From positions 1,054,001 through 1,118,000 of the forward strand of contig NZ_CP036402.1 of assembly GCF_004322855.1 (NCBI RefSeq): a DNA stretch of 64,000 nt, in the 5' to 3' direction. Under the pieces are notes generated by a model. That model was given only the letters and a program-made list of their open reading frames with translations. It made no database searches and was not told where the DNA came from. Positions 1 to 64,000 of this stretch are shown here, one piece after another (positions within the stretch are counted from its first letter, which is position 1; every line of letters begins with the position of its first letter). The stretch is from Egibacter rhizosphaerae (GTDB lineage: Bacteria > Actinomycetota > Nitriliruptoria > Euzebyales > Egibacteraceae). A program made the position numbers and the translations under genes.

Positions 1-689
1 GTGCCCACGCAGCTGCCGACGGCGTCGACGCTGGGATCGTGCGACGCCACTGCGATCTTGGTGCGGTAGCCGGCCTCGCGCGCGGTGCCCTTGATCTCGA
101 CGATTCCGTCGGTGATCTCCGGTACCTCGAGGGCGAAGAGCTCCTCGACGAGCTTCGGGTGCGAGCGACTGCAAACGATCTGCACGCCCTTGATGGACCT
201 GCGCACCTCGGTGATGTAGGCGCGCAGGTGCATGCCGTGCACGTAACGTTCCGCCGACACCTGCTCGCTGACCGGGAGGATCGCCTCGGCGTTGCCCAGG
301 TCGAGCACGATGAGGTTGCGGTCGTGGATCTGCACGCTGCCGCTGACGAGGTCGCCCTCCTTGCCGGAGTACTCCCCGTAGGTCATCTCGCGCTCGGCCT
401 CGCGCAGCCGCTGCATGAGCACCTGCTTCGCGGTCTGGGCCACGATGCGCCCGAAGTCGCGGGGCACGTCCTCCCACTCGTCGACGACGTTGCCGTCGTC
501 GTCGAGTTCCTGGGCGAAGACCGAGACCGCGCCCGTCGCGCGATCGATCACCACCCGGGCTTCCTCGGCCTGGCCGCCCTGCCGCTTGTACGCGCTCGCG
601 AGCGCGCCCTCGAGCGAGGACACGACCGTCTCGAAGTCGATCCCCTTCTCACGCTCGATGCTGCGCAACGCTTCGATCTCGACCCTCAC
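1..689 (-). CDS. nusA: Transcription termination/antitermination factor NusA (5' part only)
   Basis: NusA binds RNA polymerase and modulates pausing, termination and rRNA antitermination. The visible 229 residues hold the N-terminal polymerase-binding domain (about 1-105), the S1 RNA-binding domain (about 110-175, with DLVSGSVQIHDRN at 113-125) and the start of the first KH domain (about 180 on, ending in the conserved GYRTKIAVAS stretch). The C-terminus runs off the window. The start is the GTG at 689, chosen because GGGGAGG sits 9 nt upstream and the protein then begins like other NusA proteins (EALRSIEREKGI). No ATG lies near. It follows rimP by about 90 bp on the same strand, the usual rimP-nusA order, so both are probably read from the promoter and leader upstream of rimP. 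Confidence 0.96.
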   Translation of the reverse strand, partial: MRVEIEALRSIEREKGIDFETVVSSLEGALASAYKRQGGQAEEARVVIDRATGAVSVFAQELDDDGNVVDEWEDVPRDFGRIVAQTAKQVLMQRLREAEREMTYGEYSGKEGDLVSGSVQIHDRNLIVLDLGNAEAILPVSEQVSAERYVHGMHLRAYITEVRRSIKGVQIVCSRSHPKLVEELFALEVPEITDGIVEIKGTAREAGYRTKIAVASHDPSVDAVGSCVG

Positions 690-779
690 GGCTTGCGTCC
701 TCCCCTTCTGCGGCCCCGCGCGTCGCACGGCCCCGGCGCGGGCCCCGCGGTGCCCTGCCCGGCGACCGCGCGCCTCGTG

Positions 780-1232
780 TCACCAGGGCAGCGTCTGCGT
801 CGCCTTCACGATCTCGGCATACGGGACCCGGATGGATCGACCGTCCACGTCCAGCACGACCGCGCTGTCGTCCGCGCCGGTCACCGTGCCTCGTAGCTGC
901 TGCACCCGACCGTCCCCCTCATCACGCTGGACGAGCACGGCTCGACCCTCGACCCGCTCGAACGCCTCGCGGTCCTGCAGCGGGTGATCGGTGCCGGGAC
1001 TGGTCACCTCGAGCTTGTAGCCACCCTCGACCGGGTCCTGCTCGTCGAGCGCGACCGACAACCGCCGGGAGAGCTCCTGACACGCCTCGATCGTCACGCC
1101 CCCCTTGCGATCGACCGTGACTCGCACGAGACGCTGCGCACCGCCGCCCTTGACCTCCACGTCCACGAGGTCGAGCGACGCCTCACGAGCGACCGGTTCC
1201 GCGAGCTCCCGTATGCGTCCTTCCAGCGTGAT
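780..1232 (-). CDS. rimP: Ribosome maturation factor RimP, probable non-ATG/GTG start
   Basis: RimP assists 30S subunit assembly. The region from 1166 down is a clear RimP (DVEVKGGGAQRLVRVTVDR, then YKLEVTSPGTDHPL). Starting at the GTG at 1166 would give only 128 residues and remove the first helix. The frame stays open upstream to a stop at 1239-1241 and encodes TLEGRIRELAEPVAREASLD, the typical RimP N-terminus. No ATG, GTG or TTG occurs in that stretch. The only candidates are ATC at 1232 (150 residues, the usual family length; GGGAGG 9 nt upstream) and CTG at 1226. I chose ATC because of the ribosome-binding-site spacing and the family-like I/M-T-L-E start. Product identity is near certain; the start codon is an inference. 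Confidence 0.93.
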   Translation of the reverse strand: MTLEGRIRELAEPVAREASLDLVDVEVKGGGAQRLVRVTVDRKGGVTIEACQELSRRLSVALDEQDPVEGGYKLEVTSPGTDHPLQDREAFERVEGRAVLVQRDEGDGRVQQLRGTVTGADDSAVVLDVDGRSIRVPYAEIVKATQTLPW

Positions 1233-1282
1233 GGTGTCCTACCTCCCCTCGTCGCCGGCCGCTTGGCCGGTCGCGTCGCGCG

Positions 1283-1379
1283 AAAGAAAAAGTGGGCGTT
1301 CACGCCCACTCGTCGGTGCTCCCGTTCGGTTGGCCTCGACCTCCGGTCGGACCCCTTCAGGCCCTAAAGGGGGGACCGG
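1283..1379 (-). promoter_or_regulatory. Structured rimP leader: hairpin followed by intrinsic terminator
   Basis: Read on the minus strand, a long hairpin comes first (CCGGT 1343-1347 with ACCGG 1375-1379, and CCCCTT 1352-1357 with AAGGGG 1367-1372). It is followed by a perfect 8-bp stem AGTGGGCG/CGCCCACT (1291-1310, loop of 4) and a T-rich tail at 1283-1290, a textbook Rho-independent terminator. The terminator lies 50 nt upstream of the rimP start and about 250 nt after the end of the inositol monophosphatase gene. It either ends the upstream operon or works as an attenuator of rimP-nusA. The second reading fits the promoter candidate at 1423-1451, but I cannot decide from sequence alone. 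Confidence 0.7.
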
Positions 1380-1422
1380 CGCAGGCGTCGACAGAGCCTC
1401 GCGGCTCGGTCGTTCAGCGGCG

Positions 1423-1451
1423 AGCGTACCCCGACCCCGGTGACCGGGCAA
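1423..1451 (-). promoter_or_regulatory. Candidate promoter for rimP-nusA
   Basis: On the minus strand TTGCCC (1446-1451) and TACGCT (1423-1428) are separated by 17 bp. A start near 1416 would give a leader of about 180 nt holding both hairpins at 1283-1379. The rest of the spacer, 1452-1562, shows nothing I can name. Confidence 0.4.
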
Positions 1452-1562
1452 CGGCGGTTGCCGCGCACGATCGGCTCCCGTCCCGCGGGTCAGCGCGGAG
1501 CGTCGTCGGGATCGACGCTCAACGACGGCTCGAAGCGGTCAGCGTCGCCCGACCGACCCCGT

Positions 1563-2480
1563 TCACTCGTTCACGCGCTCGCCCGTCGCGCGGTGCCCTT
1601 CCGGGAGGTCCCCGCCCGTGCCGTCGTCCCGTGGGATCTCCGGCACGTCCAGGGCGGCCTGGACGAGCGACAACAGATCCGCGTGGATCCCGGGTGTCGC
1701 CGCCACCCCGCGCTCGCCCGGCCCCCGAAGCGCGATCCCGTCGAGATCGGTGACGGTCGCGCCCGCCTCGCGGGCGATGACGATGCCCGCCGCGATGTCC
1801 CAGCGTCCGACCCCCAGCGTCCATGAGCCGTCCGCGCGGCCGCTGGCGACGGTGCACCAGTCCGGTGCCACCGCCCCGGTCGCCCGCAGTGACAGCGCCC
1901 GCGCCATCACGAGGCGCCACGCCTCGATGTTGCGGCGGCTGATGTCCGCCATGGAATCCGAGCCGGGGAACCCCGAGCAGCACAGCGCCTCGGCGAGCTC
2001 CGTCACCGGCGAGCACCGGATGGGTTCCCCGTCCAGCATCGCCCCACCGCCGCGGACGGCCTCGTACGTCTGCCCCAGCGCCGGCAGGTACACGACGCCC
2101 GCAGCGAGCTCGTCGTCGGTGTCGCAGAACGCGATCGAGACGCCCCACCAGTGACGGCCCTTGAGGTAGTTGGTCGTCCCGTCGATCGGGTCGACGTACC
2201 AGCGCCGGGTGCCGGCGATCTCGTCCTCGCCGGGCGAGGCCTCCCCCTCCTCGTCGACGACGAGGTCGGTGGGGAACGCCTCGGCGACCACCTCTCGGAT
2301 CCGTGCCTGCGCGGCCCGGTCCGCCGCGGTCACGAGGTCGCGCGCGCCCTTCCACTCGGCGGTGAGCCCCCGCGCGGCATGATCGAGGGCAATGCGCCCG
2401 GCCTCCCGTGCCGCGGCTCGCGCGACTGCGACCTCATCACTCACGGGCGACAGCTTCGGCGATCGCGCGATCGGGCGCAA
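1563..2480 (-). CDS. Inositol monophosphatase family protein
   Basis: This is a Mg-dependent sugar/polyol phosphate phosphatase of the IMPase/HisN/SuhB superfamily. The metal-binding motifs are present: DEEGE near residue 76, DPIDGTTNY at 97-105 and the second signature GRWDIAAGIVIAREAGA at 225-241. Length (305 residues) is normal, with a short Pro/Gly-rich tail. The annotated start is the first in-frame start; a GTG 13 codons in (VSDEVAVAR) is equally possible because neither has a strong ribosome binding site. It sits 27 bp after ispG and is probably co-transcribed. The substrate (inositol phosphate, histidinol phosphate or another) cannot be told from sequence. Confidence 0.9.
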   Translation of the reverse strand: MRPIARSPKLSPVSDEVAVARAAAREAGRIALDHAARGLTAEWKGARDLVTAADRAAQARIREVVAEAFPTDLVVDEEGEASPGEDEIAGTRRWYVDPIDGTTNYLKGRHWWGVSIAFCDTDDELAAGVVYLPALGQTYEAVRGGGAMLDGEPIRCSPVTELAEALCCSGFPGSDSMADISRRNIEAWRLVMARALSLRATGAVAPDWCTVASGRADGSWTLGVGRWDIAAGIVIAREAGATVTDLDGIALRGPGERGVAATPGIHADLLSLVQAALDVPEIPRDDGTGGDLPEGHRATGERVNE

Positions 2481-2507
2481 CGGCCCCCGGGGGGACCGTG
2501 GGCGCGC

Positions 2508-3695
2508 CTACGCCACGACGCTCGGATCCCCCTCGCCGCGCTCGGCCCGGATCTCGTCGGCCATCTCGTTCGCGAAGTGCACGAGGGTCTCGACGATGTC
2601 GGACTCCTGCACCGTGTACAAGACCTCGCCTCGGCGGATGATCTTGCCCTTGCCCTTGCCGGCGGCGACCCCGATGTCGGCCTCGCGCGCCTCACCGGGA
2701 CCGTTCACAACGCAGCCCATGACCGCGACGCGCAGCGGCACGTCGAGCCCTTCGAGCCCCTTCTGGACCTCGTCGGCGAGGGAGTACACGTCCACCTCGG
2801 CGCGGGCACACGACGGACACGCGACGACGTCGAGACCGCGTTCGCGCAGGTGCAGCGACTCCAGCATCGTGATGGCGGCCTTGACCTCCTCGACCGGGTC
2901 GGCCGAGAGCGACACCCGGACGGTGTCCCCGATGCCCTCGGCGAGCAGCGCCCCGATCCCGACCGCCGACTTGATGCTGCCGGTACCCGCCGGCCCGGCC
3001 TCGGTGACCCCGAGGTGCAACGGGTAGTCACAGGCGTCGGCGAGCAGGCGGTACGTCTGGATCATGACCCAAGGATCGGAGTGCTTGACGCTGATCTTGG
3101 TGTCGAAGAAGTCGACCTCCTCGAGCAGCCGCGCCTCGGCGAGCGCGCTCTCGACCAGCGCCTCCGGAGTCACGCCACCGTGACGGTCCAGGACGTCCTG
3201 CTCGAGCGATCCGCCGTTCACCCCGATGCGGATCGGGATGCCCCGCTCCTTGGCGGCGTCACCGATGACCTTGACCTTCTCGTGCTTGCGGATGTTCCCG
3301 GGGTTGATGCGCACCCCGGCCATACCCGCCTCGATGGCCGCCATCGCGTACTTCCACTGGAAGTGGATGTCCGCCACCACCGGCACCGGTGACTTCGCGG
3401 CGATCGCGGCCAGGGAGTCGGCGTCCTCCTGGCGCGGCACCGCCACGCGCACGATGTCGACACCCGCCGCCTGCAGCGCCGCGATCTGCTGCAACGTCGC
3501 GTTCACGTCGTGGGTCGGTGTGGTCGTCATGGACTGGACGCTGATCGGCGCGCCACCGCCCACCGGCACGTCGCCCACCCGCAGGGCGCGAGTCGGGCGC
3601 CGCTGCGGCGGTTGATGGTGGGCCGGAACGTCGGGGTCCGGCGCGGGCTGATTCACGAGCGGCAACGGGGTGCCCACAGCAGCCAACTCCTCCAT
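2508..3695 (-). CDS. ispG: 4-hydroxy-3-methylbut-2-enyl diphosphate synthase IspG
   Basis: This is the penultimate step of the MEP isoprenoid pathway, converting methylerythritol cyclodiphosphate to HMBPP with a [4Fe-4S] cluster. The conserved N-terminal [20 protein letters not shown] (41-60) and the cluster ligands CPSC (C293, C296), C328 in [11 protein letters not shown] and the nearby Glu are all present. Length is 395 residues. The first six codons include GGAGGAG, a strong ribosome binding site placed 9 nt before the GTG at 3677, so the true start may be that GTG, which would trim six residues. Downstream of rseP and dxr, this forms the common actinobacterial dxr-rseP-ispG cluster. Two MEP-pathway enzymes in one operon imply this organism makes isoprenoids by that route. 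Confidence 0.97.
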
Positions 3696-3801
3696 CGAAC
3701 GGCGCTCGGGTGGCGTGCGGCCGCCGTCGCCAGGCTACCCGCGATACCGGCACCATCCCCGAACTCCGGGACGCGCCGGACGCGGAGCCGACCGGCGGCG
3801 C

Positions 3802-4971
3802 TCACTGGAACAGGTTGCTCACGGGATTCACGATGTCGATGTAGAAGGCGGTCAGCACGAACCCCCCGATGAGGACGAGGACGAGCAGGGCCAACGGCGT
3901 CATCACCGACGGGGAGAGCTCCCAGTCCGGGGCCAGGCCGGCGAGCCGGCGCACGCCATTGACCGCTGCCTCGATCAGCACCTGGGCGACATGCCCTCCG
4001 TCGAAGGGCGGCAGCGGCGCCATGTTGATGATGCCGATCACGATGTTCAGCTGGACCAGCAGCAGGAACAGGGGCCCGAGCTCGCCGAGCCCGCCGAGGG
4101 CCCCGGCCAGCTGACCGGCCCCGACGAGGCTCACCGGGCCCTCCGCCGTGCGCTCGGCTCCCGGCTCGGCCTGCTGGACCCAGGAGCGCAGGGTGTCCGG
4201 ACTGAACGCTTCGACCAGTCCCTGGACCGTGAGCGCGGTCTGGCTCCAGAGGGAGTACTCCCCGCGGAACGCATCGGCCACGGCGGCACCGAGCCCGGAC
4301 GGCTCGCGGACATCGGGTTGCGCGACCCCGATCCCGATCCCGAGGAAGCCGGAATCTTCCCCGTCCGGGTCCGTCTCGGGCAACCGGGCGACGGTCTCCC
4401 CCACCTCCCCGTCGCGCGCGAAGGTGATCGTGATCGCCTCGCCGGCATGGGGCTCGATCGCCTCCACGACCTCCTCGGGGCTGTCGAGCGGCTCGCCCTC
4501 GACCGCCAGGAGTTCGTCGTCGACCTCGAGTCCGGCCTCCTCGGCGGCCGAGCCCTCCTCGACGGCGCCCACCACCGGCTGCGGATCCTGGCTGTCGGCC
4601 AGCGAGGGGATCGGGAACGCCGCGAGGACGAAGACGATCAGCACGAACGCGATCACGAAGTGGGTGAACGAGCCGGCGGCGAGCACGACCAGCCGTTGCC
4701 ACGCAGGGAAGCGATGGAACGCGCGGTGCTCGTCCCCGGGAGCGACCGGGTCGTGCTTGTTCATGCCCGCGATGCGCACGAAGCCGCCCGCGGGGATCGC
4801 CTTCACCCCGTACTCGGTCTCTCCGCGCCACACCGACCAGAGCGTCGGGCCGAACCCGAAGAAGAACCGCTCGGCCTTCATGCCGAACAGTCGTGCGGTG
4901 GAGAAGTGCCCCGCCTCGTGGATCACGATGGACAGGACGAGCACCGCGATGAAGATCGCGATGTAGATCAC
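3802..4971 (-). CDS. rseP: Site-2 protease, RseP/RIP family membrane metalloprotease
   Basis: This is an intramembrane zinc protease that cleaves transmembrane substrates such as anti-sigma factors. HEAGH (residues 18-22) sits in the first membrane helix. A single PDZ domain follows in the middle (VGAVEEGSAAEEAGLEVDDE), and the second site-2 protease motif NMAPLPPFDGG lies near residue 320, before the last helices. I place the start at the GTG at 4971, whose GTGA overlaps the dxr stop. A longer reading to 5085 would add 38 Arg/Pro residues in the dxr coding region and bury the first helix. The resulting 389 residues match the family. Coupled translation with dxr is likely. Confidence 0.94.
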   Translation of the reverse strand: MIYIAIFIAVLVLSIVIHEAGHFSTARLFGMKAERFFFGFGPTLWSVWRGETEYGVKAIPAGGFVRIAGMNKHDPVAPGDEHRAFHRFPAWQRLVVLAAGSFTHFVIAFVLIVFVLAAFPIPSLADSQDPQPVVGAVEEGSAAEEAGLEVDDELLAVEGEPLDSPEEVVEAIEPHAGEAITITFARDGEVGETVARLPETDPDGEDSGFLGIGIGVAQPDVREPSGLGAAVADAFRGEYSLWSQTALTVQGLVEAFSPDTLRSWVQQAEPGAERTAEGPVSLVGAGQLAGALGGLGELGPLFLLLVQLNIVIGIINMAPLPPFDGGHVAQVLIEAAVNGVRRLAGLAPDWELSPSVMTPLALLVLVLIGGFVLTAFYIDIVNPVSNLFQ

Positions 4972-6281
4972 TCGATCCCCCTCGTCCCCGGACCCGCCGG
5001 ATCCCCCCGGGACCGGGTCGCCGTTCGGGTTCCTGTGTGCCGTGCCGACCCTGACACGTGCTCGTGGGCCCGGGCGCGCGCCCACGCGTCCACCTCGAGA
5101 ACCGTGTCGACGTCGTCGGGCTCGATCGCCTCGCTCGTGTCCAAGACTGCCGCAACCACCGCCGGGATGCCGAGGAAACCGAGCTCACCGGCGAGGAACG
5201 CCTCGACGGCCACCTCGTTCGCCGCGTTGTAGACGGCCGGCGCGGTACCCCCGGACCGACCGGCGGTCAGCGCGAGGTCGAGCATCGGGAACGTCGGTCG
5301 GTCGACCGGCTCGAACGCCAGCGTCCGCGCGGCGGTCCAGTCGAGCCGGGCGGGCGCGTGGGCCACCCGCGCCGGAGCACCCAGTGCGAGCTGGATGGGC
5401 AGGCGCATGTCGGGGGGCGACAGCTTCGCGATGGTCGCCCCGTCGACCATCTCGACCATCCCGTGTACGACCGATTGCGGGTGCAGGATGACCTCGATCG
5501 CATCGAAAGCCACGCCGAACAGGAGGTGCGCCTCGATGACCTCGAGGCCCTTGTTCGCGAGCGTCGCGGAGTTGATCGTGATGAGCGCCCCCATGTCCCA
5601 CGTGGGGTGGCGGAGGGCATCCTCGGGCCGCACTCCCTCGAGGTCGGCCCGCCGCCAACCCCGGAACGGCCCCCCGCTCGCGGTCACGACCAGCCGCGCG
5701 ACCTCCTCGGGGCGCACCCCCCGGAGCGCCTGCGCCAACGCGCTGTGCTCGCTGTCCACCGGCAGCACGTGCGGGATGACGACCCCCGACAACGGAGGCT
5801 CGGTCGCGACGGTACGGGGCGCGCCGTCGGTCCGGGACCGACCACGACCGGCAGCGCGTGCGAGCAGCCGGCCGCCGACGATCAGGGACTCCTTGTTGGC
5901 GAGCGCGAGCCAGTTGCCGGCCTCGAGCGCGGCCAGGCTGGCCCGCAGCCCCGCCGCGCCCGCGATGCCGTTGAGGACGACGTCGGCGGGCCGCCCCGCG
6001 AGCTCGACGATCGCGTCGGCGCCACCGCGGACGGTCACGCCCACCGGCGCCTGCGATCGCAGCCGCGCCGCCGCCTCCGGGTCGGCCATCACGACCACCC
6101 CGGCGCCGTAGCGCTCAGCCTGTTCGGCGATCGCCCCCACGTTGCGCCCGCCCGCGAGGGCGATCACGTCGAAGCGTCCAGGGCTCGCGTCGACCACCTC
6201 GAGCGCCTGCCGGCCGATCGAACCCGTCGAGCCGAGGATCGCGACCGTCGTCGCGCCGCTCGCTGCGTCGGACACGGTCAC
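4968..6281 (-). CDS. dxr: 1-deoxy-D-xylulose 5-phosphate reductoisomerase
   Basis: Dxr makes methylerythritol 4-phosphate, the first committed MEP-pathway step, using NADPH and a divalent metal. It shows the NADPH-binding GSTGSIGRQAL at residues 13-23, ALANKESLIVGG, the active-site LPVDSEHSALAQAL, TASGGPFRGW and HPTWDMGALITINSATLANK. The start is the GTG at 6281, whose GTGA overlaps the rlmN stop and which has GGGGGAG 8 nt upstream. The open frame runs on upstream inside rlmN but is not Dxr-like. An Arg/Pro-rich insertion of about 20 residues lies between the NKESL and LPVDSEH motifs, in what is normally a short linker. The C-terminal 30 residues are also low in complexity. Confidence 0.96.
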   Translation of the reverse strand: MTVSDAASGATTVAILGSTGSIGRQALEVVDASPGRFDVIALAGGRNVGAIAEQAERYGAGVVVMADPEAAARLRSQAPVGVTVRGGADAIVELAGRPADVVLNGIAGAAGLRASLAALEAGNWLALANKESLIVGGRLLARAAGRGRSRTDGAPRTVATEPPLSGVVIPHVLPVDSEHSALAQALRGVRPEEVARLVVTASGGPFRGWRRADLEGVRPEDALRHPTWDMGALITINSATLANKGLEVIEAHLLFGVAFDAIEVILHPQSVVHGMVEMVDGATIAKLSPPDMRLPIQLALGAPARVAHAPARLDWTAARTLAFEPVDRPTFPMLDLALTAGRSGGTAPAVYNAANEVAVEAFLAGELGFLGIPAVVAAVLDTSEAIEPDDVDTVLEVDAWARARAHEHVSGSARHTGTRTATRSRGDPAGPGTRGIE

Positions 6282-7564
6282 GGGGAGGGCTCCCCCATCA
6301 GCGCGGCGACCCGATCGGCGGCACCCTGCGCCACCGGCAGCGTGCGTCCGCTGCCCGCCGCGTACGTCGCGTAGAGCTGGCCGCAGGCGGCGTCGATGTC
6401 GCCGCCACGGTTGTGGCGGATCGTCGCGGTGACCCCGTGCTCGGCGAGGGTGTCGCGGAACGCCCGCTGCCGCGCGATCGGCGGCGCGTGCCACGGCACC
6501 TCCGGCGTGGGGTTCATGGGAATGAGATTGACGTGCGCCGGCAGATCACGCACCAGGCGCGCGAGCTCGCGGGCATGCGCTGCGGGATCGTCGTTGACCT
6601 CGTCGATGAGCACGTACTCGAAGGTCAATCGCCGACCGGTCGCCTCGGCGTGCGCCTCGGCGGCGGAGAGCACCTCGGTCAGCGGGAAGTGCTGGTTCGG
6701 CGGGACGAGGTGGTCGCGCAACCCGTCGGTGGGCGCGTGCAGGCTGACCGCCAGTGTCACGGGGAGCCCCAGGGCGGTCAGTCGCCGCATGCCGGGCACC
6801 AGCCCGACCGTGGACACGGTGATGGAGCGGGCCGAGAGGCCGAACCCGTCGGTCCCGTCCGCCAGCCATCGCACCGCGTCCAGGACGGCGTCGGCGTTCG
6901 CCAACGGCTCGCCCATCCCCATGAACACCACGTTCGTGACGTGGTCGGGAGCATCGAAGGGCAATCCCGCACCGGGATGCGCACGGGGGTCGTCCTCCGT
7001 CGCCGTGGGCGAGCGCGAGTCGCCGCGGCCGCCGCGCTTCAGCAGTCGTTGCATGACGGTGACCTGGCGCACGATCTCGCCCGTCGACAGCTGACCCCGG
7101 TAGCCAGCCTGTCCGGTCGCGCAGAACGGGCAACCCATCGCGCATCCCGCCTGGCTCGACACGCAGACCGTGGCGCGGGCCCGCCCGCGGGGCGCCGCGT
7201 CGTCGGTGCCGTCCCCCGCCGCGCCGTGCACCGCTTGACGCGGGTAGAGCATGAGGACGCTCTCCACCGGCTCGGTGCGCGCGAGCGGTTCGTCGGGCGC
7301 GCCGCGCGGCATGCCGAGCAGCACCTTGTGCGTCAACCCCTCATCCGCCGTTCGGTGGGCCAGCACCGGCGGGGCGGGCACGAGCCGTTGGGCGAGCCGC
7401 GCGCGGAGTTCCTTGGGCAGATCGGTCATCGCGTGGGGATCGTCGACCCCGCGCGCCAGCCACGACCGCACCTGCCGGACCCGATAGGGGGGCTCGTCAC
7501 CGAACGCCGAGGCCAGGGCGGCGTCGTCGGCGCGGTACGGGTCGATTCGGGGAGAGGCTGCCAT
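6278..7564 (-). CDS. rlmN: 23S rRNA (adenine2503-C2)/tRNA methyltransferase RlmN
   Basis: This radical-SAM methyltransferase modifies A2503 of 23S rRNA and A37 of some tRNAs. The cluster motif CAMGCPFC (C141, C145, C148) is intact, as are FMGMGEPLAN, STVGLVPGMRRL, VSLHAPTDGLRDHLVP and the C-terminal Cys in AACGQLYA. The protein is 428 residues from the ATG at 7564, somewhat longer than usual because of loops at about 85-130 (APDEPLARTEP and an Asp/Arg-rich stretch) and at about 175-195. Upstream in-frame sequence lies inside cdsA and is Arg-rich junk, so it was left out. It follows cdsA by 5 bp. Confidence 0.96.
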   Translation of the reverse strand: MAASPRIDPYRADDAALASAFGDEPPYRVRQVRSWLARGVDDPHAMTDLPKELRARLAQRLVPAPPVLAHRTADEGLTHKVLLGMPRGAPDEPLARTEPVESVLMLYPRQAVHGAAGDGTDDAAPRGRARATVCVSSQAGCAMGCPFCATGQAGYRGQLSTGEIVRQVTVMQRLLKRGGRGDSRSPTATEDDPRAHPGAGLPFDAPDHVTNVVFMGMGEPLANADAVLDAVRWLADGTDGFGLSARSITVSTVGLVPGMRRLTALGLPVTLAVSLHAPTDGLRDHLVPPNQHFPLTEVLSAAEAHAEATGRRLTFEYVLIDEVNDDPAAHARELARLVRDLPAHVNLIPMNPTPEVPWHAPPIARQRAFRDTLAEHGVTATIRHNRGGDIDAACGQLYATYAAGSGRTLPVAQGAADRVAALMGEPSP

Positions 7565-7569
7565 GGGCG

Positions 7570-8499
7570 TCAGACGTCGGTGAGCAGAAGGAGCAGATGG
7601 GCGACGGGCAACGCGAACAAGATCGCGTCGACGCGGTCCATGATGCCACCGTGACCGGGCAACACCCGACCGAGGTCCTTCACGCCGAGGTCGCGCTTGA
7701 CGAGGGACTCGAGCAGGTCGCCGACCGTCGCGGCGGGAACGATCCCGGCGCCGAGCAGCAGCGCGGTCGGCAGATCGAACCCCGGTAGCCGGGCGGTCAC
7801 GAAACCCGCGAGCAGCAGCACCACCGCGAGCCCGCCGGCCGCGCCCTCCCACGTCTTGCCGGGACTGATGCGCGGGGCGAGCCGGTGGCGCCCGAACCCC
7901 ACCCCGAACCCGTACGCGCCGATGTCGTAGGAGACGGTCAGGGCGATCACGGCCAGCACCACCCAGAACCCGTGCTCACGACCCGCCAGCAGCCCGATGA
8001 AGCTGCCGAGGAACGGAACCCACAGCCCCATGAGCACCGTGGCACCGATGCTCGACACCGATCGCCGTGACGGCCCCGGGGTGGGCGTCCTCCCAGGGGC
8101 CCGCCCACCGTCCGCGTGGTCCGTACCACCGTTCCCGGCCTCGAACAGCGGGGCCAGCGCCGCGCCGAGGACGAGGAGGACGAGTCCCACGACCTGTCCC
8201 AGCGGGCCGAGCGCCAACGCCCCGAACAGCATGACCAGCCCCGCGGCGGCGGCCACCCACGTCGCGGGCCGCAAGCCGGCGTCGACGAACGCTCCGTCGA
8301 GTTCGGCCAGTGCGATCACGACGATGACCGCGACGAGCACCAGCAGCGCCCACGGGCTCCACCACACCGAGCCGACGAACAGCCCTGCCAGCGCGAGCCC
8401 GGAGACGATGGCTACCGGGAGGTTGCGGCCCGTGCGTCGCTTCCCCGGCTCGGCGCCGGGTTGCGATTCGGGCGTGGGGTCGGGCCCTGAGGGGGACAT
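7570..8499 (-). CDS. cdsA: Phosphatidate cytidylyltransferase CdsA
   Basis: CdsA makes CDP-diacylglycerol from phosphatidate and CTP at the membrane, the branch point to all phospholipids. Multiple hydrophobic helices span residues 27-280. The family signature appears as SPGKTWEGAAGG and then GDLLESLVKRDLGVKDLG followed by LPGHGGIMDRVDAILF, with its metal-binding Asp residues. A polar, Pro/Gly-rich cytoplasmic loop falls around residues 125-150. Start is the ATG at 8499; the first 26 residues are a charged N-terminal tail. The frr-cdsA-rlmN-dxr order is typical of actinobacteria. Confidence 0.96.
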   Translation of the reverse strand: MSPSGPDPTPESQPGAEPGKRRTGRNLPVAIVSGLALAGLFVGSVWWSPWALLVLVAVIVVIALAELDGAFVDAGLRPATWVAAAAGLVMLFGALALGPLGQVVGLVLLVLGAALAPLFEAGNGGTDHADGGRAPGRTPTPGPSRRSVSSIGATVLMGLWVPFLGSFIGLLAGREHGFWVVLAVIALTVSYDIGAYGFGVGFGRHRLAPRISPGKTWEGAAGGLAVVLLLAGFVTARLPGFDLPTALLLGAGIVPAATVGDLLESLVKRDLGVKDLGRVLPGHGGIMDRVDAILFALPVAHLLLLLTDV

Positions 8500-8568
8500 G
8501 CGCGACGTCGAGGATCGTCGACCCGGTGACCGTCGGGGAACGCTGACGCTCCCTCGGCCGGCGACCGG

Positions 8569-9126
8569 CTAGACCTCGAGCAGCTCCTGCTCCTTGTTCT
8601 GGGCCACCTGATCGATCTCCCCCACGTACTTGTCGGTCAAGCCCTGGAGCCGCTTCTCGAGCCGCTGGTGCTCGTCCTCCGGCAGGTCCCCCTCGTTGAC
8701 GAGCGTGCCCAGTTCGCTCTTGGCCTGCCGCCGCACGTTGCGGACCGCGACTCGACCCTCCTCGGCGCGTTCCCGCACGAGCCGCACGTACTGCTTGCGT
8801 CGCTCCTCGGTGAGCTCGGGGAACACGACGCGGATCACCTTGCCGTCGTTGTTCGGGTTCAGGCCGAGGTCAGCGTTCGTGATGGCCTTCTCGATCTCCT
8901 TGAGGGCGCTCTGGTCGAACGGGTTGACGAGCAGGACTCGGGGCTCGGGGACGCTCACCCCCGCCAGCTGCTGCAGGGGTGTCTTCGTGCCGTAGTACTC
9001 GACCGGCAGGTCGGCGATGAGCCCGGGGTTGGCTCGCCCGGTACGGATCTTCGCGACCTCGTCCTTGGCGTGCTGCACCGCCTGACGCATCTTCTTCTCG
9101 GCCTCGTTGAGGATCTCCTCACTCAC
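8569..9126 (-). CDS. frr: Ribosome recycling factor
   Basis: Frr works with EF-G to split post-termination ribosomes. The 185-residue length is exactly that of the family, and the sequence reads as a canonical RRF: KIRTGRANPGLI in helix 1, VEYYGTKTPLQQLAGVSVPEPR, and the C-terminal coiled-coil segment LTEERRKQYVRLVRERAEEG. Start GTG at 9126. It lies 54 bp after pyrH, its usual partner. Confidence 0.98.
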   Translation of the reverse strand: MSEEILNEAEKKMRQAVQHAKDEVAKIRTGRANPGLIADLPVEYYGTKTPLQQLAGVSVPEPRVLLVNPFDQSALKEIEKAITNADLGLNPNNDGKVIRVVFPELTEERRKQYVRLVRERAEEGRVAVRNVRRQAKSELGTLVNEGDLPEDEHQRLEKRLQGLTDKYVGEIDQVAQNKEQELLEV

Positions 9127-9180
9127 GGCTCTCGCTCCTTCTGTTCGGCCTCGCGGTGCAACGAAAACACCGATGATCGC

Positions 9181-9936
9181 CTACCCGGTCAGCTCCCCCT
9201 CGGCGGACGCCGACTCGGGCCCCGCATGCACGATTGTGCCGATGGGCTGACCGTCCACCACCCGCCAGATGTTGCCCTCGCGCAGGAGCTCGAAGACGAT
9301 GATCGGCAGGCGATTGTCCATGCACAGGCTGATGGCGGTCGCGTCCATGACCTTCAACCCGTGCGAGAGCACGTCGAGGTACGTGAGGTCGCTGTAGCGG
9401 GTGGCCTCGGGGGCGCCGTGCGGATCACGGTCGTAGACGCCGTCGACGCCGGTACCCTTCAGGATCGCCTCCGCTCCGATCTCGAGAGCACGCTGCGCGG
9501 CCGCCGTGTCGGTCGTGAAGTACGGGGCGCCGAGGCCGGCGGCGAAGATCACCACCCGCCCCTTCTGGAGGTGGCGGATGGCACGACGGCGGATGTAGGG
9601 CTCGGCGACCTCCTGCATCCCGATCGCGGAGAGGACGCGCGTGTCGACGCCCTGCTTCTCGATGGCATCCTGCAGGCTCAGCGCGTTGATGACCGTGGCG
9701 AGCATCCCCATGTTGTCGGCGCTCGAGCGGTCCATGCCGGCCGCCTGGGGACTCGTCCCGCGGAAGATGTTGCCGCCACCGACGCTGACACCGATCTCCA
9801 CACCCCGCCCGGCCACCTCGACGAGCTGTGCGGCGATGGAGTTCACGATCTGCGGACTGATCGAATTGTCGTCGTCAGCGAACTTCTCCCCCGAAAGCTT
9901 CAGCAGGACTCGGCGGTAGCGCGGTCCGTCGCTCAC
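9181..9936 (-). CDS. pyrH: UMP kinase
   Basis: PyrH phosphorylates UMP to UDP and belongs to the amino acid kinase fold. It carries [13 protein letters not shown] at the N-terminus, [11 protein letters not shown], the [20 protein letters not shown] stretch and [11 protein letters not shown] place the start at the GTG at 9936 (251 residues), which has GAGGAG 6 nt upstream. The open frame continues to 10065, but that part is read through the tandem repeats and is not conserved. The IS110 element at 10094-11802 now separates pyrH from tsf and rpsB, so expression must come from the gap at 9937-10093, where a TAGGAT -10 box lies. Confidence 0.97.
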
Positions 9937-9968
9937 TCGCGGCTCCTCGCATCGTTCGCCCGCACCCG

Positions 9969-9974
9969 ATCCTA
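9969..9974 (-). promoter_or_regulatory. Candidate pyrH -10 box
   Basis: TAGGAT on the minus strand, about 32 nt before the pyrH GTG, resembles the -10 boxes seen before other genes in this window. No convincing -35 box is visible. A local promoter would explain why the insertion element just upstream is tolerated. Confidence 0.35.
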
Positions 9975-10010
9975 GACGTCGTGACCCGCGCCGTGCGCCG
10001 CTGCGGGGTG

Positions 10011-10093
10011 GCAGGGCGCCGACACCCCCGGCCAGGCGCCGACACCCCTGGCTAGACGCCGACACCCCTGGCTAGGCGCCGACACCCCTGGCT
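10011..10093. repeat. 20-bp tandem repeat, four copies, between tsf and pyrH
   Basis: Four consecutive 20-bp units (10011-10030, 10031-10050, 10051-10070, 10071-10090) of the form GCTAGGCGCCGACACCCCTG carry a few changes, and GCT of a fifth unit follows. The fifth unit resumes on the other side of the insertion element, at 11800-11812, where it is the 3' end of tsf. The array therefore looks like tandem copies of the tsf tail, with the element inserted in the last copy. Confidence 0.93.
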
Positions 10094-10219
10094 GATATGA
10101 CCTGCCGGTAGCGGTTCCATGGGTTTCGCCTCCGGAGGTGTCAGAAGGGACCCGCACAGGTTCCGAGGGTCGGGCGTTGTCGCGCCTGGTTCTCCTGACA
10201 CCACCGGGAGGTGGGCTTG

Positions 10220-11485
10220 ATGATGCACATGCATGGTATTCGAGCGCAGCAACTTTCGGCGCGGACGGTCGGCGTGGGGTTGGATCGGCTGGTGGCGGTG
10301 CCGGTGGATGTGGGCAAGTCGGCGGCGATGGCGATGGTGGTCGACTTCTCGGGTCGGCGGCTGGCCGCGCCGTTCGAGTTCGCTCTCGACCGGTCGGGGG
10401 TGGCGGGGTTCGTCGCTCGGGTCGAGCGGGTTCTGCCGGCGGAGACGGCGTTGGTGCGGGTGGGGGTGGAGGCGTGCGGGCACTACCACCGGCCGCTGGT
10501 CGCCTCGAGGGTGCTGCCCGGGCACTGGCAGCTGGTGGAGCACAACCCGGCGTGGGTGTCAGCCCAGCGGCGGGTCAACGGCACGGGTCGGACCAAGACC
10601 GACCCGATCGACTTGACCGCGATCGCGGATCTGCTGCTGGCCGGCCGCGGCTACGAGGTGGCCGTCGGTGATGAGCTGCTGGTCGAGCTGAGCGCGTGGG
10701 CGGCGCATCGCCGCCGGCGGGTGCAGGCCCGCTCGGCGGTCAAGAACCAGCTGACCGGTCAGCTGGACCGCTGCTTTCCCGGGCTGGGCGCGAGTCTGTC
10801 GAGCGTGCTGGGCACCAAGGTCGGCCGCCTTGTCGCGGCCGAGTTCTCAGACCCCGATCGGCTCGCCCGGCTCGGCGTGGCCCGCTTCCGGGCGTTCGCG
10901 GCGCGCCGCGACGTGCGCGTGAGCGTGGCGCTGGCCGAGCGCCTCGTGGCCGCGGCCCGCGACGCGCTGCCCACGCCCGACGCGGCGGTGGCCCGTCAGG
11001 TCCTGGCCGCCGATCTGGCGCTGCTCGACGGCCTGGACGGCCAACTCGCCGAGGTCGACGCGCGCATCGACGCGCTCGTGCCCGCCACCCGCTACCGCGT
11101 GCTGACGTCGGGGCCGGGCTGGGGGGCGGTCCGCGCGGCCGGCTACGCCGCCGGCGTCGGCGACCCGGCACGCTGGCCCTCGCACCGGCAGGTGTACCGC
11201 GCCGCCGGGCTGAACCCCGCCCAGTACGAGTCCGCCGGTCGACGGCGTGACAGCGGCATCAGCCGGGAGGGATCGGTGCCGCTGCGCCGGGCGATCCTCG
11301 ACCTCGGCGTGGGCCTGTGGCACCAAGATCCCGCCGCCCGCCGCTACGCCGCCGGGCTGCGCGAGCGCGGCAAGCCCGGCGCGATCATCGCCACCGCCCT
11401 GGCCCGCCGGGCGAACAAGATCGCCTTCGCGATGGTCCGCGACCAGACGCTGTACGACCCCGCCTGCTGGGCCAGCAAGGAGTAG
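10220..11485 (+). CDS. IS110/IS1111-family transposase (DEDD)
   Basis: This recombinase has an N-terminal RuvC-like DEDD domain and a C-terminal serine domain (IS116/IS110/IS902). D30 (VAVPVDVGKS), E84 (VGVEACGHYH), D128 and D131 (RTKTDPIDLTA) match the DEDD residues. The C-terminal part carries SGPGWGAVRAAGYAAGVG, YRAAGLNPAQYESAGRRR (with the expected Ser) and GSVPLRRAILDLG. The chosen ATG at 10220 has GGGAGG 8 nt upstream; a second ATG follows directly. Length of 421 residues is normal and there is no frameshift, so the copy appears functional. It is read against the flanking housekeeping genes. Confidence 0.95.
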   Translation: MMHMHGIRAQQLSARTVGVGLDRLVAVPVDVGKSAAMAMVVDFSGRRLAAPFEFALDRSGVAGFVARVERVLPAETALVRVGVEACGHYHRPLVASRVLPGHWQLVEHNPAWVSAQRRVNGTGRTKTDPIDLTAIADLLLAGRGYEVAVGDELLVELSAWAAHRRRRVQARSAVKNQLTGQLDRCFPGLGASLSSVLGTKVGRLVAAEFSDPDRLARLGVARFRAFAARRDVRVSVALAERLVAAARDALPTPDAAVARQVLAADLALLDGLDGQLAEVDARIDALVPATRYRVLTSGPGWGAVRAAGYAAGVGDPARWPSHRQVYRAAGLNPAQYESAGRRRDSGISREGSVPLRRAILDLGVGLWHQDPAARRYAAGLRERGKPGAIIATALARRANKIAFAMVRDQTLYDPACWASKE

Positions 11486-11504
11486 GACACCGGACCCTTC
11501 CCAT

Positions 11505-11758
11505 CCGCGGTCGATCGTGCGAGGCTCGCGGACAGGAAGGCCGGATCAGACGTCGTACCGGCTATGGCGGACTCGTTCGCGGGTCACGCCGCTCCTAGCT
11601 TGACGCCCGGCCTTCCACCCGTCTCAGAGCCCGAACGAAGCCAGCTGACCCCACCCTCAGTGGAGGTCGCATAGATCAGCGTGGGCCTACGGCCCCGCCG
11701 ACCTCGCACCCCACCGCCACACAAGCATCCCGCCAGCCCCCGCGCACACCGGGGGCTG
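11505..11758 (+). ncRNA. Candidate bridge (seek) RNA of the IS110 element
   Basis: The noncoding right end folds into a row of stem-loops. A 5' stem-loop lies at 11505-11531. A target-type loop is closed by a perfect 10-bp stem GGAAGGCCGG/CCGGCCTTCC (11535-11544 with 11607-11616). A donor-type loop lies around 11629-11686, and a 9-bp hairpin at 11734-11758 could end the RNA. Inside the donor loop GCCAGCT (11640-11646) equals the right terminus, and ATCAGC (11675-11680) is complementary to the left terminus GCTGAT. Inside the target loop CCGGCT (11558-11563) resembles the left target, and CTCCTAGC (11592-11599) is complementary to 7 of 8 bases of the right target GCTAGGCG. The exact RNA ends are not known. 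Confidence 0.72.
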
Positions 11759-11780
11759 CCAAGGATGTCGTACACGATGC

Positions 11781-11802
11781 TTGACAAGACCTACGGCCAG
11801 CT
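11781..11802 (+). promoter_or_regulatory. Outward -35 box at the right end of the IS (junction promoter half)
   Basis: A perfect TTGACA lies at 11781-11786, 16 bp inside the right terminus. When the ends join in a circle, TATGAC at 10096-10101 falls 18 bp after it, rebuilding a promoter that reads toward the transposase. Such junction promoters are known for circular IS110-type intermediates. Confidence 0.6.
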
Positions 11803-12415
11803 AGGCGCCGACCTGGAAGCGGGTGAACCGGCCCACGGTGATCTTCTCTCCGGTCGTGCGCTGGAACTCCTCGAGGAGTTCGCGAATCGTGCGCGAGTCG
11901 TCGCGGACGAACGGCTGATTGAGCAGCACCTTCTCCTTGTAGAAGGCCTGCAGCTTGCCCTCGACGATCTTGTCGACGATGTGCTCGGGCTTGCCCTCGT
12001 CGATCGCCTGCTTGCGGGCGAACTCGCGCTCCTCCTCCAGCGTCGCCTCGTCGACGTCGTCCTCGCTCACCACGACCGGGCGCATGGCGGCGATGTGCAG
12101 AGCGACGTCGTTCGCGAGCTCCTGGAAACCCTCGTGCTTGGCCACGAAGTCCGTCTCGCAGTTGAGCTCCAGAAGGACCCCCACCTTCGGGGGCATGCCC
12201 GGCGTGGGGCGGTGCAAGTAGGTGTGCACGAGCCCCTCCTCGGCGCTGCGCTCGCCGGCTCGGTCGGCCATCTTCGCACCGGTGCGCTCACGGACGAGCT
12301 TCGCCGCCTCGTCGAAGTCCCCCTCGGCGTCCGTCAGGGCCTTCTTGCAGTCCATCATCCCGGCCCCGGTAGCTTCCCGGAGCCGCTTCACATCCGCGGC
12401 GCTGAACTCGGGCAC
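11801..12415 (-). CDS. tsf: Elongation factor Ts
   Basis: EF-Ts recycles EF-Tu by nucleotide exchange. The 204-residue protein is the short actinobacterial/thermophile form: ADVKRLREATGAGMMDCKKAL at residues 7-26, ELNCETDFVAKHEGFQELAND, and the C-terminal ITVGRFTRFQVGA ending in a TAG stop. That stop is made from the CT core at which the IS110 element inserted (11801-11802), so the gene ends exactly at the element border and is intact. Start GTG at 12415. It lies 108 bp after rpsB, its normal partner; the usual downstream neighbour pyrH is now 1.9 kb away. Confidence 0.98.
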   Translation of the reverse strand: MPEFSAADVKRLREATGAGMMDCKKALTDAEGDFDEAAKLVRERTGAKMADRAGERSAEEGLVHTYLHRPTPGMPPKVGVLLELNCETDFVAKHEGFQELANDVALHIAAMRPVVVSEDDVDEATLEEEREFARKQAIDEGKPEHIVDKIVEGKLQAFYKEKVLLNQPFVRDDSRTIRELLEEFQRTTGEKITVGRFTRFQVGA

Positions 12416-12523
12416 TGGTCGTCCTCCCTCTGGTTCGTGCGATCCGCCCCATCAGCAGCGGCCGGCGCAGGGCCACGGCAGGCGGGGCCGGCGGTCACTC
12501 GAGCACGGGGCTCGGAAGCTTCG

Positions 12524-13459
12524 TCACTGGGCGCGCTCGTCCTCGGCGGCGGGGACGGCCTCGTCCTCGGACTCCGGCTCGCCGCTGGTGTGCACGGCCT
12601 CGGCCTCGTCCTGGGTGGAGTCGGCGCCGGCCTGGGCAGCCGCCGCCGCGGCCTCCTCCCGCTGCAGGGCGATCTCCCACTCGGCGAGCGGCTCGGCCTC
12701 CGAAGCGGCCTCGGGAGCACCCGTGGCGGCGACCGCCGCCTGCTCGGCCACGACGTCGTCGGGGCTACGCGCCGCACGCTGCTGGTGACCCTCGGCACAG
12801 GCATCGGCGATGAGCTTCGTGAGGAGCGAACCGGAGCGAATCGCGTCGTCGTTGCCCGGGATCGGGTACTGGACCTCGTCGGGATCGCAGTTGGAGTCGA
12901 GGATCCCGACGACCGGGATGCCGAGGCGGTTCGCCTCCTTGACCGCGATGTGCTCCTTCACGGTGTCAACCACCCACAAGGCGCTGGGCAGCCGGGACAT
13001 GTTCCGGATACCGCCGAGGTTGGCGAGCAGCTTGTCGTACTCGCGCTGCAGCTGCAGGCCCTCCTTCTTGGGGAGACGCTCCATGGTCTCGCTGCCGATG
13101 AGCTCCTCGAGCTCCCGGAGTCGGGCGAGACGCGTCTTGATCGTCTCGAAGTTGGTCAGCATCCCGCCGAGCCAGCGGTAGTTGACGTAGGGCATCGATA
13201 CCCGCTGGGCCTGGGTCTCGATGGGCTCCTGGGCCTGCTTCTTCGTCCCGACGAACAGCACGTTGCCGCCCTTGGCGACCTGATCGCGGACGAATCCGTA
13301 CGAACGCTCCAGCATCGCGATGGTCTGCTGGATGTCGATGATGTAGATGCCGTTGCGCTCCCCGAGGATGTAGCGCTCCATCTTGGGGTTCCAACGGCGC
13401 GTCTGGTGACCGAAATGGACTCCGGCCTCCAGCAGCTCGCGCATGGACACGACCGACAT
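12524..13459 (-). CDS. rpsB: 30S ribosomal protein S2
   Basis: S2 binds the 30S head-body junction. Start ATG 13459 has AAGGAG 5 nt upstream. The conserved N-terminal [32 protein letters not shown] and the [21 protein letters not shown] segment are present. At 311 residues it is longer than usual (about 250): from about residue 225 it carries an Ala/Glu-rich acidic tail, a common feature in high-GC actinobacteria. The 194-bp upstream gap has no clear promoter. Confidence 0.98.
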
Positions 13460-13653
13460 GTGGGCTCCTTCGCGGTTGGTCCTCGCGCGACGACGGCCAT
13501 GGGTGGTCGGGTCCCACGGCGATCCGGCCAGCCGGAAACCGGGTCATCCCGGTCCGGCACCGCGGCCGCGCTCGTCAGCGCTGTGGTTTCGGGTTCTCGA
13601 GCGCGCGTGCGCACATCGATGGACCGACGCGTCGCGCCGGTCGAGCGGCAAGC

Positions 13654-14337
13654 CTAGCGCGTCACGGGAGCCACGGCGACCGTCCCCTCGGCGGTGGGGA
13701 CCAGGCTCGGTGGGGACCAGGCTCGGCGGTCGAGACCAGGCTCGGCGGTCGAGACCAGGCTCGGCGGTCGAGACCAGGCTCGGCGGTCGGGACCAGGCTC
13801 GGTGGGGACCAGCCGGGGCTGCCACCGGCCGAGGAGTCCGAGGGGGTCGAGGTACGCACCGTTCCTGCGAGCCCCCCAGTGCAGTTCGCCGGAGCCGGGC
13901 GCGAGATTCCCGAGGGTGTCACCCCTCGCCACCCGGGTGCCCTCCGTGACCGCGATAGGCTCGACCGGGCCGTAGGTCGTGTCGAGCCCGCCTCCGTGAT
14001 CGACCGTCACCCAGCCCGTCCCGGCGACCGGCCCGGCCCAGGTGACCGTGCCCTGCAAGGCAGCCCGGATCGGCTCACCCGGGTCCGCCGCGAGCGCGAC
14101 GCCACGGTGGCCCGGACCGTACGGGTCGGCCGGCGGCTCGAAACCTCGGAGCACTTCGCCGTCCACCGGAGGGCGGGCTCCGCCGCTGACCTCGGCGTCG
14201 AACCGGTCCGCCACGACCTGATCGCCCGCAACCACCGTCGACGCCGACGCTCCCAGCACGAGTGCGAGGCCGAGCGCGAGGCCCACCCGAGTCAGGACGC
14301 GGGCGAGCGAACGAGGTGCGGATCGGTGAGTGGGCAT
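13654..14337 (-). CDS. Secreted M23/LytM-domain protein with degenerate metal site
   Basis: The N-terminal signal-like helix (VLTRVGLALGLALVLGASAS) and one LytM (peptidase M23) domain suggest a cell-wall protein outside the membrane. The domain shows GHRGVALAADPGEPI, WVTVDHGGGLDTTYG and GELHWGARRNG. In active M23 enzymes the first motif is HxxxD and the last is HxH; here the Asp is Ala and the first His of HxH is Glu, so zinc binding should be lost. Such proteins often act as activators of amidases, but that role is only inferred. The ATG at 14337 sits 6 nt after TATCGT, suggesting a leaderless transcript. The C-terminal 50 residues are encoded by a 19-bp tandem repeat and are not conserved. 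Confidence 0.82.
   Translation of the reverse strand: MPTHRSAPRSLARVLTRVGLALGLALVLGASASTVVAGDQVVADRFDAEVSGGARPPVDGEVLRGFEPPADPYGPGHRGVALAADPGEPIRAALQGTVTWAGPVAGTGWVTVDHGGGLDTTYGPVEPIAVTEGTRVARGDTLGNLAPGSGELHWGARRNGAYLDPLGLLGRWQPRLVPTEPGPDRRAWSRPPSLVSTAEPGLDRRAWSPPSLVPTAEGTVAVAPVTR
13693..13812. repeat. 16/19-bp tandem repeat array at the 3' end of the M23 gene
   Basis: Units in order are two 16-bp copies (13693-13724), three identical 19-bp copies GGCGGTCGAGACCAGGCTC (13725-13781), a 19-bp copy with one change (13782-13800) and a partial copy to 13812. Because 19 is not a multiple of 3, each gain or loss shifts the frame of the protein tail. All minus-strand frames are open through the array. 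Confidence 0.95.
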
Positions 14338-14485
14338 GGGGTGACGATACGAGCGCCGCCGCCGCGCTCGGCGACACATGGCCCTCGGGCCTGTGGACGC
14401 GGACCGGTACGCACCACCGGCCGCGGGGCTGACCGCGTGAACAGGTGACCGGTCGCGTCACAGCTGACCGGGGATCGGCCGCGGG

Positions 14486-15340
14486 TCAGCCGCGGGTCTT
14501 CTCGGCGAGCTTGGTACGGAGCCCGAGCACGGACTTGGTGTGGATCTGGCAGACCCGCGACTCGGTGACACCGAGGATCTCGCCGACCTGGGCGAGGGTC
14601 ATGCCCTCGAAGTAGTAGAGCACGATCACGGTGCGTTCACGCTCGGGCAGCGTGTCAACGGTCTCCTGCAGCAGTCCTCGCAGGGTGGCGTCCTGCAGGG
14701 CGTGCTCGGGATCGGGAATGCGCGGATCCTGCAGGGTGTCGACCAGCGCCTGGCGTTCACCCTCCTCGCCCGGCAGGGTCTCCTCGAGCGCCACGACCGA
14801 GGTGAGCGAGACCTGCGCCAGCGTCTGCTGCAACTCGTCGATGTCCAGGCCCAGCTCGTGCGCGAGCTCGTCCTCGGTGGGTGTCCGGTGCAGCCGATGC
14901 TCCAGGGCAGTGAGGGCCTTCTCCACACCGCGAGCCTTGGTCCGCACGCTGCGCGGCACCCAGTCGACGCTGCGCAACTCGTCGATGATGGCGCCCTTGA
15001 TGCGCGAGATCGCGTAGGTCTCGAACTTGACCCGCTTGTCGAGATCGAACTTCTCGATCGCGTCGATCAGGCCGAACATGCCGTACGAAGTCAGGTCCGC
15101 TTGCTCGATCGACGGTGGCAACCCCACGGAGACCCTGCCCGCCACGTACTTCACGAGCGGGGCGTACTGCAGGATGAGTCGTTCGCGAGCGGTCCGGTCA
15201 CCGGTCTGCTTGTACTGACGCCACAGCTCGACGACACGGGGGTCCTGAGAGGCCACGCCCTCTCGGCGGTCGGTGCCCTCGGCAGGCGCTTCGCTCGCCG
15301 TCGACGACGACGATGGGTGGGGGGAACGCGACGAACTCAC
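14486..15340 (-). CDS. whiG: RNA polymerase sigma factor, FliA/WhiG family
   Basis: This is an alternative sigma factor of the sigma-28 type (WhiG in sporulating actinobacteria, FliA in flagellated bacteria). Region 2 is clear ([58 protein letters not shown]). Regions 3 and 4 follow ([35 protein letters not shown] with helix-turn-helix [20 protein letters not shown]). The family length is about 260; this one has a Ser/Glu-rich tail of about 30 residues before region 1.2. It lies 55 bp downstream of xerC on the same strand, the synteny seen in many actinobacteria. No anti-sigma gene is adjacent. Confidence 0.93.
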
Positions 15341-15395
15341 GAGGTCACGTCAGTCGAAGTCGGTCGCAGTAGGCGCCGAAGCATCGCGAATCCCG

Positions 15396-16358
15396 TCAGG
15401 CCCGAGGATGAGCGTGCTCATAAGACCTCCGCAGATGCTCACTCGTTACATGAGTGTAGGTTTGGGTCGTGGAGAGAGCAACGTGTCCGAGGAGCTCCTG
15501 GACGCTGCGGACATCCGCTCCCCCCTCGAGCAGGTGGGTCGCGTAGCTGTGACGCAGCGTGTGGGGGGTCACGTGGGGCAGGCCGACCGCGGCACCGGTG
15601 CGCGCAACCACCGCCCGCGCCTCGCGGTCGGAGAGGCGCCCGCCGCGGGACCCGAGGAACAGCGCGGGCTCGACGGCGCGATGATCCCCGCGCCCGGCTT
15701 CGGCCAACCGCCGCGCTCGCCCGTCGGCGATCCACCGTTCCAGCGCCTCGCAGGCCGGCTCGCCCAGCGGCACGCGCCGATGCTTGTCGCCCTTGCCGTG
15801 CAGGCGAACCGCGCCGCGGGCGAGATCAACCGCGTCCACGTCGAGGCCGACCGCTTCGCTCACCCGCGCTCCGCTCGCGTAGAGCAGCTCCAGCAGCGCA
15901 CGATCACGCTGGCCCCCCGGACTGCTCGCGTCGGGGGCTGCGAGCAGGCGGGCGACGTCGGCCGGCCGCAGCACTCTCGGGAGCGCGCGCGCTCCTCGTG
16001 GCATCGCGAGGCGTACCGCGGGGTTATGGTCGATCCTCCCGCGTGCCGCGAGGACCCCGAACAGGCGGCGCAACGTCGAGGTCTTGCGCTGCACCGAGGC
16101 CCGCGCGTAACCGTGCGCGTCGAGTGCCGCCAGGTAGCGCCGCAGGACCAGCGGCTCGACCTCTCCGGGCTCCTCGATCCCGAACGCCCCGCAGAACGCG
16201 GCGAACTGGCGGGCGTCGGCCACGTACGCGGCCACCGATCGCAAGGCGAGCCCGCGTTCGTCGCGAAGATGCCCACCGAGCACCTCGATCGCGGCCTCCC
16301 ACGCCGGGGGCAGCGCCGTGTCGGCGTGGGGGCGGGAGGTCGGCTGCGGGGCGGTCAC
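15396..16358 (-). CDS. xerC: Tyrosine recombinase XerC
   Basis: XerC resolves chromosome dimers at dif with XerD. The N-terminal SAM-like DNA-binding domain (about 15-105) and catalytic domain are complete: R in LLYASGARVSEAVGL, K in LHGKGDKHRRVPL, HTLRHSYATHL (H and R), LGHVALSTTQ (H) and the nucleophile Tyr in TYTHV. I chose the GTG at 16358 (320 residues; AAGGA 8 nt upstream) instead of the far upstream start, which would add 76 Arg-rich residues. It could in principle be XerD, but the whiG-xerC-dprA-comM neighbourhood is that of XerC. Confidence 0.93.
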   Translation of the reverse strand: MTAPQPTSRPHADTALPPAWEAAIEVLGGHLRDERGLALRSVAAYVADARQFAAFCGAFGIEEPGEVEPLVLRRYLAALDAHGYARASVQRKTSTLRRLFGVLAARGRIDHNPAVRLAMPRGARALPRVLRPADVARLLAAPDASSPGGQRDRALLELLYASGARVSEAVGLDVDAVDLARGAVRLHGKGDKHRRVPLGEPACEALERWIADGRARRLAEAGRGDHRAVEPALFLGSRGGRLSDREARAVVARTGAAVGLPHVTPHTLRHSYATHLLEGGADVRSVQELLGHVALSTTQTYTHVTSEHLRRSYEHAHPRA

Positions 16359-16519
16359 CGGACGATTCCTTCGTTGGTCGCATCCCTGGTTGCGTCCGTC
16401 CAGCCTCGCAGGCCAGTACGCCCGACCCAAGGAGGAGCGGCTCGCGGCGACCGAAACGCGGCCCCGCCCCGCGGCAGACGCGGCGCCCCGGTGGCCTCCG
16501 CCGGTACGCTCAGGGTACG

Positions 16520-17506
16520 ATGAGCAGCTCGTCCGAGCCCCGTGCACGCCCCGAGTCGAGGGGTTCCCCGGACGTCGGTCCGCCACAGGCCGCCCCGCAC
16601 CGCCGGCGCTGGCTGGTGCTCGGCGGCGTCCTCGTCGCGGTCGCCCTGGGGGTCGCCCTGTTCCTGCTGGTCCGCCAGTCCCCGGGAGCGCAGCTCGGTG
16701 CCGCCATCGACAACACCCTCGAGCAGGGCACTGCCCGCACCGAGATCACGGGCACGGTCACCGACGTGCCGATCGTCGACGAGGTCACGCTCACCGTCGC
16801 CGAGGGCGAACTCGACCTCGACGGGCAGCGGGCGCTACTCGAACGGGAGCTCCCGCTGGTCTCGGATCTGAACGTGCCCGGCATCGGCGCGGTCAGTGAT
16901 GTCGAGGTCCTGTTCGCTGACGGTGGGGCCTGGGCGCGCGTCCCGGTCGACCAGCTCGGGTGGGTGCAGGTCCGCGCTCCCGACGAGGCGGCGACCGCGC
17001 GGATCGCGGAGGAGGAGACCGAGGTGGCACCCGGTCTCGGCAACCCACTGGGGGCCTTCGCCCTGCTGCGGGCGATCGAGACGAGCCCCGAGGAGATCGC
17101 CGCGGACGAGGTGGAGGAGATCGACGGCGAGAACGGGACCCGCTTTCGCGTCCTCGCGGACTTGGACGCGCTCGAGCGACAACTCGGCGACGAGGCGGAG
17201 GGGCTCGTGGACGCCGCCCGCCGCATCGCCCGGGACGACCACCTCGTGATCGACCTCTGGGTCGATGACCAGCAGCGGATCGAGCGCATCACCTACGAGG
17301 GCACGGTCGACCTCGCGGGTGTCACCGAGGTCGACATCGAGACCGAGATGCGGTTGTTCGACTTCGGCGCAACGGTCGACGTGGAGCGTCCCGACGAGGA
17401 GGATGTCCTCGCCGTGGACCAACTTCCCGAGCTCGACTTCGATCTCGAGGACCTCGACCCGCTCGGGACGCTGCGTCGCTGGATCGAAGAGCTGCCGCTG
17501 CCGTAG
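16520..17506 (+). CDS. Membrane-anchored protein, possibly LppX/LprG-like lipid-binding fold
   Basis: The protein has 328 residues: a basic N-terminal tail, one membrane helix (WLVLGGVLVAVALGVALFLL, residues 31-50) and an acidic extracytoplasmic domain. The alternating strands TEITGTVTDVPIVDEVTLTV, VEVLFADGGAWARVPVD and HLVIDLWVDDQQRIERITYE, a readout of a linear precursor-type domain, recall the LolA-like fold of LppX/LprG/LprA. There is no lipobox Cys, so it would be anchored by the helix. Start ATG 16520 is 9 nt after a TACGCT -10 box, suggesting a very short or absent leader. It is divergent from xerC and converges with dprA 7 bp away. Family assignment is tentative. Confidence 0.78.
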   Translation: MSSSSEPRARPESRGSPDVGPPQAAPHRRRWLVLGGVLVAVALGVALFLLVRQSPGAQLGAAIDNTLEQGTARTEITGTVTDVPIVDEVTLTVAEGELDLDGQRALLERELPLVSDLNVPGIGAVSDVEVLFADGGAWARVPVDQLGWVQVRAPDEAATARIAEEETEVAPGLGNPLGAFALLRAIETSPEEIAADEVEEIDGENGTRFRVLADLDALERQLGDEAEGLVDAARRIARDDHLVIDLWVDDQQRIERITYEGTVDLAGVTEVDIETEMRLFDFGATVDVERPDEEDVLAVDQLPELDFDLEDLDPLGTLRRWIEELPLP

Positions 17507-17513
17507 CCGTCCG

Positions 17514-18608
17514 TCAGCGCGCCACGATCCCTTGCGCGGTGCGTTCCGCGAAGCCCTCGGTGACCAGCCGGGCCACGGCGCCGAGGACCTCGGCCGCCAT
17601 GCGACCGGTCGCCCGTACGAGCGCATCGGGGTCGGTCGGCGCGGCACCGAGCAGGTCCCACACCTCGCGAGCGAGCGCGTCCCGCGGTGGCGCGCGACGG
17701 GCCGGGGTCTCATCGCCTTCCGGGCCGACGTGGCCGTGCTCGGGTACCTGAACCCCGGACAGCACGTCGTCCGGACACGTCACGGGGATCGCGCCGTCGC
17801 GGAGCAGCTCGTTCGGAGCGGCACTGGCCGCCGAGAGCGGGGATCCCGGAACCGCGTACACCTCCCGTCCCTGCTCGGCCGCGCGCTGGGCCGTGGCCAG
17901 CGCCCCACTGCGCGACCGCCCCTCGACCACGACCGTCGCGTCGGTCATGCCAGCGATGATGCGGTTGCGGGCGAGGAACTGCCACGCGCGCGGCCGACAG
18001 CCACAAGGCAGCTCGGTGACGAGGCCCCCGGCGGCCGCGACCCGGGCGCGCAGTGGACCGTCCCCACGCGGGTAGTCGACGTCGAGGCCCGCTCCGAGCA
18101 CCCCCACGGTCGCGCCGCCGGCCGCGAGCGCTCCCTCGTGGGCCGCCTGGTCGATCCCGCGCGCGAGCCCCGATACGACCGTGACGGCCGCCCGGGCAAG
18201 GACCCGACCGATCCACCGAGCCATGTCGATACCGGCGGCGGTCGGGGTGCGCGTGCCCACGACCGCGACGGCCGGGCCCTGCGGCAGATCGCCCGTGTCC
18301 CGGTCGACCCGCGTGAACAGCCACAGCGGGGCGCCCCCGTCGGGCCACAGCGTCGCGAGGCGCGCGGGGTAACCGGGCGCGCCGACGAGCTCGACGCGCC
18401 CGCCGATCCCGCGTAGGGCATCGACGGCCGCCGGTGCCGGGAGCGGGCTGCCACGGCGACGCTCGAGCGCGGCCAGCACGGCCTCGGCCTCGGCGGTGCC
18501 CCCCAGCCGAGCCGCGACGCGGCTGACCTCGCCACTCGTCACTCCGGCCTCCGCGAGCCGCAGCGCACGCTCGGCGAGCTCGTGGGGCACTCCGGGTCCG
18601 GCGATCAC
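17514..18608 (-). CDS. dprA: DNA-processing protein DprA
   Basis: DprA binds incoming single-stranded DNA and loads RecA during transformation. The Rossmann-like core is present: YPARLATLWPDGGAPLWLF, AVAVVGTRTPTAAG, VVSGLARGIDQAAHEGAL, TVGVLGAGLDVDYPRGDG, NRIIAGMTDATVVVEGRSRSG. A winged-helix DprA C-terminal domain follows (AREVWDLLGAAPTDPDALV). The GTG start at 18608 overlaps the comM stop in a GTGA. Upstream comM and yraN are its usual companions. Function in uptake here is inferred from the family. Confidence 0.96.
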   Translation of the reverse strand: MIAGPGVPHELAERALRLAEAGVTSGEVSRVAARLGGTAEAEAVLAALERRRGSPLPAPAAVDALRGIGGRVELVGAPGYPARLATLWPDGGAPLWLFTRVDRDTGDLPQGPAVAVVGTRTPTAAGIDMARWIGRVLARAAVTVVSGLARGIDQAAHEGALAAGGATVGVLGAGLDVDYPRGDGPLRARVAAAGGLVTELPCGCRPRAWQFLARNRIIAGMTDATVVVEGRSRSGALATAQRAAEQGREVYAVPGSPLSAASAAPNELLRDGAIPVTCPDDVLSGVQVPEHGHVGPEGDETPARRAPPRDALAREVWDLLGAAPTDPDALVRATGRMAAEVLGAVARLVTEGFAERTAQGIVAR

Positions 18609-20125
18609 CGGTCGGCCCCCTCGACGGCGAGCAGTGCGAGCCGGTGGCCGAGGGCCTCGTCGACATCCGCGCGGTCCATGCGGTCACGACCGTCGAGGTC
18701 GGCCAACGTCCGGGCGACGCGCAACGCCCGGTCGTGTCCCCGACCCGTCAGCACTCCGGCGTCCACGGCCTGAGCCAGGCCCTGGCGCGCTCCCGTCCCA
18801 CAGCTGGCACGCAGCAGGGCGATCGGCGCGTCCGCGTTCGCCGTGGCGCTCCGTTCCTCCGCGGTCCGTCGCGCCGCGGCCACCCGCTCCGCGACCTCAG
18901 CCGATCGCTCCGCGGGATGGTCGGTCAGTACGTCGTCGGCGGCCAGCCGTCGCACCGCGGGAGCCAGATCGAGTCGGTCGACCAGCGGGCCCGAGAGACG
19001 CTGACGGTACCGCTGCAGGTCCTGCACCGAGCACCGGCAGCCGTCGGCCGAGCCGCACGGACACGGGTTCGTCGCGGCGATGAGTTGGAAGGCAGCCGGG
19101 TAGCGGACGGTCGCCCGCGATCGAGCGACGCGCACGACCCCTTCCTGCAGCGGCTCGCGCAACCCGTCGAGCAACCGGCGCGGCCACTCGAGCAGCTCGT
19201 CCACGAGGAGTGCGCCCCGGTGCGCCAGACTGACCTCTCCGGGGCGGGCGATGCCACTGCCACCCCCCAGCAGTGCCGCCTGTGTCGTGCCGTGGTGCGG
19301 GGCGCGGAAGGGCGGGCGCGTGTCGAGCACCGCGGCGCGTCCCGGATCGAGGAGTCCGGCGACCGACCGGATCGCCGCGAGCTGCAACGCCGCATCGGCG
19401 TCGAGCGACGGCAGCAGGCCCGGGAGGCGTTCGGCCAGCATCGACTTCCCGCAACCGGGTGGCCCGACGAACAGCAGGTGGTGCCCACCGGCGGCCGCGA
19501 CCTCCAACGCCCTCCTGGCCTCGTGCTGGCCCTGCACGTCGGCCAGATCGGGCACGGGTGGGGGAACGATCGCGGTGGGTTCGGGCGCCCGCCGCGGCGT
19601 GCTCCGGCCCCGCAGGACGGCCACCGCCTCGCCGAGGTCGCTGATGGGCACGATCTCCGCGGATCCCCCGGAGACGGCGGCCTCGGCGGCGTCATCGTCG
19701 GCGACGAGCAGACGGTCGCCCGACTCGAGTGCCGCGAGGCTCGGCAGCACGCCGGGCACGGAGCGCACCGCCCCGTCGAGTGCCAACTCGCCGAGCAGTA
19801 CGACCCCCTCGAGGGCGGCCGGGGGCAGGACCTCGAGGCGGGCGAGGACGGCCACCGCGAGCGCGAGGTCGAAGCGCGCCCCCACCTTGGGGAGCTCGGC
19901 GGGCGCCAGCGAGGTCAGGACCTTGCGTGCCCCGACCGGGCAGCCGGCCGCGGCGAGGGCGGCCCGGACCCGGTCGGCCGCCTCACGGCCCGCGCTGCCG
20001 CTCGCCCCGAGGACGGAGAAGCCGGGCAGACCCTGCGTCACCTCGGCCTCGACGGTGATCGCGTGCGCATCCAGCCCGATGAGCGTCACCGCCCGGGCCC
20101 TCGCCACCTTCGCGCCGGAGCTCAT
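18605..20125 (-). CDS. comM: YifB/ComM-type AAA+ ATPase (Mg-chelatase-like)
   Basis: ComM is a helicase that promotes branch migration during natural transformation. An N-terminal ComM domain (VTLIGLDAHAITVEAEVTQG) is followed by the AAA+ core with Walker A GPPGCGKS, Walker B ALLVDELLEW, FRAPHHGTTQAALLGGGSG and ATNPCPCGSADG, then the C-terminal Mg_chelatase_C segment. The ATG at 20125 overlaps the yraN stop (ATGA). Upstream in-frame codons to 20236 lie within yraN and were excluded. Length is 506 residues, as expected. Confidence 0.96.
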   Translation of the reverse strand: MSSGAKVARARAVTLIGLDAHAITVEAEVTQGLPGFSVLGASGSAGREAADRVRAALAAAGCPVGARKVLTSLAPAELPKVGARFDLALAVAVLARLEVLPPAALEGVVLLGELALDGAVRSVPGVLPSLAALESGDRLLVADDDAAEAAVSGGSAEIVPISDLGEAVAVLRGRSTPRRAPEPTAIVPPPVPDLADVQGQHEARRALEVAAAGGHHLLFVGPPGCGKSMLAERLPGLLPSLDADAALQLAAIRSVAGLLDPGRAAVLDTRPPFRAPHHGTTQAALLGGGSGIARPGEVSLAHRGALLVDELLEWPRRLLDGLREPLQEGVVRVARSRATVRYPAAFQLIAATNPCPCGSADGCRCSVQDLQRYRQRLSGPLVDRLDLAPAVRRLAADDVLTDHPAERSAEVAERVAAARRTAEERSATANADAPIALLRASCGTGARQGLAQAVDAGVLTGRGHDRALRVARTLADLDGRDRMDRADVDEALGHRLALLAVEGADR

Positions 20126-20496
20126 GCGACCCCTCGCACGTGCACCACTCGTGCCGAGCCACCCGAGGCCGGCCAGCTGACCGCGATGGCATCGATCCGC
20201 ACGCCAGGCCACGAGCGGTCGTCCTGAGCGAGCCACGCCGCTGCCAGGCGCCGCAACCGCCGCGCCTTGCGCGCGTCGACCGCCACCAACGGCTCACCGT
20301 CGTCGCCCCGCCGCCGCGTCTTGACCTCGCAGACGACCAGCGTCTCGCCGTCGCGGGCCACGAGATCGATCTCCCCGCGGACCTCGTCGTCGGGGCAGCG
20401 CCAGTTGCGGTCGAGGACCTCGAGGCCCGCGTCCTGGAGGTGGCGGGTGGCCATGCGCTCGCCGATGCGCCCGAGGCGCGCACGTCGCTGGGTCAT
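20122..20496 (-). CDS. yraN: YraN/UPF0102 family endonuclease-like protein
   Basis: This small protein has a PD-(D/E)xK nuclease-like fold and is found beside comM-dprA in most bacteria. The core motif is intact: GEIDLVARDGETLVVCEVKTR, residues 41-61 (E, D and E-x-K). The 124-residue length is normal. Its exact role is unknown. ATGA overlap with comM. Confidence 0.93.
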   Translation of the reverse strand: MTQRRARLGRIGERMATRHLQDAGLEVLDRNWRCPDDEVRGEIDLVARDGETLVVCEVKTRRRGDDGEPLVAVDARKARRLRRLAAAWLAQDDRSWPGVRIDAIAVSWPASGGSARVVHVRGVA

Positions 20497-20562
20497 GGCC
20501 GTAACGTGCCGTGCATGGGGGCCGGACCCACCGGATCGCCCCCTCGACCCTGTGGACGGACG

Positions 20563-20679
20563 TCAGAAGAGGCCGATGGCCCAGGCCACCGCGACACCGA
20601 TCACGATGAGCGTGACCACGAGCAACACGATGTCGAAGACCGGGACCTCGTCGTCGGAGAACGGCCAGCGGAACGGCAT
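20563..20679 (-). CDS. Small single-helix membrane protein (38 residues)
   Basis: The protein MPFRWPFSDDEVPVFDIVLL continues into one hydrophobic helix (VVTLIVIGVAVAWAIGLF) and stops. It begins 17 bp after the stop of the DUF2469 gene on the same strand, and 66 bp before yraN. The ribosome binding site is weak. A longer reading to 20829 would overlap the DUF2469 gene and is Arg/Pro-rich. I do not recognise a family; the clean amphipathic-then-hydrophobic layout makes it more than chance. Confidence 0.5.
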   Translation of the reverse strand: MPFRWPFSDDEVPVFDIVLLVVTLIVIGVAVAWAIGLF

Positions 20680-20696
20680 GCTGCGTCGGCCGAGTG

Positions 20697-21020
20697 CTAT
20701 TCGGCGGCGGGCAGGAAGGGCGGCGCCTGCGCGTCCGCCTCGGCGACCCGCTCGACGTTGACGTCCCGGAACGTGAGTGCCTGAACGTGGGAGACGAAGC
20801 GGGTCGGTCGGTACATGTCCCACACCCACGCGTCCCGCAGGTCCAGCTCGAAGTAGATCTCGTCGCCCACGTGGCGCGGCGTGACCTCGACCTCGTTCGC
20901 GAGGTAGAAGCGCCGCTCGGTCTCGACGACGTACCGGAACATTCGGACCACGTCGCGGTACTCCTGATAGAGCTTGAGCTCCATCTCCGCTTCGTAGCGC
21001 TCCAAGTCCTCGCTGCTCAT
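20697..21020 (-). CDS. DUF2469 family protein
   Basis: This conserved actinobacterial protein of unknown function is usually found between lepB/rnhB and yraN. The sequence is typical: SSEDLERYEAEMELKLYQEY, VVETERRFYLANEVE and FELDLRDAWVWDMYRP. I start at the ATG at 21020 (107 residues), the position conserved in the family, rather than a start 5 codons upstream. rnhB, a frequent neighbour, is missing here. Confidence 0.92.
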   Translation of the reverse strand: MSSEDLERYEAEMELKLYQEYRDVVRMFRYVVETERRFYLANEVEVTPRHVGDEIYFELDLRDAWVWDMYRPTRFVSHVQALTFRDVNVERVAEADAQAPPFLPAAE

Positions 21021-21066
21021 CGCCCTGCGCCTCACCTGTCGGGGTACGGACCCTCGGGTCGGTCGT

Positions 21067-22005
21067 CTACGGTCCCCCCTCGGCGCCTTGGGCGCTCGGG
21101 GAGGCTGGCTCGGACAGGAAGCCGTCCGCGGCGTAGTCGGGGATCTCGAGGGTGGACAGTCGCGAGCCCGGCCAGATCACGACGAAGGCCCGCCCCACCA
21201 GATTCTCCTCCGAGATCGTGTCGAGCAGCGCCCGGCTGTCGGACGAGTTGGGTCGGTTGTCGCCCATCATGAAGTACTCGCCCTCGGGCACCTCTTCGGG
21301 GCCGAAGTCCACCATGTCGGGCTCCGACAGGTACCCGCCGTCGTCGATCGCGTCCTCGGGCAACGGGTCCCCGTCGATGTAGACCACGCCGTCACGCATC
21401 TCGATCGTCTCGCCGGGCATCCCGACGATCCGCTTGATGAAGTCCTTCTCGCCCTCGGGCACGACGCCGAAGCCGCTCGTGATCGTGTCCTGCAGGCGCT
21501 CGAGGATCCCGTCGCTCGGAGCCGCGGGACCCCCGTCCTCCTGGGTGAACACCACGATCTCCCCGCGTTCGGGGTCGCGGAACTCGTGCGCCAGCTTGTT
21601 GACGAGGACGCGGTCGCCCACCTCGAGCGTGGGGACCATGGACTCCGACGGGATGTAGAAAGCCTGCGCGATGAACGTCTTCAGCAGCAGGGCGAGGACG
21701 AACGCGACGACCACCAGGATCGGCAGCTCCGCGAGGAACGAGCCGAGCCCGCGTCGGCGGCCCCCACCGTCGTCGCCGCCGTCCGAAGGCTCGGGCTCAC
21801 TCGCGGCACCATCGCCGGCGGCGTCGGCCAGCGCGCCCTGGGGGTGCGAGGCGCCCCCCGGCTCGTCGAGCGTGCCAGCTCCCGCGGTGGCCTGGGCGGA
21901 CGGCACGCCGTGGGCAACCCCCGCCTGGTCCGCGTCGACGTGCGACACGCCGCGCCCGGGGAAGGCGCGGGTTCTGCGGACCGCCGGCTGATCATCGTGG
22001 CTCAC
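21067..22005 (-). CDS. lepB: Signal peptidase I
   Basis: LepB removes signal peptides from exported proteins at the membrane. After an unusually long polar tail of about 85 residues (Gly/Ala/Asp-rich) comes one membrane helix (LPILVVVAFVLALLLKTFI). Box B follows with the catalytic Ser (FYIPSESMVPTL), then the catalytic Lys in FIKRIVGMPGE and box E GDNRPNSSDSR. A TAGCCT box 8 nt before the GTG start suggests its own promoter with a very short leader. It sits between rplS and DUF2469 as in other actinobacteria. Confidence 0.96.
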   Translation of the reverse strand: MSHDDQPAVRRTRAFPGRGVSHVDADQAGVAHGVPSAQATAGAGTLDEPGGASHPQGALADAAGDGAASEPEPSDGGDDGGGRRRGLGSFLAELPILVVVAFVLALLLKTFIAQAFYIPSESMVPTLEVGDRVLVNKLAHEFRDPERGEIVVFTQEDGGPAAPSDGILERLQDTITSGFGVVPEGEKDFIKRIVGMPGETIEMRDGVVYIDGDPLPEDAIDDGGYLSEPDMVDFGPEEVPEGEYFMMGDNRPNSSDSRALLDTISEENLVGRAFVVIWPGSRLSTLEIPDYAADGFLSEPASPSAQGAEGGP

Positions 22006-22093
22006 GCCTCTACAGGCTATCGGTCGAGCGCTTCGCCGGGGTGACGGGTCACCTCACCCATCGGACCGGGTGGGCCCACCGGCACCCGGGCGT

Positions 22094-22465
22094 CTACGCA
22101 CGGCTCGACTCGCGACGCTCCGCGATCCGCGCCTGCTTGCCGACGCGGTCGCGGAGGTAGTAGAGCTTCGCGCGCCGCACACGCCCGCGCCGGACTACCT
22201 CGATCCGATCGATGACCGGCGCGTGCAGCGGGAAGATGCGCTCCACGCCGACGTTGTTGAAGCTGATCTTGCGCACGGTGAAGGTCTCGCGGACCCCGTC
22301 GCCCTTGCGCGCGATGACATCGCCCTCGAACGCCTGGGTCCGGGTGCGACTGCCCTCGGTGACGCGGACGTGCACGCGCACCGTGTCACCGGGTCGGAAA
22401 TCCGGGATGTCGTCGCGCAGGTGCTCGATGTCGACGAAGTCGGTGGCGTTCACGGCAGGCTCCAA
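22094..22465 (-). CDS. rplS: 50S ribosomal protein L19
   Basis: L19 lies at the 30S-50S interface. The 123 residues read as a canonical L19: [60 protein letters not shown] and [13 protein letters not shown]. Start GTG 22465. It is served by the promoter at 22565-22593, which lies in the end of trmD, so L19 can be made apart from the trmD operon. Confidence 0.98.
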
Positions 22466-22564
22466 GGGCGCGTCGTCGGATGGCTGAGGGTCGGGCGGGA
22501 ACGCGGGTGCGCCCGTGCTGCGATGGCGCGCACAGGGTCGGCGTCGCGCATGGCCCGACAGGAC

Positions 22565-22593
22565 AGCTTACGGCGCGACGCTGGCCCAGTCAA
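22565..22593 (-). promoter_or_regulatory. Promoter of rplS
   Basis: TTGACT (22588-22593) and TAAGCT (22565-22570) on the minus strand are 17 bp apart, close to consensus. The -35 box overlaps the last codons of trmD. Transcription from about 22558 would give a leader of roughly 90 nt before rplS. Confidence 0.72.
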
Positions 22594-23336
22594 TCGCCAT
22601 GATCGCGCGGGCTCGCGGGCCCGTCCCCGTCAGGCGCGTCCGGACCATCGCGGATGGCCCACAGATCCGGGCGCACCGCCCGGGTCCGCGCCTCGGCACG
22701 CTCCCGGCGCCAGCGGGCCACGGCTCCGTGGTCGCCGGAGCGCAGCACCTCCGGCACCCGCATCCCTCGTAGCTCCAGCGGACGCGTGTACTGCGGGTAC
22801 TCGAGCAGGCCCTCGGCGAAGGACTCGTCGGACGCGCTCTCCTCGTTGCCCATGACCCCGGGGAGGAGGCGCGTGACGGCTTCGATCAGGACCGCGGCCG
22901 CGACCTCGCCGCCGGCGAGGACGTAGTCCCCGATCGAGACCTCGTCGTGCGCGAGGCCCTCGTGCACGCGCTCGTCGATGCCCTCGTAACGACCGCACAG
23001 CAAGAGCAGCGCGCGCTCCCGCGCGAACCCGGCGACCAGTGCCTGGTCGAGGAGCCGCCCGCGCGGCGTCAACACGATCGTGCGGGGACGGGCCTCCACC
23101 GCGCCGTACAGGCCCTCCACCGCAGCGAAGAAGGGTTCGGGCTTCAGGACCATGCCCGCACCGCCCCCATAGGGAGGCTCATCCACCGTGCGGTGCCGGT
23201 CGGTCGCCCAGTCGCGCAGGTCGTGGGGCTCCACGCTCACGAGGCCTCGGTCGCGGGCACGACCGAGCAGGCTCGCGTCCAGCGGTCCGGCGAACCACTC
23301 GGGGAAGAGCGTGAGCACGTCGATGCGCACGGTCAC
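22590..23336 (-). CDS. trmD: tRNA (guanine37-N1)-methyltransferase TrmD
   Basis: TrmD methylates G37 next to the anticodon to prevent frameshifts, using SAM in a trefoil-knot fold. It shows IDVLTLFPEWFAGPLDASLL, LRDWATDRHRTVDEPPYGGG, GRYEGIDERV and the knot segment EVSIGDYVLAGGEVAAAVLI, with LLPGVMGNEESASDESF after it. Length 248. It overlaps rimM by 4 bp (GTGA). Confidence 0.97.
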   Translation of the reverse strand: MTVRIDVLTLFPEWFAGPLDASLLGRARDRGLVSVEPHDLRDWATDRHRTVDEPPYGGGAGMVLKPEPFFAAVEGLYGAVEARPRTIVLTPRGRLLDQALVAGFARERALLLLCGRYEGIDERVHEGLAHDEVSIGDYVLAGGEVAAAVLIEAVTRLLPGVMGNEESASDESFAEGLLEYPQYTRPLELRGMRVPEVLRSGDHGAVARWRRERAEARTRAVRPDLWAIRDGPDAPDGDGPASPRDHGD

Positions 23337-23842
23337 TCACGCTCGGGGGCGTCGGGGTCCAGCAGCCCGGGAACCGGCTGCACGATCACCGGATCGGCGG
23401 CGAGGTCCACGAGTTCGTCGACGGCCGGGACGAGCACCTCCCCGCCGTCGTGACGGGCGATCACGAGCAGGTCGTGAGCGGCGCCGTCGCGGACGCCCTC
23501 GAGGACGCCGATGGTCTCACCGGCCGCGTCCACGACCTCGCGGCCGAGCACGTCATCGACCCAGTGAGCATCCTCGGCGAGTGGGATGTCGTCGCGGGCA
23601 ACCGCGAGTGTCGCCCCCCGCAGAGCCTCGGCGGCCTCGCGGTCGGTGACCCCCTCGAAGGCGACGATCGTGCGCCGCCCGTGTGCACGGCTGTCGGCCA
23701 CGACCAGGGAAGCCCCGTCCGGGAGCCGACACGCGAGTCCGGGCCGAAAGGTCGGGCCGATGTCGGGATCGGGCAGCACGTAGACCTCGCCGTGGAGACC
23801 GAACGGCTTGCCGACCGTCCCGACGATCGCGTGGCCGCTCAC
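23333..23842 (-). CDS. rimM: Ribosome maturation factor RimM
   Basis: RimM binds S19 and helps mature the 30S head. The N-terminal VGTVGKPFGLHGEVYVLPD and the C-terminal PRC-barrel (DVLGREVVDAAGETIGVLEG, VLVPAVDELVDLA) are clear. I place the start at the GTG at 23842 (169 residues), the family position; the long upstream frame is Arg/Pro-rich and overlaps khpA and rpsP. Part of the rpsP-khpA-rimM-trmD operon. Confidence 0.95.
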   Translation of the reverse strand: MSGHAIVGTVGKPFGLHGEVYVLPDPDIGPTFRPGLACRLPDGASLVVADSRAHGRRTIVAFEGVTDREAAEALRGATLAVARDDIPLAEDAHWVDDVLGREVVDAAGETIGVLEGVRDGAAHDLLVIARHDGGEVLVPAVDELVDLAADPVIVQPVPGLLDPDAPERE

Positions 23843-23850
23843 CGGTCGCG

Positions 23851-24084
23851 CTACTCGACGATCTCGACCGTGGCGTTCGTGCCGTCTCGGGTGGCGGCGG
23901 CCTTGATCATCGTGCGGATGGCCTTCGCGGTGCGTCCGCGCTTGCCGATGACCTTGCCCATGTCCTCCGCGTGAACGCGCAGTTCGAGGACGAGTTGGCC
24001 CTCGTCGTCGGTCTCGGTGATCTGCACCTCGTCGGGATGGTCCACGAGGTTGCGGGCGAGGTAGTCCAGAACGTCGACGGCCAT
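23851..24084 (-). CDS. khpA: KH-domain RNA-binding protein KhpA
   Basis: This small RNA-binding protein always sits between rpsP and rimM in Gram-positives and can pair with KhpB. The GxxG loop of the KH domain is seen in MGKVIGKRGRTAKAIRTMIK. The start is taken at the ATG at 24084, whose A is shared with the rpsP TGA stop; the GTG one codon upstream (24087) is equally possible. 77 residues. Confidence 0.94.
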   Translation of the reverse strand: MAVDVLDYLARNLVDHPDEVQITETDDEGQLVLELRVHAEDMGKVIGKRGRTAKAIRTMIKAAATRDGTNATVEIVE

Positions 24085-24548
24085 CACGACTCCGTGACCT
24101 CCGACTCGTCGGTCGAGGCCGCGCCCTCGGCCGCGGTCGCTTGCTCGGCGGACTCCTCGCCCGCCGATTCGGTGGCAGCGGACTTGCTCGCGGCCTGCTG
24201 CTCGGCCTCGCGACGCTTGACGGCCTCCGCCTGTGCGGCCTTCGAGGCCTCCTTGCGCTCGTTCCTGGCCGTACGGTCCTTGCCCGGGTCACCGGGGCGG
24301 AACTCCTCCCAGACACCGGTGATCCGCAGCAAGCGCTTCACCGCGTCGCTGGGCTGCACCCCGTCGTGGAGCCACGCGAGTGCGCGCTCGTGATTGATCT
24401 CGATCGCGGACGGCTCGGCGAGGGGCTGGTAGTAGCCCAGGTCCTCGATGAACCGACCGTCACGCGGCGAGCGCACGTCGGCGACCACCACGCGGTAGAA
24501 CGGTTGCTTCTTCTTTCCCTCGCGCCGTAGGCGCATCTTGACGGCCAT
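24084..24548 (-). CDS. rpsP: 30S ribosomal protein S16
   Basis: S16 is an assembly protein of the 30S body. Start ATG 24548 gives [26 protein letters not shown] lies 10 nt upstream. The core ends near residue 85, then an Ala/Glu/Lys-rich tail of about 70 residues follows, typical of actinobacterial S16. The 216 bp upstream hold a TATCCT -10-like box at 24715-24720 and a 7-bp GC hairpin at about 24689-24706 that would lie in the leader. Confidence 0.96.
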
Positions 24549-24764
24549 GTGTGCCAAACCTTTCGGGAGACACCCCCGGGCGTGTCGGACCGGCCTCAGC
24601 CGGTGCATCGTGCCGCCGGATTCGGTTCCGGCGCGCCCACCTCGGTCCGTGGACGGGTGTGCGGTCCGGGTCGCCGCACGCACGCGAAGCCCGCCGCAGG
24701 GCGGGCCGGGGTCGAGGATAGCGCAGGGAAGGATCGACGTGCCACGGCGTCCGGCCGCCCGTGT

Positions 24765-25787
24765 TCAGCCCCACCACACGACCGCGGTGATCGCCGCGAC
24801 GAAGCCGGTGAGCAGGCCGACCCCCTCCACCCGGTTGATGCGGCGCCCGGTCGCCAGGAAGCCCCCGGCCACCAGGCAGGCCACCACCATGATGGCCAAC
24901 GCCCACCCGAACGTCGGCTCGAAGCGGGCCGGCGAGATGAGGGCCGCGACACCGGCCACCGGCAAGGCGTTGAACAGGTTGCTGCCCAGCACGTTGCCGA
25001 CCACGAGATCGGCCTGCCGGCGCCGAGCCGCGGCCACGGCGGTCACGAGCTCGGGCAAGCTCGTGCCGATCGCGACCACCGTCAGTCCCACCACCGCCTC
25101 GGCGATGCCGACCGCTCGAGCGAGGCCGCTGGCGCTGATCACCAGCAGGTGGGCGCCGGCCAGTGTCCCGAGGAGCCCGACCACGGTCATCCAGGCGGCA
25201 CGGGCACGATGGCCGCGCCATGTCCGCGGCGTGCTCCGTCCGCCCGGCGGTCCTGCACCGTGCTCGGTACCGCCGGTGCCACCAGCAGTCTCGGTGACGT
25301 CGGCGGCGAACCGCCCTGACCCTCGATCCGCGACCGCGAACCACGTGAGGAGGCCGAGCGCGGCGATTCCGACGGCGAGGAGTGCCGCCCCCTCGGGGCG
25401 ACCGACGAAGCCGTCGGCGGCGAGCCCGGCGAGGAGCACGACGCCCACCAGCATCATCGGGACCTCACGCCGCAGGGTGGTGACCGTCGTGGTGACCGGT
25501 GAGACCACCGCAGCGGCGCCGAGCACGAGCAGCATGTTGGCGGTGTTCGACCCGACCACGTTGCCGTAGGCCACGCCCGTGGCGTTCTGCGCCGAGCCCA
25601 GCGCGCTCACCAGGAACTCCGGCAGACTGGTGCCGAATCCGATCACGACGGCACCGACGACGACCGGCGGGAGGCGCAGGGAGAGGGAGAGACGTGCGGC
25701 CCCGACGACGAAGCGGTCGGCGGCGACGGTGAGGAGCACGAGCCCGATAACGATGCCTGTCAGCAACGCGAGCGGGTGATCGAGCAC
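24765..25787 (-). CDS. Calcium/sodium antiporter family protein (CaCA)
   Basis: This inner-membrane cation exchanger has two inverted repeats of about five helices each. Both alpha-repeats are intact: GFGTSLPEFLVSALGSAQNA with GNVVGSNTANML in the first half, and AIGTSLPELVTAVAAARR with VGNVLGSNLFNAL in the second. A cytoplasmic loop rich in Gly/Thr/Arg (about residues 165-195) joins them. Start GTG 25787 has GGAGG 4 nt upstream; the longer frame to 25925 overlaps the divergent promoter region. Ion specificity cannot be told; K-dependent Na/Ca exchange is the usual guess. Confidence 0.92.
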   Translation of the reverse strand: MLDHPLALLTGIVIGLVLLTVAADRFVVGAARLSLSLRLPPVVVGAVVIGFGTSLPEFLVSALGSAQNATGVAYGNVVGSNTANMLLVLGAAAVVSPVTTTVTTLRREVPMMLVGVVLLAGLAADGFVGRPEGAALLAVGIAALGLLTWFAVADRGSGRFAADVTETAGGTGGTEHGAGPPGGRSTPRTWRGHRARAAWMTVVGLLGTLAGAHLLVISASGLARAVGIAEAVVGLTVVAIGTSLPELVTAVAAARRRQADLVVGNVLGSNLFNALPVAGVAALISPARFEPTFGWALAIMVVACLVAGGFLATGRRINRVEGVGLLTGFVAAITAVVWWG

Positions 25788-25923
25788 GGTCCCTCCTGCC
25801 GGGGCCGGCACCGGGCATCGCGCCAGCCGACGGTACGCTAGCGCACCGCGCGCGGCCCGCTGCGCGATCCGCGCCACCCCGCGTGACGGAGGACCGCCCC
25901 GTCTGCGATCCCGAGGAGCCTGC

Positions 25924-26268
25924 ATGGAGCCGATCCCGCAGGAGCGCTTCGGGTACCTGGTCGACGACGCCCTCGACCTGATCCCGGAGGAGCTCGCGGC
26001 GCGCTTCGAGAACGTCGCGGTCGTCGTCGAGGACGAACATCCCGAGGAGCCCGAGCTCCTCGGGCTCTACGAGGGCGTACCCATGACCGAGCGCGACAGT
26101 TACGGCGGGGTGTTGCCCGACCGGATCGCCATCTACCGCCTGCCGTTGTGCGACCTCGTCGACGACGAGGACGAGTTGGTCGAGGAGATCCGGATCACGG
26201 TCATCCACGAGCTGGCGCACCACGTGGGCATCGACGACGAGGAACTCCACCAGTTGGGGTGGGGCTAG
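25924..26268 (+). CDS. Metallopeptidase family protein (PF06262-type, HExxH)
   Basis: This short zincin-like protein is common in actinobacteria. HELAHHVGIDDEEL (from about residue 99) matches HExxHxxGxxD. The upstream part (ENVAVVVEDEHPEEPELLGLYEGVP) is the family consensus. The ATG at 25924 has GAGGAG 6 nt upstream. The substrate is unknown. Its stop overlaps the next start (TAGTG), so the following gene is probably coupled. Confidence 0.92.
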   Translation: MEPIPQERFGYLVDDALDLIPEELAARFENVAVVVEDEHPEEPELLGLYEGVPMTERDSYGGVLPDRIAIYRLPLCDLVDDEDELVEEIRITVIHELAHHVGIDDEELHQLGWG

Positions 26269-26486
26269 TGGCGCGCCGGTGGCACGTACCGGCGCCTCGC
26301 GGAGCGATGTTCGGCTGGCCGGGCGCGCTGACCCTGGGGGTGGTCGGCGTCGCGATCGGGTGGGCGTTCACCGGCCGGGTGGTCCTCGGTCTCGTCGCGG
26401 GCGTCACGACCGCGCTCGTCTGGTACGGCACCCACCGGCTCGCCGATACGGTCATCTACGACGAGGGGCGGGGTCGAGGCGGCTGA
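26268..26486 (+). CDS. Small membrane protein (two helices, 72 residues)
   Basis: The GTG at 26268 overlaps the stop of the metallopeptidase gene. The product has two hydrophobic stretches (GALTLGVVGVAIGWAFTG and VVLGLVAGVTTALVWYG) and a short charged tail. No family recognised. A GGCGGC/GCCGCC hairpin spans its stop codon, near the convergent end of ffh. Confidence 0.65.
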   Translation: MARRWHVPAPRGAMFGWPGALTLGVVGVAIGWAFTGRVVLGLVAGVTTALVWYGTHRLADTVIYDEGRGRGG

Positions 26487-26571
26487 AACGCCGCCGCCGC
26501 GGCTGCCCGCCCTCACCGACCCGAGTGCGTCCCCGAGGCCGAGCGTCGGATCGGCAGCCGCGCGGTCGGAC

Positions 26572-28080
<1,509 letters not shown>

Positions 28081-28214
28081 CGACCTACCTCACGGGGTCG
28101 CGCCGACGGGGGCGCTTGCGGTTGCCGGGACTTGAAGGCGCTGCGCGGCCCTCGAGTCTAGCGCCCCGCGACCACCGCCCCGTCCGAGTCCGAGGTGCCC
28201 ACAAGGAGCCCCCG

Positions 28215-29903
28215 TTGCTCGAGCTCGACAGCGTCTTCCAACAGATCGGGATCCTCCTGCTGGTCGCCGCCGCTGCGGGCACGATCGCCTCGCGGCTCAA
28301 GCAGCCGCTGATCGTCGCCTTCATCCTCGTCGGCATCCTGGTGGGGCCGGTGGGCTTCGGCGTCGTCCAGGAGACCGAGGCGCTCGACGTCCTCGCGGAG
28401 ATCGGCATCGCACTCCTGCTGTTCGTGGTCGGTCTGAAGCTCGACCTGCACCTGATCCGCAACGTGGGTCCCGTGGCGCTCGTCGCTGGCCTCGGGCAGG
28501 TCGCCTTCACCTCGCTCATCGGGTTCGCGCTCGCGCTGATGCTCGGGTTCGCGGTCGTGCCGGCCGTCTACGTCTCGGTGGCGCTCACGTTCAGCTCCAC
28601 GATCATCATCGTGAAGCTGCTCACCGAGAAGCAGGAGGTCGAGGAGACCCACGGCAAGATCGCGCTCGGCATCCTCATCGTGCAGGACATCGTCGTCGTG
28701 GTCGTCATGATCGCGCTCTCGGCGTTCGGGGAGGCCGGGGAGGCGGCCGCGGCCGGGGAGGTGCTCGTCGAGCTCGGCGTGGTCGGGCTGCGGGCGACGG
28801 CCTTCGTCGCGGTGATCGCCCTGCTGATGCGGTTCGTCCTGCCCGGCCTGCTCGAACGGCTGGCCGGCGAGCGCGAGCTCCTCGTCCTGTTCGCGATCGC
28901 CTGGGCGGTGGCCCTCGCCGCAGTCGGCGATCTCCTGGGCTTCAGCGAGGAGGTGGGCGCCTTCGTGGCCGGCATCAGCCTGGCCTCCACGGGCTACCGG
29001 GAGGCGATCGGGGGACGGCTCGTCTCGGTTCGCGATTTCTTGCTGCTGTTCTTCTTCATCACCCTCGGGGTGCAACTCGACTTCACGGACGCGGGCGGGC
29101 AGGTCGGACCCGCGATCGTCCTCAGCCTGTTCGTACTCATCGGCAACCCACTGATCGTCCTCGGGATCATGACGGCGATGGGCTACCGGGCACGTACGGG
29201 ATTCCTCACCGGCCTGACCGTCGCCCAGATCAGCGAGTTCAGCCTCATCTTCGCCGCGCTCGGCCTGTCGGTCGGGCACATCGGCGAGGAGACCCTCGGG
29301 CTCATCACCCTCGTGGGGATCATCACCATCGGACTGTCGACGTACCTCATCCTGTATTCGAAGCAGATCTACGGTCGACTGTCCCCGGTCCTCGACCGGG
29401 TCCAGCGGCGAACTCTGCGCGAACGGGACCTCGGCGCGGTCGAGGCGCCCTCGGCCGACGTCGTGCTGCTGGGTCTCGGCCGGTTCGGCGGACGGATCGC
29501 CGCCGACCTCGCGGCGCGCGGACACCGCGTCCTGGGCGTGGACGACGACCCCCAGGTCGTGCGGCACGTCACCGAGGAACTCGACCCCGACGTCCCGCAG
29601 GGCGACGAGACCGGCTGGGTGCTCCCGAAGTTCGGTGACGCCGCCGACCCGGAGCTGGTCTCGCACCTTCCGCTCGACTCGATCGGGTGGGTCGTGTCGA
29701 CCGTCCGCGACCTCGATGCGAACCTCACCCTCCTCCAGGCGTTGCGGGAGGCCGGATACCGCGGCCGCGTCGCGCTGACCGCCGCGGTCGAGGAGGACGC
29801 CGGCATCCTTCGCGAGGCCGGGCCCGACATCGTCCTGTTCCCGATGCGCGACGCGGCCCACGAGGCGGTCACCCGCCTGCTCGAAACCGAGCTCGAGCTC
29901 TGA
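28215..29903 (+). CDS. Cation:proton antiporter with C-terminal RCK/TrkA-N domain
   Basis: A KefB/YbaL-type CPA2 transporter: about 12 hydrophobic helices from residue 8 to 400 (IGILLLVAAAAGTIASRLKQ, VGLKLDLHLIRNVGPVALVA, GEEVG-like FSEEVGAFVAGISLASTGY). A nucleotide-binding RCK domain follows (VVLLGLGRFGGRIAADLAAR, residues about 418-437) that gates many such exchangers. The TTG at 28215 has AAGGAG 6 nt upstream and begins LLELDSVFQQIGILLL; the frame opens earlier (28116) but those codons are Arg/Pro-rich. 562 residues. It is divergent from ffh. Confidence 0.92.
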   Translation: MLELDSVFQQIGILLLVAAAAGTIASRLKQPLIVAFILVGILVGPVGFGVVQETEALDVLAEIGIALLLFVVGLKLDLHLIRNVGPVALVAGLGQVAFTSLIGFALALMLGFAVVPAVYVSVALTFSSTIIIVKLLTEKQEVEETHGKIALGILIVQDIVVVVVMIALSAFGEAGEAAAAGEVLVELGVVGLRATAFVAVIALLMRFVLPGLLERLAGERELLVLFAIAWAVALAAVGDLLGFSEEVGAFVAGISLASTGYREAIGGRLVSVRDFLLLFFFITLGVQLDFTDAGGQVGPAIVLSLFVLIGNPLIVLGIMTAMGYRARTGFLTGLTVAQISEFSLIFAALGLSVGHIGEETLGLITLVGIITIGLSTYLILYSKQIYGRLSPVLDRVQRRTLRERDLGAVEAPSADVVLLGLGRFGGRIAADLAARGHRVLGVDDDPQVVRHVTEELDPDVPQGDETGWVLPKFGDAADPELVSHLPLDSIGWVVSTVRDLDANLTLLQALREAGYRGRVALTAAVEEDAGILREAGPDIVLFPMRDAAHEAVTRLLETELEL

Positions 29904-29927
29904 CCCGCGTTCCCTCGGACCACCGCT

Positions 29928-29944
29928 GGCCCCGCTTCGGGGTC
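29928..29944. terminator. Possible bidirectional terminator hairpin
   Basis: A GGCCCC/GGGGTC stem with a 5-nt loop sits between the convergent antiporter and WYL genes and touches the WYL stop codon. There is no T tract in either direction, so efficiency is uncertain. Confidence 0.35.
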
Positions 29945-30830
29945 AGTCCGCGGGGGCGGAGTGCACGATCGGGTTGACGAGCAGCCGGGCGCGCCCGATC
30001 CGGTCGAGGGCGAAGGTGCGCTCACCCCCCCGCAGGTGGCAGTGACCGACGAGCAGATCGTCGGCGAATCGCCACGGATCGACCGCGCGCTCGGTCGCGG
30101 CGCCACCCCGGGACGACGCGAAGTACTCGAGCTGGACCTGGCGCTCCTCCGCGACGGCGCGCGCGAGGATCTCGCGGATCGCGCGGGGGCCGACGGCATC
30201 CTCGGACGTCGTCGCGAGCGCGGGGGACCCGGGCGTCACCGCGACCGACGCGTCGTCGGCGAGGCCCACGCCCGCGCGACGCAGCAGGGCGGCGACCTCG
30301 TCGGGGGGACGTGAGCTGACCGCGACCGTCGGCGCAACCAGCCGCAGGTCGGTGCCGGCGACCGCGAGGAGGGGGTCGAGCTCCCCCGCCTCGGCGACCA
30401 CCACACTGCGGGCGGCCTCGACACGGGCCTGCCCGAGGCCAGACCCTCCGTCCTCGGCAGCGGGCAGGTCGAGCGTCTGGGCGAGGAACCCGTCGACGGC
30501 GGCGGACTCGGCGCGGACCAGCCCGTCGAGATCCGCATCGACGAGTCCGCGCCGCTGGAGCCAGTCGAGCGGCGGCGGCAACGCCCCACGGCCCCACCAG
30601 CCCCGACCCAACAGGGCCTCGACCGTGGCGGACCCCTCCCGGACCAGGGTGACGAACACCTCGCGCGCACCGTCCGGCGCGTCATCGAGCAGGCGACGGA
30701 CCTCGCCCGGGCTCGCCAGCCACTCCCGCAGGCGTCGCTGAGCCGCGCCACGGTGCGCGGGAGGCTCGTCGTCGCCGAGCAGCCGCAGTGCCTCCCGGGC
30801 GTCCGTCACGCTGCGGCGACCCCCATCCAT
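29943..30830 (-). CDS. Helicase-associated / WYL-domain protein
   Basis: The C-terminal 90 residues form a WYL domain (REILARAVAEERQVQLEYFA, then DPWRFADDLLVGHCHLRGGE and FALDRIGRARLL), a fold that senses ligands or nucleic acid. The N-terminal 150 residues are winged-helix-like (REVFVTLVREGSATVEALLG) and resemble the helicase-associated N-terminal segment of actinobacterial XPB-type proteins. It starts 3 bp after the ftsY stop and is probably co-transcribed. No enzymatic motif seen. A regulator or nucleic-acid-binding role is inferred from the domain only. Confidence 0.8.
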   Translation of the reverse strand: MDGGRRSVTDAREALRLLGDDEPPAHRGAAQRRLREWLASPGEVRRLLDDAPDGAREVFVTLVREGSATVEALLGRGWWGRGALPPPLDWLQRRGLVDADLDGLVRAESAAVDGFLAQTLDLPAAEDGGSGLGQARVEAARSVVVAEAGELDPLLAVAGTDLRLVAPTVAVSSRPPDEVAALLRRAGVGLADDASVAVTPGSPALATTSEDAVGPRAIREILARAVAEERQVQLEYFASSRGGAATERAVDPWRFADDLLVGHCHLRGGERTFALDRIGRARLLVNPIVHSAPAD

Positions 30831-30833
30831 CGG

Positions 30834-32045
30834 CTAGGCCTCGTCCTCACCCAACGTGACGTCCTGCGCGACCTCGGCGAACAGGGCCTCGACGAACGCG
30901 TCCGGGTCGAACGGTGCCAGATCGTCCACCCCCTCGCCGAGCCCGACGAGCTTGACCGGCAGCCCGAGCTCGCGCTGGATCGCGATCACGATGCCTCCCC
31001 GTGCGGTCCCGTCGAGCTTGGTCAGCACGACCCCGGAGACCTCGACGGCCGCCATGAACGCGCGGGCCTGCTGGAGCCCGTTCTGGCCGACGGTCGCGTC
31101 GAGGACCAACAGCACCTCGTCGCACTGCCCGGCCTCGCGGTCGAGCACCCGCTTGACCTTGCCGAGCTCGGCCATGAGCTCCTTCTTGTTCTGCAGACGG
31201 CCGGCGGTGTCGACGAGCAGCAGGTCGGCACCGGCCGCTCGAGCCGAGGCGTGCCCGTCGAAGGCGACGCTCGCGGGATCGGCACCCTCGGCCGCCCGAA
31301 CGACCCGGGCACCGACGGCCTCGCCCCAGCGCTCGAGCTGGTCGGCCGCCGCCGCTCGGAACGTATCCGCCGCCGCCAGGACGACCTGCTCGTCCTCGCG
31401 GACGTGGCGGGCGGCGAGCTTGCCGATCGAGGTCGTCTTGCCGGTGCCGTTGACCCCGGTCACGAGCCACACGCTCGGCCCGTCCTCCCGACGGGACAGT
31501 GTGCGGTCGGCGACGCCCAGCTCGAGACGCAGGACCTCCTTGAGCAGGCCGAGCGCCTCGTCACCGGTGCGTATCCCCTCGGCCCTGGCCCGTTCGCGCA
31601 GCCCCTCGACGAGTTCGGTCGTCGCCTCGACACCGACGTCGGCGGCGATCAGGGCCTCCTCCAGCTCGTCCCACGCCTCGTCCGTGATCCCTCGGCTGAA
31701 GATCGACGCGACCGTGTTCCCGAGGCTCGAGCGTGCGCGCCCGAGCCGCTGGCGGAACCGCTCGGTGGGGCTGAGCGGGGCCGCGGGCTCGACGACTGAG
31801 TCGGCGGCCTCGGACGGTGGAGCGGGAGCCTCGGGGGCTTCCGCCGGCGGTGCCGAGCTCTCCTCGGTGGGGGCCGGCGCCTCGGTCGTCGACTCCGCGG
31901 TGGCTGCGGGAGCGCCGGATTGCCGGTCGGCGGGCTCCGCCCCCTCGTCGGGGGGCGCGCCACGGCCGCGGACGAGGAAGGCCCCACCGCCGACGACGAG
32001 CACGCCGATGACCACGGCCAGGATCGTGAGCAGGTCGGTGTCCAT
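30834..32045 (-). CDS. ftsY: Signal recognition particle receptor FtsY
   Basis: FtsY is the SRP receptor GTPase at the membrane. The protein starts with one membrane helix (ILAVVIGVLVVGGGAFLV, residues 8-25) and a Pro/Ala/Glu-rich acidic A domain to about residue 85. The NG domain follows with Walker A GVNGTGKTTSIGKLA, ADTFRAAAADQLE, DTAGRLQNKKELMAELGKV and TKLDGTARGG. Start ATG 32045. A TAGGCT box at 32114-32119 is a probable -10. smc lies upstream, in the usual smc-ftsY order. Confidence 0.98.
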   Translation of the reverse strand: MDTDLLTILAVVIGVLVVGGGAFLVRGRGAPPDEGAEPADRQSGAPAATAESTTEAPAPTEESSAPPAEAPEAPAPPSEAADSVVEPAAPLSPTERFRQRLGRARSSLGNTVASIFSRGITDEAWDELEEALIAADVGVEATTELVEGLRERARAEGIRTGDEALGLLKEVLRLELGVADRTLSRREDGPSVWLVTGVNGTGKTTSIGKLAARHVREDEQVVLAAADTFRAAAADQLERWGEAVGARVVRAAEGADPASVAFDGHASARAAGADLLLVDTAGRLQNKKELMAELGKVKRVLDREAGQCDEVLLVLDATVGQNGLQQARAFMAAVEVSGVVLTKLDGTARGGIVIAIQRELGLPVKLVGLGEGVDDLAPFDPDAFVEALFAEVAQDVTLGEDEA

Positions 32046-32189
32046 CGCGCCTTCGAACGGGTCGGAGCGGCCGTCCGGGGCCGGCCGCTGCGGGATCGGC
32101 TCCGTGCGGTGCCAGCCTAACCGGGCGACGCGTCGGCGACGGCGGGGTGATACCCGCCCCCTGGGGAAGCCGGCCGGCTCGTCGGCTAC

Positions 32190-35100
32190 TCAGCCGGCGG
32201 CGACCTGCTCGTCCATTCGCTGGCTGATCACCTGCGAGACGCCATTGCCGTCCATCGTCACCCCGTAGAGGAGATCAGCGGCCTCCATGGTGCGCTTCTG
32301 GTGGGTCACGATGATCAGCTGGCTGGTCTCGCGGAAATCCCCGACCACCTCCAGGAAGCGCTGGAGGTTGACGTCGTCGAGGGCCGCCTCGACCTCGTCG
32401 AGCACGTAGAACGGTGAGGGCCGGGCGCGGAAGATCGCGAAGAGGATGGCGATCGCGGTCAGGCTGCGCTCCCCGCCGGACAACAGGGACAGCCGCTTCA
32501 CCCGCTTGCCCGGAGGTCGCGCGACCACGTCGACGCCGCTCTCGAGCAGGTCGTCGGGGTCGGTCAGTTCCAGGTTCCCCTCGCCCCCGGGGAACAGGCG
32601 CGGGAAGAGCTCCTGGAAGGCCGCGTCGACGTCGGCGAACGCCTCCGCGAACACCGAGCGGATGCGCTCGTCGACCGCGGAGATGACCTTCTCGAGATCG
32701 CGCCGGGAACCGCGCACGTCCTCGATCTGCTCCGTGATGAACGCGTAGCGGTCCGACAGCTGCTGGTACTCCTGCAGCGCCAACGGATTCACGGCACCCA
32801 GCAGCGCGAGCCGCTGCTCGAGCTCCTTCTCCTCATCGGCCAACTCGGCATCCCGCGCCTCGCCGCCCTCGAGAACCGGCGGGCGGCCCGGCTCGTCAGC
32901 AACCGGCTCGCCATCGTCCCCGGGGGTGCGCTCGGGGTCGTCGTCCCCGGAGGTGTGCTCGGGGTCGTCGTCCCCGGAGCGCTCCCCCGATCCGGCAGAG
33001 CCCGCGGCCTCCCCGGAGGCCTCCCCGTCAGCATCCTCATCGGTTGCACGCACCGGGCCGGCTCCGCTCACGTCCCCGGCCGACTGCGAACCGGCCGGTT
33101 CGAGACGGGTCGCACCGTCGCGCGCAGCGGCGAGCGCAGCGTCCGGGTCGAGATCGAGCTCCTCGGCCATGCGAGTCCGCACCGCCGTGAGCTCGTGCTC
33201 GAGCTGTTGGCGCGCGAGCTGCTCGGCGTGCTGGGTGTCCCGCAACTCTGAGAGGCGCCCCTCGGCATCGCGGACCCGCGCACGCACCACCCCGAGCTCG
33301 CGTTGCCGGGCCGCGCGACGTTCCTCGACCTCGTCGCGGGCCGTGGCGGCCTCTTGCAACGACGCCTCCGTCCGGGTGTAGGAGGCTTCGGCGACCGCGA
33401 GAAGCTCGGCGCACCGTTGGATCGCCGCGAGCCGCTCATCGCGTCGCCGCTCCCGTTCGACGAGCTGGGCCTCGACCTCGTCGGCCTCCCGTTCGAGCGC
33501 CTCGACCTGCCGGGCGACCTCGTCGTGGCGCTGCTCGGCGGTGCTGGCCCGCAGGCGAGCCTGCACCTCGGCGTCCCGGGCCTTGGCGAGCTCGTCGTCG
33601 AGCCGCTCGGCCTCGAGGTCCGGGGTGTCCTCGTCCTCCTCGTCGTCGGGGCCCTCGGGCTCGTCGCCGCCACGGGCCTCCAGCGTCGCCAGTCGCTCGC
33701 GTTGCTGCGCGATCTCGGCCCCGAGGTCGTCCGCCTGCTGACGTCGTGTGACCAGCTCCTCCTCGCACGCGGCCAGCTCCTTGCGCAGACGGCCGAGGCG
33801 CTCGGCGGCGCTCGTGATGCCGGCATCCGACTCCTGCATGGCGGCCGTCGCGGCGTCGAGCTCGTGGCGGGCCGTCTGCAGCTCCCGCTCGGCATCACCG
33901 ACACGGCGGCGCGCTCGGAGGAGCTCGTCGTCCACCGCGTCGCGCTCCGCCTCGGCCTGCTCGGCGGCCGCCCGGGAGAGGACGGCACTCGACGGTCCGG
34001 CCGAACCCCCCGCGTACCCACGGGGCCCCGCCAGCTCACCCGCTGGCGTCACGAACGCGTGACGGGGGTGCGCCGCCGCGAGCCGTGCCGCGGTGTCGTG
34101 ATCGGCGACCAGCCAACAGGCCCCCAGCGCCCGGTCGAGCGCGGCCCGTACGTGCGGCTCGGCCTCGACCGCCTCGACGAGCCGTCTGGCGCCGGCTCGC
34201 GCCATCGCGTCCGCCTCTCCGGCGGACGCCTCGTCCCCCTCGGCGTCGGCGGCATCGGCCGTGTCGTCGGCGGCATCGGCCGTGTCGTCGGCGTCGTCGG
34301 GCGTGTCGGAGTCGGCCGGGTCGGCGGCGAGCAGCAGAACCCGTCCGCACTCGTTTGCCCGCACGTACGCCACGGCCTCCCGGGCCGCGGTGTGGGACTC
34401 GACGACGAGGGCGTCACCGAGCGGGCCGAGTGCCGCGGCGAGCGCGGTGGCGCACCCGTCGGCGACGCGGATCTCCTCGGCCAGAGGCCCTCGGATCCCC
34501 GCCAGCTCTCCCGCATCCACAGCCTCCAGGAGCGCCGCGGCCCCGCCGGTCGCCTCCTGGCCGGCCGCCCGCAGCGCGTCGGCACGAGCGTCGAGGCTGG
34601 CCCGCCGGCGCTCGAGGTCGCGCTCGGCCTTCGCGGCCTCGCTCGCGGCCTGCTCCTTGCGCTGGGCGGTCTGCTCGGCCTCCTCGAGCCGCGCGGCCAC
34701 GTCTCCGGACTCCGCGTCCAGCCGTTGGATCTCGGCCTGCACCGCCTCGACATCGCGGGTCAGCTGCTCGCGGCGCGCCTCCAGCCCCGACACCTGGCTC
34801 TGGAGGCGCCCTTCCTCGCTGGTGGCCTGCGCCAGTGACGACCGCAGGGCGCTCAGCTCACCCTCCCAGCGGATGCGCCGCTCGCGGGCCTCCGCGCGAC
34901 GGCGGGCCTCCGCCACGGCGGCCTGCTCGTGGGCCCGGCGCGCGCGCTCGGCCTCGGCACGCTGCGACTCCGTGCGCTCGAGGGCGTCGCGGCACCCGGT
35001 CATCTCGTTCGCGAGCTCCCCGAGCCGCTCCCGGGCCTCCGCCGCCTCCGCCCGCAACTGCGCGGGGTCCCGCCCGGCGACCGGCTCCTCCACGGCCTCG

Positions 35101-36044
35101 GTGAGGCCGGTGCGGCGCTCCTCGATACGCTCCCGCAGCCCGCGGAGCCGCTCGACGAGCGTCGACAGCCGGAAGTGCGTGCGCTGAACCTCCTCGGCTT
35201 CGGGAGCGAGCGCTTCGAGGGCCTGCTCGATCTCGCGTTCTCGGGCCCGCTCGGCGTCCACCTCGGCGCTGACCTCGGCCACGCGCTCGGTGGAGGCCTC
35301 ACCCGTCGACCGCTCATCGGCGAGTCGCCGGTCGAGGTGGTCGAGCTCGCGCGCGGCCCGTACGCGGCGCACCTCTGCGAGCTCGGCCGAGAGGCGCGCG
35401 TGGGTCCGTGCTGCCTCCGCCTGTCGTTCCAGTGGCTTGAGTTGGCGTCGGAGTTCCTTGACGACGTCCTGCAGCCGTTCGAGATGACCGTCCAGCTGCG
35501 CGAGCTTGCGGAGGCTGCGCTCCTTGCGGCGGCGGTGCTTGAGGATGCCCGCAGCCTCCTCGATGAAGGACCGTCGCTCCTCGGGCTTGCAGTTGAGGAC
35601 CGCCTCGAGCTGCCCCTGGTTCACGATCGAGTGGGCATCCCGACCGAGGCCGGTGTCGCTCAGGAGTTCTGCGACGTCGAGCGCGCGGCAGGACTCGCCG
35701 TTGACGGCGTACTCGTTCTCGCCGCTCGCGAACATGGAGCGACTGACGGTGACCTCGCTGAAGTCGATCGGCAGGGTGCCGCTCGCGTTGTCGATCGTGA
35801 TCTCGACAGCCGCCCGCCCCAGGCCCCGCCGCTGGGGGCTCCCGGCGAAGATCACGTCACTCATCTGGCCACCGCGCAACGCCTTCGCGCTGTGACTGCC
35901 CAGCACCCAGGTGAGCGCATCGACGACGTTTGACTTGCCCGATCCGTTGGGGCCGACGACGACCGTGATCCCGGGCTCGAAGTCGAGCCGCGTCTTGTCC
36001 GCGAACGACTTGAAGCCTCGCAGAGTGAGCGACGTGAGGTGCAC
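32190..36044 (-). CDS. smc: Chromosome segregation protein SMC, with two acidic insertions
   Basis: SMC is the condensin ATPase. Walker A GPNGSGKSNVVDALTWVLG is at 31-49, followed by the Q-loop region NQGQLEAVLNCKPEERRS. Two long coiled coils flank a hinge, and the C-terminal head carries the signature LSLLSGGERSLTAIAILF and Walker B FYVLDEVEAALD. The GTG at 36044 gives the family start HLTSLTLRGFKSFADKTRLD; 1284 residues is about 100 longer than usual. The excess is an Asp/Ala-rich insert in the hinge (about 573-610) and a Gly/Asp/Ser/Glu-rich insert in the C-terminal coiled coil near the head (about 978-1060). Both are encoded by in-frame tandem DNA repeats. Confidence 0.97.
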   Translation of the reverse strand: MHLTSLTLRGFKSFADKTRLDFEPGITVVVGPNGSGKSNVVDALTWVLGSHSAKALRGGQMSDVIFAGSPQRRGLGRAAVEITIDNASGTLPIDFSEVTVSRSMFASGENEYAVNGESCRALDVAELLSDTGLGRDAHSIVNQGQLEAVLNCKPEERRSFIEEAAGILKHRRRKERSLRKLAQLDGHLERLQDVVKELRRQLKPLERQAEAARTHARLSAELAEVRRVRAARELDHLDRRLADERSTGEASTERVAEVSAEVDAERAREREIEQALEALAPEAEEVQRTHFRLSTLVERLRGLRERIEERRTGLTEAVEEPVAGRDPAQLRAEAAEARERLGELANEMTGCRDALERTESQRAEAERARRAHEQAAVAEARRRAEARERRIRWEGELSALRSSLAQATSEEGRLQSQVSGLEARREQLTRDVEAVQAEIQRLDAESGDVAARLEEAEQTAQRKEQAASEAAKAERDLERRRASLDARADALRAAGQEATGGAAALLEAVDAGELAGIRGPLAEEIRVADGCATALAAALGPLGDALVVESHTAAREAVAYVRANECGRVLLLAADPADSDTPDDADDTADAADDTADAADAEGDEASAGEADAMARAGARRLVEAVEAEPHVRAALDRALGACWLVADHDTAARLAAAHPRHAFVTPAGELAGPRGYAGGSAGPSSAVLSRAAAEQAEAERDAVDDELLRARRRVGDAERELQTARHELDAATAAMQESDAGITSAAERLGRLRKELAACEEELVTRRQQADDLGAEIAQQRERLATLEARGGDEPEGPDDEEDEDTPDLEAERLDDELAKARDAEVQARLRASTAEQRHDEVARQVEALEREADEVEAQLVERERRRDERLAAIQRCAELLAVAEASYTRTEASLQEAATARDEVEERRAARQRELGVVRARVRDAEGRLSELRDTQHAEQLARQQLEHELTAVRTRMAEELDLDPDAALAAARDGATRLEPAGSQSAGDVSGAGPVRATDEDADGEASGEAAGSAGSGERSGDDDPEHTSGDDDPERTPGDDGEPVADEPGRPPVLEGGEARDAELADEEKELEQRLALLGAVNPLALQEYQQLSDRYAFITEQIEDVRGSRRDLEKVISAVDERIRSVFAEAFADVDAAFQELFPRLFPGGEGNLELTDPDDLLESGVDVVARPPGKRVKRLSLLSGGERSLTAIAILFAIFRARPSPFYVLDEVEAALDDVNLQRFLEVVGDFRETSQLIIVTHQKRTMEAADLLYGVTMDGNGVSQVISQRMDEQVAAG

Positions 36045-36081
36045 GCCCGGTCGTCCCCTTCCCGTCGCGGCACGGCGGCGG

Positions 36082-36109
36082 AGTCTAACCCGCCGCGGGC
36101 ACGTCACAA
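36082..36109 (-). promoter_or_regulatory. Promoter of smc
   Basis: TTGTGA (36104-36109) and TAGACT (36082-36087) on the minus strand are 16 bp apart. Transcription from about 36075 gives a leader of about 30 nt before the smc GTG at 36044. Nothing else is seen in the 240-bp gap. Confidence 0.6.
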
Positions 36110-36285
36110 CCGCCGGGTTCCACGCGACCGCCGGGCGCCACCAGAGCAGGGCGTGACCGCGCAGGGCGCGATGCGTGACGGGGACGCGGGACGCGCGCGA
36201 CCACACCCGAACCGACGACGGTCGTCGGCCCTCGCGCGGATCATCGTCGCCGTGGCCCGACGGCGACTCGCGGAACGCCCTGCGG

Positions 36286-36489
36286 TCAGTGGGTGAGCGC
36301 GACCTCGCGGTCGTCGCGGCTCACGTCGTCGGCGTCTCGCGCGAATTCGACGGCCTCACGCAGCGCGTCACGCTCCTGACGAACGGCCTCGAGGGATTCC
36401 TCGAGCTCGCGTACTCGCGTGCGCAGGGCCGTGATCTCGGCCAGCAGGTGGTGCGGACGGTGGTCCCAGGAACCGACGAGTGCCTTCAT
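36286..36489 (-). CDS. Small coiled-coil protein (67 residues)
   Basis: The ATG at 36489 has a strong AGGAGG 8 nt upstream. Residues 17-52 form one heptad-rich helix (LAEITALRTRVRELEESLEA, VRQERDALREAVEFARD), flanked by a short N-terminal MKALVGSWDHRPHH and an acidic tail. No family is recognised, and it is not clearly tied to smc, which starts 241 bp downstream. The good ribosome binding site and the helical pattern make it a likely gene. Confidence 0.7.
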   Translation of the reverse strand: MKALVGSWDHRPHHLLAEITALRTRVRELEESLEAVRQERDALREAVEFARDADDVSRDDREVALTH

Positions 36490-36818
36490 GCGGGGGTCCT
36501 CCTACGATCTCGCGCGGGTCGCGCGCGGTAGCCTCGTCTTGACTGCGGTGTTCAGGCCTTCACCAGCCGGACGGCCGGCGGGTGACCGCGGATCCGTCCA
36601 CGGGGCCCGATGGGTCGCACGACGCTCGGCGACCGGTCGGTTCCGTCCTCGTCGCCTCGGACGTGCTCCTGGACACGCGGTGCGTGCCCCAGCGTTGCGG
36701 AACGCGACTCGACCGGGCAGCGTCGTGCGGCACGGTCGATGGGCGGCTCGCCGACCGTGCGGGATCACCGCACGCACGAAAGCCGCGCGTTCACGAGCGC
36801 ACTATACCGGGAGGCCGA
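36490..36818. other. Intergenic region between divergent genes
   Basis: This 329-bp gap separates the coiled-coil protein from the hydrolase. I see only a TATACC box at 36803-36808 just before the hydrolase start and short overlapping frames with no family resemblance; no RNA gene or repeat is recognisable. Confidence 0.5.
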
Positions 36819-37856
36819 ATGTTGCCGCAAGATCACGGTCGACCCACCCAGCGAACCCGCCGAGTGCTGCGCGGGATGCGCCGCGGCATCGGGCTCGGGG
36901 TGGGTGGCGCACTGGTCGGCGGCTACATCGTCGCCTCGCGACCTCGACCGCCTACCGCCTCCCGGGGAGTGGCCGAACCCCCACCGGGGCTGCCGCCCGG
37001 CCGCACCCTCGCGCTGCCCGGGCGCGGGGAGATGTTCCTGCGAGAGACGCCGGCGCCCTCCCGGGATGCGCCGACGCTCGCGCTCCTGCACGGATGGATG
37101 TTCCCGTCCGACCTGCACTGGGCCGCCGTCGCCCCGGGGCTCGCGCGCCGGGCTCGGCTCGTGATCCCCGACCACCGGGGTCATGGCCGCGGATCGCGAC
37201 CGGCCGCACCCTTCCGCCTCACCGACGTCGCCGACGACGTGGCCGCGCTCCTGCGCCGTCTCGATACCGGCCCCGCCATCCTCGTGGGCTACTCCATGGG
37301 TGGGGCGATCGCGATGCACACCTGGCAGCGCCACCCCGACGTCGTGCGCGGCCTCGTGCTCTGTGCGACGAGCTCCAACTACGCCGACTCGCCCGCCTAC
37401 CGCCTCGTGTGGCGGTCCATGGGCGGGCTGCAACTCCTGCTGCGCCTCCTGCCCCGACACCAGCTCGAATCGCTGCTGCTCGCCCGCGCGGAGGGTCGGC
37501 TGCCGATCCCCATCACCCGCATGATCCACCAAGAGACGCCCCGCGAGGTGGTCCAGCGCCTCCCCTGGCTCGTCGGTGAGTTCGACCGGGGCAGCGCCGA
37601 CGATGTGGCCGAGGCCGGTCGGGAACTCGGCCGGTTCGACGGCCGCGGCTGGATCCCCACCATCGACGTGCCCACCGGCGTCGTGGTGACGAGCCAGGAC
37701 CGCCTGGTGCCACCGAACTGGCAGTACGGCCTGGCCGCGCTCCTCCCGGGAGCGCCCGTCCGTACGATCCACGCCGATCACGATGCCGTCATCGCCGCCC
37801 CCGGCATTCTCGAGGAGGCGATCAGCGGTCTCGTGACCGACCTGGGGCTGGGATAG
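36819..37856 (+). CDS. Alpha/beta-hydrolase fold protein, membrane- or export-associated
   Basis: A serine hydrolase of the alpha/beta fold: oxyanion motif LLHGWMFPSDLHW, DHRGHGRGSRP, nucleophile elbow GYSMGGAIAMH, Asp in VVVTSQDRLVPP and His in IHADHDAVIAAP. Before the domain there is a basic segment and a hydrophobic helix (GIGLGVGGALVGGYIVAS, about residues 26-43), suggesting a membrane anchor or signal. I use the ATG at 36819 (345 residues); GGGAGG is only 4 nt upstream, so the adjacent TTG may also serve. The substrate is unknown. Confidence 0.85.
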   Translation: MLPQDHGRPTQRTRRVLRGMRRGIGLGVGGALVGGYIVASRPRPPTASRGVAEPPPGLPPGRTLALPGRGEMFLRETPAPSRDAPTLALLHGWMFPSDLHWAAVAPGLARRARLVIPDHRGHGRGSRPAAPFRLTDVADDVAALLRRLDTGPAILVGYSMGGAIAMHTWQRHPDVVRGLVLCATSSNYADSPAYRLVWRSMGGLQLLLRLLPRHQLESLLLARAEGRLPIPITRMIHQETPREVVQRLPWLVGEFDRGSADDVAEAGRELGRFDGRGWIPTIDVPTGVVVTSQDRLVPPNWQYGLAALLPGAPVRTIHADHDAVIAAPGILEEAISGLVTDLGLG

Positions 37857-37891
37857 TCCCACCGGCGGCGCCCGCGCGGGACGCACCGAGG

Positions 37892-38722
37892 TCAGGTCTG
37901 GCAGGACGGGCAGTGGTACATGGGGTGACCGTCCACCTCGTCCCGATGGATCGGCCGGCGGCACCGGGGGCACGGCTGAGCCGCACGCCCGTGGACCTTG
38001 ATGTGCGCGGCCGGCGGCTCGTCCTCGTCGAGCTCGTCCCCCTCGGGCTCCTGGCCCCCGGAGCCCCCCTGCTTGACCGCTTCGTAGAGGACCTCGAACA
38101 GCGCTCGGTGCAGCCGACGCACCTCCTGGCTCGACAGGTGGTTCGAGGTCCGGGCACCATCGAGCCCTGCTGCCCACAGCACCTCGTCGCTGTAGCGGTC
38201 ACCCAGACCGATGACGAACGTCTCGTCCCGCAGCAGCAGCGCGAGCTCTCGGCGGCGTGCGGCGAGATAGCTCCCGAAGGCGTGCCACGTGAACGTGTTG
38301 GCCAGCGGATCCACCCCGGTGGGAGTGAGCTCACCGATCCCGTCGAGGCTGGCGGTCTCGACGACGAACAACTCGGCCGCATCGTCGGGATCGGCGACGT
38401 GCAGGGCTCCCCCCGTCGTGAACCAGATACGGGCCCGGACGTGGCCGGCCGGGTCCGCGTTCGCGGTCTCCCGGGTGATCCAGCCGGTCGGACCGAGGCC
38501 GACGACGAGCGCTTGTCCCTCGTCCAGCTCGCAGACGATCCGCACGCCCCGCCGTACGACCGACGCGATCTTGCGCCCCGTCAGAGCACGGACGAACTCC
38601 GGGCGGTTCCGGTGGCGCTGCACGAGCCGGGTCGCACCGACCTCCACGTCCTTGACGCGCTTGCCCACGACCTCCTTCTCGAGCTCCTTGCGCAGGACCT
38701 CCGCCTCGGGCAGCTGCGTCAC
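37892..38722 (-). CDS. Fpg/Nei family DNA glycosylase homologue lacking catalytic residues
   Basis: Full-length Fpg/Nei fold (276 residues), in the usual place after rnc. True Fpg begins M-P-E-L-P-E: Pro2 is the Schiff-base nucleophile and Glu3 the acid. Here the start is fixed by a GTGA overlap with rnc and reads M-T-Q-L-P-E-A-E, so both are replaced. The catalytic Lys of RGK is Val (RRGVRIVCEL), the Met finger motif GMSG is GPTG, and GLGN is GLGD (VIGLGDRYSDEVLWAAGL). The zinc finger keeps its four Cys (CPRC and CPSC) but the DNA-contacting Arg is changed. It is likely a DNA-binding relative rather than an 8-oxoG glycosylase. Confidence 0.85.
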   Translation of the reverse strand: MTQLPEAEVLRKELEKEVVGKRVKDVEVGATRLVQRHRNRPEFVRALTGRKIASVVRRGVRIVCELDEGQALVVGLGPTGWITRETANADPAGHVRARIWFTTGGALHVADPDDAAELFVVETASLDGIGELTPTGVDPLANTFTWHAFGSYLAARRRELALLLRDETFVIGLGDRYSDEVLWAAGLDGARTSNHLSSQEVRRLHRALFEVLYEAVKQGGSGGQEPEGDELDEDEPPAAHIKVHGRAAQPCPRCRRPIHRDEVDGHPMYHCPSCQT

Positions 38723-39420
38723 GCCTCCCCCTCCGCTCCACGCTCGCTCAGGGCTCCGAGCGCGACCTGGGCCGCTTGCTGCTCGGCCTCCTTCTTGCTC
38801 CGCCCGATGCCCTCACCGAGCAGCTCATCGTCGATGTACACCGCTGCGGTGAACTGCTTCTGATGATCCGGGCCGTCCTCGCTGAGCCGGTACACCGGCA
38901 ACGTGTGCTGGAGTGCGGCCACACGCTCCTGCAGCGAGGTCTTGAAGTCGAACAAGGTGGAGCTGTGCAGGATCTCGTCGAGGCGGTCGTCGAGCAGGCG
39001 CCGGACGAGCGCGGTCGCCGCGTCGATGCCGGCATCGAGGTAGGCCGCCCCGATTATCGCCTCGAGCGTGTCCGCGAGGATGGAGTCCTTGTCCCTGCCA
39101 CCGGACTGCTCCTCGCCCCGACCCAGCCGAACCTGCGCACCGACACCGAGGTCGCGCGCGACCGCCGCCAGGGTCAGAGTGTTCACCGCGGCCGCCCGCG
39201 CCTTGGCCAAGCGGCCCTCGGGCGAGTCCGGGCTCTGGTGGAAGATGCGATCGGTGACCACGAGCCCGAGAACCGCGTCGCCGAGGAACTCGAGACGTTC
39301 GTTGGTCGGCTCGCCGCCGGCCTCGAAGGCCCAGCTACGGTGCGCGAGCGCCAGGTCGAGCAGGGACGGGTCGGCGAACCGGTAGCCGAGGGCCCGCTGT
39401 AGGGTCTCCGGATCGGCCAC
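38719..39420 (-). CDS. rnc: Ribonuclease III
   Basis: RNase III cuts double-stranded RNA and matures rRNA. It shows the signature ERLEFLGDAVLGLVVTD (residues about 44-60), KDSILADTLEAIIGAAYLDA with the second acidic metal ligands, and a C-terminal dsRBD (FTAAVYIDDELLGEGIGRSK, KKEAEQQAAQVAL). I use the GTG at 39420 (233 residues; AAGGAG 8 nt upstream); the upstream open frame overlaps rpmF. Its stop is coupled to the Fpg-like gene. Confidence 0.96.
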   Translation of the reverse strand: MADPETLQRALGYRFADPSLLDLALAHRSWAFEAGGEPTNERLEFLGDAVLGLVVTDRIFHQSPDSPEGRLAKARAAAVNTLTLAAVARDLGVGAQVRLGRGEEQSGGRDKDSILADTLEAIIGAAYLDAGIDAATALVRRLLDDRLDEILHSSTLFDFKTSLQERVAALQHTLPVYRLSEDGPDHQKQFTAAVYIDDELLGEGIGRSKKEAEQQAAQVALGALSERGAEGEA

Positions 39421-39443
39421 CGCGACGGCTCCTTGCCGGACGC

Positions 39444-39626
39444 CTACTCGGCGACGTCGATGACCTGGCGCCCACCGTACGCTCCGCAGGAGTGGCAGAC
39501 GGTGTGCGGCCGCACGGGAGCGCGGCACTGCTGGCAGCGAGCAGCGGCCGGACGCGTACGGCTGAGCCACTGGGCGCGACGCCGGCGGGTCCTCGAGCGG
39601 GACAGCTTGCGCTTGGGGACTGCCAC
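39444..39626 (-). CDS. rpmF: 50S ribosomal protein L32
   Basis: This small zinc-ribbon ribosomal protein has 60 residues. AVPKRKLSRSRTRRRRAQW is canonical, followed by CQQC and CHSC Cys pairs, so this is the zinc-binding form. GTG start at 39626 has AGGAG 5 nt upstream. yceD-rpmF-rnc is a common operon order. Confidence 0.97.
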   Translation of the reverse strand: MAVPKRKLSRSRTRRRRAQWLSRTRPAAARCQQCRAPVRPHTVCHSCGAYGGRQVIDVAE

Positions 39627-39830
39627 GGGTGCTCCTCTCTGCCGTCGCCGAGCATCGCCCGGCCCCGGGCGCGGGCCGCCCCCGAGGGGCCCGCGAGGGC
39701 CTCGGATCGGTCGCGCTCGGCCGGAACCGGTTCGTGGCTCGGTCGGGTACGGCGAATGTCGCGGACGGGTCGGAATGGTCGGAACGTTCTCGGGGGAACC
39801 GGGCACGGGGCTCCCCACCAGGGCCGCAGG

Positions 39831-40391
39831 CTAGCCGGTGCCCTCGGGACCGTGTCCCTCCGGCAACTGCAGGCCTCGCAGCGCCTCCCACCGCGGGTCG
39901 AGATCGTCCTCCTCGCAGTCGCAGTCGGACTCGTTGAGGTCGTGCCCGCAGAACGCGCAGAGCCCGGCGCAATCCGTTGCGCAGAGCGGACGGTAGGGGA
40001 TCGCGCTCGCGAGCGCATCCCGCACCAGGGTCGTGACGTCGAGATGCCCTTCGGCGAGTTCGTAGCCCTCCTCGAGCTCGTCCTCCTCGTCCAGCGCCGC
40101 CGGGTTGGCGAACAGCTCGACGACGTCGACGTGAGCAGGGTGCGTCACCGCACGCAGACAGCGGGCGCACGCGAGCCCCACCTCCGCGGAGAGTTGACCG
40201 CGAACGAGCATCCCGTCGACGACGCTCTCGACCACCCCGTCGAGCCGCACGGGCTCACGAACGGCGGCGAGCGGCAACTCGAACTCGTCGGGTACGGGCA
40301 GGGAGAGGTCGACCTCGCGCGACGCACCAGGTCGATCCACCAGGTCGGCGACCTGGATCAGGTTGTCGGTGGTTGAGGAAGTCATGAGCAC
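39831..40391 (-). CDS. yceD: YceD/DUF177 family protein
   Basis: This protein is needed for 23S rRNA accumulation in several organisms and usually precedes rpmF. The conserved C-terminal Cys-rich segment ATDCAGLCAFCGHDLNESDC and an upstream CARCLR are present. GTG at 40391 has GGAG 7 nt upstream; an ATG two codons in is the alternative. 186 residues. A TAGGCT extended -10 (TGCTAGGCT) lies at 40473-40478. Confidence 0.92.
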   Translation of the reverse strand: MLMTSSTTDNLIQVADLVDRPGASREVDLSLPVPDEFELPLAAVREPVRLDGVVESVVDGMLVRGQLSAEVGLACARCLRAVTHPAHVDVVELFANPAALDEEDELEEGYELAEGHLDVTTLVRDALASAIPYRPLCATDCAGLCAFCGHDLNESDCDCEEDDLDPRWEALRGLQLPEGHGPEGTG

Positions 40392-40486
40392 GACAGCGCT
40401 CCGGTTCGCCGATCAGATCGCCTGCCGTGCGTTCGGCGCACAGGCAGGGTGGTTACTCGCGCCCGATCGACAAGCCTAGCACGGGC

Positions 40487-41143
40487 CTACGTCGAGCCCG
40501 TTTCGTGGTCGTACAGGCGTCGGCCCTCCCGCGGCGGCTCGTCCATCGGGGCCTCCTCGTCCGTCCCCGCCACACGCTCGACGTTCTCGGCGCCCGATCC
40601 GGACGGTCGCGCCCCGACGTCCCCCGTGGGATCGGGACGCTCCCGGGCCGAGGAATCGGTCTGCCCGGCAGCGTCGTGCTCGGCGAGGTCGTCGGAGTCG
40701 AGGCGGCCCCCCAGGCGCTCACGCCCCTTCTCGACCGCATGCAGGGTCTTGCGCAGGACGATCTCGAAGTTCGCGAGCTTGCCGTCCACGTAGTCCTCTG
40801 CCTCGAGGCGCAACACCTTCGCCTGTTCCTGGGCATCGGCGACGATGCGTTCGGCCTCCCGCTCGGCCCGCGCCATCACCTCGTCGTCGCTGACCAGGCG
40901 GTCGGCCTCGCGCCGCGCGTCCGCGACGACCTGCTCACCCTCACGGCGGGCCTGCTCGAGCACCTCCTCGCGCTCCTTCAGGATCCAGCGGGCCTGGCGC
41001 AGCTCGTCGGGCAACGTGGCGCGCAGCCCCTCGAGCGCCTCCTCGAGCTCCTGACGGCTCACCATCACCGATGCGGACAGCGGAACGGGGCGCGCGTCGG
41101 CAACCATGCGCTCGATGCGGTCGATGTAGGCCTCCACGTCCAC
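40487..41143 (-). CDS. Coiled-coil protein, DivIVA/Wag31-like or ATP-synthase b-like
   Basis: A 218-residue protein with one long helical segment: VEAYIDRIERMVADARPVPL at the N-terminus, then ELRQARWILKEREEVLEQAR, EGEQVVADARREADRLVSDD and EREAERIVADAQEQAKVLRL. This matches the actinobacterial family between coaD and yceD/rpmF that is annotated as DivIVA-like or F0F1 b-like. The last 60 residues are disordered and acidic. Start GTG 41143 has AAGGA 8 nt upstream. A role in cell-pole or wall organisation is inferred from the family only. Confidence 0.83.
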   Translation of the reverse strand: MDVEAYIDRIERMVADARPVPLSASVMVSRQELEEALEGLRATLPDELRQARWILKEREEVLEQARREGEQVVADARREADRLVSDDEVMARAEREAERIVADAQEQAKVLRLEAEDYVDGKLANFEIVLRKTLHAVEKGRERLGGRLDSDDLAEHDAAGQTDSSARERPDPTGDVGARPSGSGAENVERVAGTDEEAPMDEPPREGRRLYDHETGST

Positions 41144-41285
41144 TGGAGCGGTCCTTCCGTCCGGTCGGGCCTGGTCGTCGGAGCCGGCCTCGCACACACC
41201 ACCACCGAGTCGGGAGGATGCCGCATCTGCCGGGGGAACGCGCGAGCCGATCCCCACGGGCACCCGGCGGATCGACCGAGCGCGG

Positions 41286-41762
41286 TCAGTCCTGCAGTCG
41301 AGCCCGCAGCCGGTCGGCGACCACGGGTGCGACGAAGTCCTCGACCCCGCCACCGAACCGGGCGACCTCCTTCACCAGCGAGGACGACAGGAACGAGTAC
41401 AGCGGGCTGGTGGTCAGGAAGAACGTTTCGACGTCGCCGAGCCGACCGTTCATCTGCGCCTGCTGGAGCTCGTACTCGAAGTCGCTGACGGCCCTGAGCC
41501 CCTTCACGATCACCGACACGCCGTTCGCGCGGCAGAAGTCGACCAGTAGCCCGTCGAAGGTCGCGATCTCGAGGTTGGAGATGTGCCCGGTCACGGCCTC
41601 GAGGAGCTCCACCCGCTCGTCCACGTCGAGGAGCCCGCGCTTGCCGATGTTGCGCATGCACGCGACGATCAGGCGATCGAATTGCTGCGCCGCGCGCTCG
41701 ATCACGTCGAGATGGCCGTTGGTGACGGGATCGAAGCTGCCCGGGCACACCGCTGTCGTCAT
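41286..41762 (-). CDS. coaD: Phosphopantetheine adenylyltransferase
   Basis: CoaD makes dephospho-CoA from phosphopantetheine and ATP. The nucleotidyltransferase motif is AVCPGSFDPVTNGHLDVIER (residues 4-23), with VKGLRAVSDFEYELQQAQMN and YSFLSSSLVKEVARFGG following. 158 residues, exactly the family length. ATGA overlap with rsmD upstream. Confidence 0.98.
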   Translation of the reverse strand: MTTAVCPGSFDPVTNGHLDVIERAAQQFDRLIVACMRNIGKRGLLDVDERVELLEAVTGHISNLEIATFDGLLVDFCRANGVSVIVKGLRAVSDFEYELQQAQMNGRLGDVETFFLTTSPLYSFLSSSLVKEVARFGGGVEDFVAPVVADRLRARLQD

Positions 41763-42334
41763 CCGTCCCTCCCTTCCGCCGACCCCGCCGACATCACCCG
41801 CAGGGTCCGCACGAGGGCATCACCGTAGGAGCGCTCACGTTCGACCGCCAGCCAGGGCGGGGGCGTACCGGGGTCGTGCTGGTCGCGCTCGAGGACCACG
41901 AGCGCACCCACGGCGAGGGCGCCCGAGGCCCGCAGCTCCTCGAGCCGCGCCCACACCTCGTCGCTCGCCAGGGCGAACGGGGGATCGCAGAGCACGAGAT
42001 CGAAGGGGCCGGCGCGCGGATGGCGGCAGAACACCGCCACGTCCTCGTGCCGCACGGTGACCCCGTCCAGCGCCACGGCCTCGACGTTGCGCCCGATCGC
42101 GGCGAGCGCGCGACGATCCCGCTCGACGAGCACCACGCTGGCCGCACCGCGGGAGCGTGCCTCAAGCCCCAGCGCACCCGAACCGGCCCAGAGGTCACAG
42201 ACGTCTGCGCCCTCGACCCGGTCGCCGAGGCTGGAGAAGACCGCCTCGCGCACGCGCTCGGTCGTCGGGCGCGTGCCGTCCGCGGCCACGAGCCGGCGAC
42301 CGCCGGCGGCGCCGGCCACGATGCGCAGGCCCAT
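41759..42334 (-). CDS. rsmD: 16S rRNA (guanine966-N2)-methyltransferase RsmD
   Basis: RsmD methylates G966 of 16S rRNA. It shows LRIVAGAAGGRRLVA and RPTTERVREAVFSSL at the N-terminus, the SAM motif VCDLWAGSGALGLEARSRGA and the catalytic DPPF in FDLVLCDPPFALAS. I use the ATG at 42334 (191 residues), the conserved family start; the long upstream frame overlaps recG. rsmD and coaD are partners in most bacteria. Confidence 0.96.
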   Translation of the reverse strand: MGLRIVAGAAGGRRLVAADGTRPTTERVREAVFSSLGDRVEGADVCDLWAGSGALGLEARSRGAASVVLVERDRRALAAIGRNVEAVALDGVTVRHEDVAVFCRHPRAGPFDLVLCDPPFALASDEVWARLEELRASGALAVGALVVLERDQHDPGTPPPWLAVERERSYGDALVRTLRVMSAGSAEGRDG

Positions 42335-42392
42335 CAGGACCCCTGCCCGAGCGCGCGTGGCGGCGACCCCCCCGCCACCCTCGACCCGGCGC

Positions 42393-44567
42393 TCATCCGC
42401 TCTCGAGCGCGTCGAGCGCGTCGTCGCCGTAGCGCCGGCGCACCTCCGCGGCCAGGCGCGGGTGCCGCTCGAGTGTCGGATCGTCGGCGGCGAGCAGGCG
42501 CGCGTCGTCGCGCGCGTGGCGGACGACGTCGCGGTCCGTGTCGAGCCTGGCGATCGTGAGGTCGGGCAGCCCGGACTGGCGGGTGTCGAACAAACTGCCC
42601 TCCCCCCGTAGCTCGAGGTCCGTCTCCGCGAGCTCGAACCCGTCACGCGTGCTGGCCAGCGCCCGCAGCCGCGGGTTGTCGTCCGCCTCCTCGCTCATCA
42701 GCACGCACCAGCTCTGTGCACCACCACGGCCCACGCGCCCACGGAGCTGGTGCAACTGGCTCAGGCCGAACCGGTGCGCGTCCTCGATGATCATGATCGT
42801 GGCGGCGGGCACGTCCAGGCCCACCTCGATCACGCTGGTGGCGACGAGCACCTGCACGTCGCCCGCGCGGAAGGCGTCCATGACGGCGTCCTTCTCGGCG
42901 GTCGGTAGTTGGCCGTGCAGGAGACCGACGTCGAGGTCCGCGAACGGCCCCTCGACGAGCCGCCGATACTCGTCGGTGGCGCTCTTGACCCCGTCGAGCG
43001 CCTCGGACGGCTCAACGAGCGGGCAGACCACGTAACAGCGCTCCCCCGCCGAGACGCGCTCGCGCACGAAGGCCTCGAGCTTCTTCCGCCGGGACGAGGC
43101 CGTGTGGATGACCTCGGTGCGGATCGGCTGCCGTCCCGGCGGCAACTCGTCCAGGATCGCGAGGTCGAGATCGCCGTAGAAGGTCAGCGCGAGCGACCGA
43201 GGGATCGGCGTGGCGGTCATGACGAGCACATCGGGGGCGTGCTCGTCGACGCGCTTGTCGCGCAGGCGCATGCGGTGCTCGACCCCGAACCGGTGCTGCT
43301 CGTCGACGACGACCACACCGAGGTCCGCGAACCACACCCCCGGCTCGAGCAGCGCGTGCGTGCCGACGACGAGATCGAGTTCGCCCGAGTGGAGCTCGGC
43401 GAGGACCTCGCGACGCCGGCGCGACGACTGGCTGCCGGTGAGCAGCCCCACCCGCGGCCCGACGAGCAGGTTGACCCCCAGCGGCGCCAGCAGGTCGTCG
43501 AGCGTGCGCAGGTGCTGCTCGGCCAGCACCTCGGTCGGCGCCATCAGGGCGGCCTGACGGCCGTGATCGAGAGCGGTGAGCATCGCCCACGCCGCGACGA
43601 GCGTCTTGCCGCTCCCGACGTCGCCCTGCAGCAGCCGATGCATCGGCTTGACGCTGCCGAGGTCACCCGCCAGCTCGGCGAACGCCAACCACTGCGCATT
43701 GGTGGGCGGGAACGGCAGTGCCTCGAGGAGCGCGTCCGCCCACCCGCCGCGCTGCGGCTGCTGCTCGAGGCCGCGCGTCTCGGCCTCCAGACGCGCGCGC
43801 CGCTGTTGCAACCCCAGCTGCAGGCAGAGCAGTTCGTCGTAGACCAGACGGTGGCGCGCCCGTTCGGCCTCGGCGGCATCGCGGGGACGGTGAATGCCAC
43901 GCACCGCGCCGTCCAGCGTCGGCAGACCGTACCGGGCCCGCAGCTCCTCCGGCAGGTGTTCCGGCAGGGGCGGCAGCACGTCGAGCACGGCGTTGACGGC
44001 CGCCGCGATCCGGTGGGTCGGCAAGGCCTCGGTCGCCGGGTAGGTCGGGTGGGCAGCCCGAGTGTCCGGGGGCTGCTCGTCGCCGTCGAGCTCGGCGAGG
44101 CTCGGGTTCTTGAGCTGCGGGCGTCCACGGAACTCGTCGAGGGTCCCGCTGACCGCGACCCGCGTGCCCGGCGGATGGCGGCGGGGCCGCCATCGTTGGT
44201 TGAAGAACGTCACGTCGACGACCGAGCCGCCGTCCTCGACGAGGGTGGCCTTGGAGAGCTTGAGGTTCGACCGACGTGTGTCGAACGTCTGCCAACTCTC
44301 GATCGTGCCGACGATCGTGACGGATTGGCCGACACCGGTCTGCTGCGAGGAGGCCACGGGGCCGACCTCCCGGTACCGGCCTCGATAGGGGTAGTGCTCG
44401 AGGAGGTCGCGCACCGCCCGCACGCCGAGGTGGCGCCGCAGGGCCGCGGCCGTGCGGGCGCCGATGCCGGGGACCTCCTCGAGGTCGGCGGCCAGCCACG
44501 GCCACGCCGGGTCCGCGGACGCGGGGTCGGCGCCGCCGGAGGCCGATTGCGAGGGACGAGCATCCAC
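42393..44567 (-). CDS. recG: ATP-dependent DNA helicase RecG
   Basis: RecG regresses stalled replication forks. The N-terminal wedge/OB region (YPYRGRYREVGPVASSQQTG, WQTFDTRRSNLKLSKATLVE) precedes a superfamily 2 motor: Walker A LLQGDVGSGKTLVAAWAML, VVVDEQHRFGVEHRMRLR, TATPIPRSLALTFYGDLDLA, VLVATSVIEVGLDVPAATIM and QLRGRVGRGG. GTG start 44567 gives 724 residues; TACACT ends 6 nt before it, so a leaderless transcript is likely. It is divergent from rpmB. Confidence 0.97.
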   Translation of the reverse strand: MDARPSQSASGGADPASADPAWPWLAADLEEVPGIGARTAAALRRHLGVRAVRDLLEHYPYRGRYREVGPVASSQQTGVGQSVTIVGTIESWQTFDTRRSNLKLSKATLVEDGGSVVDVTFFNQRWRPRRHPPGTRVAVSGTLDEFRGRPQLKNPSLAELDGDEQPPDTRAAHPTYPATEALPTHRIAAAVNAVLDVLPPLPEHLPEELRARYGLPTLDGAVRGIHRPRDAAEAERARHRLVYDELLCLQLGLQQRRARLEAETRGLEQQPQRGGWADALLEALPFPPTNAQWLAFAELAGDLGSVKPMHRLLQGDVGSGKTLVAAWAMLTALDHGRQAALMAPTEVLAEQHLRTLDDLLAPLGVNLLVGPRVGLLTGSQSSRRRREVLAELHSGELDLVVGTHALLEPGVWFADLGVVVVDEQHRFGVEHRMRLRDKRVDEHAPDVLVMTATPIPRSLALTFYGDLDLAILDELPPGRQPIRTEVIHTASSRRKKLEAFVRERVSAGERCYVVCPLVEPSEALDGVKSATDEYRRLVEGPFADLDVGLLHGQLPTAEKDAVMDAFRAGDVQVLVATSVIEVGLDVPAATIMIIEDAHRFGLSQLHQLRGRVGRGGAQSWCVLMSEEADDNPRLRALASTRDGFELAETDLELRGEGSLFDTRQSGLPDLTIARLDTDRDVVRHARDDARLLAADDPTLERHPRLAAEVRRRYGDDALDALESG

Positions 44568-44817
44568 GCCGGCAGTGTAAGCACCTCCGCGCGGCGGACC
44601 GCGGAAGGCCCGCGCGGTGGTGAGGATCCTGGCCGCACGGTATGCTCCGGGGTTGCCGCCGCGCCGGTGGCCGTGTCGACCTGCCGCACTCGCGCGACCA
44701 GCGAGGACCGCGAGGGAGCGCCCACGCCGCCCGGGCGGCACCCGCGGGTGTCACCGCCTCCGCACCACCCGCGCCCAGCACCCGACCTCCGCGCCGAACC
44801 GACCGAAGGGTCCGACC

Positions 44818-45012
44818 GTGGCCGCCGTCTGCGAGATCTGCGACAAGAAGCCGAACTTCAGCTACCAGGTGAGCTTTTCGCACCGGCGCAGCAAGCGGCG
44901 CTGGAACCCCAACGTGCAGCGCATCCGCATCTGGGACGACGGCACCGTCCGGCGCGCGCGGGTCTGCACCTCCTGCATGAAGGCCGGCAAGGTCCAGCGG
45001 CCGCCGCAGTAG
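44818..45012 (+). CDS. rpmB: 50S ribosomal protein L28
   Basis: A 64-residue L28 of the zinc type: CEIC near the start and CTSC near the end. The core is SFSHRRSKRRWNPNVQRIRI. GTG start 44818 has GAAGGG 7 nt upstream. A TATGCT box at 44641-44646 would give a 5' leader of about 170 nt. Confidence 0.97.
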   Translation: MAAVCEICDKKPNFSYQVSFSHRRSKRRWNPNVQRIRIWDDGTVRRARVCTSCMKAGKVQRPPQ

Positions 45013-45060
45013 CGCCCCGCGTCCGCGCTGGGCTCGGGTCCGGGCCGACGGGAGCCGCCG

Positions 45061-45330
45061 GTGATCATCGTCGACGACGCGATCTGGCGGTGGCGCGGCC
45101 GACGGTGGGCACATCTCGCGAGCGACCACAGTCACGAGGAACTGCACGCCTTCGCCGCACGGCTCGGCCTCGAGCGTCGGTGGTTCCAGGGCGATCACTA
45201 CGACGTCCCGACCGCCGTTCGCGAGCACGCCATCGCGCTGGGCGCCGAGCCGGTCACCAGCCGCGACCTCGTGAGGCGCCTGCGACGCGCCGGCCTGCGG
45301 CGTCCCCGTCCGGGCGATCGCCGCCCGTGA
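45061..45330 (+). CDS. DUF4031 domain-containing protein
   Basis: A small conserved protein, common in actinobacteria. The family pattern is complete: IIVDDAIWRWRGRRWAHLAS, LHAFAARLGLERRWFQGDHY and AIALGAEPVTSRDLVRRLR. 89 residues from GTG 45061, 48 bp after rpmB. Function unknown. It converges with the HD-domain gene 4 bp away. Confidence 0.9.
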   Translation: MIIVDDAIWRWRGRRWAHLASDHSHEELHAFAARLGLERRWFQGDHYDVPTAVREHAIALGAEPVTSRDLVRRLRRAGLRRPRPGDRRP

Positions 45331-45334
45331 CCCG

Positions 45335-45985
45335 TCAGGACCCTCGGCTCACCTCGAGGGCGGCGATCTCGCGTTGAAGGTTCGCGATCGCCATCGCACC
45401 GCGCTCCCGGCGCATCGTGCCCGTGTGATAGAGCAGCGGTCGCTCGAGGAACCGGGTCAACACGTCCCGTCGACCCTCCGCCCAGCGGGCGTCGTCCACG
45501 TGCGCGTACTCGGCCCGGACGTCGGCCGCGTACCGGTCGTAGCGCTCCGGGTCGGCACCGAGGATCGCGAGGTCGGCATCCACCAGCAGCGCCGCGTCCG
45601 GCGAACTCGGTAGGTGCGACTTGGTCGCCATCACCAGGTCGGCCACTCGGTCCACGCGCTCGGAGGCCAACCCCGCCCCGCTCAACAGTTCGACCGCCAG
45701 CGCCGCGCTGCGCTCCTCGTTGTCATCGGCCGTGGCATCGTGCACGGCGTCGTGGAACCAGACCGCGAGCTCGACTGCGAGGGGATCCTCGGCCGGTTCG
45801 CCCGCCTCGATCAGCCGGTCGATGCCCTCGAGCACCTCCGCGACGTGCTCGAGGGTGTGGTAGCGACGGTGCGGCTCGCCGTAGCGGGCCACGACCGCGC
45901 GAAGGATGTCGTCGGCACCGTCGGGAGTCGCACCGAGACGATCCGCGACCTGCGCCCAACGGGCCTGTAGCGCCAGCGGATCCAC
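45335..45985 (-). CDS. HD-domain metal-dependent phosphohydrolase
   Basis: An HD-superfamily hydrolase. RRYHTLEHVAEVLEGIDRLI supplies the first His, ELAVWFHDAVHDATADDNEE the HD pair, and LVDADLAILGADPERYDRYA the last Asp. Of the same type as the actinobacterial proteins annotated as predicted metal-dependent HD phosphohydrolases. GTG 45985 (AAGGAG 6 nt upstream) gives 216 residues; the longer frame overlaps thiD. Substrate unknown. Confidence 0.86.
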   Translation of the reverse strand: MDPLALQARWAQVADRLGATPDGADDILRAVVARYGEPHRRYHTLEHVAEVLEGIDRLIEAGEPAEDPLAVELAVWFHDAVHDATADDNEERSAALAVELLSGAGLASERVDRVADLVMATKSHLPSSPDAALLVDADLAILGADPERYDRYAADVRAEYAHVDDARWAEGRRDVLTRFLERPLLYHTGTMRRERGAMAIANLQREIAALEVSRGS

Positions 45986-45999
45986 GCCCTGCTCCTTGC

Positions 46000-46791
46000 C
46001 TACCGGCGGGCCCACGCGTGATCGACGGGTCCGATGCCCTTCCCGAGCCGCAGCCCGTGACGGATGGCACCCGTGACGAACGCCTTCGCGCCGTGCACCG
46101 CGTCCTCGAGCGACTCCCCCCGGGCCCGTCGCGCGGCGATCGCAGCGGCGAGCGTGCAGCCGGTCCCGTGCGTGTCCTGAGTGTCGAGCCGCTCGGCCTC
46201 GAGGTGGATCGAGGTGCGGCCGTCGGTGAGGAGGTCGATCGCCCGCGGGTTGTCGGGCAGGTGCCCGCCCTTGACGAGCGCCCACCGCGGTCCGAGGGCG
46301 AGCACCGCCTCCGCCGCCCGCGACAGGTCGCCGACGCCGCGAACCTCGACCCCGGTCAGGACGGCGACCTCGCCGACGTTGGGGGTGACGACCTCGGCGA
46401 GCGGCAGGATCCGCTGGCGCAAGCCCTCGATGGCGTCGTCGTCCAGCAGCGGATCCCCGTGCTTCGACGCGCAGACGGGATCCACGACGAGCGGTGCGAT
46501 CTCGTGCGCCGCGATGCCGTCCGCGACGGCGTCGACCACCGCCGCGCTCCCGAGCATCCCGGTCTTGGCCGCCTCGACCCCCAGGTCGGAGGCGACCGCG
46601 TCGATCTGCGCACGCACGAAAGCCGGCGGCACGGCGTGCACCTCGTGCACCCCCGTCGTGTCCTGTGCAGTGAGCGCCGTGATCGCGCTCATCCCGAACA
46701 CCACGTGCTCGTGGAACGTCTTGAGGTCCGCCTGGATCCCGGCCCCTCCGCCGGAGTCGGAGCCGGCGATCGTGAGCGCTCGCGGGATCAT
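46000..46791 (-). CDS. thiD: Hydroxymethylpyrimidine/phosphomethylpyrimidine kinase
   Basis: ThiD phosphorylates HMP and HMP-P for thiamine synthesis. The ribokinase-like fold is clear: [20 protein letters not shown] at the N-terminus, [32 protein letters not shown] and [19 protein letters not shown] with the anion hole. 263 residues. ATGA overlap with thiL. Confidence 0.96.
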
Positions 46792-47870
46792 GTCGGCCCT
46801 CCCTGGTCACGGGGATCGTCGTCCCGGTAGTGGTCGTACCCGAGCCGGCGGAGATCACGCCGCTGGCCGTCGAGGTGCAGCGTGACCCTCGGCTCGCCCT
46901 CGCTCTCCAGGATCTCCCCCACGACCGCCGCCGGCACTCCCTCTGCGGCGCCCGCGCGTCGCGCGACCTCCGCGGCGTCGTCGGGGGCGACGGCCGCGAC
47001 GAGCGCGAAGTCCTCCCCGCCCGCGCACACGAGGGACCACGGATCCTTCCCGAGGGCGTCCGCAGCCTCCCACACCTCGGGGGGCACCGGCAGGGACGCC
47101 CCCCAGACGTCGATGGCGACACCGGAGGCGTGCGCCACGTGGCCGAGGTCGGCCCCGAGCCCGTCCGAGATGTCGATCATGGCGTGCGTGCCCGCGTCGG
47201 CGAGCGCCCTGCCGGCCGTCACGAGACCCCGAGGGCGACGGTGGGCGGCTAGCAGTGGCTCCGGGGTGCGGTGTCCAGCGATCCCGAGCTCGAGCCCCGC
47301 CGCCGCCGCGCCGAGCGAGCCGACACAGACCAGTCGGTCGCCGGGCCGGGCCCCACGGCGGCGCACCGCTCGCGCCGGGTCGATCCTCCCGAGCAGCGTC
47401 AGGGCGACGACGAGCTGATCGGTGCGCACGACGTCACCCCCCGCCAGGTCGAGCCCCCAGTGAGCCGCGGCCGCGGCCATCCCGTCGTAGAGGGCCTCGA
47501 CCGACGAGGCGCCCAGGTCCGCGGGGCGGCCGAGCGCGACGACCGCCGCGGTGGGGTCGGCGCCCATGGCCGCGAGGTCGCTCACGTTCACCGCGACGGC
47601 CTTCCACCCCACGTCGTCGGGCGTGGAGAGCTCCCAGACGAAGTGCCGTCCCTCGACGATGGCATCCACCGTCACGCAGGCGGCGGCGCCCCCGAGATCG
47701 ATGACCGCCGCGTCGTCGCCGTAGCCGACGGGCAGCTCGGGCCCGTCCGGCGCGAGCCGCGGGGCGAGCCGTTCCAGCAGCTCGAACTCCCCGACCGGCG
47801 ACGCGGCGGGATCGCCCGGCGCTCCCGGATCCTCGGCAGCGGGCCGCGAGGCTCCCGACGCACCGGTCAC
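46788..47870 (-). CDS. thiL: Thiamine-monophosphate kinase
   Basis: ThiL makes thiamine diphosphate from TMP, in the PurM/AIR synthase fold. It shows [79 protein letters not shown] and [13 protein letters not shown] with metal-binding Asp residues. 360 residues, start GTG 47870. The first 25 residues are Pro/Ala-rich and not conserved. No TPP riboswitch was seen in the short upstream gap. Confidence 0.96.
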
Positions 47871-47948
47871 GTGACCGCCGCCTTCCCGACGGGGTGACGC
47901 CGGGAGCTAGGATGCCCTCGCCCGCGAAGCGAGCGAGGGAGGGCCGCA

Positions 47949-48158
47949 GTGGCCGTGTTGAACACGATCGAGCTGGAGGGCGTCTCCGAGGTGGGTTGGC
48001 GCGAGGCCGCGCACGAGGCGCTCAAGGAAGCGTCCAAGACGCTGCGCAACATCCAGCGTCTCGACATCCTCGGCACCACTGCGGTCGTACGGGACGACGC
48101 GATCGTCGAGTACCGGACGCAGGTCCGACTCACGTTCGAGGTGGAATCCACCCGCTAA
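47949..48158 (+). CDS. Dodecin (flavin-storage protein)
   Basis: A 69-residue dodecamer-forming flavin binder: GVSEVGWREAAHEALKEASK and the core VEYRTQVRLTFEVE match the family. GTG 47949 with GAGGG upstream. A hairpin in the 5' leader (CCCTCGC/GCGAGGG, around 47910-47936) overlaps the start of the ribosome-binding region. Its stop overlaps the stop of the opposing gene. Confidence 0.93.
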   Translation: MAVLNTIELEGVSEVGWREAAHEALKEASKTLRNIQRLDILGTTAVVRDDAIVEYRTQVRLTFEVESTR

Positions 48159-48817
48159 CCACGCGCCGAGTCGGCGGGAGCCTGCTCCAGGACCGCCAGT
48201 GCCGCCTCGTCGTCGACCTGGGGGAACTCCTGATAGGCCTGACCGACGGCCAGGAACTCCGCCGGGGAGGTCAGGACGACCACGCGGTCGGCTGCCTGCT
48301 CGAGTCGAGGGACGGCCGTGGCGGACGCGACCGGCACCGCCAGAACCACCGTGTCAGCCCCTGCTCGTCGAGCCAGCCCGCACGCCTGCGTCGCCGTGCC
48401 TCCCGAGGCCACACCGTCGTCCACGACAACAGCCACGGCACCGGTGGGATCGAGGGGTTCCAGCACCTCGCGGTAGAGCGCGAGGCGCCGGGCGACCAGG
48501 TCGCGCCGCTCGTCGATCTCGGCTCGGAGGTTCTCCTCCACCAGCCCGAGGCGGGCGACGGCAGCGTCGTCGATCTCGACGTGGCCGTCAGCGCCGACCG
48601 AGCCGATCGACACCTCGGGGTCGTGCGGCGCCCGCAGCGACCGTGACACCGCCACATCGAGCGGCGCCTCCAACGCCCTCGCGACCTCGACGGCGACCGG
48701 AAGCCCGCCACGCGGCACGGCGAGCACCACGACGCGATCGGCCCCCCTCACGGCCGGCTCACCCCGCAACGCATCGGCCAGAAGACGCCCGGCCTCCCGC
48801 CTATCGGTGAAGATCAT
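48155..48817 (-). CDS. Phosphoribosyltransferase-domain protein
   Basis: A type I PRTase fold: VVVLAVPRGGLPVAVEVARA in the N-terminal part and the PRPP loop VAVVVDDGVASGGTATQACG. About 220 residues, resembling the actinobacterial proteins that carry a PRTase domain alone. The substrate is unknown. It converges with dodecin; the two stop codons overlap (48155-48158). Confidence 0.85.
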   Translation of the reverse strand: MIFTDRREAGRLLADALRGEPAVRGADRVVVLAVPRGGLPVAVEVARALEAPLDVAVSRSLRAPHDPEVSIGSVGADGHVEIDDAAVARLGLVEENLRAEIDERRDLVARRLALYREVLEPLDPTGAVAVVVDDGVASGGTATQACGLARRAGADTVVLAVPVASATAVPRLEQAADRVVVLTSPAEFLAVGQAYQEFPQVDDEAALAVLEQAPADSARG

Positions 48818-48976
48818 GGTCCGCTCCTGTCATGGCTTCATCCCTCAGCTCGCGGTGTCCCAGGCGTGGGGGCGGGGCGTACGATGCGCCGGACCCGACA
48901 GACGAACCGGCGCGCGATGCTGCACCCCCGTCGCCCGGCCTCCGACCCGGGCGATGTGCGATCGAAAGGTCCGAAC

Positions 48977-49210
48977 ATGGTGAGCGCCTACATCCTGATC
49001 CACGCAGAGGTGGGCCGTGCCGCCGAGGTCGCCGAGGCGGCCCGCCGGATCGAGGGCGTCGAGTCCGCGGAGGACGTGACCGGTCCCTACGACGTGATCG
49101 TCCGCGCCCAGGCCAGCGACGTCGACCAACTCGGCCGCCTGGTCGTGGCCCAGATCCAGGCGATCGAGGGCATCGACCGCACGCTGACCTGCCCGGTCGT
49201 CCACCTGTAG
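48977..49210 (+). CDS. Lrp/AsnC-type ligand-binding domain protein
   Basis: A single RAM/Lrp effector domain without a helix-turn-helix: AYILIHAEVGRAAEVAEAAR, VTGPYDVIVRAQASDVDQLG and IQAIEGIDRTLTCPVVHL. 77 residues from ATG 48977 (GAAAGG 7 nt upstream). Such stand-alone domains bind amino acids. Adjacent upstream on the opposite strand is the PRTase gene. Confidence 0.9.
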   Translation: MVSAYILIHAEVGRAAEVAEAARRIEGVESAEDVTGPYDVIVRAQASDVDQLGRLVVAQIQAIEGIDRTLTCPVVHL

Positions 49211-49269
49211 CCTCCAGGGCGCCGGTGTTGCCGTCGTGATCAGACCCCGCGTGGGGCGGCGCGGTCCGG

Positions 49270-50424
49270 TCACGGCGCGTAGCGCGCATCTCGGGAGCCG
49301 GCCTCGAGCGCGAGCTCGAGCAATCGGTCGACCAGCGCGGGCGCTTCCAGACCCTGCGTGGACCACGCGTACGGGAACATCGACGCCGGCGTGAAGCCAG
49401 GGATGGTGTTGATCTCGTTCACGAGCACCGGCTCCGTCGCCCCCTCGATGTAGAAGAAGTCGACGCGGGCCATACCGCGGCAACCGATCGCGAGGTACGC
49501 CTCGCGGGCGAATTCCCGGCAGGCACGCTGGATCGGCTCGGGCACCGCGGCGGGGCACTGCAGCTCGAGCCCCTCGTCGAGGTACTTGCCCTCGAAGTCG
49601 TAGAAGTCGTGCGCGGTCCGGACCTCGCCCGGCGGCGTCACCTCGACACGGTTGTTGCCGAGCAGGGCGCACTCGAGCTCCCGGGCCCCGTCGACTCCCT
49701 GCTCCACGATCGCGACCCGGTCGTAGCCGAAGGCCTCCTCGATCCCGGCCACGAGCTCCCCCGTGTCCCGGCACTTCGCGATGCCGATCGACGAGCCCTG
49801 TCGCGAGGGCTTGGTGAACAGCGGGTAGGCCAGCGCCCCCTCGATCTCGCGTAGGACGCCGTCGCGGTCCTCCTCCCACCGGGCTCGGTGAACCGGCCGG
49901 TAGGGCGCCTGCGGCAGTCCACGGGCGGTGAAGACGTTCTTCATCTGTCGCTTGTCGATTCCGACGGCGCTCGACGCGACGTCCGCACCCACGTAGGGCA
50001 CCCCTTGGGTCGCGAGGAGACCCTGCACGGTGCCGTCCTCGCCGTGGGGACCGTGCAGCACCGGGAAGCAGACGTCGACCGGGCCGAGGCTGCTCGCCCC
50101 ACTGCCCGGCGCATCGTGCTCCGGGAAACGCACGAGCTGGGTGCCCTTGCGGGTGCGCACCAGAGCCACCGTGTCACCGTCGTCACCGACCTCCGGCAGC
50201 GCCGCAGCCGGGTCGTCGGTGTCCGTCTCGAGCGGGGTGCGCGGCACGTCCTCCACCAGGGTCCAGCGGCCGTCGCGGGTGATGCCGACGGTCGTGACCT
50301 CGTAGCGGGCGGGATCGAGTGCCTCCAGCACGTTCGCCGCCGACAGGCACGAAACCCCGTGTTCGGAGGACTGCCCCCCGAAGAGCAACAGCACGCGCAG
50401 CCGCTCGGCGGTGCCATCAGCCAC
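49270..50424 (-). CDS. ddl: D-alanine--D-alanine ligase
   Basis: An ATP-grasp ligase for peptidoglycan precursor synthesis. It has VLLLFGGQSSEHGVSCLSA at the N-terminus, VLHGPHGEDGTVQGLLATQG, FTKPSRQGSSIGIAKC, ELECALLGNN and VLVNEINTIPGFTPASMFP. The Glu in SSEH that contacts D-Ala is present, although the next residues differ from the usual EV. I place the start at the GTG at 50424 (384 residues). It is followed by the Lrp-type gene on the other strand. Confidence 0.95.
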   Translation of the reverse strand: MADGTAERLRVLLLFGGQSSEHGVSCLSAANVLEALDPARYEVTTVGITRDGRWTLVEDVPRTPLETDTDDPAAALPEVGDDGDTVALVRTRKGTQLVRFPEHDAPGSGASSLGPVDVCFPVLHGPHGEDGTVQGLLATQGVPYVGADVASSAVGIDKRQMKNVFTARGLPQAPYRPVHRARWEEDRDGVLREIEGALAYPLFTKPSRQGSSIGIAKCRDTGELVAGIEEAFGYDRVAIVEQGVDGARELECALLGNNRVEVTPPGEVRTAHDFYDFEGKYLDEGLELQCPAAVPEPIQRACREFAREAYLAIGCRGMARVDFFYIEGATEPVLVNEINTIPGFTPASMFPYAWSTQGLEAPALVDRLLELALEAGSRDARYAP

Positions 50425-50510
50425 GGGAGACCCCTTGGTCGGCGCGCAGCGGTGCAGCAGGGAGTCTAGACCCCGACCCCCTTCCACGTGGACAGTAGGC
50501 TGCCCTCACG

Positions 50511-51119
50511 ATGGACCCCCACATACCGCCCGTCGCGGCGATCGTGCCGCTGAAGGCACTGGGCGACGCGAAGACACGGCTACGCGGGGCCCTCGGGCCT
50601 GCTGCGCGGCGCGAGCTCGCCGTCCGCCTCGCCGCGCGCGTGCTCGAGGCCTGCCGGGAGGCCGGGCCGGTGGAACGGGTGTTGGTCGTCGCCGGCGACG
50701 AGGCCGTGGGCGAGGTCGCGCGGCGCCACGGAGCCGACGTGGTGGTGGAGCCACGGCCGGGCCTCACGGCCGCGCTGGAGACCGCGGACGCGACCGTTGC
50801 CGCCCATGCCGCCAGCATCGTGGTCGCCGGGGACCTGCCATGGGTGACGTCGGCCGATGTCGAAGCGGTGTGCGTCGCCGGCGTCATCGGCCGACGCGTC
50901 GTCGTGGCCCCCACCGAGGACGGCGGCACCGGCGCGCTGCTGCGCGAGCCCCCGGGTGTGATCGGAACCGCGTACGGGTCGGGCTCCGCGGCGGCGCACC
51001 GGCGCTTGGCGGCCCAGGCAGGCGTACCCCTCACGGTGATCGAACGGCCCGGCCTCGCCCTCGACGTGGATACGCCCGACGACCTGCGCCGAGCCGACGG
51101 GACGGACGCGGCGCTCTGA
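50511..51119 (+). CDS. cofC: 2-phospho-L-lactate guanylyltransferase CofC
   Basis: CofC activates phospholactate or PEP for coenzyme F420 synthesis. It shows AIVPLKALGDAKTRLRGALG at the N-terminus, VVAGDLPWVTSADVEAVCV, VVVAPTEDGGTGALLREPPG and RPGLALDVDTPDDLRRADG. 202 residues. A TAGGCT box 9 nt before the ATG suggests a very short leader. CofC alone implies F420 use; the rest of the pathway is not in the window. Confidence 0.93.
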   Translation: MDPHIPPVAAIVPLKALGDAKTRLRGALGPAARRELAVRLAARVLEACREAGPVERVLVVAGDEAVGEVARRHGADVVVEPRPGLTAALETADATVAAHAASIVVAGDLPWVTSADVEAVCVAGVIGRRVVVAPTEDGGTGALLREPPGVIGTAYGSGSAAAHRRLAAQAGVPLTVIERPGLALDVDTPDDLRRADGTDAAL

Positions 51120-51474
51120 CGCGCTCGTCCGCGGGGGCAGAGCGGGCTTCCGTGCGGACGGGCACCTCCGCGCGCCGGGCGGTGTCAGGAAGCGTGCGCT
51201 GAGCGGTTGCACAAGGATGTGTATGTCGATCCGACGCGAAATGTCGCGCTCGATTGCCGTGATCGGCGACCAACGCCTTGCACTCGATCGACCTCGTCAT
51301 TTCAGTGCGAGATCTTGCGTCGAACCGTTCGCGACGAACCAGCGCAACACCTGCAGCCCGCCTCACCGTGCGGACGCCGCACGACAGCAGCGCGGCCCGC
51401 GGCACGGCCGGCGAACCGCACGCGAATGCCGAACCGACCAGGCTGCGCGGACCATCGCCTCGACGGAGGAGGCC
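51120..51474. other. Intergenic region with an imperfect inverted repeat
   Basis: This 355-bp gap lies between convergent cofC and dppA and is less GC-rich than its surroundings. GAAATGTCGCGCTCGAT (51238-51254) pairs with ATCGACCTCGTCATTTC (51287-51303) at 14 of 17 positions, and CGACGC (51232-51237) with GCGTCG (51316-51321) extends it outward. No coding frame here resembles a known protein. Confidence 0.55.
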
Positions 51475-52299
51475 TCAGCGCGCGGCGGCAGCGGCGAGGT
51501 AGAGCCAGGCGCGCAGGCAGCGGAAGGCCGCCAGCACGTCGCTCGCGTCATAGCGCACGGTTCGCGCGTCGACCCGCTCGACGCCGGGCACGAGCGCGCA
51601 GAGCTCGGCCCCGCCCTGGCTGCTCAGCTCCACCTCCACCGCCGTGGGACCGCCGGGGTCCGGCGGCGCCAGGTGGTCGACTCCGGCGACCACCTCGGCG
51701 GAGGCCTCCCGCAAGCGCCCCCGTGCAACGTCGGGATGCAGGCTGGTGACCACCTGGCTGGCATGGCTGCGCTTCACGCACACGGTGCGCACCCCGGGCA
51801 GGCGCGCGGCGACACGATCACACACCGTGTCATCGCCGCTGACGAGTCCGACCGGGACGCCCAGGTACCCCGCAACGCGCGCGTTGATCTCGGCCTCGGT
51901 GACGGTGACCCCGTCGAGACGGACCGCGGCGAAGCTGGCCCCCGAGTAGGTGTGCGCGAGCGCCCCCATCTGGTCGGTGCCGCCGTGGTATCCGACGAAC
52001 AGCGTCACGTTCGCGCCTTCGTCGAGACCTTCGAGCATGGCGAGATCGACCTTGGGGGAGCCGAGCACCAGCTCGGCGCGCGGGTCGAGCCGCTCCGGGA
52101 GGAGGTTCGACATGTCGCCGTGCGCGTCGGTCACGACGACCTCGTCGGCACCCCCCTCGAACGCCCCGGAGACGACCGCGCTCGCCTCGTCGGTCATGAG
52201 CTCCCGCGCCGGTTCGTAGTCGGCCTCGCCCCGCCGCACCTGACGGGTCGTGGCCACGCCGGCCACGCCTTCCATGTCGATGGAGACGTGCACGCGCAT
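51475..52299 (-). CDS. dppA: M55-family D-aminopeptidase (DppA-like)
   Basis: DppA-type enzymes are zinc D-aminopeptidases that form decamers. The family start HVSIDMEGVAGV holds the metal-binding Asp and Glu, followed by EVVVTDAHGDMSNLLPERLD, LFVGYHGGTDQMGALAHTYS and EAEINARVAGYLGVPVGLVS. 274 residues, start ATG 52299. Substrates may be D-amino acid dipeptides, but this is not proved by sequence. Confidence 0.92.
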   Translation of the reverse strand: MRVHVSIDMEGVAGVATTRQVRRGEADYEPARELMTDEASAVVSGAFEGGADEVVVTDAHGDMSNLLPERLDPRAELVLGSPKVDLAMLEGLDEGANVTLFVGYHGGTDQMGALAHTYSGASFAAVRLDGVTVTEAEINARVAGYLGVPVGLVSGDDTVCDRVAARLPGVRTVCVKRSHASQVVTSLHPDVARGRLREASAEVVAGVDHLAPPDPGGPTAVEVELSSQGGAELCALVPGVERVDARTVRYDASDVLAAFRCLRAWLYLAAAAAR

Positions 52300-52508
52300 G
52301 ATGAGCGACTCCTCCCGGTCCGAGGGCGTGAACGGTCCACGCCGCAGCGTAACGTTGGCCGGCAGCGAGCCTCAGCCGAGCCGCTCGGGCCGCGTGTCAC
52401 GCGTACGCATCGCAACACCCCCGGCGACCGTGCCAGCATCGGACCAATCCTCTCGCGCCGGCCGCCGGGCGCAAGCCGTGGGCGCTCGAGTTGACCTACC
52501 GTGGGCCG

Positions 52509-52904
52509 ATGGACTCCGCGGATTCCCAGCCATCGCCCGTCACGGTCCGCATCGCGGTCGCGCTGACCGGCCTCATGGCGGTGGGCACTGCGCTCATGTC
52601 GCTCGCCCACTCGGGGGTGGTGATCCCTGTGCTCTCCGAGATCGGCCCGGCGACCGGCGCGGTCGTCGCGGAGGCGGCGGCCGGCTTCGGTGCCGCAGCC
52701 GTACTGCTGGCGGTGGCACTGGTCGGCCTGGTACGCCGCCTGGCCTGGGGGTGGGCGCTCGCGACCGCCCTGCACGCCCTGGTTGTGCTCGCCGCCGCGT
52801 TCCCCTTCCGCGGCCTCGGCAGCGTCATCGGCATCGTGCTGTCGGCCGCCGCGCTGCTCACGCTGATGAGCCGCAGCGCCCGCATGGCCCTCCTGCCGAG
52901 GTGA
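52509..52904 (+). CDS. Membrane protein with four predicted helices
   Basis: 131 residues with hydrophobic stretches IAVALTGLMAVGTALMSLA, VVAEAAAGFGAAAVLLAVAL, GWALATALHALVVLAAAFPF and SVIGIVLSAAALLTLM. No known family. The ATG at 52509 is 6 nt after TACCGT, a leaderless arrangement. Its stop lies inside a 23-bp-period tandem duplication (52888-52930). Confidence 0.7.
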   Translation: MDSADSQPSPVTVRIAVALTGLMAVGTALMSLAHSGVVIPVLSEIGPATGAVVAEAAAGFGAAAVLLAVALVGLVRRLAWGWALATALHALVVLAAAFPFRGLGSVIGIVLSAAALLTLMSRSARMALLPR

Positions 52905-52930
52905 CCGTGACCCTCCTGCCGAGGTGACCG
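52888..52930. repeat. Tandem duplication across a stop codon
   Basis: The 20-mer CCCTCCTGCCGAGGTGACCG occurs at 52888-52907 and again at 52911-52930, a period of 23 bp. The first copy contains the stop codon of the four-helix membrane protein. Confidence 0.9.
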
Positions 52931-52950
52931 GTGGCCGCCCCAGCCCCGGC

Positions 52951-53856
52951 TCAGGCCCGCTCGTCTCCGGCCTCCGGCCGCCCCGACTCGTCGGCGCCGG
53001 CTTCGGGATCCGACTGCTCAGGATCATGCCCGGCGAAGTCGGGTTCGGGAACCACCGGACGTCGCCACTTCATGGCCGGGGTCGGCGACTCCGGGCTGGC
53101 ACGCCAGAACGGGGGTGAGGTGATCGGCAAAGGTGGAAGGCGGTTCTCGGCGGCCGACCGCAACACCCGCTTGGGCGCCGGCTCAGCGGCCTCGCGCGGC
53201 TCAGCGGCCTCGGGCGGCTCGTCCCCCGGTTCCCTGCGAGGCGCGCCGTAGGCGTGCAGTGGCAGGTCGATGCGGATGATTGCGCCCTCGACCTGGACCT
53301 CCTCCGCACCCAACGATGTCAGCAGCGCCCGGATCCCGGTGTTCTCCGCCAGGACGTAGTTGCAGAACGCGACCATGCCGGCTTCGACCGCCGCGCAGGC
53401 GAGCGTCTCGAGCAGCAACGTCCCGAGTCCGCGACCCTGGAAACGATCGAGGACCGTCACCGCCGCTTCGGCCGTCTCAGGCTCGTTCGCGAGCCGCACG
53501 TACCGGGCCACCCCCATCCCCGGGGTGCCCTGCTCGCTCGGGCCGAGCGGGAGCACGACCCACGCGCAATGGTCGTGGCCGTCGACCTCGGTGAGGTAGC
53601 GGAGCTGGGCGTCCGTGAGGTCGGACACCGCCGTGTGGAACCGCAGGTAACGGGAACGGGAAGAGAGTTGGGTGAGCCCTTCCCGCAACCGCTCCCGGTC
53701 ATCGGGGCGGATCGGCCGAACGTGAACGGGCTCGTCGCTGCGCAGGACCGTGTCGAAGGGCTCCCGAGCGCGGGCCCGCGCCATCATCTCCGGCGACAGG
53801 ACGCGTGCCTCGGGGGCCGACGACCGACCGAGGGGGTCTCGCGGGGCCGAGGCCAT
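52951..53856 (-). CDS. GNAT-family N-acetyltransferase
   Basis: The GNAT fold spans residues about 43-200: VHVRPIRPDDRERLREGLTQ, VGRYVRLANE-like GVARYVRLANEPETAEAAV, and the acetyl-CoA binding loop VLDRFQGRGLGTLLLETLA. The last 100 residues (Pro/Glu/Ala-rich with internal EPREAAEP-like repeats) are disordered. 301 residues. The substrate is unknown. Confidence 0.86.
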   Translation of the reverse strand: MASAPRDPLGRSSAPEARVLSPEMMARARAREPFDTVLRSDEPVHVRPIRPDDRERLREGLTQLSSRSRYLRFHTAVSDLTDAQLRYLTEVDGHDHCAWVVLPLGPSEQGTPGMGVARYVRLANEPETAEAAVTVLDRFQGRGLGTLLLETLACAAVEAGMVAFCNYVLAENTGIRALLTSLGAEEVQVEGAIIRIDLPLHAYGAPRREPGDEPPEAAEPREAAEPAPKRVLRSAAENRLPPLPITSPPFWRASPESPTPAMKWRRPVVPEPDFAGHDPEQSDPEAGADESGRPEAGDERA

Positions 53857-54059
53857 GGATCGAGGGTGGCGTCAGAGGGACCGGGCCGTCAATGTCGGAG
53901 CCACACTCTCGTACCGGATTCGGACCCTGCGGGCACTATGCTCGGTGGCGTGGTGAAGCGTGGCGCGGGACAGCGTGACGCGGCGACACGGGGAAGAGTG
54001 GCACCGGGAAGAGTGGCACGGGAAACGGAACGGGCCCGGCGAGTTGGGCGGAGGACACG

Positions 54060-54554
54060 ATGGGGACCGTTGTGGTCGGGTTGGACGGATCGGTCGGCTC
54101 GCGGGAGGCCCTGCCATGGGCGGTCGACGAAGCCCGTGATCGTGACGCGAAGCTGTCGGCGGTGTACGTGTATCCGCCGCCGGATGGACAGGTCGAGCCG
54201 AACACCGCGCTCGCGGTACCCGCGGCGCTGACGGCCACGGCCGCGGCGGGGTTCGAGCGCTCCGACAGGGACCGGCTCATGGCGGAGGCTCGCCAGCGCG
54301 CCGACGATCTCATCCGCCAGATGCTCGGTGACGTCGGGGCTCGGGACGTCCGGGTCGAGCGCACCCCGATCCCCGATCCGCGTCCAGCGCGCGTCCTCAT
54401 CGATCACACTCGCCGAGCCGACCTGTTGGTGCTCGGCACCCGAGGCCTCGGCGGCTTCAAGGGTCTGTTGCTGGGCTCGGTCGCCCAGCACTGCGTCCGG
54501 TGGGCCGAGTGTCCCGTGCTCGTGGTACGGCCCTCGCGGGACATCGGCGAGTAG
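54060..54554 (+). CDS. Universal stress protein
   Basis: A single UspA domain: VVVGLDGSVGSREALPWAVD at the N-terminus and the ATP-binding GTRGLGGFKGLLLGSVAQHC near the end. 164 residues, ATG 54060. A TATGCT box lies about 120 nt upstream, and two 14-bp copies of GGGAAGAGTGGCAC occur just before the gene (53991-54019). Confidence 0.92.
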   Translation: MGTVVVGLDGSVGSREALPWAVDEARDRDAKLSAVYVYPPPDGQVEPNTALAVPAALTATAAAGFERSDRDRLMAEARQRADDLIRQMLGDVGARDVRVERTPIPDPRPARVLIDHTRRADLLVLGTRGLGGFKGLLLGSVAQHCVRWAECPVLVVRPSRDIGE

Positions 54555-54570
54555 CGGTCCACCGCCCCGG

Positions 54571-54648
54571 GCCTCAGTCCCAGGCCTCAGTCCCAGGCCT
54601 CAGTCCCAGGCCTCAGTCCCGGGCCTCAGTCCCGGGCCTCAGTCCCGG
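54571..54648. repeat. 13-bp tandem repeat, six copies
   Basis: Six copies of GCCTCAGTCCC(A/G)G, the first three ending AG and the last three GG, follow the universal stress protein stop, with a partial seventh copy. It lies between two convergent genes. Confidence 0.95.
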
Positions 54649-54683
54649 GCATCAGCCAGCGCTCAGGAGTACCGTCCCGATGG

Positions 54684-54866
54684 TCAGGACTCCGGGCGCC
54701 CCGCAGCGTGGGAGCACGGCGCGCAACCGAATCCATTCCCCAGGAACTGCACGATCCGGGTCTGGTGGTCGTCGAGCGGCAGGCCACGCTTGGCGCGGTC
54801 GAAGGCTTCGTCGATGGCCCGCTCGGCGACGGTCCGTCGGTCCTGGTTCGCGTTCTCGGGGCTCAT
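54684..54866 (-). CDS. Small protein with CxxC-like motif (60 residues)
   Basis: MSPENANQDRRTVAERAIDE opens a helical, charged segment, and the protein ends in VQFLGNGFGCAPCSHAAGRP with a CAPC pair. The ATG at 54866 has GGGGAGGG about 8 nt upstream. No family recognised. Its upstream region carries an AT-rich palindrome over the promoter, which suggests regulated expression. Confidence 0.6.
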   Translation of the reverse strand: MSPENANQDRRTVAERAIDEAFDRAKRGLPLDDHQTRIVQFLGNGFGCAPCSHAAGRPES

Positions 54867-54919
54867 GGGAGCCCTCCCCTCGTCGGGCAGCGGAGAGGCC
54901 GGTTGGCGGCCCACGCTTC

Positions 54920-54949
54920 ACCCTACACGGCATCGATTTTCATAATCGA
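54920..54949 (-). promoter_or_regulatory. Promoter with palindromic operator upstream of the 60-residue gene
   Basis: TAGGGT (54920-54925) could be a -10 box. Overlapping the -35 region is TCGATT-TTCAT-AATCGA (54933-54949), an inverted repeat in one of the most AT-rich short stretches of the window. This looks like an operator; part of it (ATGAAAAT) resembles half of a Fur/Zur-type box, but the full palindrome does not match. Confidence 0.45.
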
Positions 54950-55050
54950 CATGGTTGGCGATGCACCGTTATTGCCGGAGGAGTCGGCCCCGAAACCCTG
55001 GGGCAACGGCCACATGGCCAGAAGAGGCCACATCGCCAGACATGCGCGTG

Positions 55051-55077
55051 CCCCCGCCGATGGACTCGGCGGGGGCG
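55051..55077. terminator. Strong GC hairpin downstream of tRNA-Glu
   Basis: A perfect 11-bp stem GCCCCCGCCGA/TCGGCGGGGGC with a 5-nt loop lies just after the tRNA-Glu gene on its strand. There is no T tract, but its strength makes it a likely transcription end. Confidence 0.55.
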
Positions 55078-55087
55078 CCCGCGATGG

Positions 55088-55160
55088 TACTCCCGACGGG
55101 ATTTGAACCCGCGTTACCGCCTTGAGAGGGCGGCGTCCTAGGCCGCTAGACGACGGGAGC
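55088..55160 (-). tRNA. tRNA-Glu (anticodon CTC)
   Basis: Read on the minus strand it starts GCTCCCG and ends CGGGAGT-A, giving a 7-bp acceptor stem with one G-U pair. The anticodon arm is CCGCC-CTCTCAA-GGCGG, and the T arm is GCGGG-TTCAAAT-CCCGT. CCA is encoded at 55085-55087. Confidence 0.96.
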
Positions 55161-55199
55161 ACGAACATCAGTTGTCGCCGGATCGTGTCCGGCACCGGC

Positions 55200-55227
55200 A
55201 CGGTAGCGTCCTGCCGCGTTTCCGCAA
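55200..55227 (-). promoter_or_regulatory. Candidate promoter of tRNA-Glu
   Basis: TTGCGG (55222-55227) and TACCGT (55200-55205) are 16 bp apart. A start near 55193 leaves about 33 nt before the tRNA. Confidence 0.5.
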
Positions 55228-55250
55228 CCAGAGCGTCCGCGTCCGGCTCG

Positions 55251-55322
55251 CTCGGGGGGGAGGACTCGAACCCCCAATAACTGGACCAGAACCAGTCGTG
55301 TTGCCGTTTACACCACCCCCGA
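55251..55322 (-). tRNA. tRNA-Gln (anticodon CTG)
   Basis: On the minus strand it has a perfect 7-bp acceptor stem TCGGGGG/CCCCCGA, a D arm GTGT/ACAC, an anticodon arm ACTGG-TTCTGGT-CCAGT and a T arm GGGGG-TTCGAGT-CCTCC. CCA is not encoded. No GlnRS gene is in the window; the GltX encoded downstream may charge it through GatCAB. Confidence 0.95.
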
Positions 55323-55334
55323 AGGGCACACGTG

Positions 55335-55363
55335 AGCATAGCGTCGCGGCTGTCCCCCCTCAA
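55335..55363 (-). promoter_or_regulatory. Promoter of tRNA-Gln
   Basis: TTGAGG (55358-55363) and TATGCT (55335-55340) are 17 bp apart, 12 nt before the tRNA 5' end, the right place for a tRNA promoter. Confidence 0.65.
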
Positions 55364-55518
55364 AACGCTCGGCTCCGTTCCCCGGATCCGAGCGGCTCAC
55401 GGGGAGCACTGGGAGGCCGGCGCGGCGAGCCCGGGCTGACCGGGTGCGCGGCCGGCCGAGATCCGCGACGAGGCCGCCCGGTACCCCACCAACGAGGGGT
55501 GAACGGTTCGGGACTCCC

Positions 55519-57072
55519 TCAGCCCGCGGGGGAGGCCGCCAGGCGCTGTGCCTCTCGCATCCGAGCGAGTACGAGCGCTCGGTCGAGCACGGCCAGCGTT
55601 TCGGGCAGCGGCGGGCTCACCGGGGTCCCGGCGACCGCGACGCGGACCGGCTGGAACGTCTTGCCACGCCCGAGCCCCAGCCGTTCGGCGACGCCGTCGA
55701 GTGAGGCCATGATCGTGTCCGCGTCCCACGGCTCGACCTCGGCGAGGCTCCGCTCGGCGGCCTCGAGCACCTCGTCGGCGCGTCCCTTGCGCAGGTGCTT
55801 GTCCACCGCCTTCTCGTCGTACTCCACCCTGTCGGCGAAGCAGAAGGCGATCAGCGGGGCCGCCTCGGCGAGCGTCTGGATCCGCTCCTGCAGCAGGGGC
55901 ACGAGATCCCCGAGGAGGCGCCGCTCCTCGCGGGTGGGGGGCTCGGCGATCAGCCCTTCGGCGGCAAGGTACGGGACGAGCCGGTCGGCGAGCTCCCCAC
56001 CGTCGAGCTCCTTGATCCGGTCACCGTTCAGGGCACGAAGCTTGTCGGTGTCGAAGAACGCCGGGTTCTTGCCGACCCGGTCGAAAGAGAACCGCTCGAC
56101 GAGCTCGGGCACGGTGAACCGCTCGGTGGTCGCGTCGTAGCTCCACCCGCAGAGCGCCAGGAAGTTGCACAGCACCTCCGGCAGGAAGCCCTGCCGCCGG
56201 AACTCGTCGACTGCCACCGACCCGTGCCGCTTCGACAGCGGCTTGCGGTCCTCGCCCACGAGCAGCGGCAGGTGCGCGTACGTCGGGCGGGGTACGTCCG
56301 GTCTGGGGGGAAAGCCCGTGTCGGCGAGCACGCCGGCGAGCAACGAGGTCCCGCCCTCGTCAGCGAGAAGCGCTTCGGCGAGCAACATCTGGCGAGGCGT
56401 CGCGGCCAGCAGATCCTCCCCTCGCGCGACGAAGGTGATCCCCATCGCGAGGTCGTCCACCCCCGCAGCGAGAGGGTAGGTGGGCGAGCGGTCGGCACGC
56501 AGGATCACGAAGTCGGGCACGTCCTTCCACTGGAACGTCACGGGGCCCCGGACGACGTCGTGGAACGTGACCTCGCCGCTGTCGGGGGTGCGCAGCCGGA
56601 TGACCGGCTCGCGCCCCTCGGCGCGGAACACCTGCTTCTGTTCCTGGGTGAGCTCCCGGTGCCCACCCTGATAGCCGGGGGTGCGGCCTTCGGCCTGCGC
56701 GCGTTCGCGCTCTGCCTCGAGCTCCTCCGCGGTCTCGAAGGCCTCGTAGGCGTGGCCGCCGGCGACCAGCGCGTCGGCGACCGCCTCGTGCAGCGGCCGG
56801 CGGGCGCTCTGGCGGTACGGCCCGTACGGACCGGTGTCGCCCGCGCCCTCGTCCGGGCCTTCGTCCCAGTCGAGACCGAGCCATCGAAGGGTTTCGAGGG
56901 TCGCCGCGAAGGCCGCATCGGTGGCGCGCTCCGCATCGGTGTCCTCGACCCGCAACACGAAGGTCCCGTCGTTGCCGCGGGCGTGCAGCCAGTTGTACAG
57001 CGCGGTCCGAGCGTTGCCGACGTGCATCGTTCCGCTGGGCGCGGGCGCGAAACGGACGCGTGGAGCGGTCAT
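55519..57072 (-). CDS. gltX: Glutamyl-tRNA synthetase
   Basis: A class I synthetase. RFAPAPSGTMHVGNARTALY holds the HIGH motif in the variant HVGN, and RKPLSKRHGSVAV holds the KMSKS motif as LSKRH. GLDWDEGPDEG and VTFQWKDVPDFVILRADRSP are typical of the GluRS catalytic domain. 517 residues. It lies next to tRNA-Glu and tRNA-Gln genes, consistent with a non-discriminating role, which is inferred. Confidence 0.97.
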   Translation of the reverse strand: MTAPRVRFAPAPSGTMHVGNARTALYNWLHARGNDGTFVLRVEDTDAERATDAAFAATLETLRWLGLDWDEGPDEGAGDTGPYGPYRQSARRPLHEAVADALVAGGHAYEAFETAEELEAERERAQAEGRTPGYQGGHRELTQEQKQVFRAEGREPVIRLRTPDSGEVTFHDVVRGPVTFQWKDVPDFVILRADRSPTYPLAAGVDDLAMGITFVARGEDLLAATPRQMLLAEALLADEGGTSLLAGVLADTGFPPRPDVPRPTYAHLPLLVGEDRKPLSKRHGSVAVDEFRRQGFLPEVLCNFLALCGWSYDATTERFTVPELVERFSFDRVGKNPAFFDTDKLRALNGDRIKELDGGELADRLVPYLAAEGLIAEPPTREERRLLGDLVPLLQERIQTLAEAAPLIAFCFADRVEYDEKAVDKHLRKGRADEVLEAAERSLAEVEPWDADTIMASLDGVAERLGLGRGKTFQPVRVAVAGTPVSPPLPETLAVLDRALVLARMREAQRLAASPAG

Positions 57073-57148
57073 GTGGGTTCCTCGCGGGTCGGAGCGATGC
57101 CGGGTGACAGGCTACCGGCCGGGGGGAGACCGTCGGGGACGCGGCCGC

Positions 57149-57931
57149 TCAGACGTCGGCCTCCACCGGATTCGACAGGGTCCCCACCCCCGCGACCTCC
57201 ACGTCCACGGTCTGGCCCGCCGTGATGGGACCCACCCCCGCCGGCGTGCCGGTGAGGATCACGTCGCCCGGCAGCAGCGTCGTGAACGCCGAACAGTACG
57301 CGACGAGCTCGGGGATCGGGAACATAAGGTCGGCGGTGCTCCCCTCCTGGCGCACCTCGCCATCGACCCGCGCGCGGACGGTGATGCCGGCACCGGGGTC
57401 CACCTCGCTGGTGATCCACGGCCCCAGAGGACAGAACGTGTCGAATCCCTTCGCGCGGGTCCACTGGCCGTCGCGGCGCTGGAGGTCGCGCGCGGTGACG
57501 TCGTTCGCGCACGTGTAGCCCAGGATCGCGCCCTCGGCCTCCTCGACCGACACCTTGCGGGTCAACCGGCCGATGACCGCCGCCACCTCGGCCTCGTGGT
57601 GCACCTCGTCGCTGAGCTGCGGCAGGCGGATCGTGTCACCGGGGCCGATGACGCTGGTCGCGGGCTTCAGGAAGATCAGCGGTTCCGAGGGAGGCTCGGT
57701 CCCCATCTCGCGCGCGTGCTCGGGATAGTTCTTGCCCACGCACAGGACCTTCGACGGAATGATCGGCGCGAGCAGGGGCACCTGATCGATCGGTGCGAGC
57801 TGGTCGGTCACCGCGAGGTCCTCGTCGAACGGGTGCCCGTCGAGCAGCGCGACGTGCTCGCCCTTGCCGGGCGGTTCGGTGACGATCCCGAACGCGGGCC
57901 CGCTCGGTCGGGCGACCCGGACCAGGCGCAT
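57149..57931 (-). CDS. Fumarylacetoacetate hydrolase family protein
   Basis: An FAH-fold hydrolase or isomerase: VLCVGKNYPEHAREMG, FLKPATSVIGPGDTI, DEVHHEAEVAAVIG (with metal-binding Glu residues), YTCANDVTARDLQRRDGQW and FDTFCPLGPWITSE. The start ATG 57931 with GGAGG upstream gives 260 residues. The substrate (acylpyruvate, oxaloacetate and others are known for the family) cannot be told. Confidence 0.92.
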   Translation of the reverse strand: MRLVRVARPSGPAFGIVTEPPGKGEHVALLDGHPFDEDLAVTDQLAPIDQVPLLAPIIPSKVLCVGKNYPEHAREMGTEPPSEPLIFLKPATSVIGPGDTIRLPQLSDEVHHEAEVAAVIGRLTRKVSVEEAEGAILGYTCANDVTARDLQRRDGQWTRAKGFDTFCPLGPWITSEVDPGAGITVRARVDGEVRQEGSTADLMFPIPELVAYCSAFTTLLPGDVILTGTPAGVGPITAGQTVDVEVAGVGTLSNPVEADV

Positions 57932-58129
57932 GCCAACCCCTCCTTCGCTCCCAGCACCAGAGCATTCGGGTGCGCCCCGGAGCCTGCGGCGACCCGACCC
58001 CGACCGCGCACCCACCGCGCGACGCTACCAGCGGAGCCGCACCCCGCCGAAGCTCGCACCGGAGCAACGAGCCAGGAGAACCGGGGCAGGCGAACGGGCC
58101 GGGGACGACCGCGGGCCCGCGTGAACGCT

Positions 58130-58702
58130 TCAACGCGGGCGGGACTCGTGCTCGCCGGCGAGGAGCCCGTAGACCACGAGATCGCGTTGCACTCCGTCCC
58201 GCGTGCGCTCACGCCCGCGCAGGACGCCCTCACGGGCGAATCCGGCCTTCTGGGCGACCCGGTTCGAAGCCGCGTTGAGGGGCGCAGCCATCAGCTCGAC
58301 GCGCGCGTACCCGAGATCATCGATGGCCCACGAGCTGAGCAGCCTCGTCGCGGTCGTCGCCGCACCCTGGCCGCGCCCCCAGGGCGCGGTCCAGTAGCCG
58401 ACCTCGATCACCCGCTGCGCGGGCAACGGCCGCATCAGCCCCGCCGAGCCCAGGAAGGTCCCACGGTCGGCGTCGGTGACCGCGAGTTGCAGGCTGCTGC
58501 CGTCGGCGAACCCTGCCGCGCAGTGCGCGACGTACTCCCGAGCGTCCGACTCGGTGTACGGCTGCGGGACGGCGACCAGCCACTGCGCGATATCCGGGTC
58601 GTTGCACGCCTCCACCAGGTCCGCGACGTCGCGCTCGTCGAAGGGTCGCAGCCGCACGCCCTCGGCGGCGAGCGGTGGATCCGGCGGTGCCACCTCAGCC
58701 AT
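58130..58702 (-). CDS. GNAT-family acetyltransferase (RimJ/RimL type)
   Basis: A RimJ-like GNAT: VRLRPFDERDVADLVEACND, VIEVGYWTAPWGRGQGAATT and MAAPLNAASNRVAQKAGFAR. 190 residues. Its start codon lies in the second member, read on the minus strand, of a tandem duplication whose first member spans the cimA stop. Confidence 0.88.
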   Translation of the reverse strand: MAEVAPPDPPLAAEGVRLRPFDERDVADLVEACNDPDIAQWLVAVPQPYTESDAREYVAHCAAGFADGSSLQLAVTDADRGTFLGSAGLMRPLPAQRVIEVGYWTAPWGRGQGAATTATRLLSSWAIDDLGYARVELMAAPLNAASNRVAQKAGFAREGVLRGRERTRDGVQRDLVVYGLLAGEHESRPR

Positions 58703-58739
58703 CCCCGACCTACCTCACTTCAGCCATCCCCGACCTACC
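58695..58739. repeat. Tandem duplication linking cimA stop and acetyltransferase start
   Basis: The 20-mer TCAGCCATCCCCGACCTACC occurs at 58695-58714 and 58720-58739, a period of 25 bp. One copy overlaps the acetyltransferase start codon and the other the cimA stop codon. Confidence 0.9.
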
Positions 58740-60399
58740 CGGGACCATCGATGCCGGCCAGGCCGTACCGGTAGGCGTCGGCCATCGCCTTCCACGAGGC
58801 ATCGATCACGTTCTCGGAGACACCGACCGTCTGCCACTCGCGCTCCCCATCGGACGAGGAGACGAGAACGCGCGTGGTCGCACCCGTCCCGGCCTGCGGG
58901 TCGACGATTCGCACCTTGTAGTCGGCGAGGTGGATCCGGTCGAGATCGGGGAACTGCCCGTTCACGGCGTGGCGGAACGCCTGGTCCAGCGCATCCACGG
59001 GGCCGTTGCCCTCACCCACGCCGATCCGTCGCGACCAACCCCCTTCGGCCGTCTCGTCGCGCACCCAGACGCGCACGGTGCCCTCGGCGACCGGGCTGCC
59101 GTCCTCTCGCCGCTCGACGATGGCCCGGAACCCCTCGAGGCGGAACACGTCCTCGGCGGTGCCCGCCTCGTCCGCGACGAGCAGCTCGAACGAGGCGTCG
59201 GCGGCCTCGAAGGAGTACCCGGCGTGCTCGAGGTCCTTGACGCGTCCGAGGATGCGATTGGCGAGGTCGCCGTCCCCGCCGAGGTCGATCCCGAGCTGCT
59301 CCCCCTTCATCACGATCGTGGACCGACCGGCGAGCTCGCTCATCAGCAGCCGCAGCTCCCCGCCGACCTTCGCGGGGTCGATGTGCTGGTAGGTCATCGG
59401 GTTCTTCTGCAGCGCGGAGGTGTGCAGCCCCGCCTTGTGCGCGAACGCGGCATGGCCGACGTACGGGGCGTGCGGGTCCGGGATGAGGTTCATGGTCTCG
59501 GCCACCTCGTTGGCGACGGTGGTGAGCTGTCCGAGCTCGGTGTCCCCGACGACGTCGATGCCGTACTTGAGCTTGAGGTTCGGGATCAGCGAGCACAGGT
59601 TCGCGTTGCCGCAACGCTCCCCGATGCCGTTGACCGTCCCCTGCACGTGGGTCGCTCCGGCGCGCAGACCCGCGAGCGAGTTCGCGACCGCGCACTCGGT
59701 GTCGTTGTGGACGTGTACGCCGATCTGCGTGCCTCCCCGGCCACCGAAGCGGCCGACGACCCCGCCGGTGACACGCTCCACCTCTTCCGGCAGCATCCCG
59801 CCGTTCGTGTCGCAGAGCACGAGACACTCGGCGCCGGCCTCCGCCGCGGCCTCGAGGACCGCAAGCGCATAGTCCGGATCGTTGCGATGCCCGTCGAAGA
59901 AGTGCTCGGCATCGAACAGGACCCGCCGGCCCTCGCTGCGCAGCAGCCGCACGCTGTCGGCGATCATCGCGAGGTTCTCGTCCTTCGTCGTCCCGACCGC
60001 CTCGGTGACGTGCAGGCTCCATGCCTTGCCCACCAGACACACCACCGGCGTGGCCGCCTCCAGCAGGGTCCCGAGCGAGGGATCGCCCGAGGCGTCCCGA
60101 TCGGGACGCCGCGTCATGCCGAATGCGACGAGCTCCGCACGCTCCAGCGGGAGCTCACCCTTCGCCGCCCGCGCGAAGAACTCCGTGTCCTTCGGGTTCG
60201 CACCCGGCCAGCCGCCCTCGATGAACGGAACGCCCAGACCGTCGATGAGCCGTGCGATGCGCAGCTTGTCGTCGACGGTCGGCGTGATCCCCTCGCGCTG
60301 GGTGCCGTCCCGCAGGGTCGTGTCGTAGAGGTCGACCCATGCGGGCAGGGGCGTGTCGGGTTGCCGACCAGGGGACTCGGCGACGTGGTCTTCGGCCAT
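58735..60399 (-). CDS. cimA: Citramalate synthase
   Basis: CimA condenses pyruvate and acetyl-CoA to citramalate, the threonine-independent entry to isoleucine. The HMGL-like barrel is clear: VDLYDTTLRDGTQREGITPT, EGGWPGANPKDTEFF, LVLCDTNGGMLPEEVERVTG, GVHVHNDTECAVANSLAGLR and GTVNGIGERCGNANLCSLIP. The C-terminal regulatory LeuA-dimer domain (KVRIVDPQAGTGATTRVLVS) confers feedback control in the family. 554 residues. It could be confused with 2-isopropylmalate synthase, but the GWPGANP and GERCGN motifs are CimA-like. Confidence 0.94.
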   Translation of the reverse strand: MAEDHVAESPGRQPDTPLPAWVDLYDTTLRDGTQREGITPTVDDKLRIARLIDGLGVPFIEGGWPGANPKDTEFFARAAKGELPLERAELVAFGMTRRPDRDASGDPSLGTLLEAATPVVCLVGKAWSLHVTEAVGTTKDENLAMIADSVRLLRSEGRRVLFDAEHFFDGHRNDPDYALAVLEAAAEAGAECLVLCDTNGGMLPEEVERVTGGVVGRFGGRGGTQIGVHVHNDTECAVANSLAGLRAGATHVQGTVNGIGERCGNANLCSLIPNLKLKYGIDVVGDTELGQLTTVANEVAETMNLIPDPHAPYVGHAAFAHKAGLHTSALQKNPMTYQHIDPAKVGGELRLLMSELAGRSTIVMKGEQLGIDLGGDGDLANRILGRVKDLEHAGYSFEAADASFELLVADEAGTAEDVFRLEGFRAIVERREDGSPVAEGTVRVWVRDETAEGGWSRRIGVGEGNGPVDALDQAFRHAVNGQFPDLDRIHLADYKVRIVDPQAGTGATTRVLVSSSDGEREWQTVGVSENVIDASWKAMADAYRYGLAGIDGPG

Positions 60400-60456
60400 C
60401 GGTGCACCTCACCTTCGCGTGGTGTGGTGCCGACCGTTGAAGCGACCGCCCCGAAG

Positions 60457-60506
60457 GGTGCCGGCCGCTCCCGCAGCCGGCACCGCCCACCGGTCTACGG
60501 GAGCGG
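60457..60506 (-). promoter_or_regulatory. Mutually exclusive hairpins of the cimA leader
   Basis: On the minus strand CCGCTCCCG (60506-60498, the last three sense codons of the leader peptide) can pair perfectly with CGGGAGCGG (60473-60465). The second segment forms the loop of another perfect 9-bp hairpin, GGTGCCGGC (60484-60476) with GCCGGCACC (60465-60457), so the two folds exclude each other. GTCGGCACC at 60434-60426 offers a third partner. No T tract follows, so whether control is at transcription or at translation is open. Confidence 0.65.
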
Positions 60507-60581
60507 TCGAATAATGATCCCGGCGCACGCGAGGACGGCCACCGACGTGGCCTCCGGGTGCGTGCGCGTGTGCAACATCAC
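60495..60581 (-). CDS. Leader peptide of cimA with three consecutive Ile codons
   Basis: A 28-codon open frame upstream of cimA; after GTG-ATG it reads LHTRTHPEATSVAVLACAG, then Ile-Ile-Ile (ATC ATT ATT at 60518-60510), Arg-Pro-Leu-Pro and TAG. AT-rich Ile codons in a row are very unusual in this high-GC genome, and Val, Leu and Ile dominate the second half. cimA makes isoleucine, so stalling on scarce Ile-tRNA is the natural reading. The GTG lies 7 nt after the CACACT -10 box, so the peptide may be translated from a leaderless mRNA; the ATG one codon later is the alternative. Confidence 0.72.
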   Translation of the reverse strand: MMLHTRTHPEATSVAVLACAGIIIRPLP

Positions 60582-60588
60582 GCAGGCG

Positions 60589-60617
60589 AGTGTGGCACGA
60601 GGCGCAAGCCGCGGCAA
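60589..60617 (-). promoter_or_regulatory. Candidate promoter of the cimA leader
   Basis: TTGCCG (60612-60617) and CACACT (60589-60594) are 17 bp apart on the minus strand. Transcription would begin at or next to the GTG of the leader peptide. Confidence 0.5.
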
Positions 60618-60706
60618 ACGGCCCGTTCGGATCGGCTACTCGATATGCTGCGGCCCGAGGTTCGAGGCGCACTTCGTGACGCGTCCGGGAAGGAGTCGGG
60701 AGAACC

Positions 60707-61285
60707 GTGACGACGCTGCCGCCGCCACGCCGGACGGCGAGCGTGGTCGCGATCGTCATCGTTCTCGTGACGCTCGTGGCCGGAGGCCTCCTCGTGGTGC
60801 TCGCGAGCGACCCCTTCGAGCGCAGTGGCGCGACGATGTGCCCCGAGGACAGTCGGCGGCTGCCCGTCGACGAGGGGGCCGCGAGCACCGCGTGCCTGCC
60901 GACGAACCTCGAGGGCACCGAGATCGGCTTCGGCGTCACGATCCGCAACGAGGGCGAGCTTCCCGCCCGCGTGCGCTCGGTGCCCCTCGGACAGCTCGAC
61001 CGCGGCGGCTTCACCCCCACCGCCGTGCGCGAGGCCCCCGTGCCCGCGGACGGCGCGCCCCCGGACTCGCCGAGCGACCTCGCGGAGCTCGAGCCGTTCA
61101 CGCTCGCTGCCGAGGAGGAGCGCCTCCTCTGGTTCGAGGGCCGGCTGGAGGACTGCGAGGACCGCGAGATCGGCCGCGCCACCCAGGTCCCGGAGGTCTT
61201 CTTCCGGATGTCGCGGCTCGGCCTGCCGCGTGAGGCCGAGATCGACCTCGACCCCGCCATGGGCTGGATCGTGGAGGCCTGTTAG
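60707..61285 (+). CDS. Membrane-anchored protein of unknown function
   Basis: 192 residues: one N-terminal membrane helix (VVAIVIVLVTLVAGGLLVVL, residues 13-32) and an exported domain with a beta-strand pattern (LEGTEIGFGVTIRNEGELPA) and three Cys residues near MCPED, STACLP and EDCED. GTG start 60707 with AAGGAG about 14 nt upstream, so the leader may differ. No family recognised. It is divergent from cimA. Confidence 0.68.
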   Translation: MTTLPPPRRTASVVAIVIVLVTLVAGGLLVVLASDPFERSGATMCPEDSRRLPVDEGAASTACLPTNLEGTEIGFGVTIRNEGELPARVRSVPLGQLDRGGFTPTAVREAPVPADGAPPDSPSDLAELEPFTLAAEEERLLWFEGRLEDCEDREIGRATQVPEVFFRMSRLGLPREAEIDLDPAMGWIVEAC

Positions 61286-61303
61286 GAGCCACGCCGGGGG
61301 CTT

Positions 61304-62227
61304 TCAGCCCGCGCCGACGACGTCGAGCATGTGGCGGTAGCGCGGCTCCCTCCCGGCGACGGTGTCGAAGAAGGTGTCCTGCACCCGCTTCGTGATCAGC
61401 CCGGGAGCGCCGATCTCGCGGCCGTCCACCGAGCGGATCGGCACGACCTCCGCAGCGGTGCCGGTGTAGAACGCCTCGTCGGCCGTGTAGAGGTCCTGAC
61501 GCAGCAGCCGCGTCTCGGCGAACGGGATACCGAGGTCGCCGGCGAACTCGATGACGGCCTCGCGGGTCAGCCCCTTCAACACCCCCGCGGCCAGCGGTGG
61601 TGTCAGCAGTGCGCCGTCGCGGACGATGAACACGTTCTCGCCGGATCCCTCGGCGACCTCCCCGTGCTCGTTGAGCAGGATCGCCTCGTCGTAGCCGGCC
61701 TGCAGAGCCTCGACCTTCGCCAGCGAGGAGTTGATGTACACGCCGCAGGCCTTCGTGCCGGTCGGGATCATGTTCGCGCCGATCCGAACCCACGAGGAGA
61801 CCTTCGCGTCCACCCCGTGCTGCAGTCCCTCATCGCCGAGGTAGGTCCCCCACGGCCAGATCGCGATGGCGACCCGCACGTTGCTCGGCATGGGGTTCAG
61901 CCCCATCTCGCCGTAGCCCAGATAGACCAGCGGCCGGATGTAGCACGACAACAGGCGCGACCGGCGGATCAACTCCCGGGCCGCCTGCATGAGGTCGTCG
62001 ACCGAGAAGGGCACGTCCATCTGCAGGATCTTGGCGGACCGGTGCAACCGCTCCATGTGCGCGCGATGCATGAAGACCGCCGCGCCCTCCTCGGTCTCGT
62101 AGGCGCGGATGCCCTCGAAGACCCCCCACCCGTAGTGCAGCGTCGGGGTCAGGACGTGGATCTGGGCCTCGTTCCAGGGGACGAACTCCCCGTCCATCCA
62201 GATCTCGTCCACCGGGGATATTGGCAT
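61304..62227 (-). CDS. ilvE: Branched-chain amino acid aminotransferase
   Basis: A fold-type IV PLP enzyme for the last step of Ile/Val/Leu synthesis. It shows IWMDGEFVPWNEAQIHVLTP, HYGWGVFEGIRAYETEEG, KACGVYINSSLAKVEALQAG (with the Lys that binds PLP), DEAILLNEHGEVAEGSGENVF and ETRLLRQDLYTADEAFYTGT. 307 residues from the ATG at 62227 (AAGGAGG 6 nt upstream); the longer open frame overlaps leuB and is not conserved. leuB and ilvE are close on one strand. Confidence 0.95.
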   Translation of the reverse strand: MPISPVDEIWMDGEFVPWNEAQIHVLTPTLHYGWGVFEGIRAYETEEGAAVFMHRAHMERLHRSAKILQMDVPFSVDDLMQAARELIRRSRLLSCYIRPLVYLGYGEMGLNPMPSNVRVAIAIWPWGTYLGDEGLQHGVDAKVSSWVRIGANMIPTGTKACGVYINSSLAKVEALQAGYDEAILLNEHGEVAEGSGENVFIVRDGALLTPPLAAGVLKGLTREAVIEFAGDLGIPFAETRLLRQDLYTADEAFYTGTAAEVVPIRSVDGREIGAPGLITKRVQDTFFDTVAGREPRYRHMLDVVGAG

Positions 62228-62306
62228 CGCGGCCCTCCTTGATCCTGCCCGACTTGGTCCTCCCCGAGCGTTCCGGGCTGGCGAGGCGCCGGCCCACCCG
62301 TCTCCG

Positions 62307-63371
62307 CTACGCCCCGTCGGCGACCAGGCCCGCCATCCGGTCGCCGATCTGCGACGTGGAGTATCCCATCTGCGGACCGGCCATGGCACCGAGCTCCGGC
62401 AACACGCGACCGACCGACCGTTCGACCGCGGTGGCCGCGTCGGTCTCGCCGAGGTGCTCGAGCATGAGTGCGGCGGACAACACGGCGGCCGCAGGGTTCG
62501 CGGCGCCGGTGCCCGCGATGTCCGGCGCGGACCCGTGGACGGGCTCGAACATGCTCGGCGCGGCGCGATCCGGGTTCAGGTTGCCGCTGGCCGCCAGCCC
62601 CAGCCCTCCCTGCACCGCAGCGCCCAGGTCGGTGATGATGTCGCCGAACAGGTTGTCCGTGACGACGACGTCGAAGCGCCCCGGGTCGTTCACGAGGTAC
62701 AGGCACATCGCGTCGACGTGCGCGTAGTCCATCGTGACCTCGCCGGCCTCCGCCACGACCTCCTCGACGGTGCGATACCAGAGGTCTCCTGCGTGGGTCA
62801 GCACGTTCGTCTTGTGGCACAGCGTCAGGTGGCCACGTCGCTCCGCAGCCTTCCGTAGGGCGAACCGCGCGACCCGCTCCACCCCGCGACGCGTGTTGAG
62901 CGACTCCTGGGTGGCGACCTCGCTCGGAGTCCCCCGATAGAGGTGCCCTCCGGCCCCCGCGTACAAGCCCTCGGTGTTCTCGCGTACGACGAGCAGGTCG
63001 CAGCCGTCCGGCGTGAGTCCCGCGATCGGCGTCGGCACCCCGGGCAGCAGGCGGACCGGCCGCAGGTTCACGTACTGGTCGAACTCGAAGCGCAGCCGCA
63101 ACAGCAGGCCGCGCTCCAGCACGCCCGGCGGCACGTCGGGCGAACCGACGGCGCCGACGAGGATCACGTCGTGCCCGCGCAGCTCGTCCTCGACCGCGTC
63201 CGGGAGCACCTCCCCGGTCCGAAGGTAGCGGTCCCCACCGAGGTCGTAGTCGCTCGTCGCGAGGCGAAAACCGAATCGCTCCCCCGCCGCGTGAGCGACC
63301 TTCGCCGCTTCCACGGTGACCTCCGGGCCGACCCCGTCGCCGCCGACAACTGCCACACGGTGCTCGCGCAA
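62307..63371 (-). CDS. leuB: 3-isopropylmalate dehydrogenase
   Basis: LeuB oxidises 3-isopropylmalate in leucine synthesis. It shows [20 protein letters not shown] at the start, [60 protein letters not shown] and [23 protein letters not shown] start at 63371 with AAGGG 8 nt upstream gives 354 residues, the family length; the frame opens much earlier but the added sequence is low in complexity. A TAGACT -10 box lies at 63415-63420. Confidence 0.94.
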
Positions 63372-63560
63372 GCCTTCGCCCTTCGTCGTGGTCCGATGTG
63401 TCCGATCGCGACGGAGTCTACCGCTGGGGCGCGCAGGGGAGCTGACGCGCAGAGCAGGAGTCGGCGACCGCCGGGCCGCATGTGCGAACCCGACGATGGC
63501 GGCCCTAACATCCCGCCGGTCATCGAGAACACCCGGCGAGCTCCGGGAACCAGGAGTCAC

Positions 63561-64000
63561 GTGCAGCTGCCAGCAACCCTCGAGATCGTCGCCGCGGCAC
63601 TCCCGGTCGTGCTGCTCGGGACCCTGGTGGTCTGGCGACGCTGGGCGCTCACTCGGGCCGGCTGGTTCAGTCTCGGGATCGCCGTGCTCGTCGCCCTGGG
63701 TGCGGCCGGGCTCGATGCGACGGGCCTGGCCGTGGCTGTCGGCAAGGGAGCCTGGACCGGGGGCTGGATCCTCCTGATCGTCGTGCCCGCGCTCCTCGTC
63801 TACGAGCTCGTGCAGCGGGCGGGCGCGCTCGCACGCCTCTCGGAGGAGCTGGGCCGGCTGGCGGGCACGAAGGCGCGCCAACTCCTCCTCTTCGCATGGA
63901 CCGTGCCGTCCTTCGTCCAAGGGGTGGCGGGGTTCGGCGTGCCGATCGTGGTCGCCGCCCCCATGCTCGTGGCCGCCGGGTTCGCCCCGGCCGCGGCCAT
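63561..64000 (+). CDS. L-lactate permease (LctP/LldP family), 5' part
   Basis: A multi-helix membrane transporter cut by the window end. From GTG 63561 (CAGGAG upstream) it reads [20 protein letters not shown] at the N-terminus, then [20 protein letters not shown], and [20 protein letters not shown], the core motif of lactate permeases. 146 codons are visible. It is divergent from leuB. Confidence 0.88.

Follow-up and report, generated by a model that had tools for sequence, protein, structure and literature searches.

The rnc-linked fpg gene of early-branching Actinomycetota has probably become an ancient pseudoenzyme, freed by the presence of a second Fpg and kept for a non-catalytic, most probably protein-binding, role; this reading comes from the comparison of a gene of Egibacter rhizosphaerae, located in a stretch of 64,000 nucleotides (the window), with its counterparts in related genomes. 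Its firm part is the pseudoenzyme status, and the binding partner is a guess. The product of this gene, here called pseudo-Fpg, would thus be a conserved pseudoenzyme of the Fpg/Nei superfamily, in agreement with the loss of catalytic residues throughout the clade and with purifying selection acting on the protein.

Gene context, N-terminus and lost key sites

The features discussed below, in window coordinates, are the following:
32190–36044, (-): smc, which follows pseudo-fpg on the same strand (start picked by eye)
36582–37856, (+): alpha/beta-hydrolase-like ORF between pseudo-fpg and smc (family name from reading the sequence)
37892–38722, (-): pseudo-Fpg, the rnc-linked Fpg/MutM homologue of 276 residues (ORF, domain matches and model)
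37901–37972, (-): zinc finger with C251, C254, C271 and C274, in which H266 replaces the DNA-binding Arg
38003–38062, (-): acidic linker (residues 221–240, disordered at 223–235) at the position of the lesion-recognition loop (model)
38072–38131, (-): modelled helix 198–217, which is the best conserved of the remaining surface candidates (model and alignment)
38198–38200, (-): D175, at the site of the conserved H2TH Asn (N174 of MutM)
38378–38386, (-): D113 and A115, at the sites of the recognition-triad Arg and Phe (R112 and F114 of MutM; PDB titles R112A, F114A)
38489–38491, (-): P78, where MutM has its intercalating Met, M77 (role from PDB titles, M77A)
38543–38545, (-): V60, at the site of the active-site, phosphate-contacting Lys (alignment)
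38714–38722, (-): N-terminus M1-T2-Q3 in place of M-P-E, its GTG start codon being part of the GTGA shared with rnc
38719–39420, (-): rnc (RNase III), directly 5′ of pseudo-Fpg, whose start overlaps the rnc stop

The initial annotation had set the start by the overlap with rnc, and both the GTGA shared by the start codon of pseudo-Fpg and the stop codon of rnc, which gives an N-terminus of M-T-Q-L-P-E, and the upstream stops of its relatives agree with this assignment. In 8 of the 57 class orthologues an in-frame stop is located 1–11 codons 5′ of the start (immediately 5′ in two of them) with no start codon between, and all eight begin with M-[TSL]-x-LPE, so the N-terminus cannot be put down to faulty annotation. 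An upstream start giving MPEL, which would have overturned the initial reading, was looked for and is ruled out by these stops, and the probability of a wrong start or annotation artefact, with the real N-terminus elsewhere, is negligible, as nothing in its favour was found and key sites far from the N-terminus are lost too.

The rnc gene is directly upstream on the same strand in all 58 class loci and adjoins 78 of the best 80 of 415 relatives recovered in a contig scan (the upstream flank of the other two being shorter than 170 bases), and it is found beside none of 12 canonical Fpg copies, for which flanks of 0.5–1.7 kb were inspected. Downstream, smc was detected in 24 of 58 class loci and in 61 of the same best 80 of 415, many of the others having short flanks. 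In the available part of PMC2734929, fpg1 of Mycobacterium tuberculosis (Rv2924c) is also a neighbour of rnc; from the rnc linkage of the class loci together with this shared neighbour, it follows that pseudo-Fpg is the positional heir of actinobacterial fpg. Homologues of the hydrolase-like ORF adjoin pseudo-fpg in relatives of the same order (18 of 58 class loci) and were not seen beside it in one family (f4), where smc follows. The middle part of SMC in the window carries an Asp/Ala-rich repeated stretch (DDTADAADDTADAADAEGDE) at about 34085–34350.

Homology and fold (Fapy_DNA_glyco plus H2TH; a β-sandwich plus a helical domain) place the window protein in the Fpg/Nei superfamily, with Pfam matches to Fapy_DNA_glyco (3.8e-20) and H2TH (5e-20), a zf-FPG score of 18.2 bits that is under the cut-off of 21.3, and MutM from Thermus and Geobacillus as the nearest solved relatives by sequence. 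The fpg equivalog model of NCBIfam, TIGR00577, gives 175.7 bits versus a cut-off of 203.3, which is not reached. The four zinc cysteines are present, and none of ten key Fpg sites is retained: the nucleophile Pro2 and the acid Glu3 are T2 and Q3, the Lys of the RRGK motif is V60, the His is G75, the recognition triad Met/Arg/Phe is P78, D113 and A115, the Gln is E167, the H2TH Asn is D175 and the zinc-finger Arg is H266. The changes of Lys, Met and Asn noted in the initial annotation (V60, P78 and D175) are thus borne out, and they extend to the Arg and Phe of the triad and to the zinc-finger Arg. Titles of PDB entries (M77A, R112A, F114A, N174C and 'Catalytically inactive (E3Q)') link the lost sites to recognition and catalysis by MutM, and the roles of the Pro1–Glu2 dyad in Fpg are described in the available part of PMC5422863.

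Conservation across the class and comparison with active relatives

Of the 61 genomes searched (the own genome and 60 relatives), 58 contain an orthologue, defined by an E value below 1e-50. Completeness is 59, 78 and 89% in the three that lack it, and every one of the 34 class genomes with a completeness of 90% or more has it. The named members of the group (Egibacter, Nitriliruptorales, Nitriliruptoraceae and Euzebyales/Euzebyaceae) identify the class as Nitriliruptoria. A contig scan with the single protein returned no relatives, and the scan with alignment A1 returned 415, of which the best 80 were taken; 40 of these best 80 fall in the class group, at least partly as repeat assemblies, and were kept out of the class counts. 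Rows L033 (motif LPD, unparsed), L131 (5′ end cut) and L001/L002 (duplicates) were dropped, alignment A1 leaves out L030 and L065 (short), A2 leaves out L070 (long insert), and L023, L030 and L065, whose C-terminus is incomplete, count as gaps in the residue table.

In the 57 orthologues, position 2 is L in 27, T in 23, S in 5, M in 1 and P in 1 (L061), and position 3 is E in 30, Q in 15, Y in 5, H in 3, L in 3 and N in 1; the T2-Q3 pair of the window protein is therefore not conserved in the group. At the other sites, the Lys is found in 3 of the 57, the Asn in 2, the zinc-finger Arg in 2, and the Met, Arg and Phe of the triad in 0, 0 and 0, respectively, and E6 is invariant (57/57). When ten sites were scored (P2, E3, K60, H75, M78, R113, F115, Q167, N175 and R266), canonical Fpg copies kept 9–10 (12/12 rows), intact rnc-linked Fpg 9–10 (18/18), a group lacking Pro2 (no-P2) 9 (14/14), an intermediate group (inter) 2–4 (7/7) and the class 0–2 (57/57), the 40 class-group rows of the contig scan likewise keeping 0–2, and no row scored 5–8. 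On this tally, the key residues appear to have been lost together, all at once. Eighteen columns that are at least 93% conserved in the 32 active and no-P2 rows are retained in less than 15% of the 57 class rows, including K60, Y61, H75, M78, S79, R113, F115, Q167, N175, R266 and residues of the recognition loop, and 42 other equally conserved columns are retained at 90% or more in the class; most of the lost columns belong to DNA contacts or to the recognition loop.

Two further groups of rnc-linked copies were distinguished in this comparison. The inter group (L109, L116, L124, L140, L143, L145 and L148, the last with an ambiguous start) is a half-degenerate sister in which most DNA-contact sites are gone and most rows keep Pro2; position 2 alone does not track activity, because Pro2 persists there despite the other losses, and P2 is ruled out as an activity marker, since most inter rows and L061 keep it and are otherwise mostly degenerate. 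In the no-P2 group, from a neighbouring class of Actinomycetota MAGs (L103, L106, L119, L122, L127, L130, L134–L137, L141, L144, L153 and L157; also L188–L213), the rnc-linked Fpg begins with M-E-L-P-E, the initiator Met (GTG or ATG) replacing the missing Pro codon, and this form was detected in 26 of 27 genomes in the class of one member. In 6 of these 26 loci (L188, L190, L191, L194, L197 and L212) the codon just before the start is an in-frame stop, which makes an upstream start impossible in these six. The no-P2 Fpg might possibly use the amine of Met1 as the nucleophile.

A different chemistry, suggested in the initial annotation, would have the amine of Thr2 or Ser2, once Met is removed, act as the nucleophile on another lesion or substrate. 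Thr and Ser normally allow removal of a preceding initiator Met, and one or the other occupies position 2 in 28 of the 57 orthologues, the window protein included; nevertheless, removal is not expected in Met-Leu N-termini, so that Met should remain in the 27 orthologues with Leu2, nearly half of the group, and position 3 is variable. In addition, comparison of the columns in the 57 class rows revealed no new invariant, catalytic-looking residue set in place of the lost sites, among them the Lys, Asn and Arg, and this altered chemistry is accordingly very improbable.

Selection on the gene points in the same direction as its retention. The dN/dS values are 0.08–0.26 (20 close pairs), 25 columns are invariant in the 55 rows of alignment A1, and pseudo-Fpg persists even in genomes of 1.7–2.1 Mb, one of them without a canonical Fpg. 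These dN/dS values and the presence in every one of the most complete class genomes rule out decay, in agreement with the earlier statement that the gene is intact and in its normal operon, and the class-wide nature of the change rules out chance divergence in one genome. A relic heading for loss and held for now by its operon position would be consistent with the fast change at the former active-site columns and with the overlap with rnc, as a result of which removal might be polar, but this same retention and constraint make it scarcely credible.

The second, canonical Fpg and a proposed order of events

The source genome (4.64 Mb, single contig) contains four Fpg/Nei loci, and a canonical Fpg with Pro2, whose presence elsewhere in the genome the initial annotation had left to be checked, was found at C1:188040-188876; it begins with MPELPEVESVRR, has all key sites, is 34% identical to the window protein and has no rnc found in its flanks. 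Two more Fpg/Nei homologues are located at C1:3759459 and C1:1332201, and the possibility of a genome without a real Fpg is thereby ruled out. The A2 profile, at 320 bits or more, detects a second, canonical-type Fpg in 33 of the 34 most complete class genomes (at least 90%) and in all 7 inter genomes, that of G080 being in pieces. Of the 19 genomes whose rnc-linked copy is active or no-P2, none has it, and the profile matches that rnc-linked copy best. Active-site loss thus accompanies the possession of a second Fpg, probably through one inherited event rather than many independent ones. In one class genome (G022, 2.1 Mb, 96% complete) pseudo-Fpg is the sole Fpg/Nei match, which argues that it is not a mere appendage of the canonical enzyme. 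The copy of this genome (L064, G022:C3:85390-86196) has its first zinc Cys replaced, and smc starts about 5 bases further on.

The quick tree built on full columns (80 rows) recovered the class, the inter group and both together, each with an SH-aLRT of 99, beside the active and no-P2 rows and with the canonical copies apart (100). In the careful tree (48 rows, key columns removed), the inter, no-P2 and canonical rows each form one group, the clade of class plus inter is neither supported nor rejected (p-AU 0.295), and the very distant canonical outgroup is placed within the class rows, with an unstable root. This rooting, taken literally, would require active enzymes to regain ten canonical residues, and it is therefore read as long-branch attraction.

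A proposed order for the gain of the second Fpg and the loss of the active site is the following. The ancestor would have gained or kept a second Fpg (of the MPELPEVESVRR type), which would have taken over the repair of 8-oxoG and Fapy lesions; the rnc-linked copy might then have shed catalysis and its grip on DNA, being retained for a non-catalytic job that either existed before or was newly gained. This job may be protein binding, as a scaffold or regulator, through a conserved surface formed chiefly by helix 4–18 and helix 198–217, and the partner would probably belong to the rnc-smc neighbourhood (RNase III or SMC), because of the operon position and translational overlap, or else be a repair factor once met by Fpg.

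Fold, charge and candidate contact surface

The AlphaFold model of the window protein (pLDDT 90.3, pTM 0.85) has the full Fpg fold, with disorder confined to residues 223–235, the position of the lesion-recognition loop in active Fpg, and its best structural match is MutM 1r2y (TM 0.86, Z 31.2, 265 residues, 2.3 Å). The earlier statement that fold and zinc finger are kept therefore stands for the fold, and for the zinc finger in the window protein; across the group it does not, the first zinc Cys being replaced in 7 full-length orthologues (L052, L053, L057, L058, L062, L063 and L064), and also in a frame-broken MAG row (L030). Residues 221–240 have, across the class, a mean of 8.0 D/E versus 0.13 K/R per about 20 residues. 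The mean pI of rnc-linked proteins is 9.3 in active (n=17), 9.5 in no-P2 (n=14), 6.6 in inter (n=7) and 5.4 in class (n=55) rows, and 9.5 in canonical copies (n=12); the mean net charge is −10.8 in the class versus +9.0 in the active relatives.

These properties bear on a non-cutting reader of DNA, which would bind damaged or ordinary DNA and mark it, protect it or regulate transcription. The retention of the full fold with the H2TH domain and of the zinc cysteines in the window protein, the Lys or Arg present in 51 of 57 class orthologues at the site of K166 of the canonical copy, and the change of E3 to Q, the very variant of MutM crystallised as catalytically inactive (2f5q), which still binds DNA, would all fit such a reader; however, the phosphate-contacting Lys, His, Asn and Arg and the M/R/F triad are gone with no conserved basic replacements, the recognition loop has become an acidic linker, the net charge is reversed and part of the group lacks the first zinc ligand, so that this alternative is unlikely, though the most probable of the rivals considered. 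Binding in the manner of Fpg, suggested in the initial annotation, does not accord with the lost DNA contacts, the fall in pI or zinc ligands that are dispensable in part of the group. Canonical DNA binding by pseudo-Fpg is in consequence unlikely, and the protein would no longer excise bases, nor bind DNA as Fpg does.

The preferred reading, a pseudoenzyme that would act through contacts with other molecules, proteins being the likeliest, directs attention to what remains conserved. Helix 4–18 and helix 198–217, together with D138 and W146, are the best remaining candidates for a contact surface, as judged by alignment and secondary structure rather than by solvent exposure; helix 198–217 is fairly conserved across Fpg at large, and Thermus MutM has a similar stretch. 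Conservation at many columns of this candidate surface extends to the active rnc-linked subfamily but not to the canonical copy, consistent with a second function that predates the loss of catalysis. A more detailed scenario, advanced tentatively and clearly less secure than the preferred reading as a whole, is that the rnc-linked Fpg of early Actinobacteria had a second, non-catalytic function, as a surface for RNase III, SMC or another partner in chromosome or RNA processing, and that, after the second Fpg, it may have become a dedicated class-wide adaptor with neither chemistry nor DNA binding, outliving the canonical Fpg in a streamlined member.

Among characterized systems, pseudo-Fpg shares its whole-length fold with Fpg/MutM (Geobacillus MutM, M. 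tuberculosis Fpg1), and it differs from them in lacking Pro2-Glu3, the Lys, Asn and Arg, the M/R/F triad and the recognition loop, in being acidic and in scoring under the TIGR00577 cut-off. The non-proline residue at position 2 has a parallel in NEIL3, an active glycosylase with Val2 in place of Pro2 and acting as the nucleophile; unlike NEIL3, pseudo-Fpg has lost the rest of the active site too. The nearest relatives in sequence and gene order are the rnc-linked Fpg of Acidimicrobiia and related Actinomycetota (L097, L105, L110 and L112, among others), which share with pseudo-Fpg conserved stretches in both the N-terminal helix and helix 198–217, but have 9–10 of the ten key sites, a basic pI and, in the 19 genomes with active or no-P2 copies, no second Fpg. 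The canonical Fpg of the same genome belongs to the same superfamily, and differs by its intact key sites, low identity and gene context. Fpg2 of M. tuberculosis (Rv0944) resembles pseudo-Fpg in having no catalytic N-terminus and in coexisting with active paralogues. According to the available part of PMC2734929, Rv0944 is a truncated protein whose orthologues in M. smegmatis and M. avium are full-length, whereas pseudo-Fpg is full-length throughout the class. Open-access literature searches, at the level of abstracts, returned no description of this pseudo-Fpg group.

In summary, these data point to an enzyme turned non-enzyme and fixed across a whole bacterial class. Since the active sister, the half-degenerate sister and the likely replacement enzyme are all readable, each step from repair enzyme to non-enzyme is open to testing; and since Fpg models still match pseudo-Fpg genes, the repair inventories of the class may be over-counted. 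Identifying a partner would bring to light a role of Fpg outside repair, beside RNase III, which the active enzymes may have too.

Follow-up and report, generated by a model that had tools for sequence, protein, structure and literature searches.

A putative isoleucine-sensing leader peptide with alternative RNA folds upstream of cimA in Egibacter rhizosphaerae and related Nitriliruptoria

Is cimA of Egibacter rhizosphaerae controlled through translation of a short frame in its own leader that carries three isoleucine codons in a row? The gene encodes citramalate synthase, which performs the opening step of the threonine-independent isoleucine route and is used in metabolic engineering. An initial annotation had proposed an isoleucine leader-peptide attenuator at this position. 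On the comparisons described below, an isoleucine-sensing attenuator of this kind is the best reading of the locus and is well supported at the sequence level. We put the probability at about 75% that the region is a cis-acting isoleucine sensor working through leader-peptide translation, in which starvation would lead to one of two RNA folds (helix A) and to cimA expression.

Leader frame, promoter, and distribution of the element

The window, by which we mean the whole 64-kb stretch of DNA that was analyzed, carries cimA on the minus strand. The protein passes the curated TIGR00977 cut-off (674.3 versus 450 bits), which bears out the gene assignment of the initial annotation. Further upstream and also on the minus strand, past an opposite-facing gene at 60707-61285, lie ilvE (TIGR01122) and leuB (NF002898). 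The divergent gene itself (plus strand, 192 aa) is without a Pfam or NCBIfam family match. As the E. rhizosphaerae genome also has a threonine dehydratase gene (TIGR01127, above its cut-off), cimA is not the sole possible source of 2-oxobutanoate. Read in the direction of transcription from the divergent gene toward cimA, the order of elements is −35, −10, leader ATG, Ile run, region 1, hairpin B, an SD-like sequence, and the cimA ATG. The features outside the folds are as follows.

60612..60617, minus strand: −35-like hexamer TTGCCG, with a TTG-initial counterpart 17 to 18 nt from the −10 at each of the 19 loci in the family and sister family
60589..60594, minus strand: −10-like hexamer CACACT, from comparison across family and sister-family loci
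60495..60578, minus strand: putative leader peptide ORF, MLHTRTHPEATSVAVLACAGIIIRPLP and stop, with equivalent frames of 25 to 34 aa in 45 loci
60510..60518, minus strand: three Ile codons ATC ATT ATT, proposed sensing codons, conserved as Ile in relatives
60400..60456, minus strand: spacer between hairpin B and cimA, containing the SD-like GAAGGTGAGGTG
58735..60399, minus strand: cimA, citramalate synthase, putative regulated gene (ATG at 60399)

The leader frame encodes 27 aa (28 codons including the stop), with its ATG at 60578 and TAG at 60497-60495, exactly the 28-codon frame that had been described. The distance from its stop to the cimA start is 95 nt, and that from hairpin B is 57 nt; the earlier figure of about 60 nt therefore holds for the hairpin and not for the leader stop.

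To place the frame in context, cimA upstream regions were gathered by protein search and from named contigs. The nearest ones belong to Nitriliruptorales and Nitriliruptoria, and we refer to the class by this name since its named relatives are Nitriliruptoria. A frame ending in III-X-X-L-P-stop occurs 70 to 170 nt 5′ of cimA in nearly all class members. Counted back from the stop, Ile occupies codons −7, −6, and −5 in 35, 41, and 44 of 45 loci, respectively, and the Ile codons of these runs are ATC (84 instances) or ATT (36 instances) but never ATA. The initial annotation had also counted Val and Leu codons as part of the signal. This candidate was rejected, as these codons are not conserved in relatives; conservation is confined to the Ile codons and the final LP-stop. 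What remains is a short conserved frame with a codon run matching the pathway product, as is general for leader-peptide attenuators, and the frame is predicted to be translated.

The promoter was missed by a generic scan of the window, in which it scored below the cut-off, and was revealed by comparison only. TTGCCG and CACACT are separated by 17 nt, and the leader starts about 10 nt past the pair. A similar pair (TTG followed by CA(C/G)A(C/A)T, 17 to 18 nt apart and 5 to 12 nt before the leader start) was found at each of the 19 loci from the family and sister family, so the promoter-like pair of the initial annotation stands in spite of its low score. Given this fixed spacing, transcription probably starts within a few nucleotides of the leader ATG in the family and sister-family group, and the leader message there is probably leaderless or nearly so. 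Judging from the hexamers, the putative promoter thus lies upstream of the leader and would place the transcript start at the leader start and not downstream of 60500, a position that had been named as incompatible with the proposal. In the other large family, by contrast, the leader start of many loci is preceded by a ribosome-binding site of the GGGAG type.

A covariance model of the element matched 49 of 66 genomes of the class with one copy each (28 of 33 among the better genomes). In 47 of the 49 matching genomes, some of them outside the sequences used to train the model, the element precedes cimA. The remaining 17 class genomes gave no match, and several of these are incomplete. When 396 genomes were drawn from the phylum, all 34 matches fell within the class and none outside it. 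By chance alone, a GC-rich intergenic region could contain a small ORF that has a run of Ile codons, and short ORFs are indeed frequent in the 64-kb window. This explanation is refuted by the comparison, as the element is conserved class-wide with covariation (see below) and as III or IIII leaders, present in 10 of 99 cimA upstream regions from other actinobacteria, occur in shuffled versions of these regions at a rate of just 0.006.

In two genomes of the same order (G029 and G024), the element is lost at cimA and is found instead upstream of an orphan gene encoding roughly 200 aa.

L161:100-370 (plus strand) and L162:2580-2800 (minus strand): element before the orphan gene, with a leader ending in LIIRSVT-stop or RIIRSAT-stop

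The orphan protein has no Pfam match. Its predicted structure, which is of low confidence (pLDDT 47), begins with the beta-alpha-beta-beta-alpha-beta order of ACT domains; such a topology would suit a branched-chain regulatory subunit, a thought that we offer only as a lead.

Two RNA folds that exclude each other

The end of the leader frame is complementary to the loop of a hairpin that follows directly 3′ of the frame, and a hairpin with the loop CTGCGGGAGCGG is found at this position in nearly all class members.

60495..60506, minus strand: region 1, CCGCTCCCGTAG, made up of the stop and the three codons before it; 5′ strand of helix A, with complementarity to the hairpin loop across nearly all relatives
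60465..60476, minus strand: region 2, CTGCGGGAGCGG, serving both as the 3′ strand of helix A and as the hairpin B loop, with five pairs showing compensatory change
60457..60484, minus strand: hairpin B, GGTGCCGGC-(TGCGGGAGCG)-GCCGGCACC, with four pairs showing compensatory changes

In helix A, CCGCUCCCGUAG (60506-60495) pairs with CUGCGGGAGCGG (60476-60465) over 12 nt, with an energy of −34.4 kcal/mol including an inner extension. In helix B, GGUGCCGGC (60484-60476) pairs with GCCGGCACC (60465-60457; −27.0 kcal/mol). Because the two helices share bases, they are mutually exclusive. The 55-nt core is more stable than all but one of 200 dinucleotide shuffles (z = −3.65).

Covariation was assessed in an alignment of 41 sequences that was not fitted to any structure. 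Helix A was paired in 90.8% of cells, compared with 34 to 58% in slid versions, and five of its pairs had changed on both sides. For helix B, 80.5% of cells were paired; double-sided changes affected four pairs (24 cells), and its covariation score of 0.257 compares with a maximum of 0.111 among slid versions. Compensatory changes in both helices exceed the shuffled controls and most of the slid controls; as the sequences are related, the shuffles do not give a strict probability, while the slid controls preserve the relatedness. Individual double changes can be followed in the sequences: in L125, CTCCCG in the leader has become CTTCCG and CGGGAG in the loop has become CGGAAG, and in L006 and L115, a leader change from CCG to CTG is accompanied by CGGG to CAGG in the loop. 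An alignment over relatives, proposed in the initial annotation as the decisive check, hence shows both the Ile run and the stems conserved throughout the class with compensatory changes, and the two exclusive folds that it had drawn from the leader end and the hairpin loop are upheld by the 12-nt complementarity and by covariation in both helices. Of the two predicted folds, one overlaps the leader codons and stop.

Helix A also explains why the terminal Leu-Pro-stop is conserved, which suggests that the last codons are maintained as RNA. Could the conserved segment then bind a protein or a metabolite as RNA, with the short ORF being incidental? For the related LEU element, a role in protein binding was put forward on the grounds that mutating the leader changed little (PMC1262725). 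We consider this very unlikely for cimA. Neither helix includes the Ile codons, and these are retained as Ile with free exchange of ATC and ATT, so that conservation acts here at the level of the codon; moreover, the start, frame, and stop are held at a fixed distance from the promoter, and independent III or IIII leaders precede cimA elsewhere. In an Rfam search, the element was below the gathering threshold of any family, and no T-box was found.

Ribosome position and output of the switch

How would translation of the leader choose between the folds? Under the leader-peptide reading, scarce charged tRNA-Ile would hold the ribosome at the first Ile codon (Ile-1), with its front edge just before region 1. 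Counted from the first base of the run of Ile codons, region 1 starts 12 nt downstream, and the ribosome footprint is such that the front edge in an Ile-1 stall fits this distance. Region 1 would then pair with region 2, and helix A would block hairpin B and allow cimA expression. With isoleucine plentiful, the ribosome would reach the UAG, which lies inside region 1, and block helix A; hairpin B would form and cimA expression would drop.

We explored these states by equilibrium folding, with the ribosome modeled as a mask. The mean pairing of helix A was 0.64 without a ribosome and 0.59 with one at Ile-1. A ribosome at the stop codon reduced helix A to 0.00, and helix B rose to about 0.40. 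From the position of the stop, the 12-nt spacing, and these values, we infer the direction of the switch: A would form under starvation, and B would be the fold that represses. When the third codon of the Ile run (Ile-3) occupied the A site, helix A fell to 0.07 and helix B reached 0.39. A stall at Ile-3 thus largely blocks helix A, and the direction of the switch depends on the stall position. In the window's own sequence (L001), the untouched long leader is predicted to favor B over A, and the 55-nt core alone favors A.

The Ile-3 values agree with an opposite wiring, in which a stall at the Ile run covers region 1 and hairpin B is a starvation antiterminator comparable to the trpL 2:3 helix, acting against a downstream repressor structure that escaped detection. 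The distance from Ile-3 to the stop is four codons, which resembles the spacing in trpL. Such wiring calls for a partner downstream. No terminator was found there, nor any conserved segment that pairs with the 3′ arm of hairpin B; the complementarity expected of a classical 3:4 helix was below that of shuffles (P = 0.999). We regard this reading as unlikely. Pairing of the leader end with the downstream region was considered separately and rejected, being no better than in shuffles (P = 0.82).

How hairpin B acts is the least certain part of the proposal. Our first choice would be that transcription stops prematurely at hairpin B or just past it, through a process that does without a U-tract and is perhaps assisted by Rho. 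No U-tract follows hairpin B in any of the 43 loci inspected, and a scan of the window found no terminator-like site before cimA, so the cimA leader has no classical intrinsic terminator with a U-tract, and hairpin B does not count as one of the standard type. In this genome, the leader of ilvB does have a U-tract. The attenuator originally proposed is accordingly retained as leader-peptide control, while termination in the strict U-tract sense is not supported by the relatives. Generic U-tract terminators are near chance level in the window, however, which makes a missing U-tract weak evidence against termination in E. rhizosphaerae. The stretch 3′ of hairpin B is C rich and G poor (C/(C+G) of 0.61, compared with 0.50 and 0.46 in controls), a composition resembling, and compatible with, Rho loading sites.

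We rank translational control second. Here the sensor would be the same, but the choice between A and B would set the masking of the cimA SD, as has been proposed for the LEU element of actinobacterial leuA. The absence of a U-tract terminator is in line with this possibility. A local hairpin (GCACCACACC/GGTGAGGTGC; −13.2 kcal/mol) could form over the SD in the window, and long hairpins could mask it in L007, L016, L122, and L126. Upstream pairing of the SD was 0.69, compared with 0.60 in shuffled sequences (Fisher P = 0.013), a weak difference given that the 31 loci are related, and complementarity between the region 1-region 2 interval and the downstream sequence was slightly above that of shuffles (P = 0.016; again with related loci). 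Against this, SD accessibility was flat over the four modeled ribosome states (0.36, 0.37, 0.42, and 0.37), and the spacer between the element and cimA varies in both length and sequence. With weak statistics and no response to the ribosome state, SD masking was rejected as a general output, and we judge translational output to be rather improbable.

Comparison with other branched-chain leaders

Two further leaders in the E. rhizosphaerae genome offer a comparison. The ilvB leader (L289, G000:C1:1149900-1150900, minus strand) encodes MSDAVCALRRGVLILVPRPRLVGG and stop, with mixed codons (GVLILV), and a hairpin followed by TTTTT; its layout is that of a standard attenuator. The leuA leader (L290, G000:C1:1135300-1136300, minus strand) ends in LLIGLLLLVL-stop and has a long hairpin without a U-tract; it resembles the LEU element. 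With Ile-only codons before cimA, mixed codons before ilvB, and Leu-rich codons before leuA, the codons of each leader match the product of the gene behind it.

All ten cimA leaders with III or IIII outside the class (L169, L200, L209, L216, L217, L233, L238, L242, L243, and L254) have a terminator-like hairpin and a T-rich tail, as do those of the named Acidimicrobiia L036, L058, and L062. The outside leaders have two tandem hairpins, the first beginning at the leader stop and not overlapping the U-tract terminator. An Armatimonadetes contig (L067, upstream of position 3001) likewise has a leader, MARSATTIIIT-stop, with a terminator-like hairpin and T-rich tail before cimA, which suggests transfer or independent origin. 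An Rfam search at the leaders of L058, L062, and the ten outside loci gave no match. On the Acidimicrobiia contig L058, a SAM riboswitch lies at 1097-1181, about 1.9 kb upstream of cimA. Leader control of cimA thus probably exists in more than one actinobacterial class, in different architectures.

In the open-access literature, to which our search extended (subscription papers were outside its scope), we found no report of a cimA leader or of RNA-level control of cimA. This agrees with the initial annotation, which was aware of none, and novelty is claimed provisionally. An earlier survey of actinobacterial leaders covers trp, cys, ilvB, leuS, and leuA (the LEU element) and describes nothing conserved elsewhere except ileS T-boxes; in the parts consulted, it does not mention cimA (PMC1262725).

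Like classical attenuators of the trpL, ilvL/ilvB, and leuL type, the cimA leader has a short ORF with a run of product codons before a biosynthetic gene, a stop codon within an alternative helix, and two exclusive folds. It differs from them in its target, in a hairpin B without a U-tract, and in that no separate conserved third or fourth segment was found. With T-boxes, known for ileS in Actinobacteria, it would share the sensing of one tRNA's charging, although here through a leader that is predicted to be translated.

The LEU element (Seliverstov et al. 2005, PMC1262725) is similar in that the leader overlaps a compact fold without a terminator before a branched-chain synthesis gene. Its Leu codon run pairs with the leuA SD, and the pseudoknot is conserved. 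For cimA, a search for a comparable pseudoknot gave the slight complementarity between the region 1-region 2 interval and downstream sequence noted above (P = 0.016, related loci). No equivalent pairing between codon run and SD was found for cimA, where the Ile codons lie outside all supported helices and region 2 is a hairpin loop at least 65 nt before the cimA start. Actinobacterial ilvB leaders (PMC1262725; for a corynebacterial uORF, PMC10272879) also place branched-chain codons before a branched-chain synthesis gene, with mixed Ile, Val, and Leu codons and a U-tract terminator, whereas the cimA leader has Ile only and no U-tract. Other cimA leaders of Actinobacteriota and Acidimicrobiia end in III or IIII as well, but the second of their tandem hairpins is a standard U-tract terminator, and no helix between leader codons and a hairpin loop was seen in them by eye.

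We suggest, tentatively and at a little less than even odds, that the element has a distinct architecture, in which the codons at the leader end and the stop are antisense to the apical loop of a hairpin, ribosome position alone selects the fold, and the output (through Rho or translation) needs no U-tract terminator. If so, citramalate synthase would be under isoleucine control of this kind across the class Nitriliruptoria. The element would be a compact isoleucine sensor, open to testing, in an actinobacterial class that has been little studied, and it raises the question of how leader attenuation proceeds in GC-rich bacteria when the hairpin is without a U-tract.
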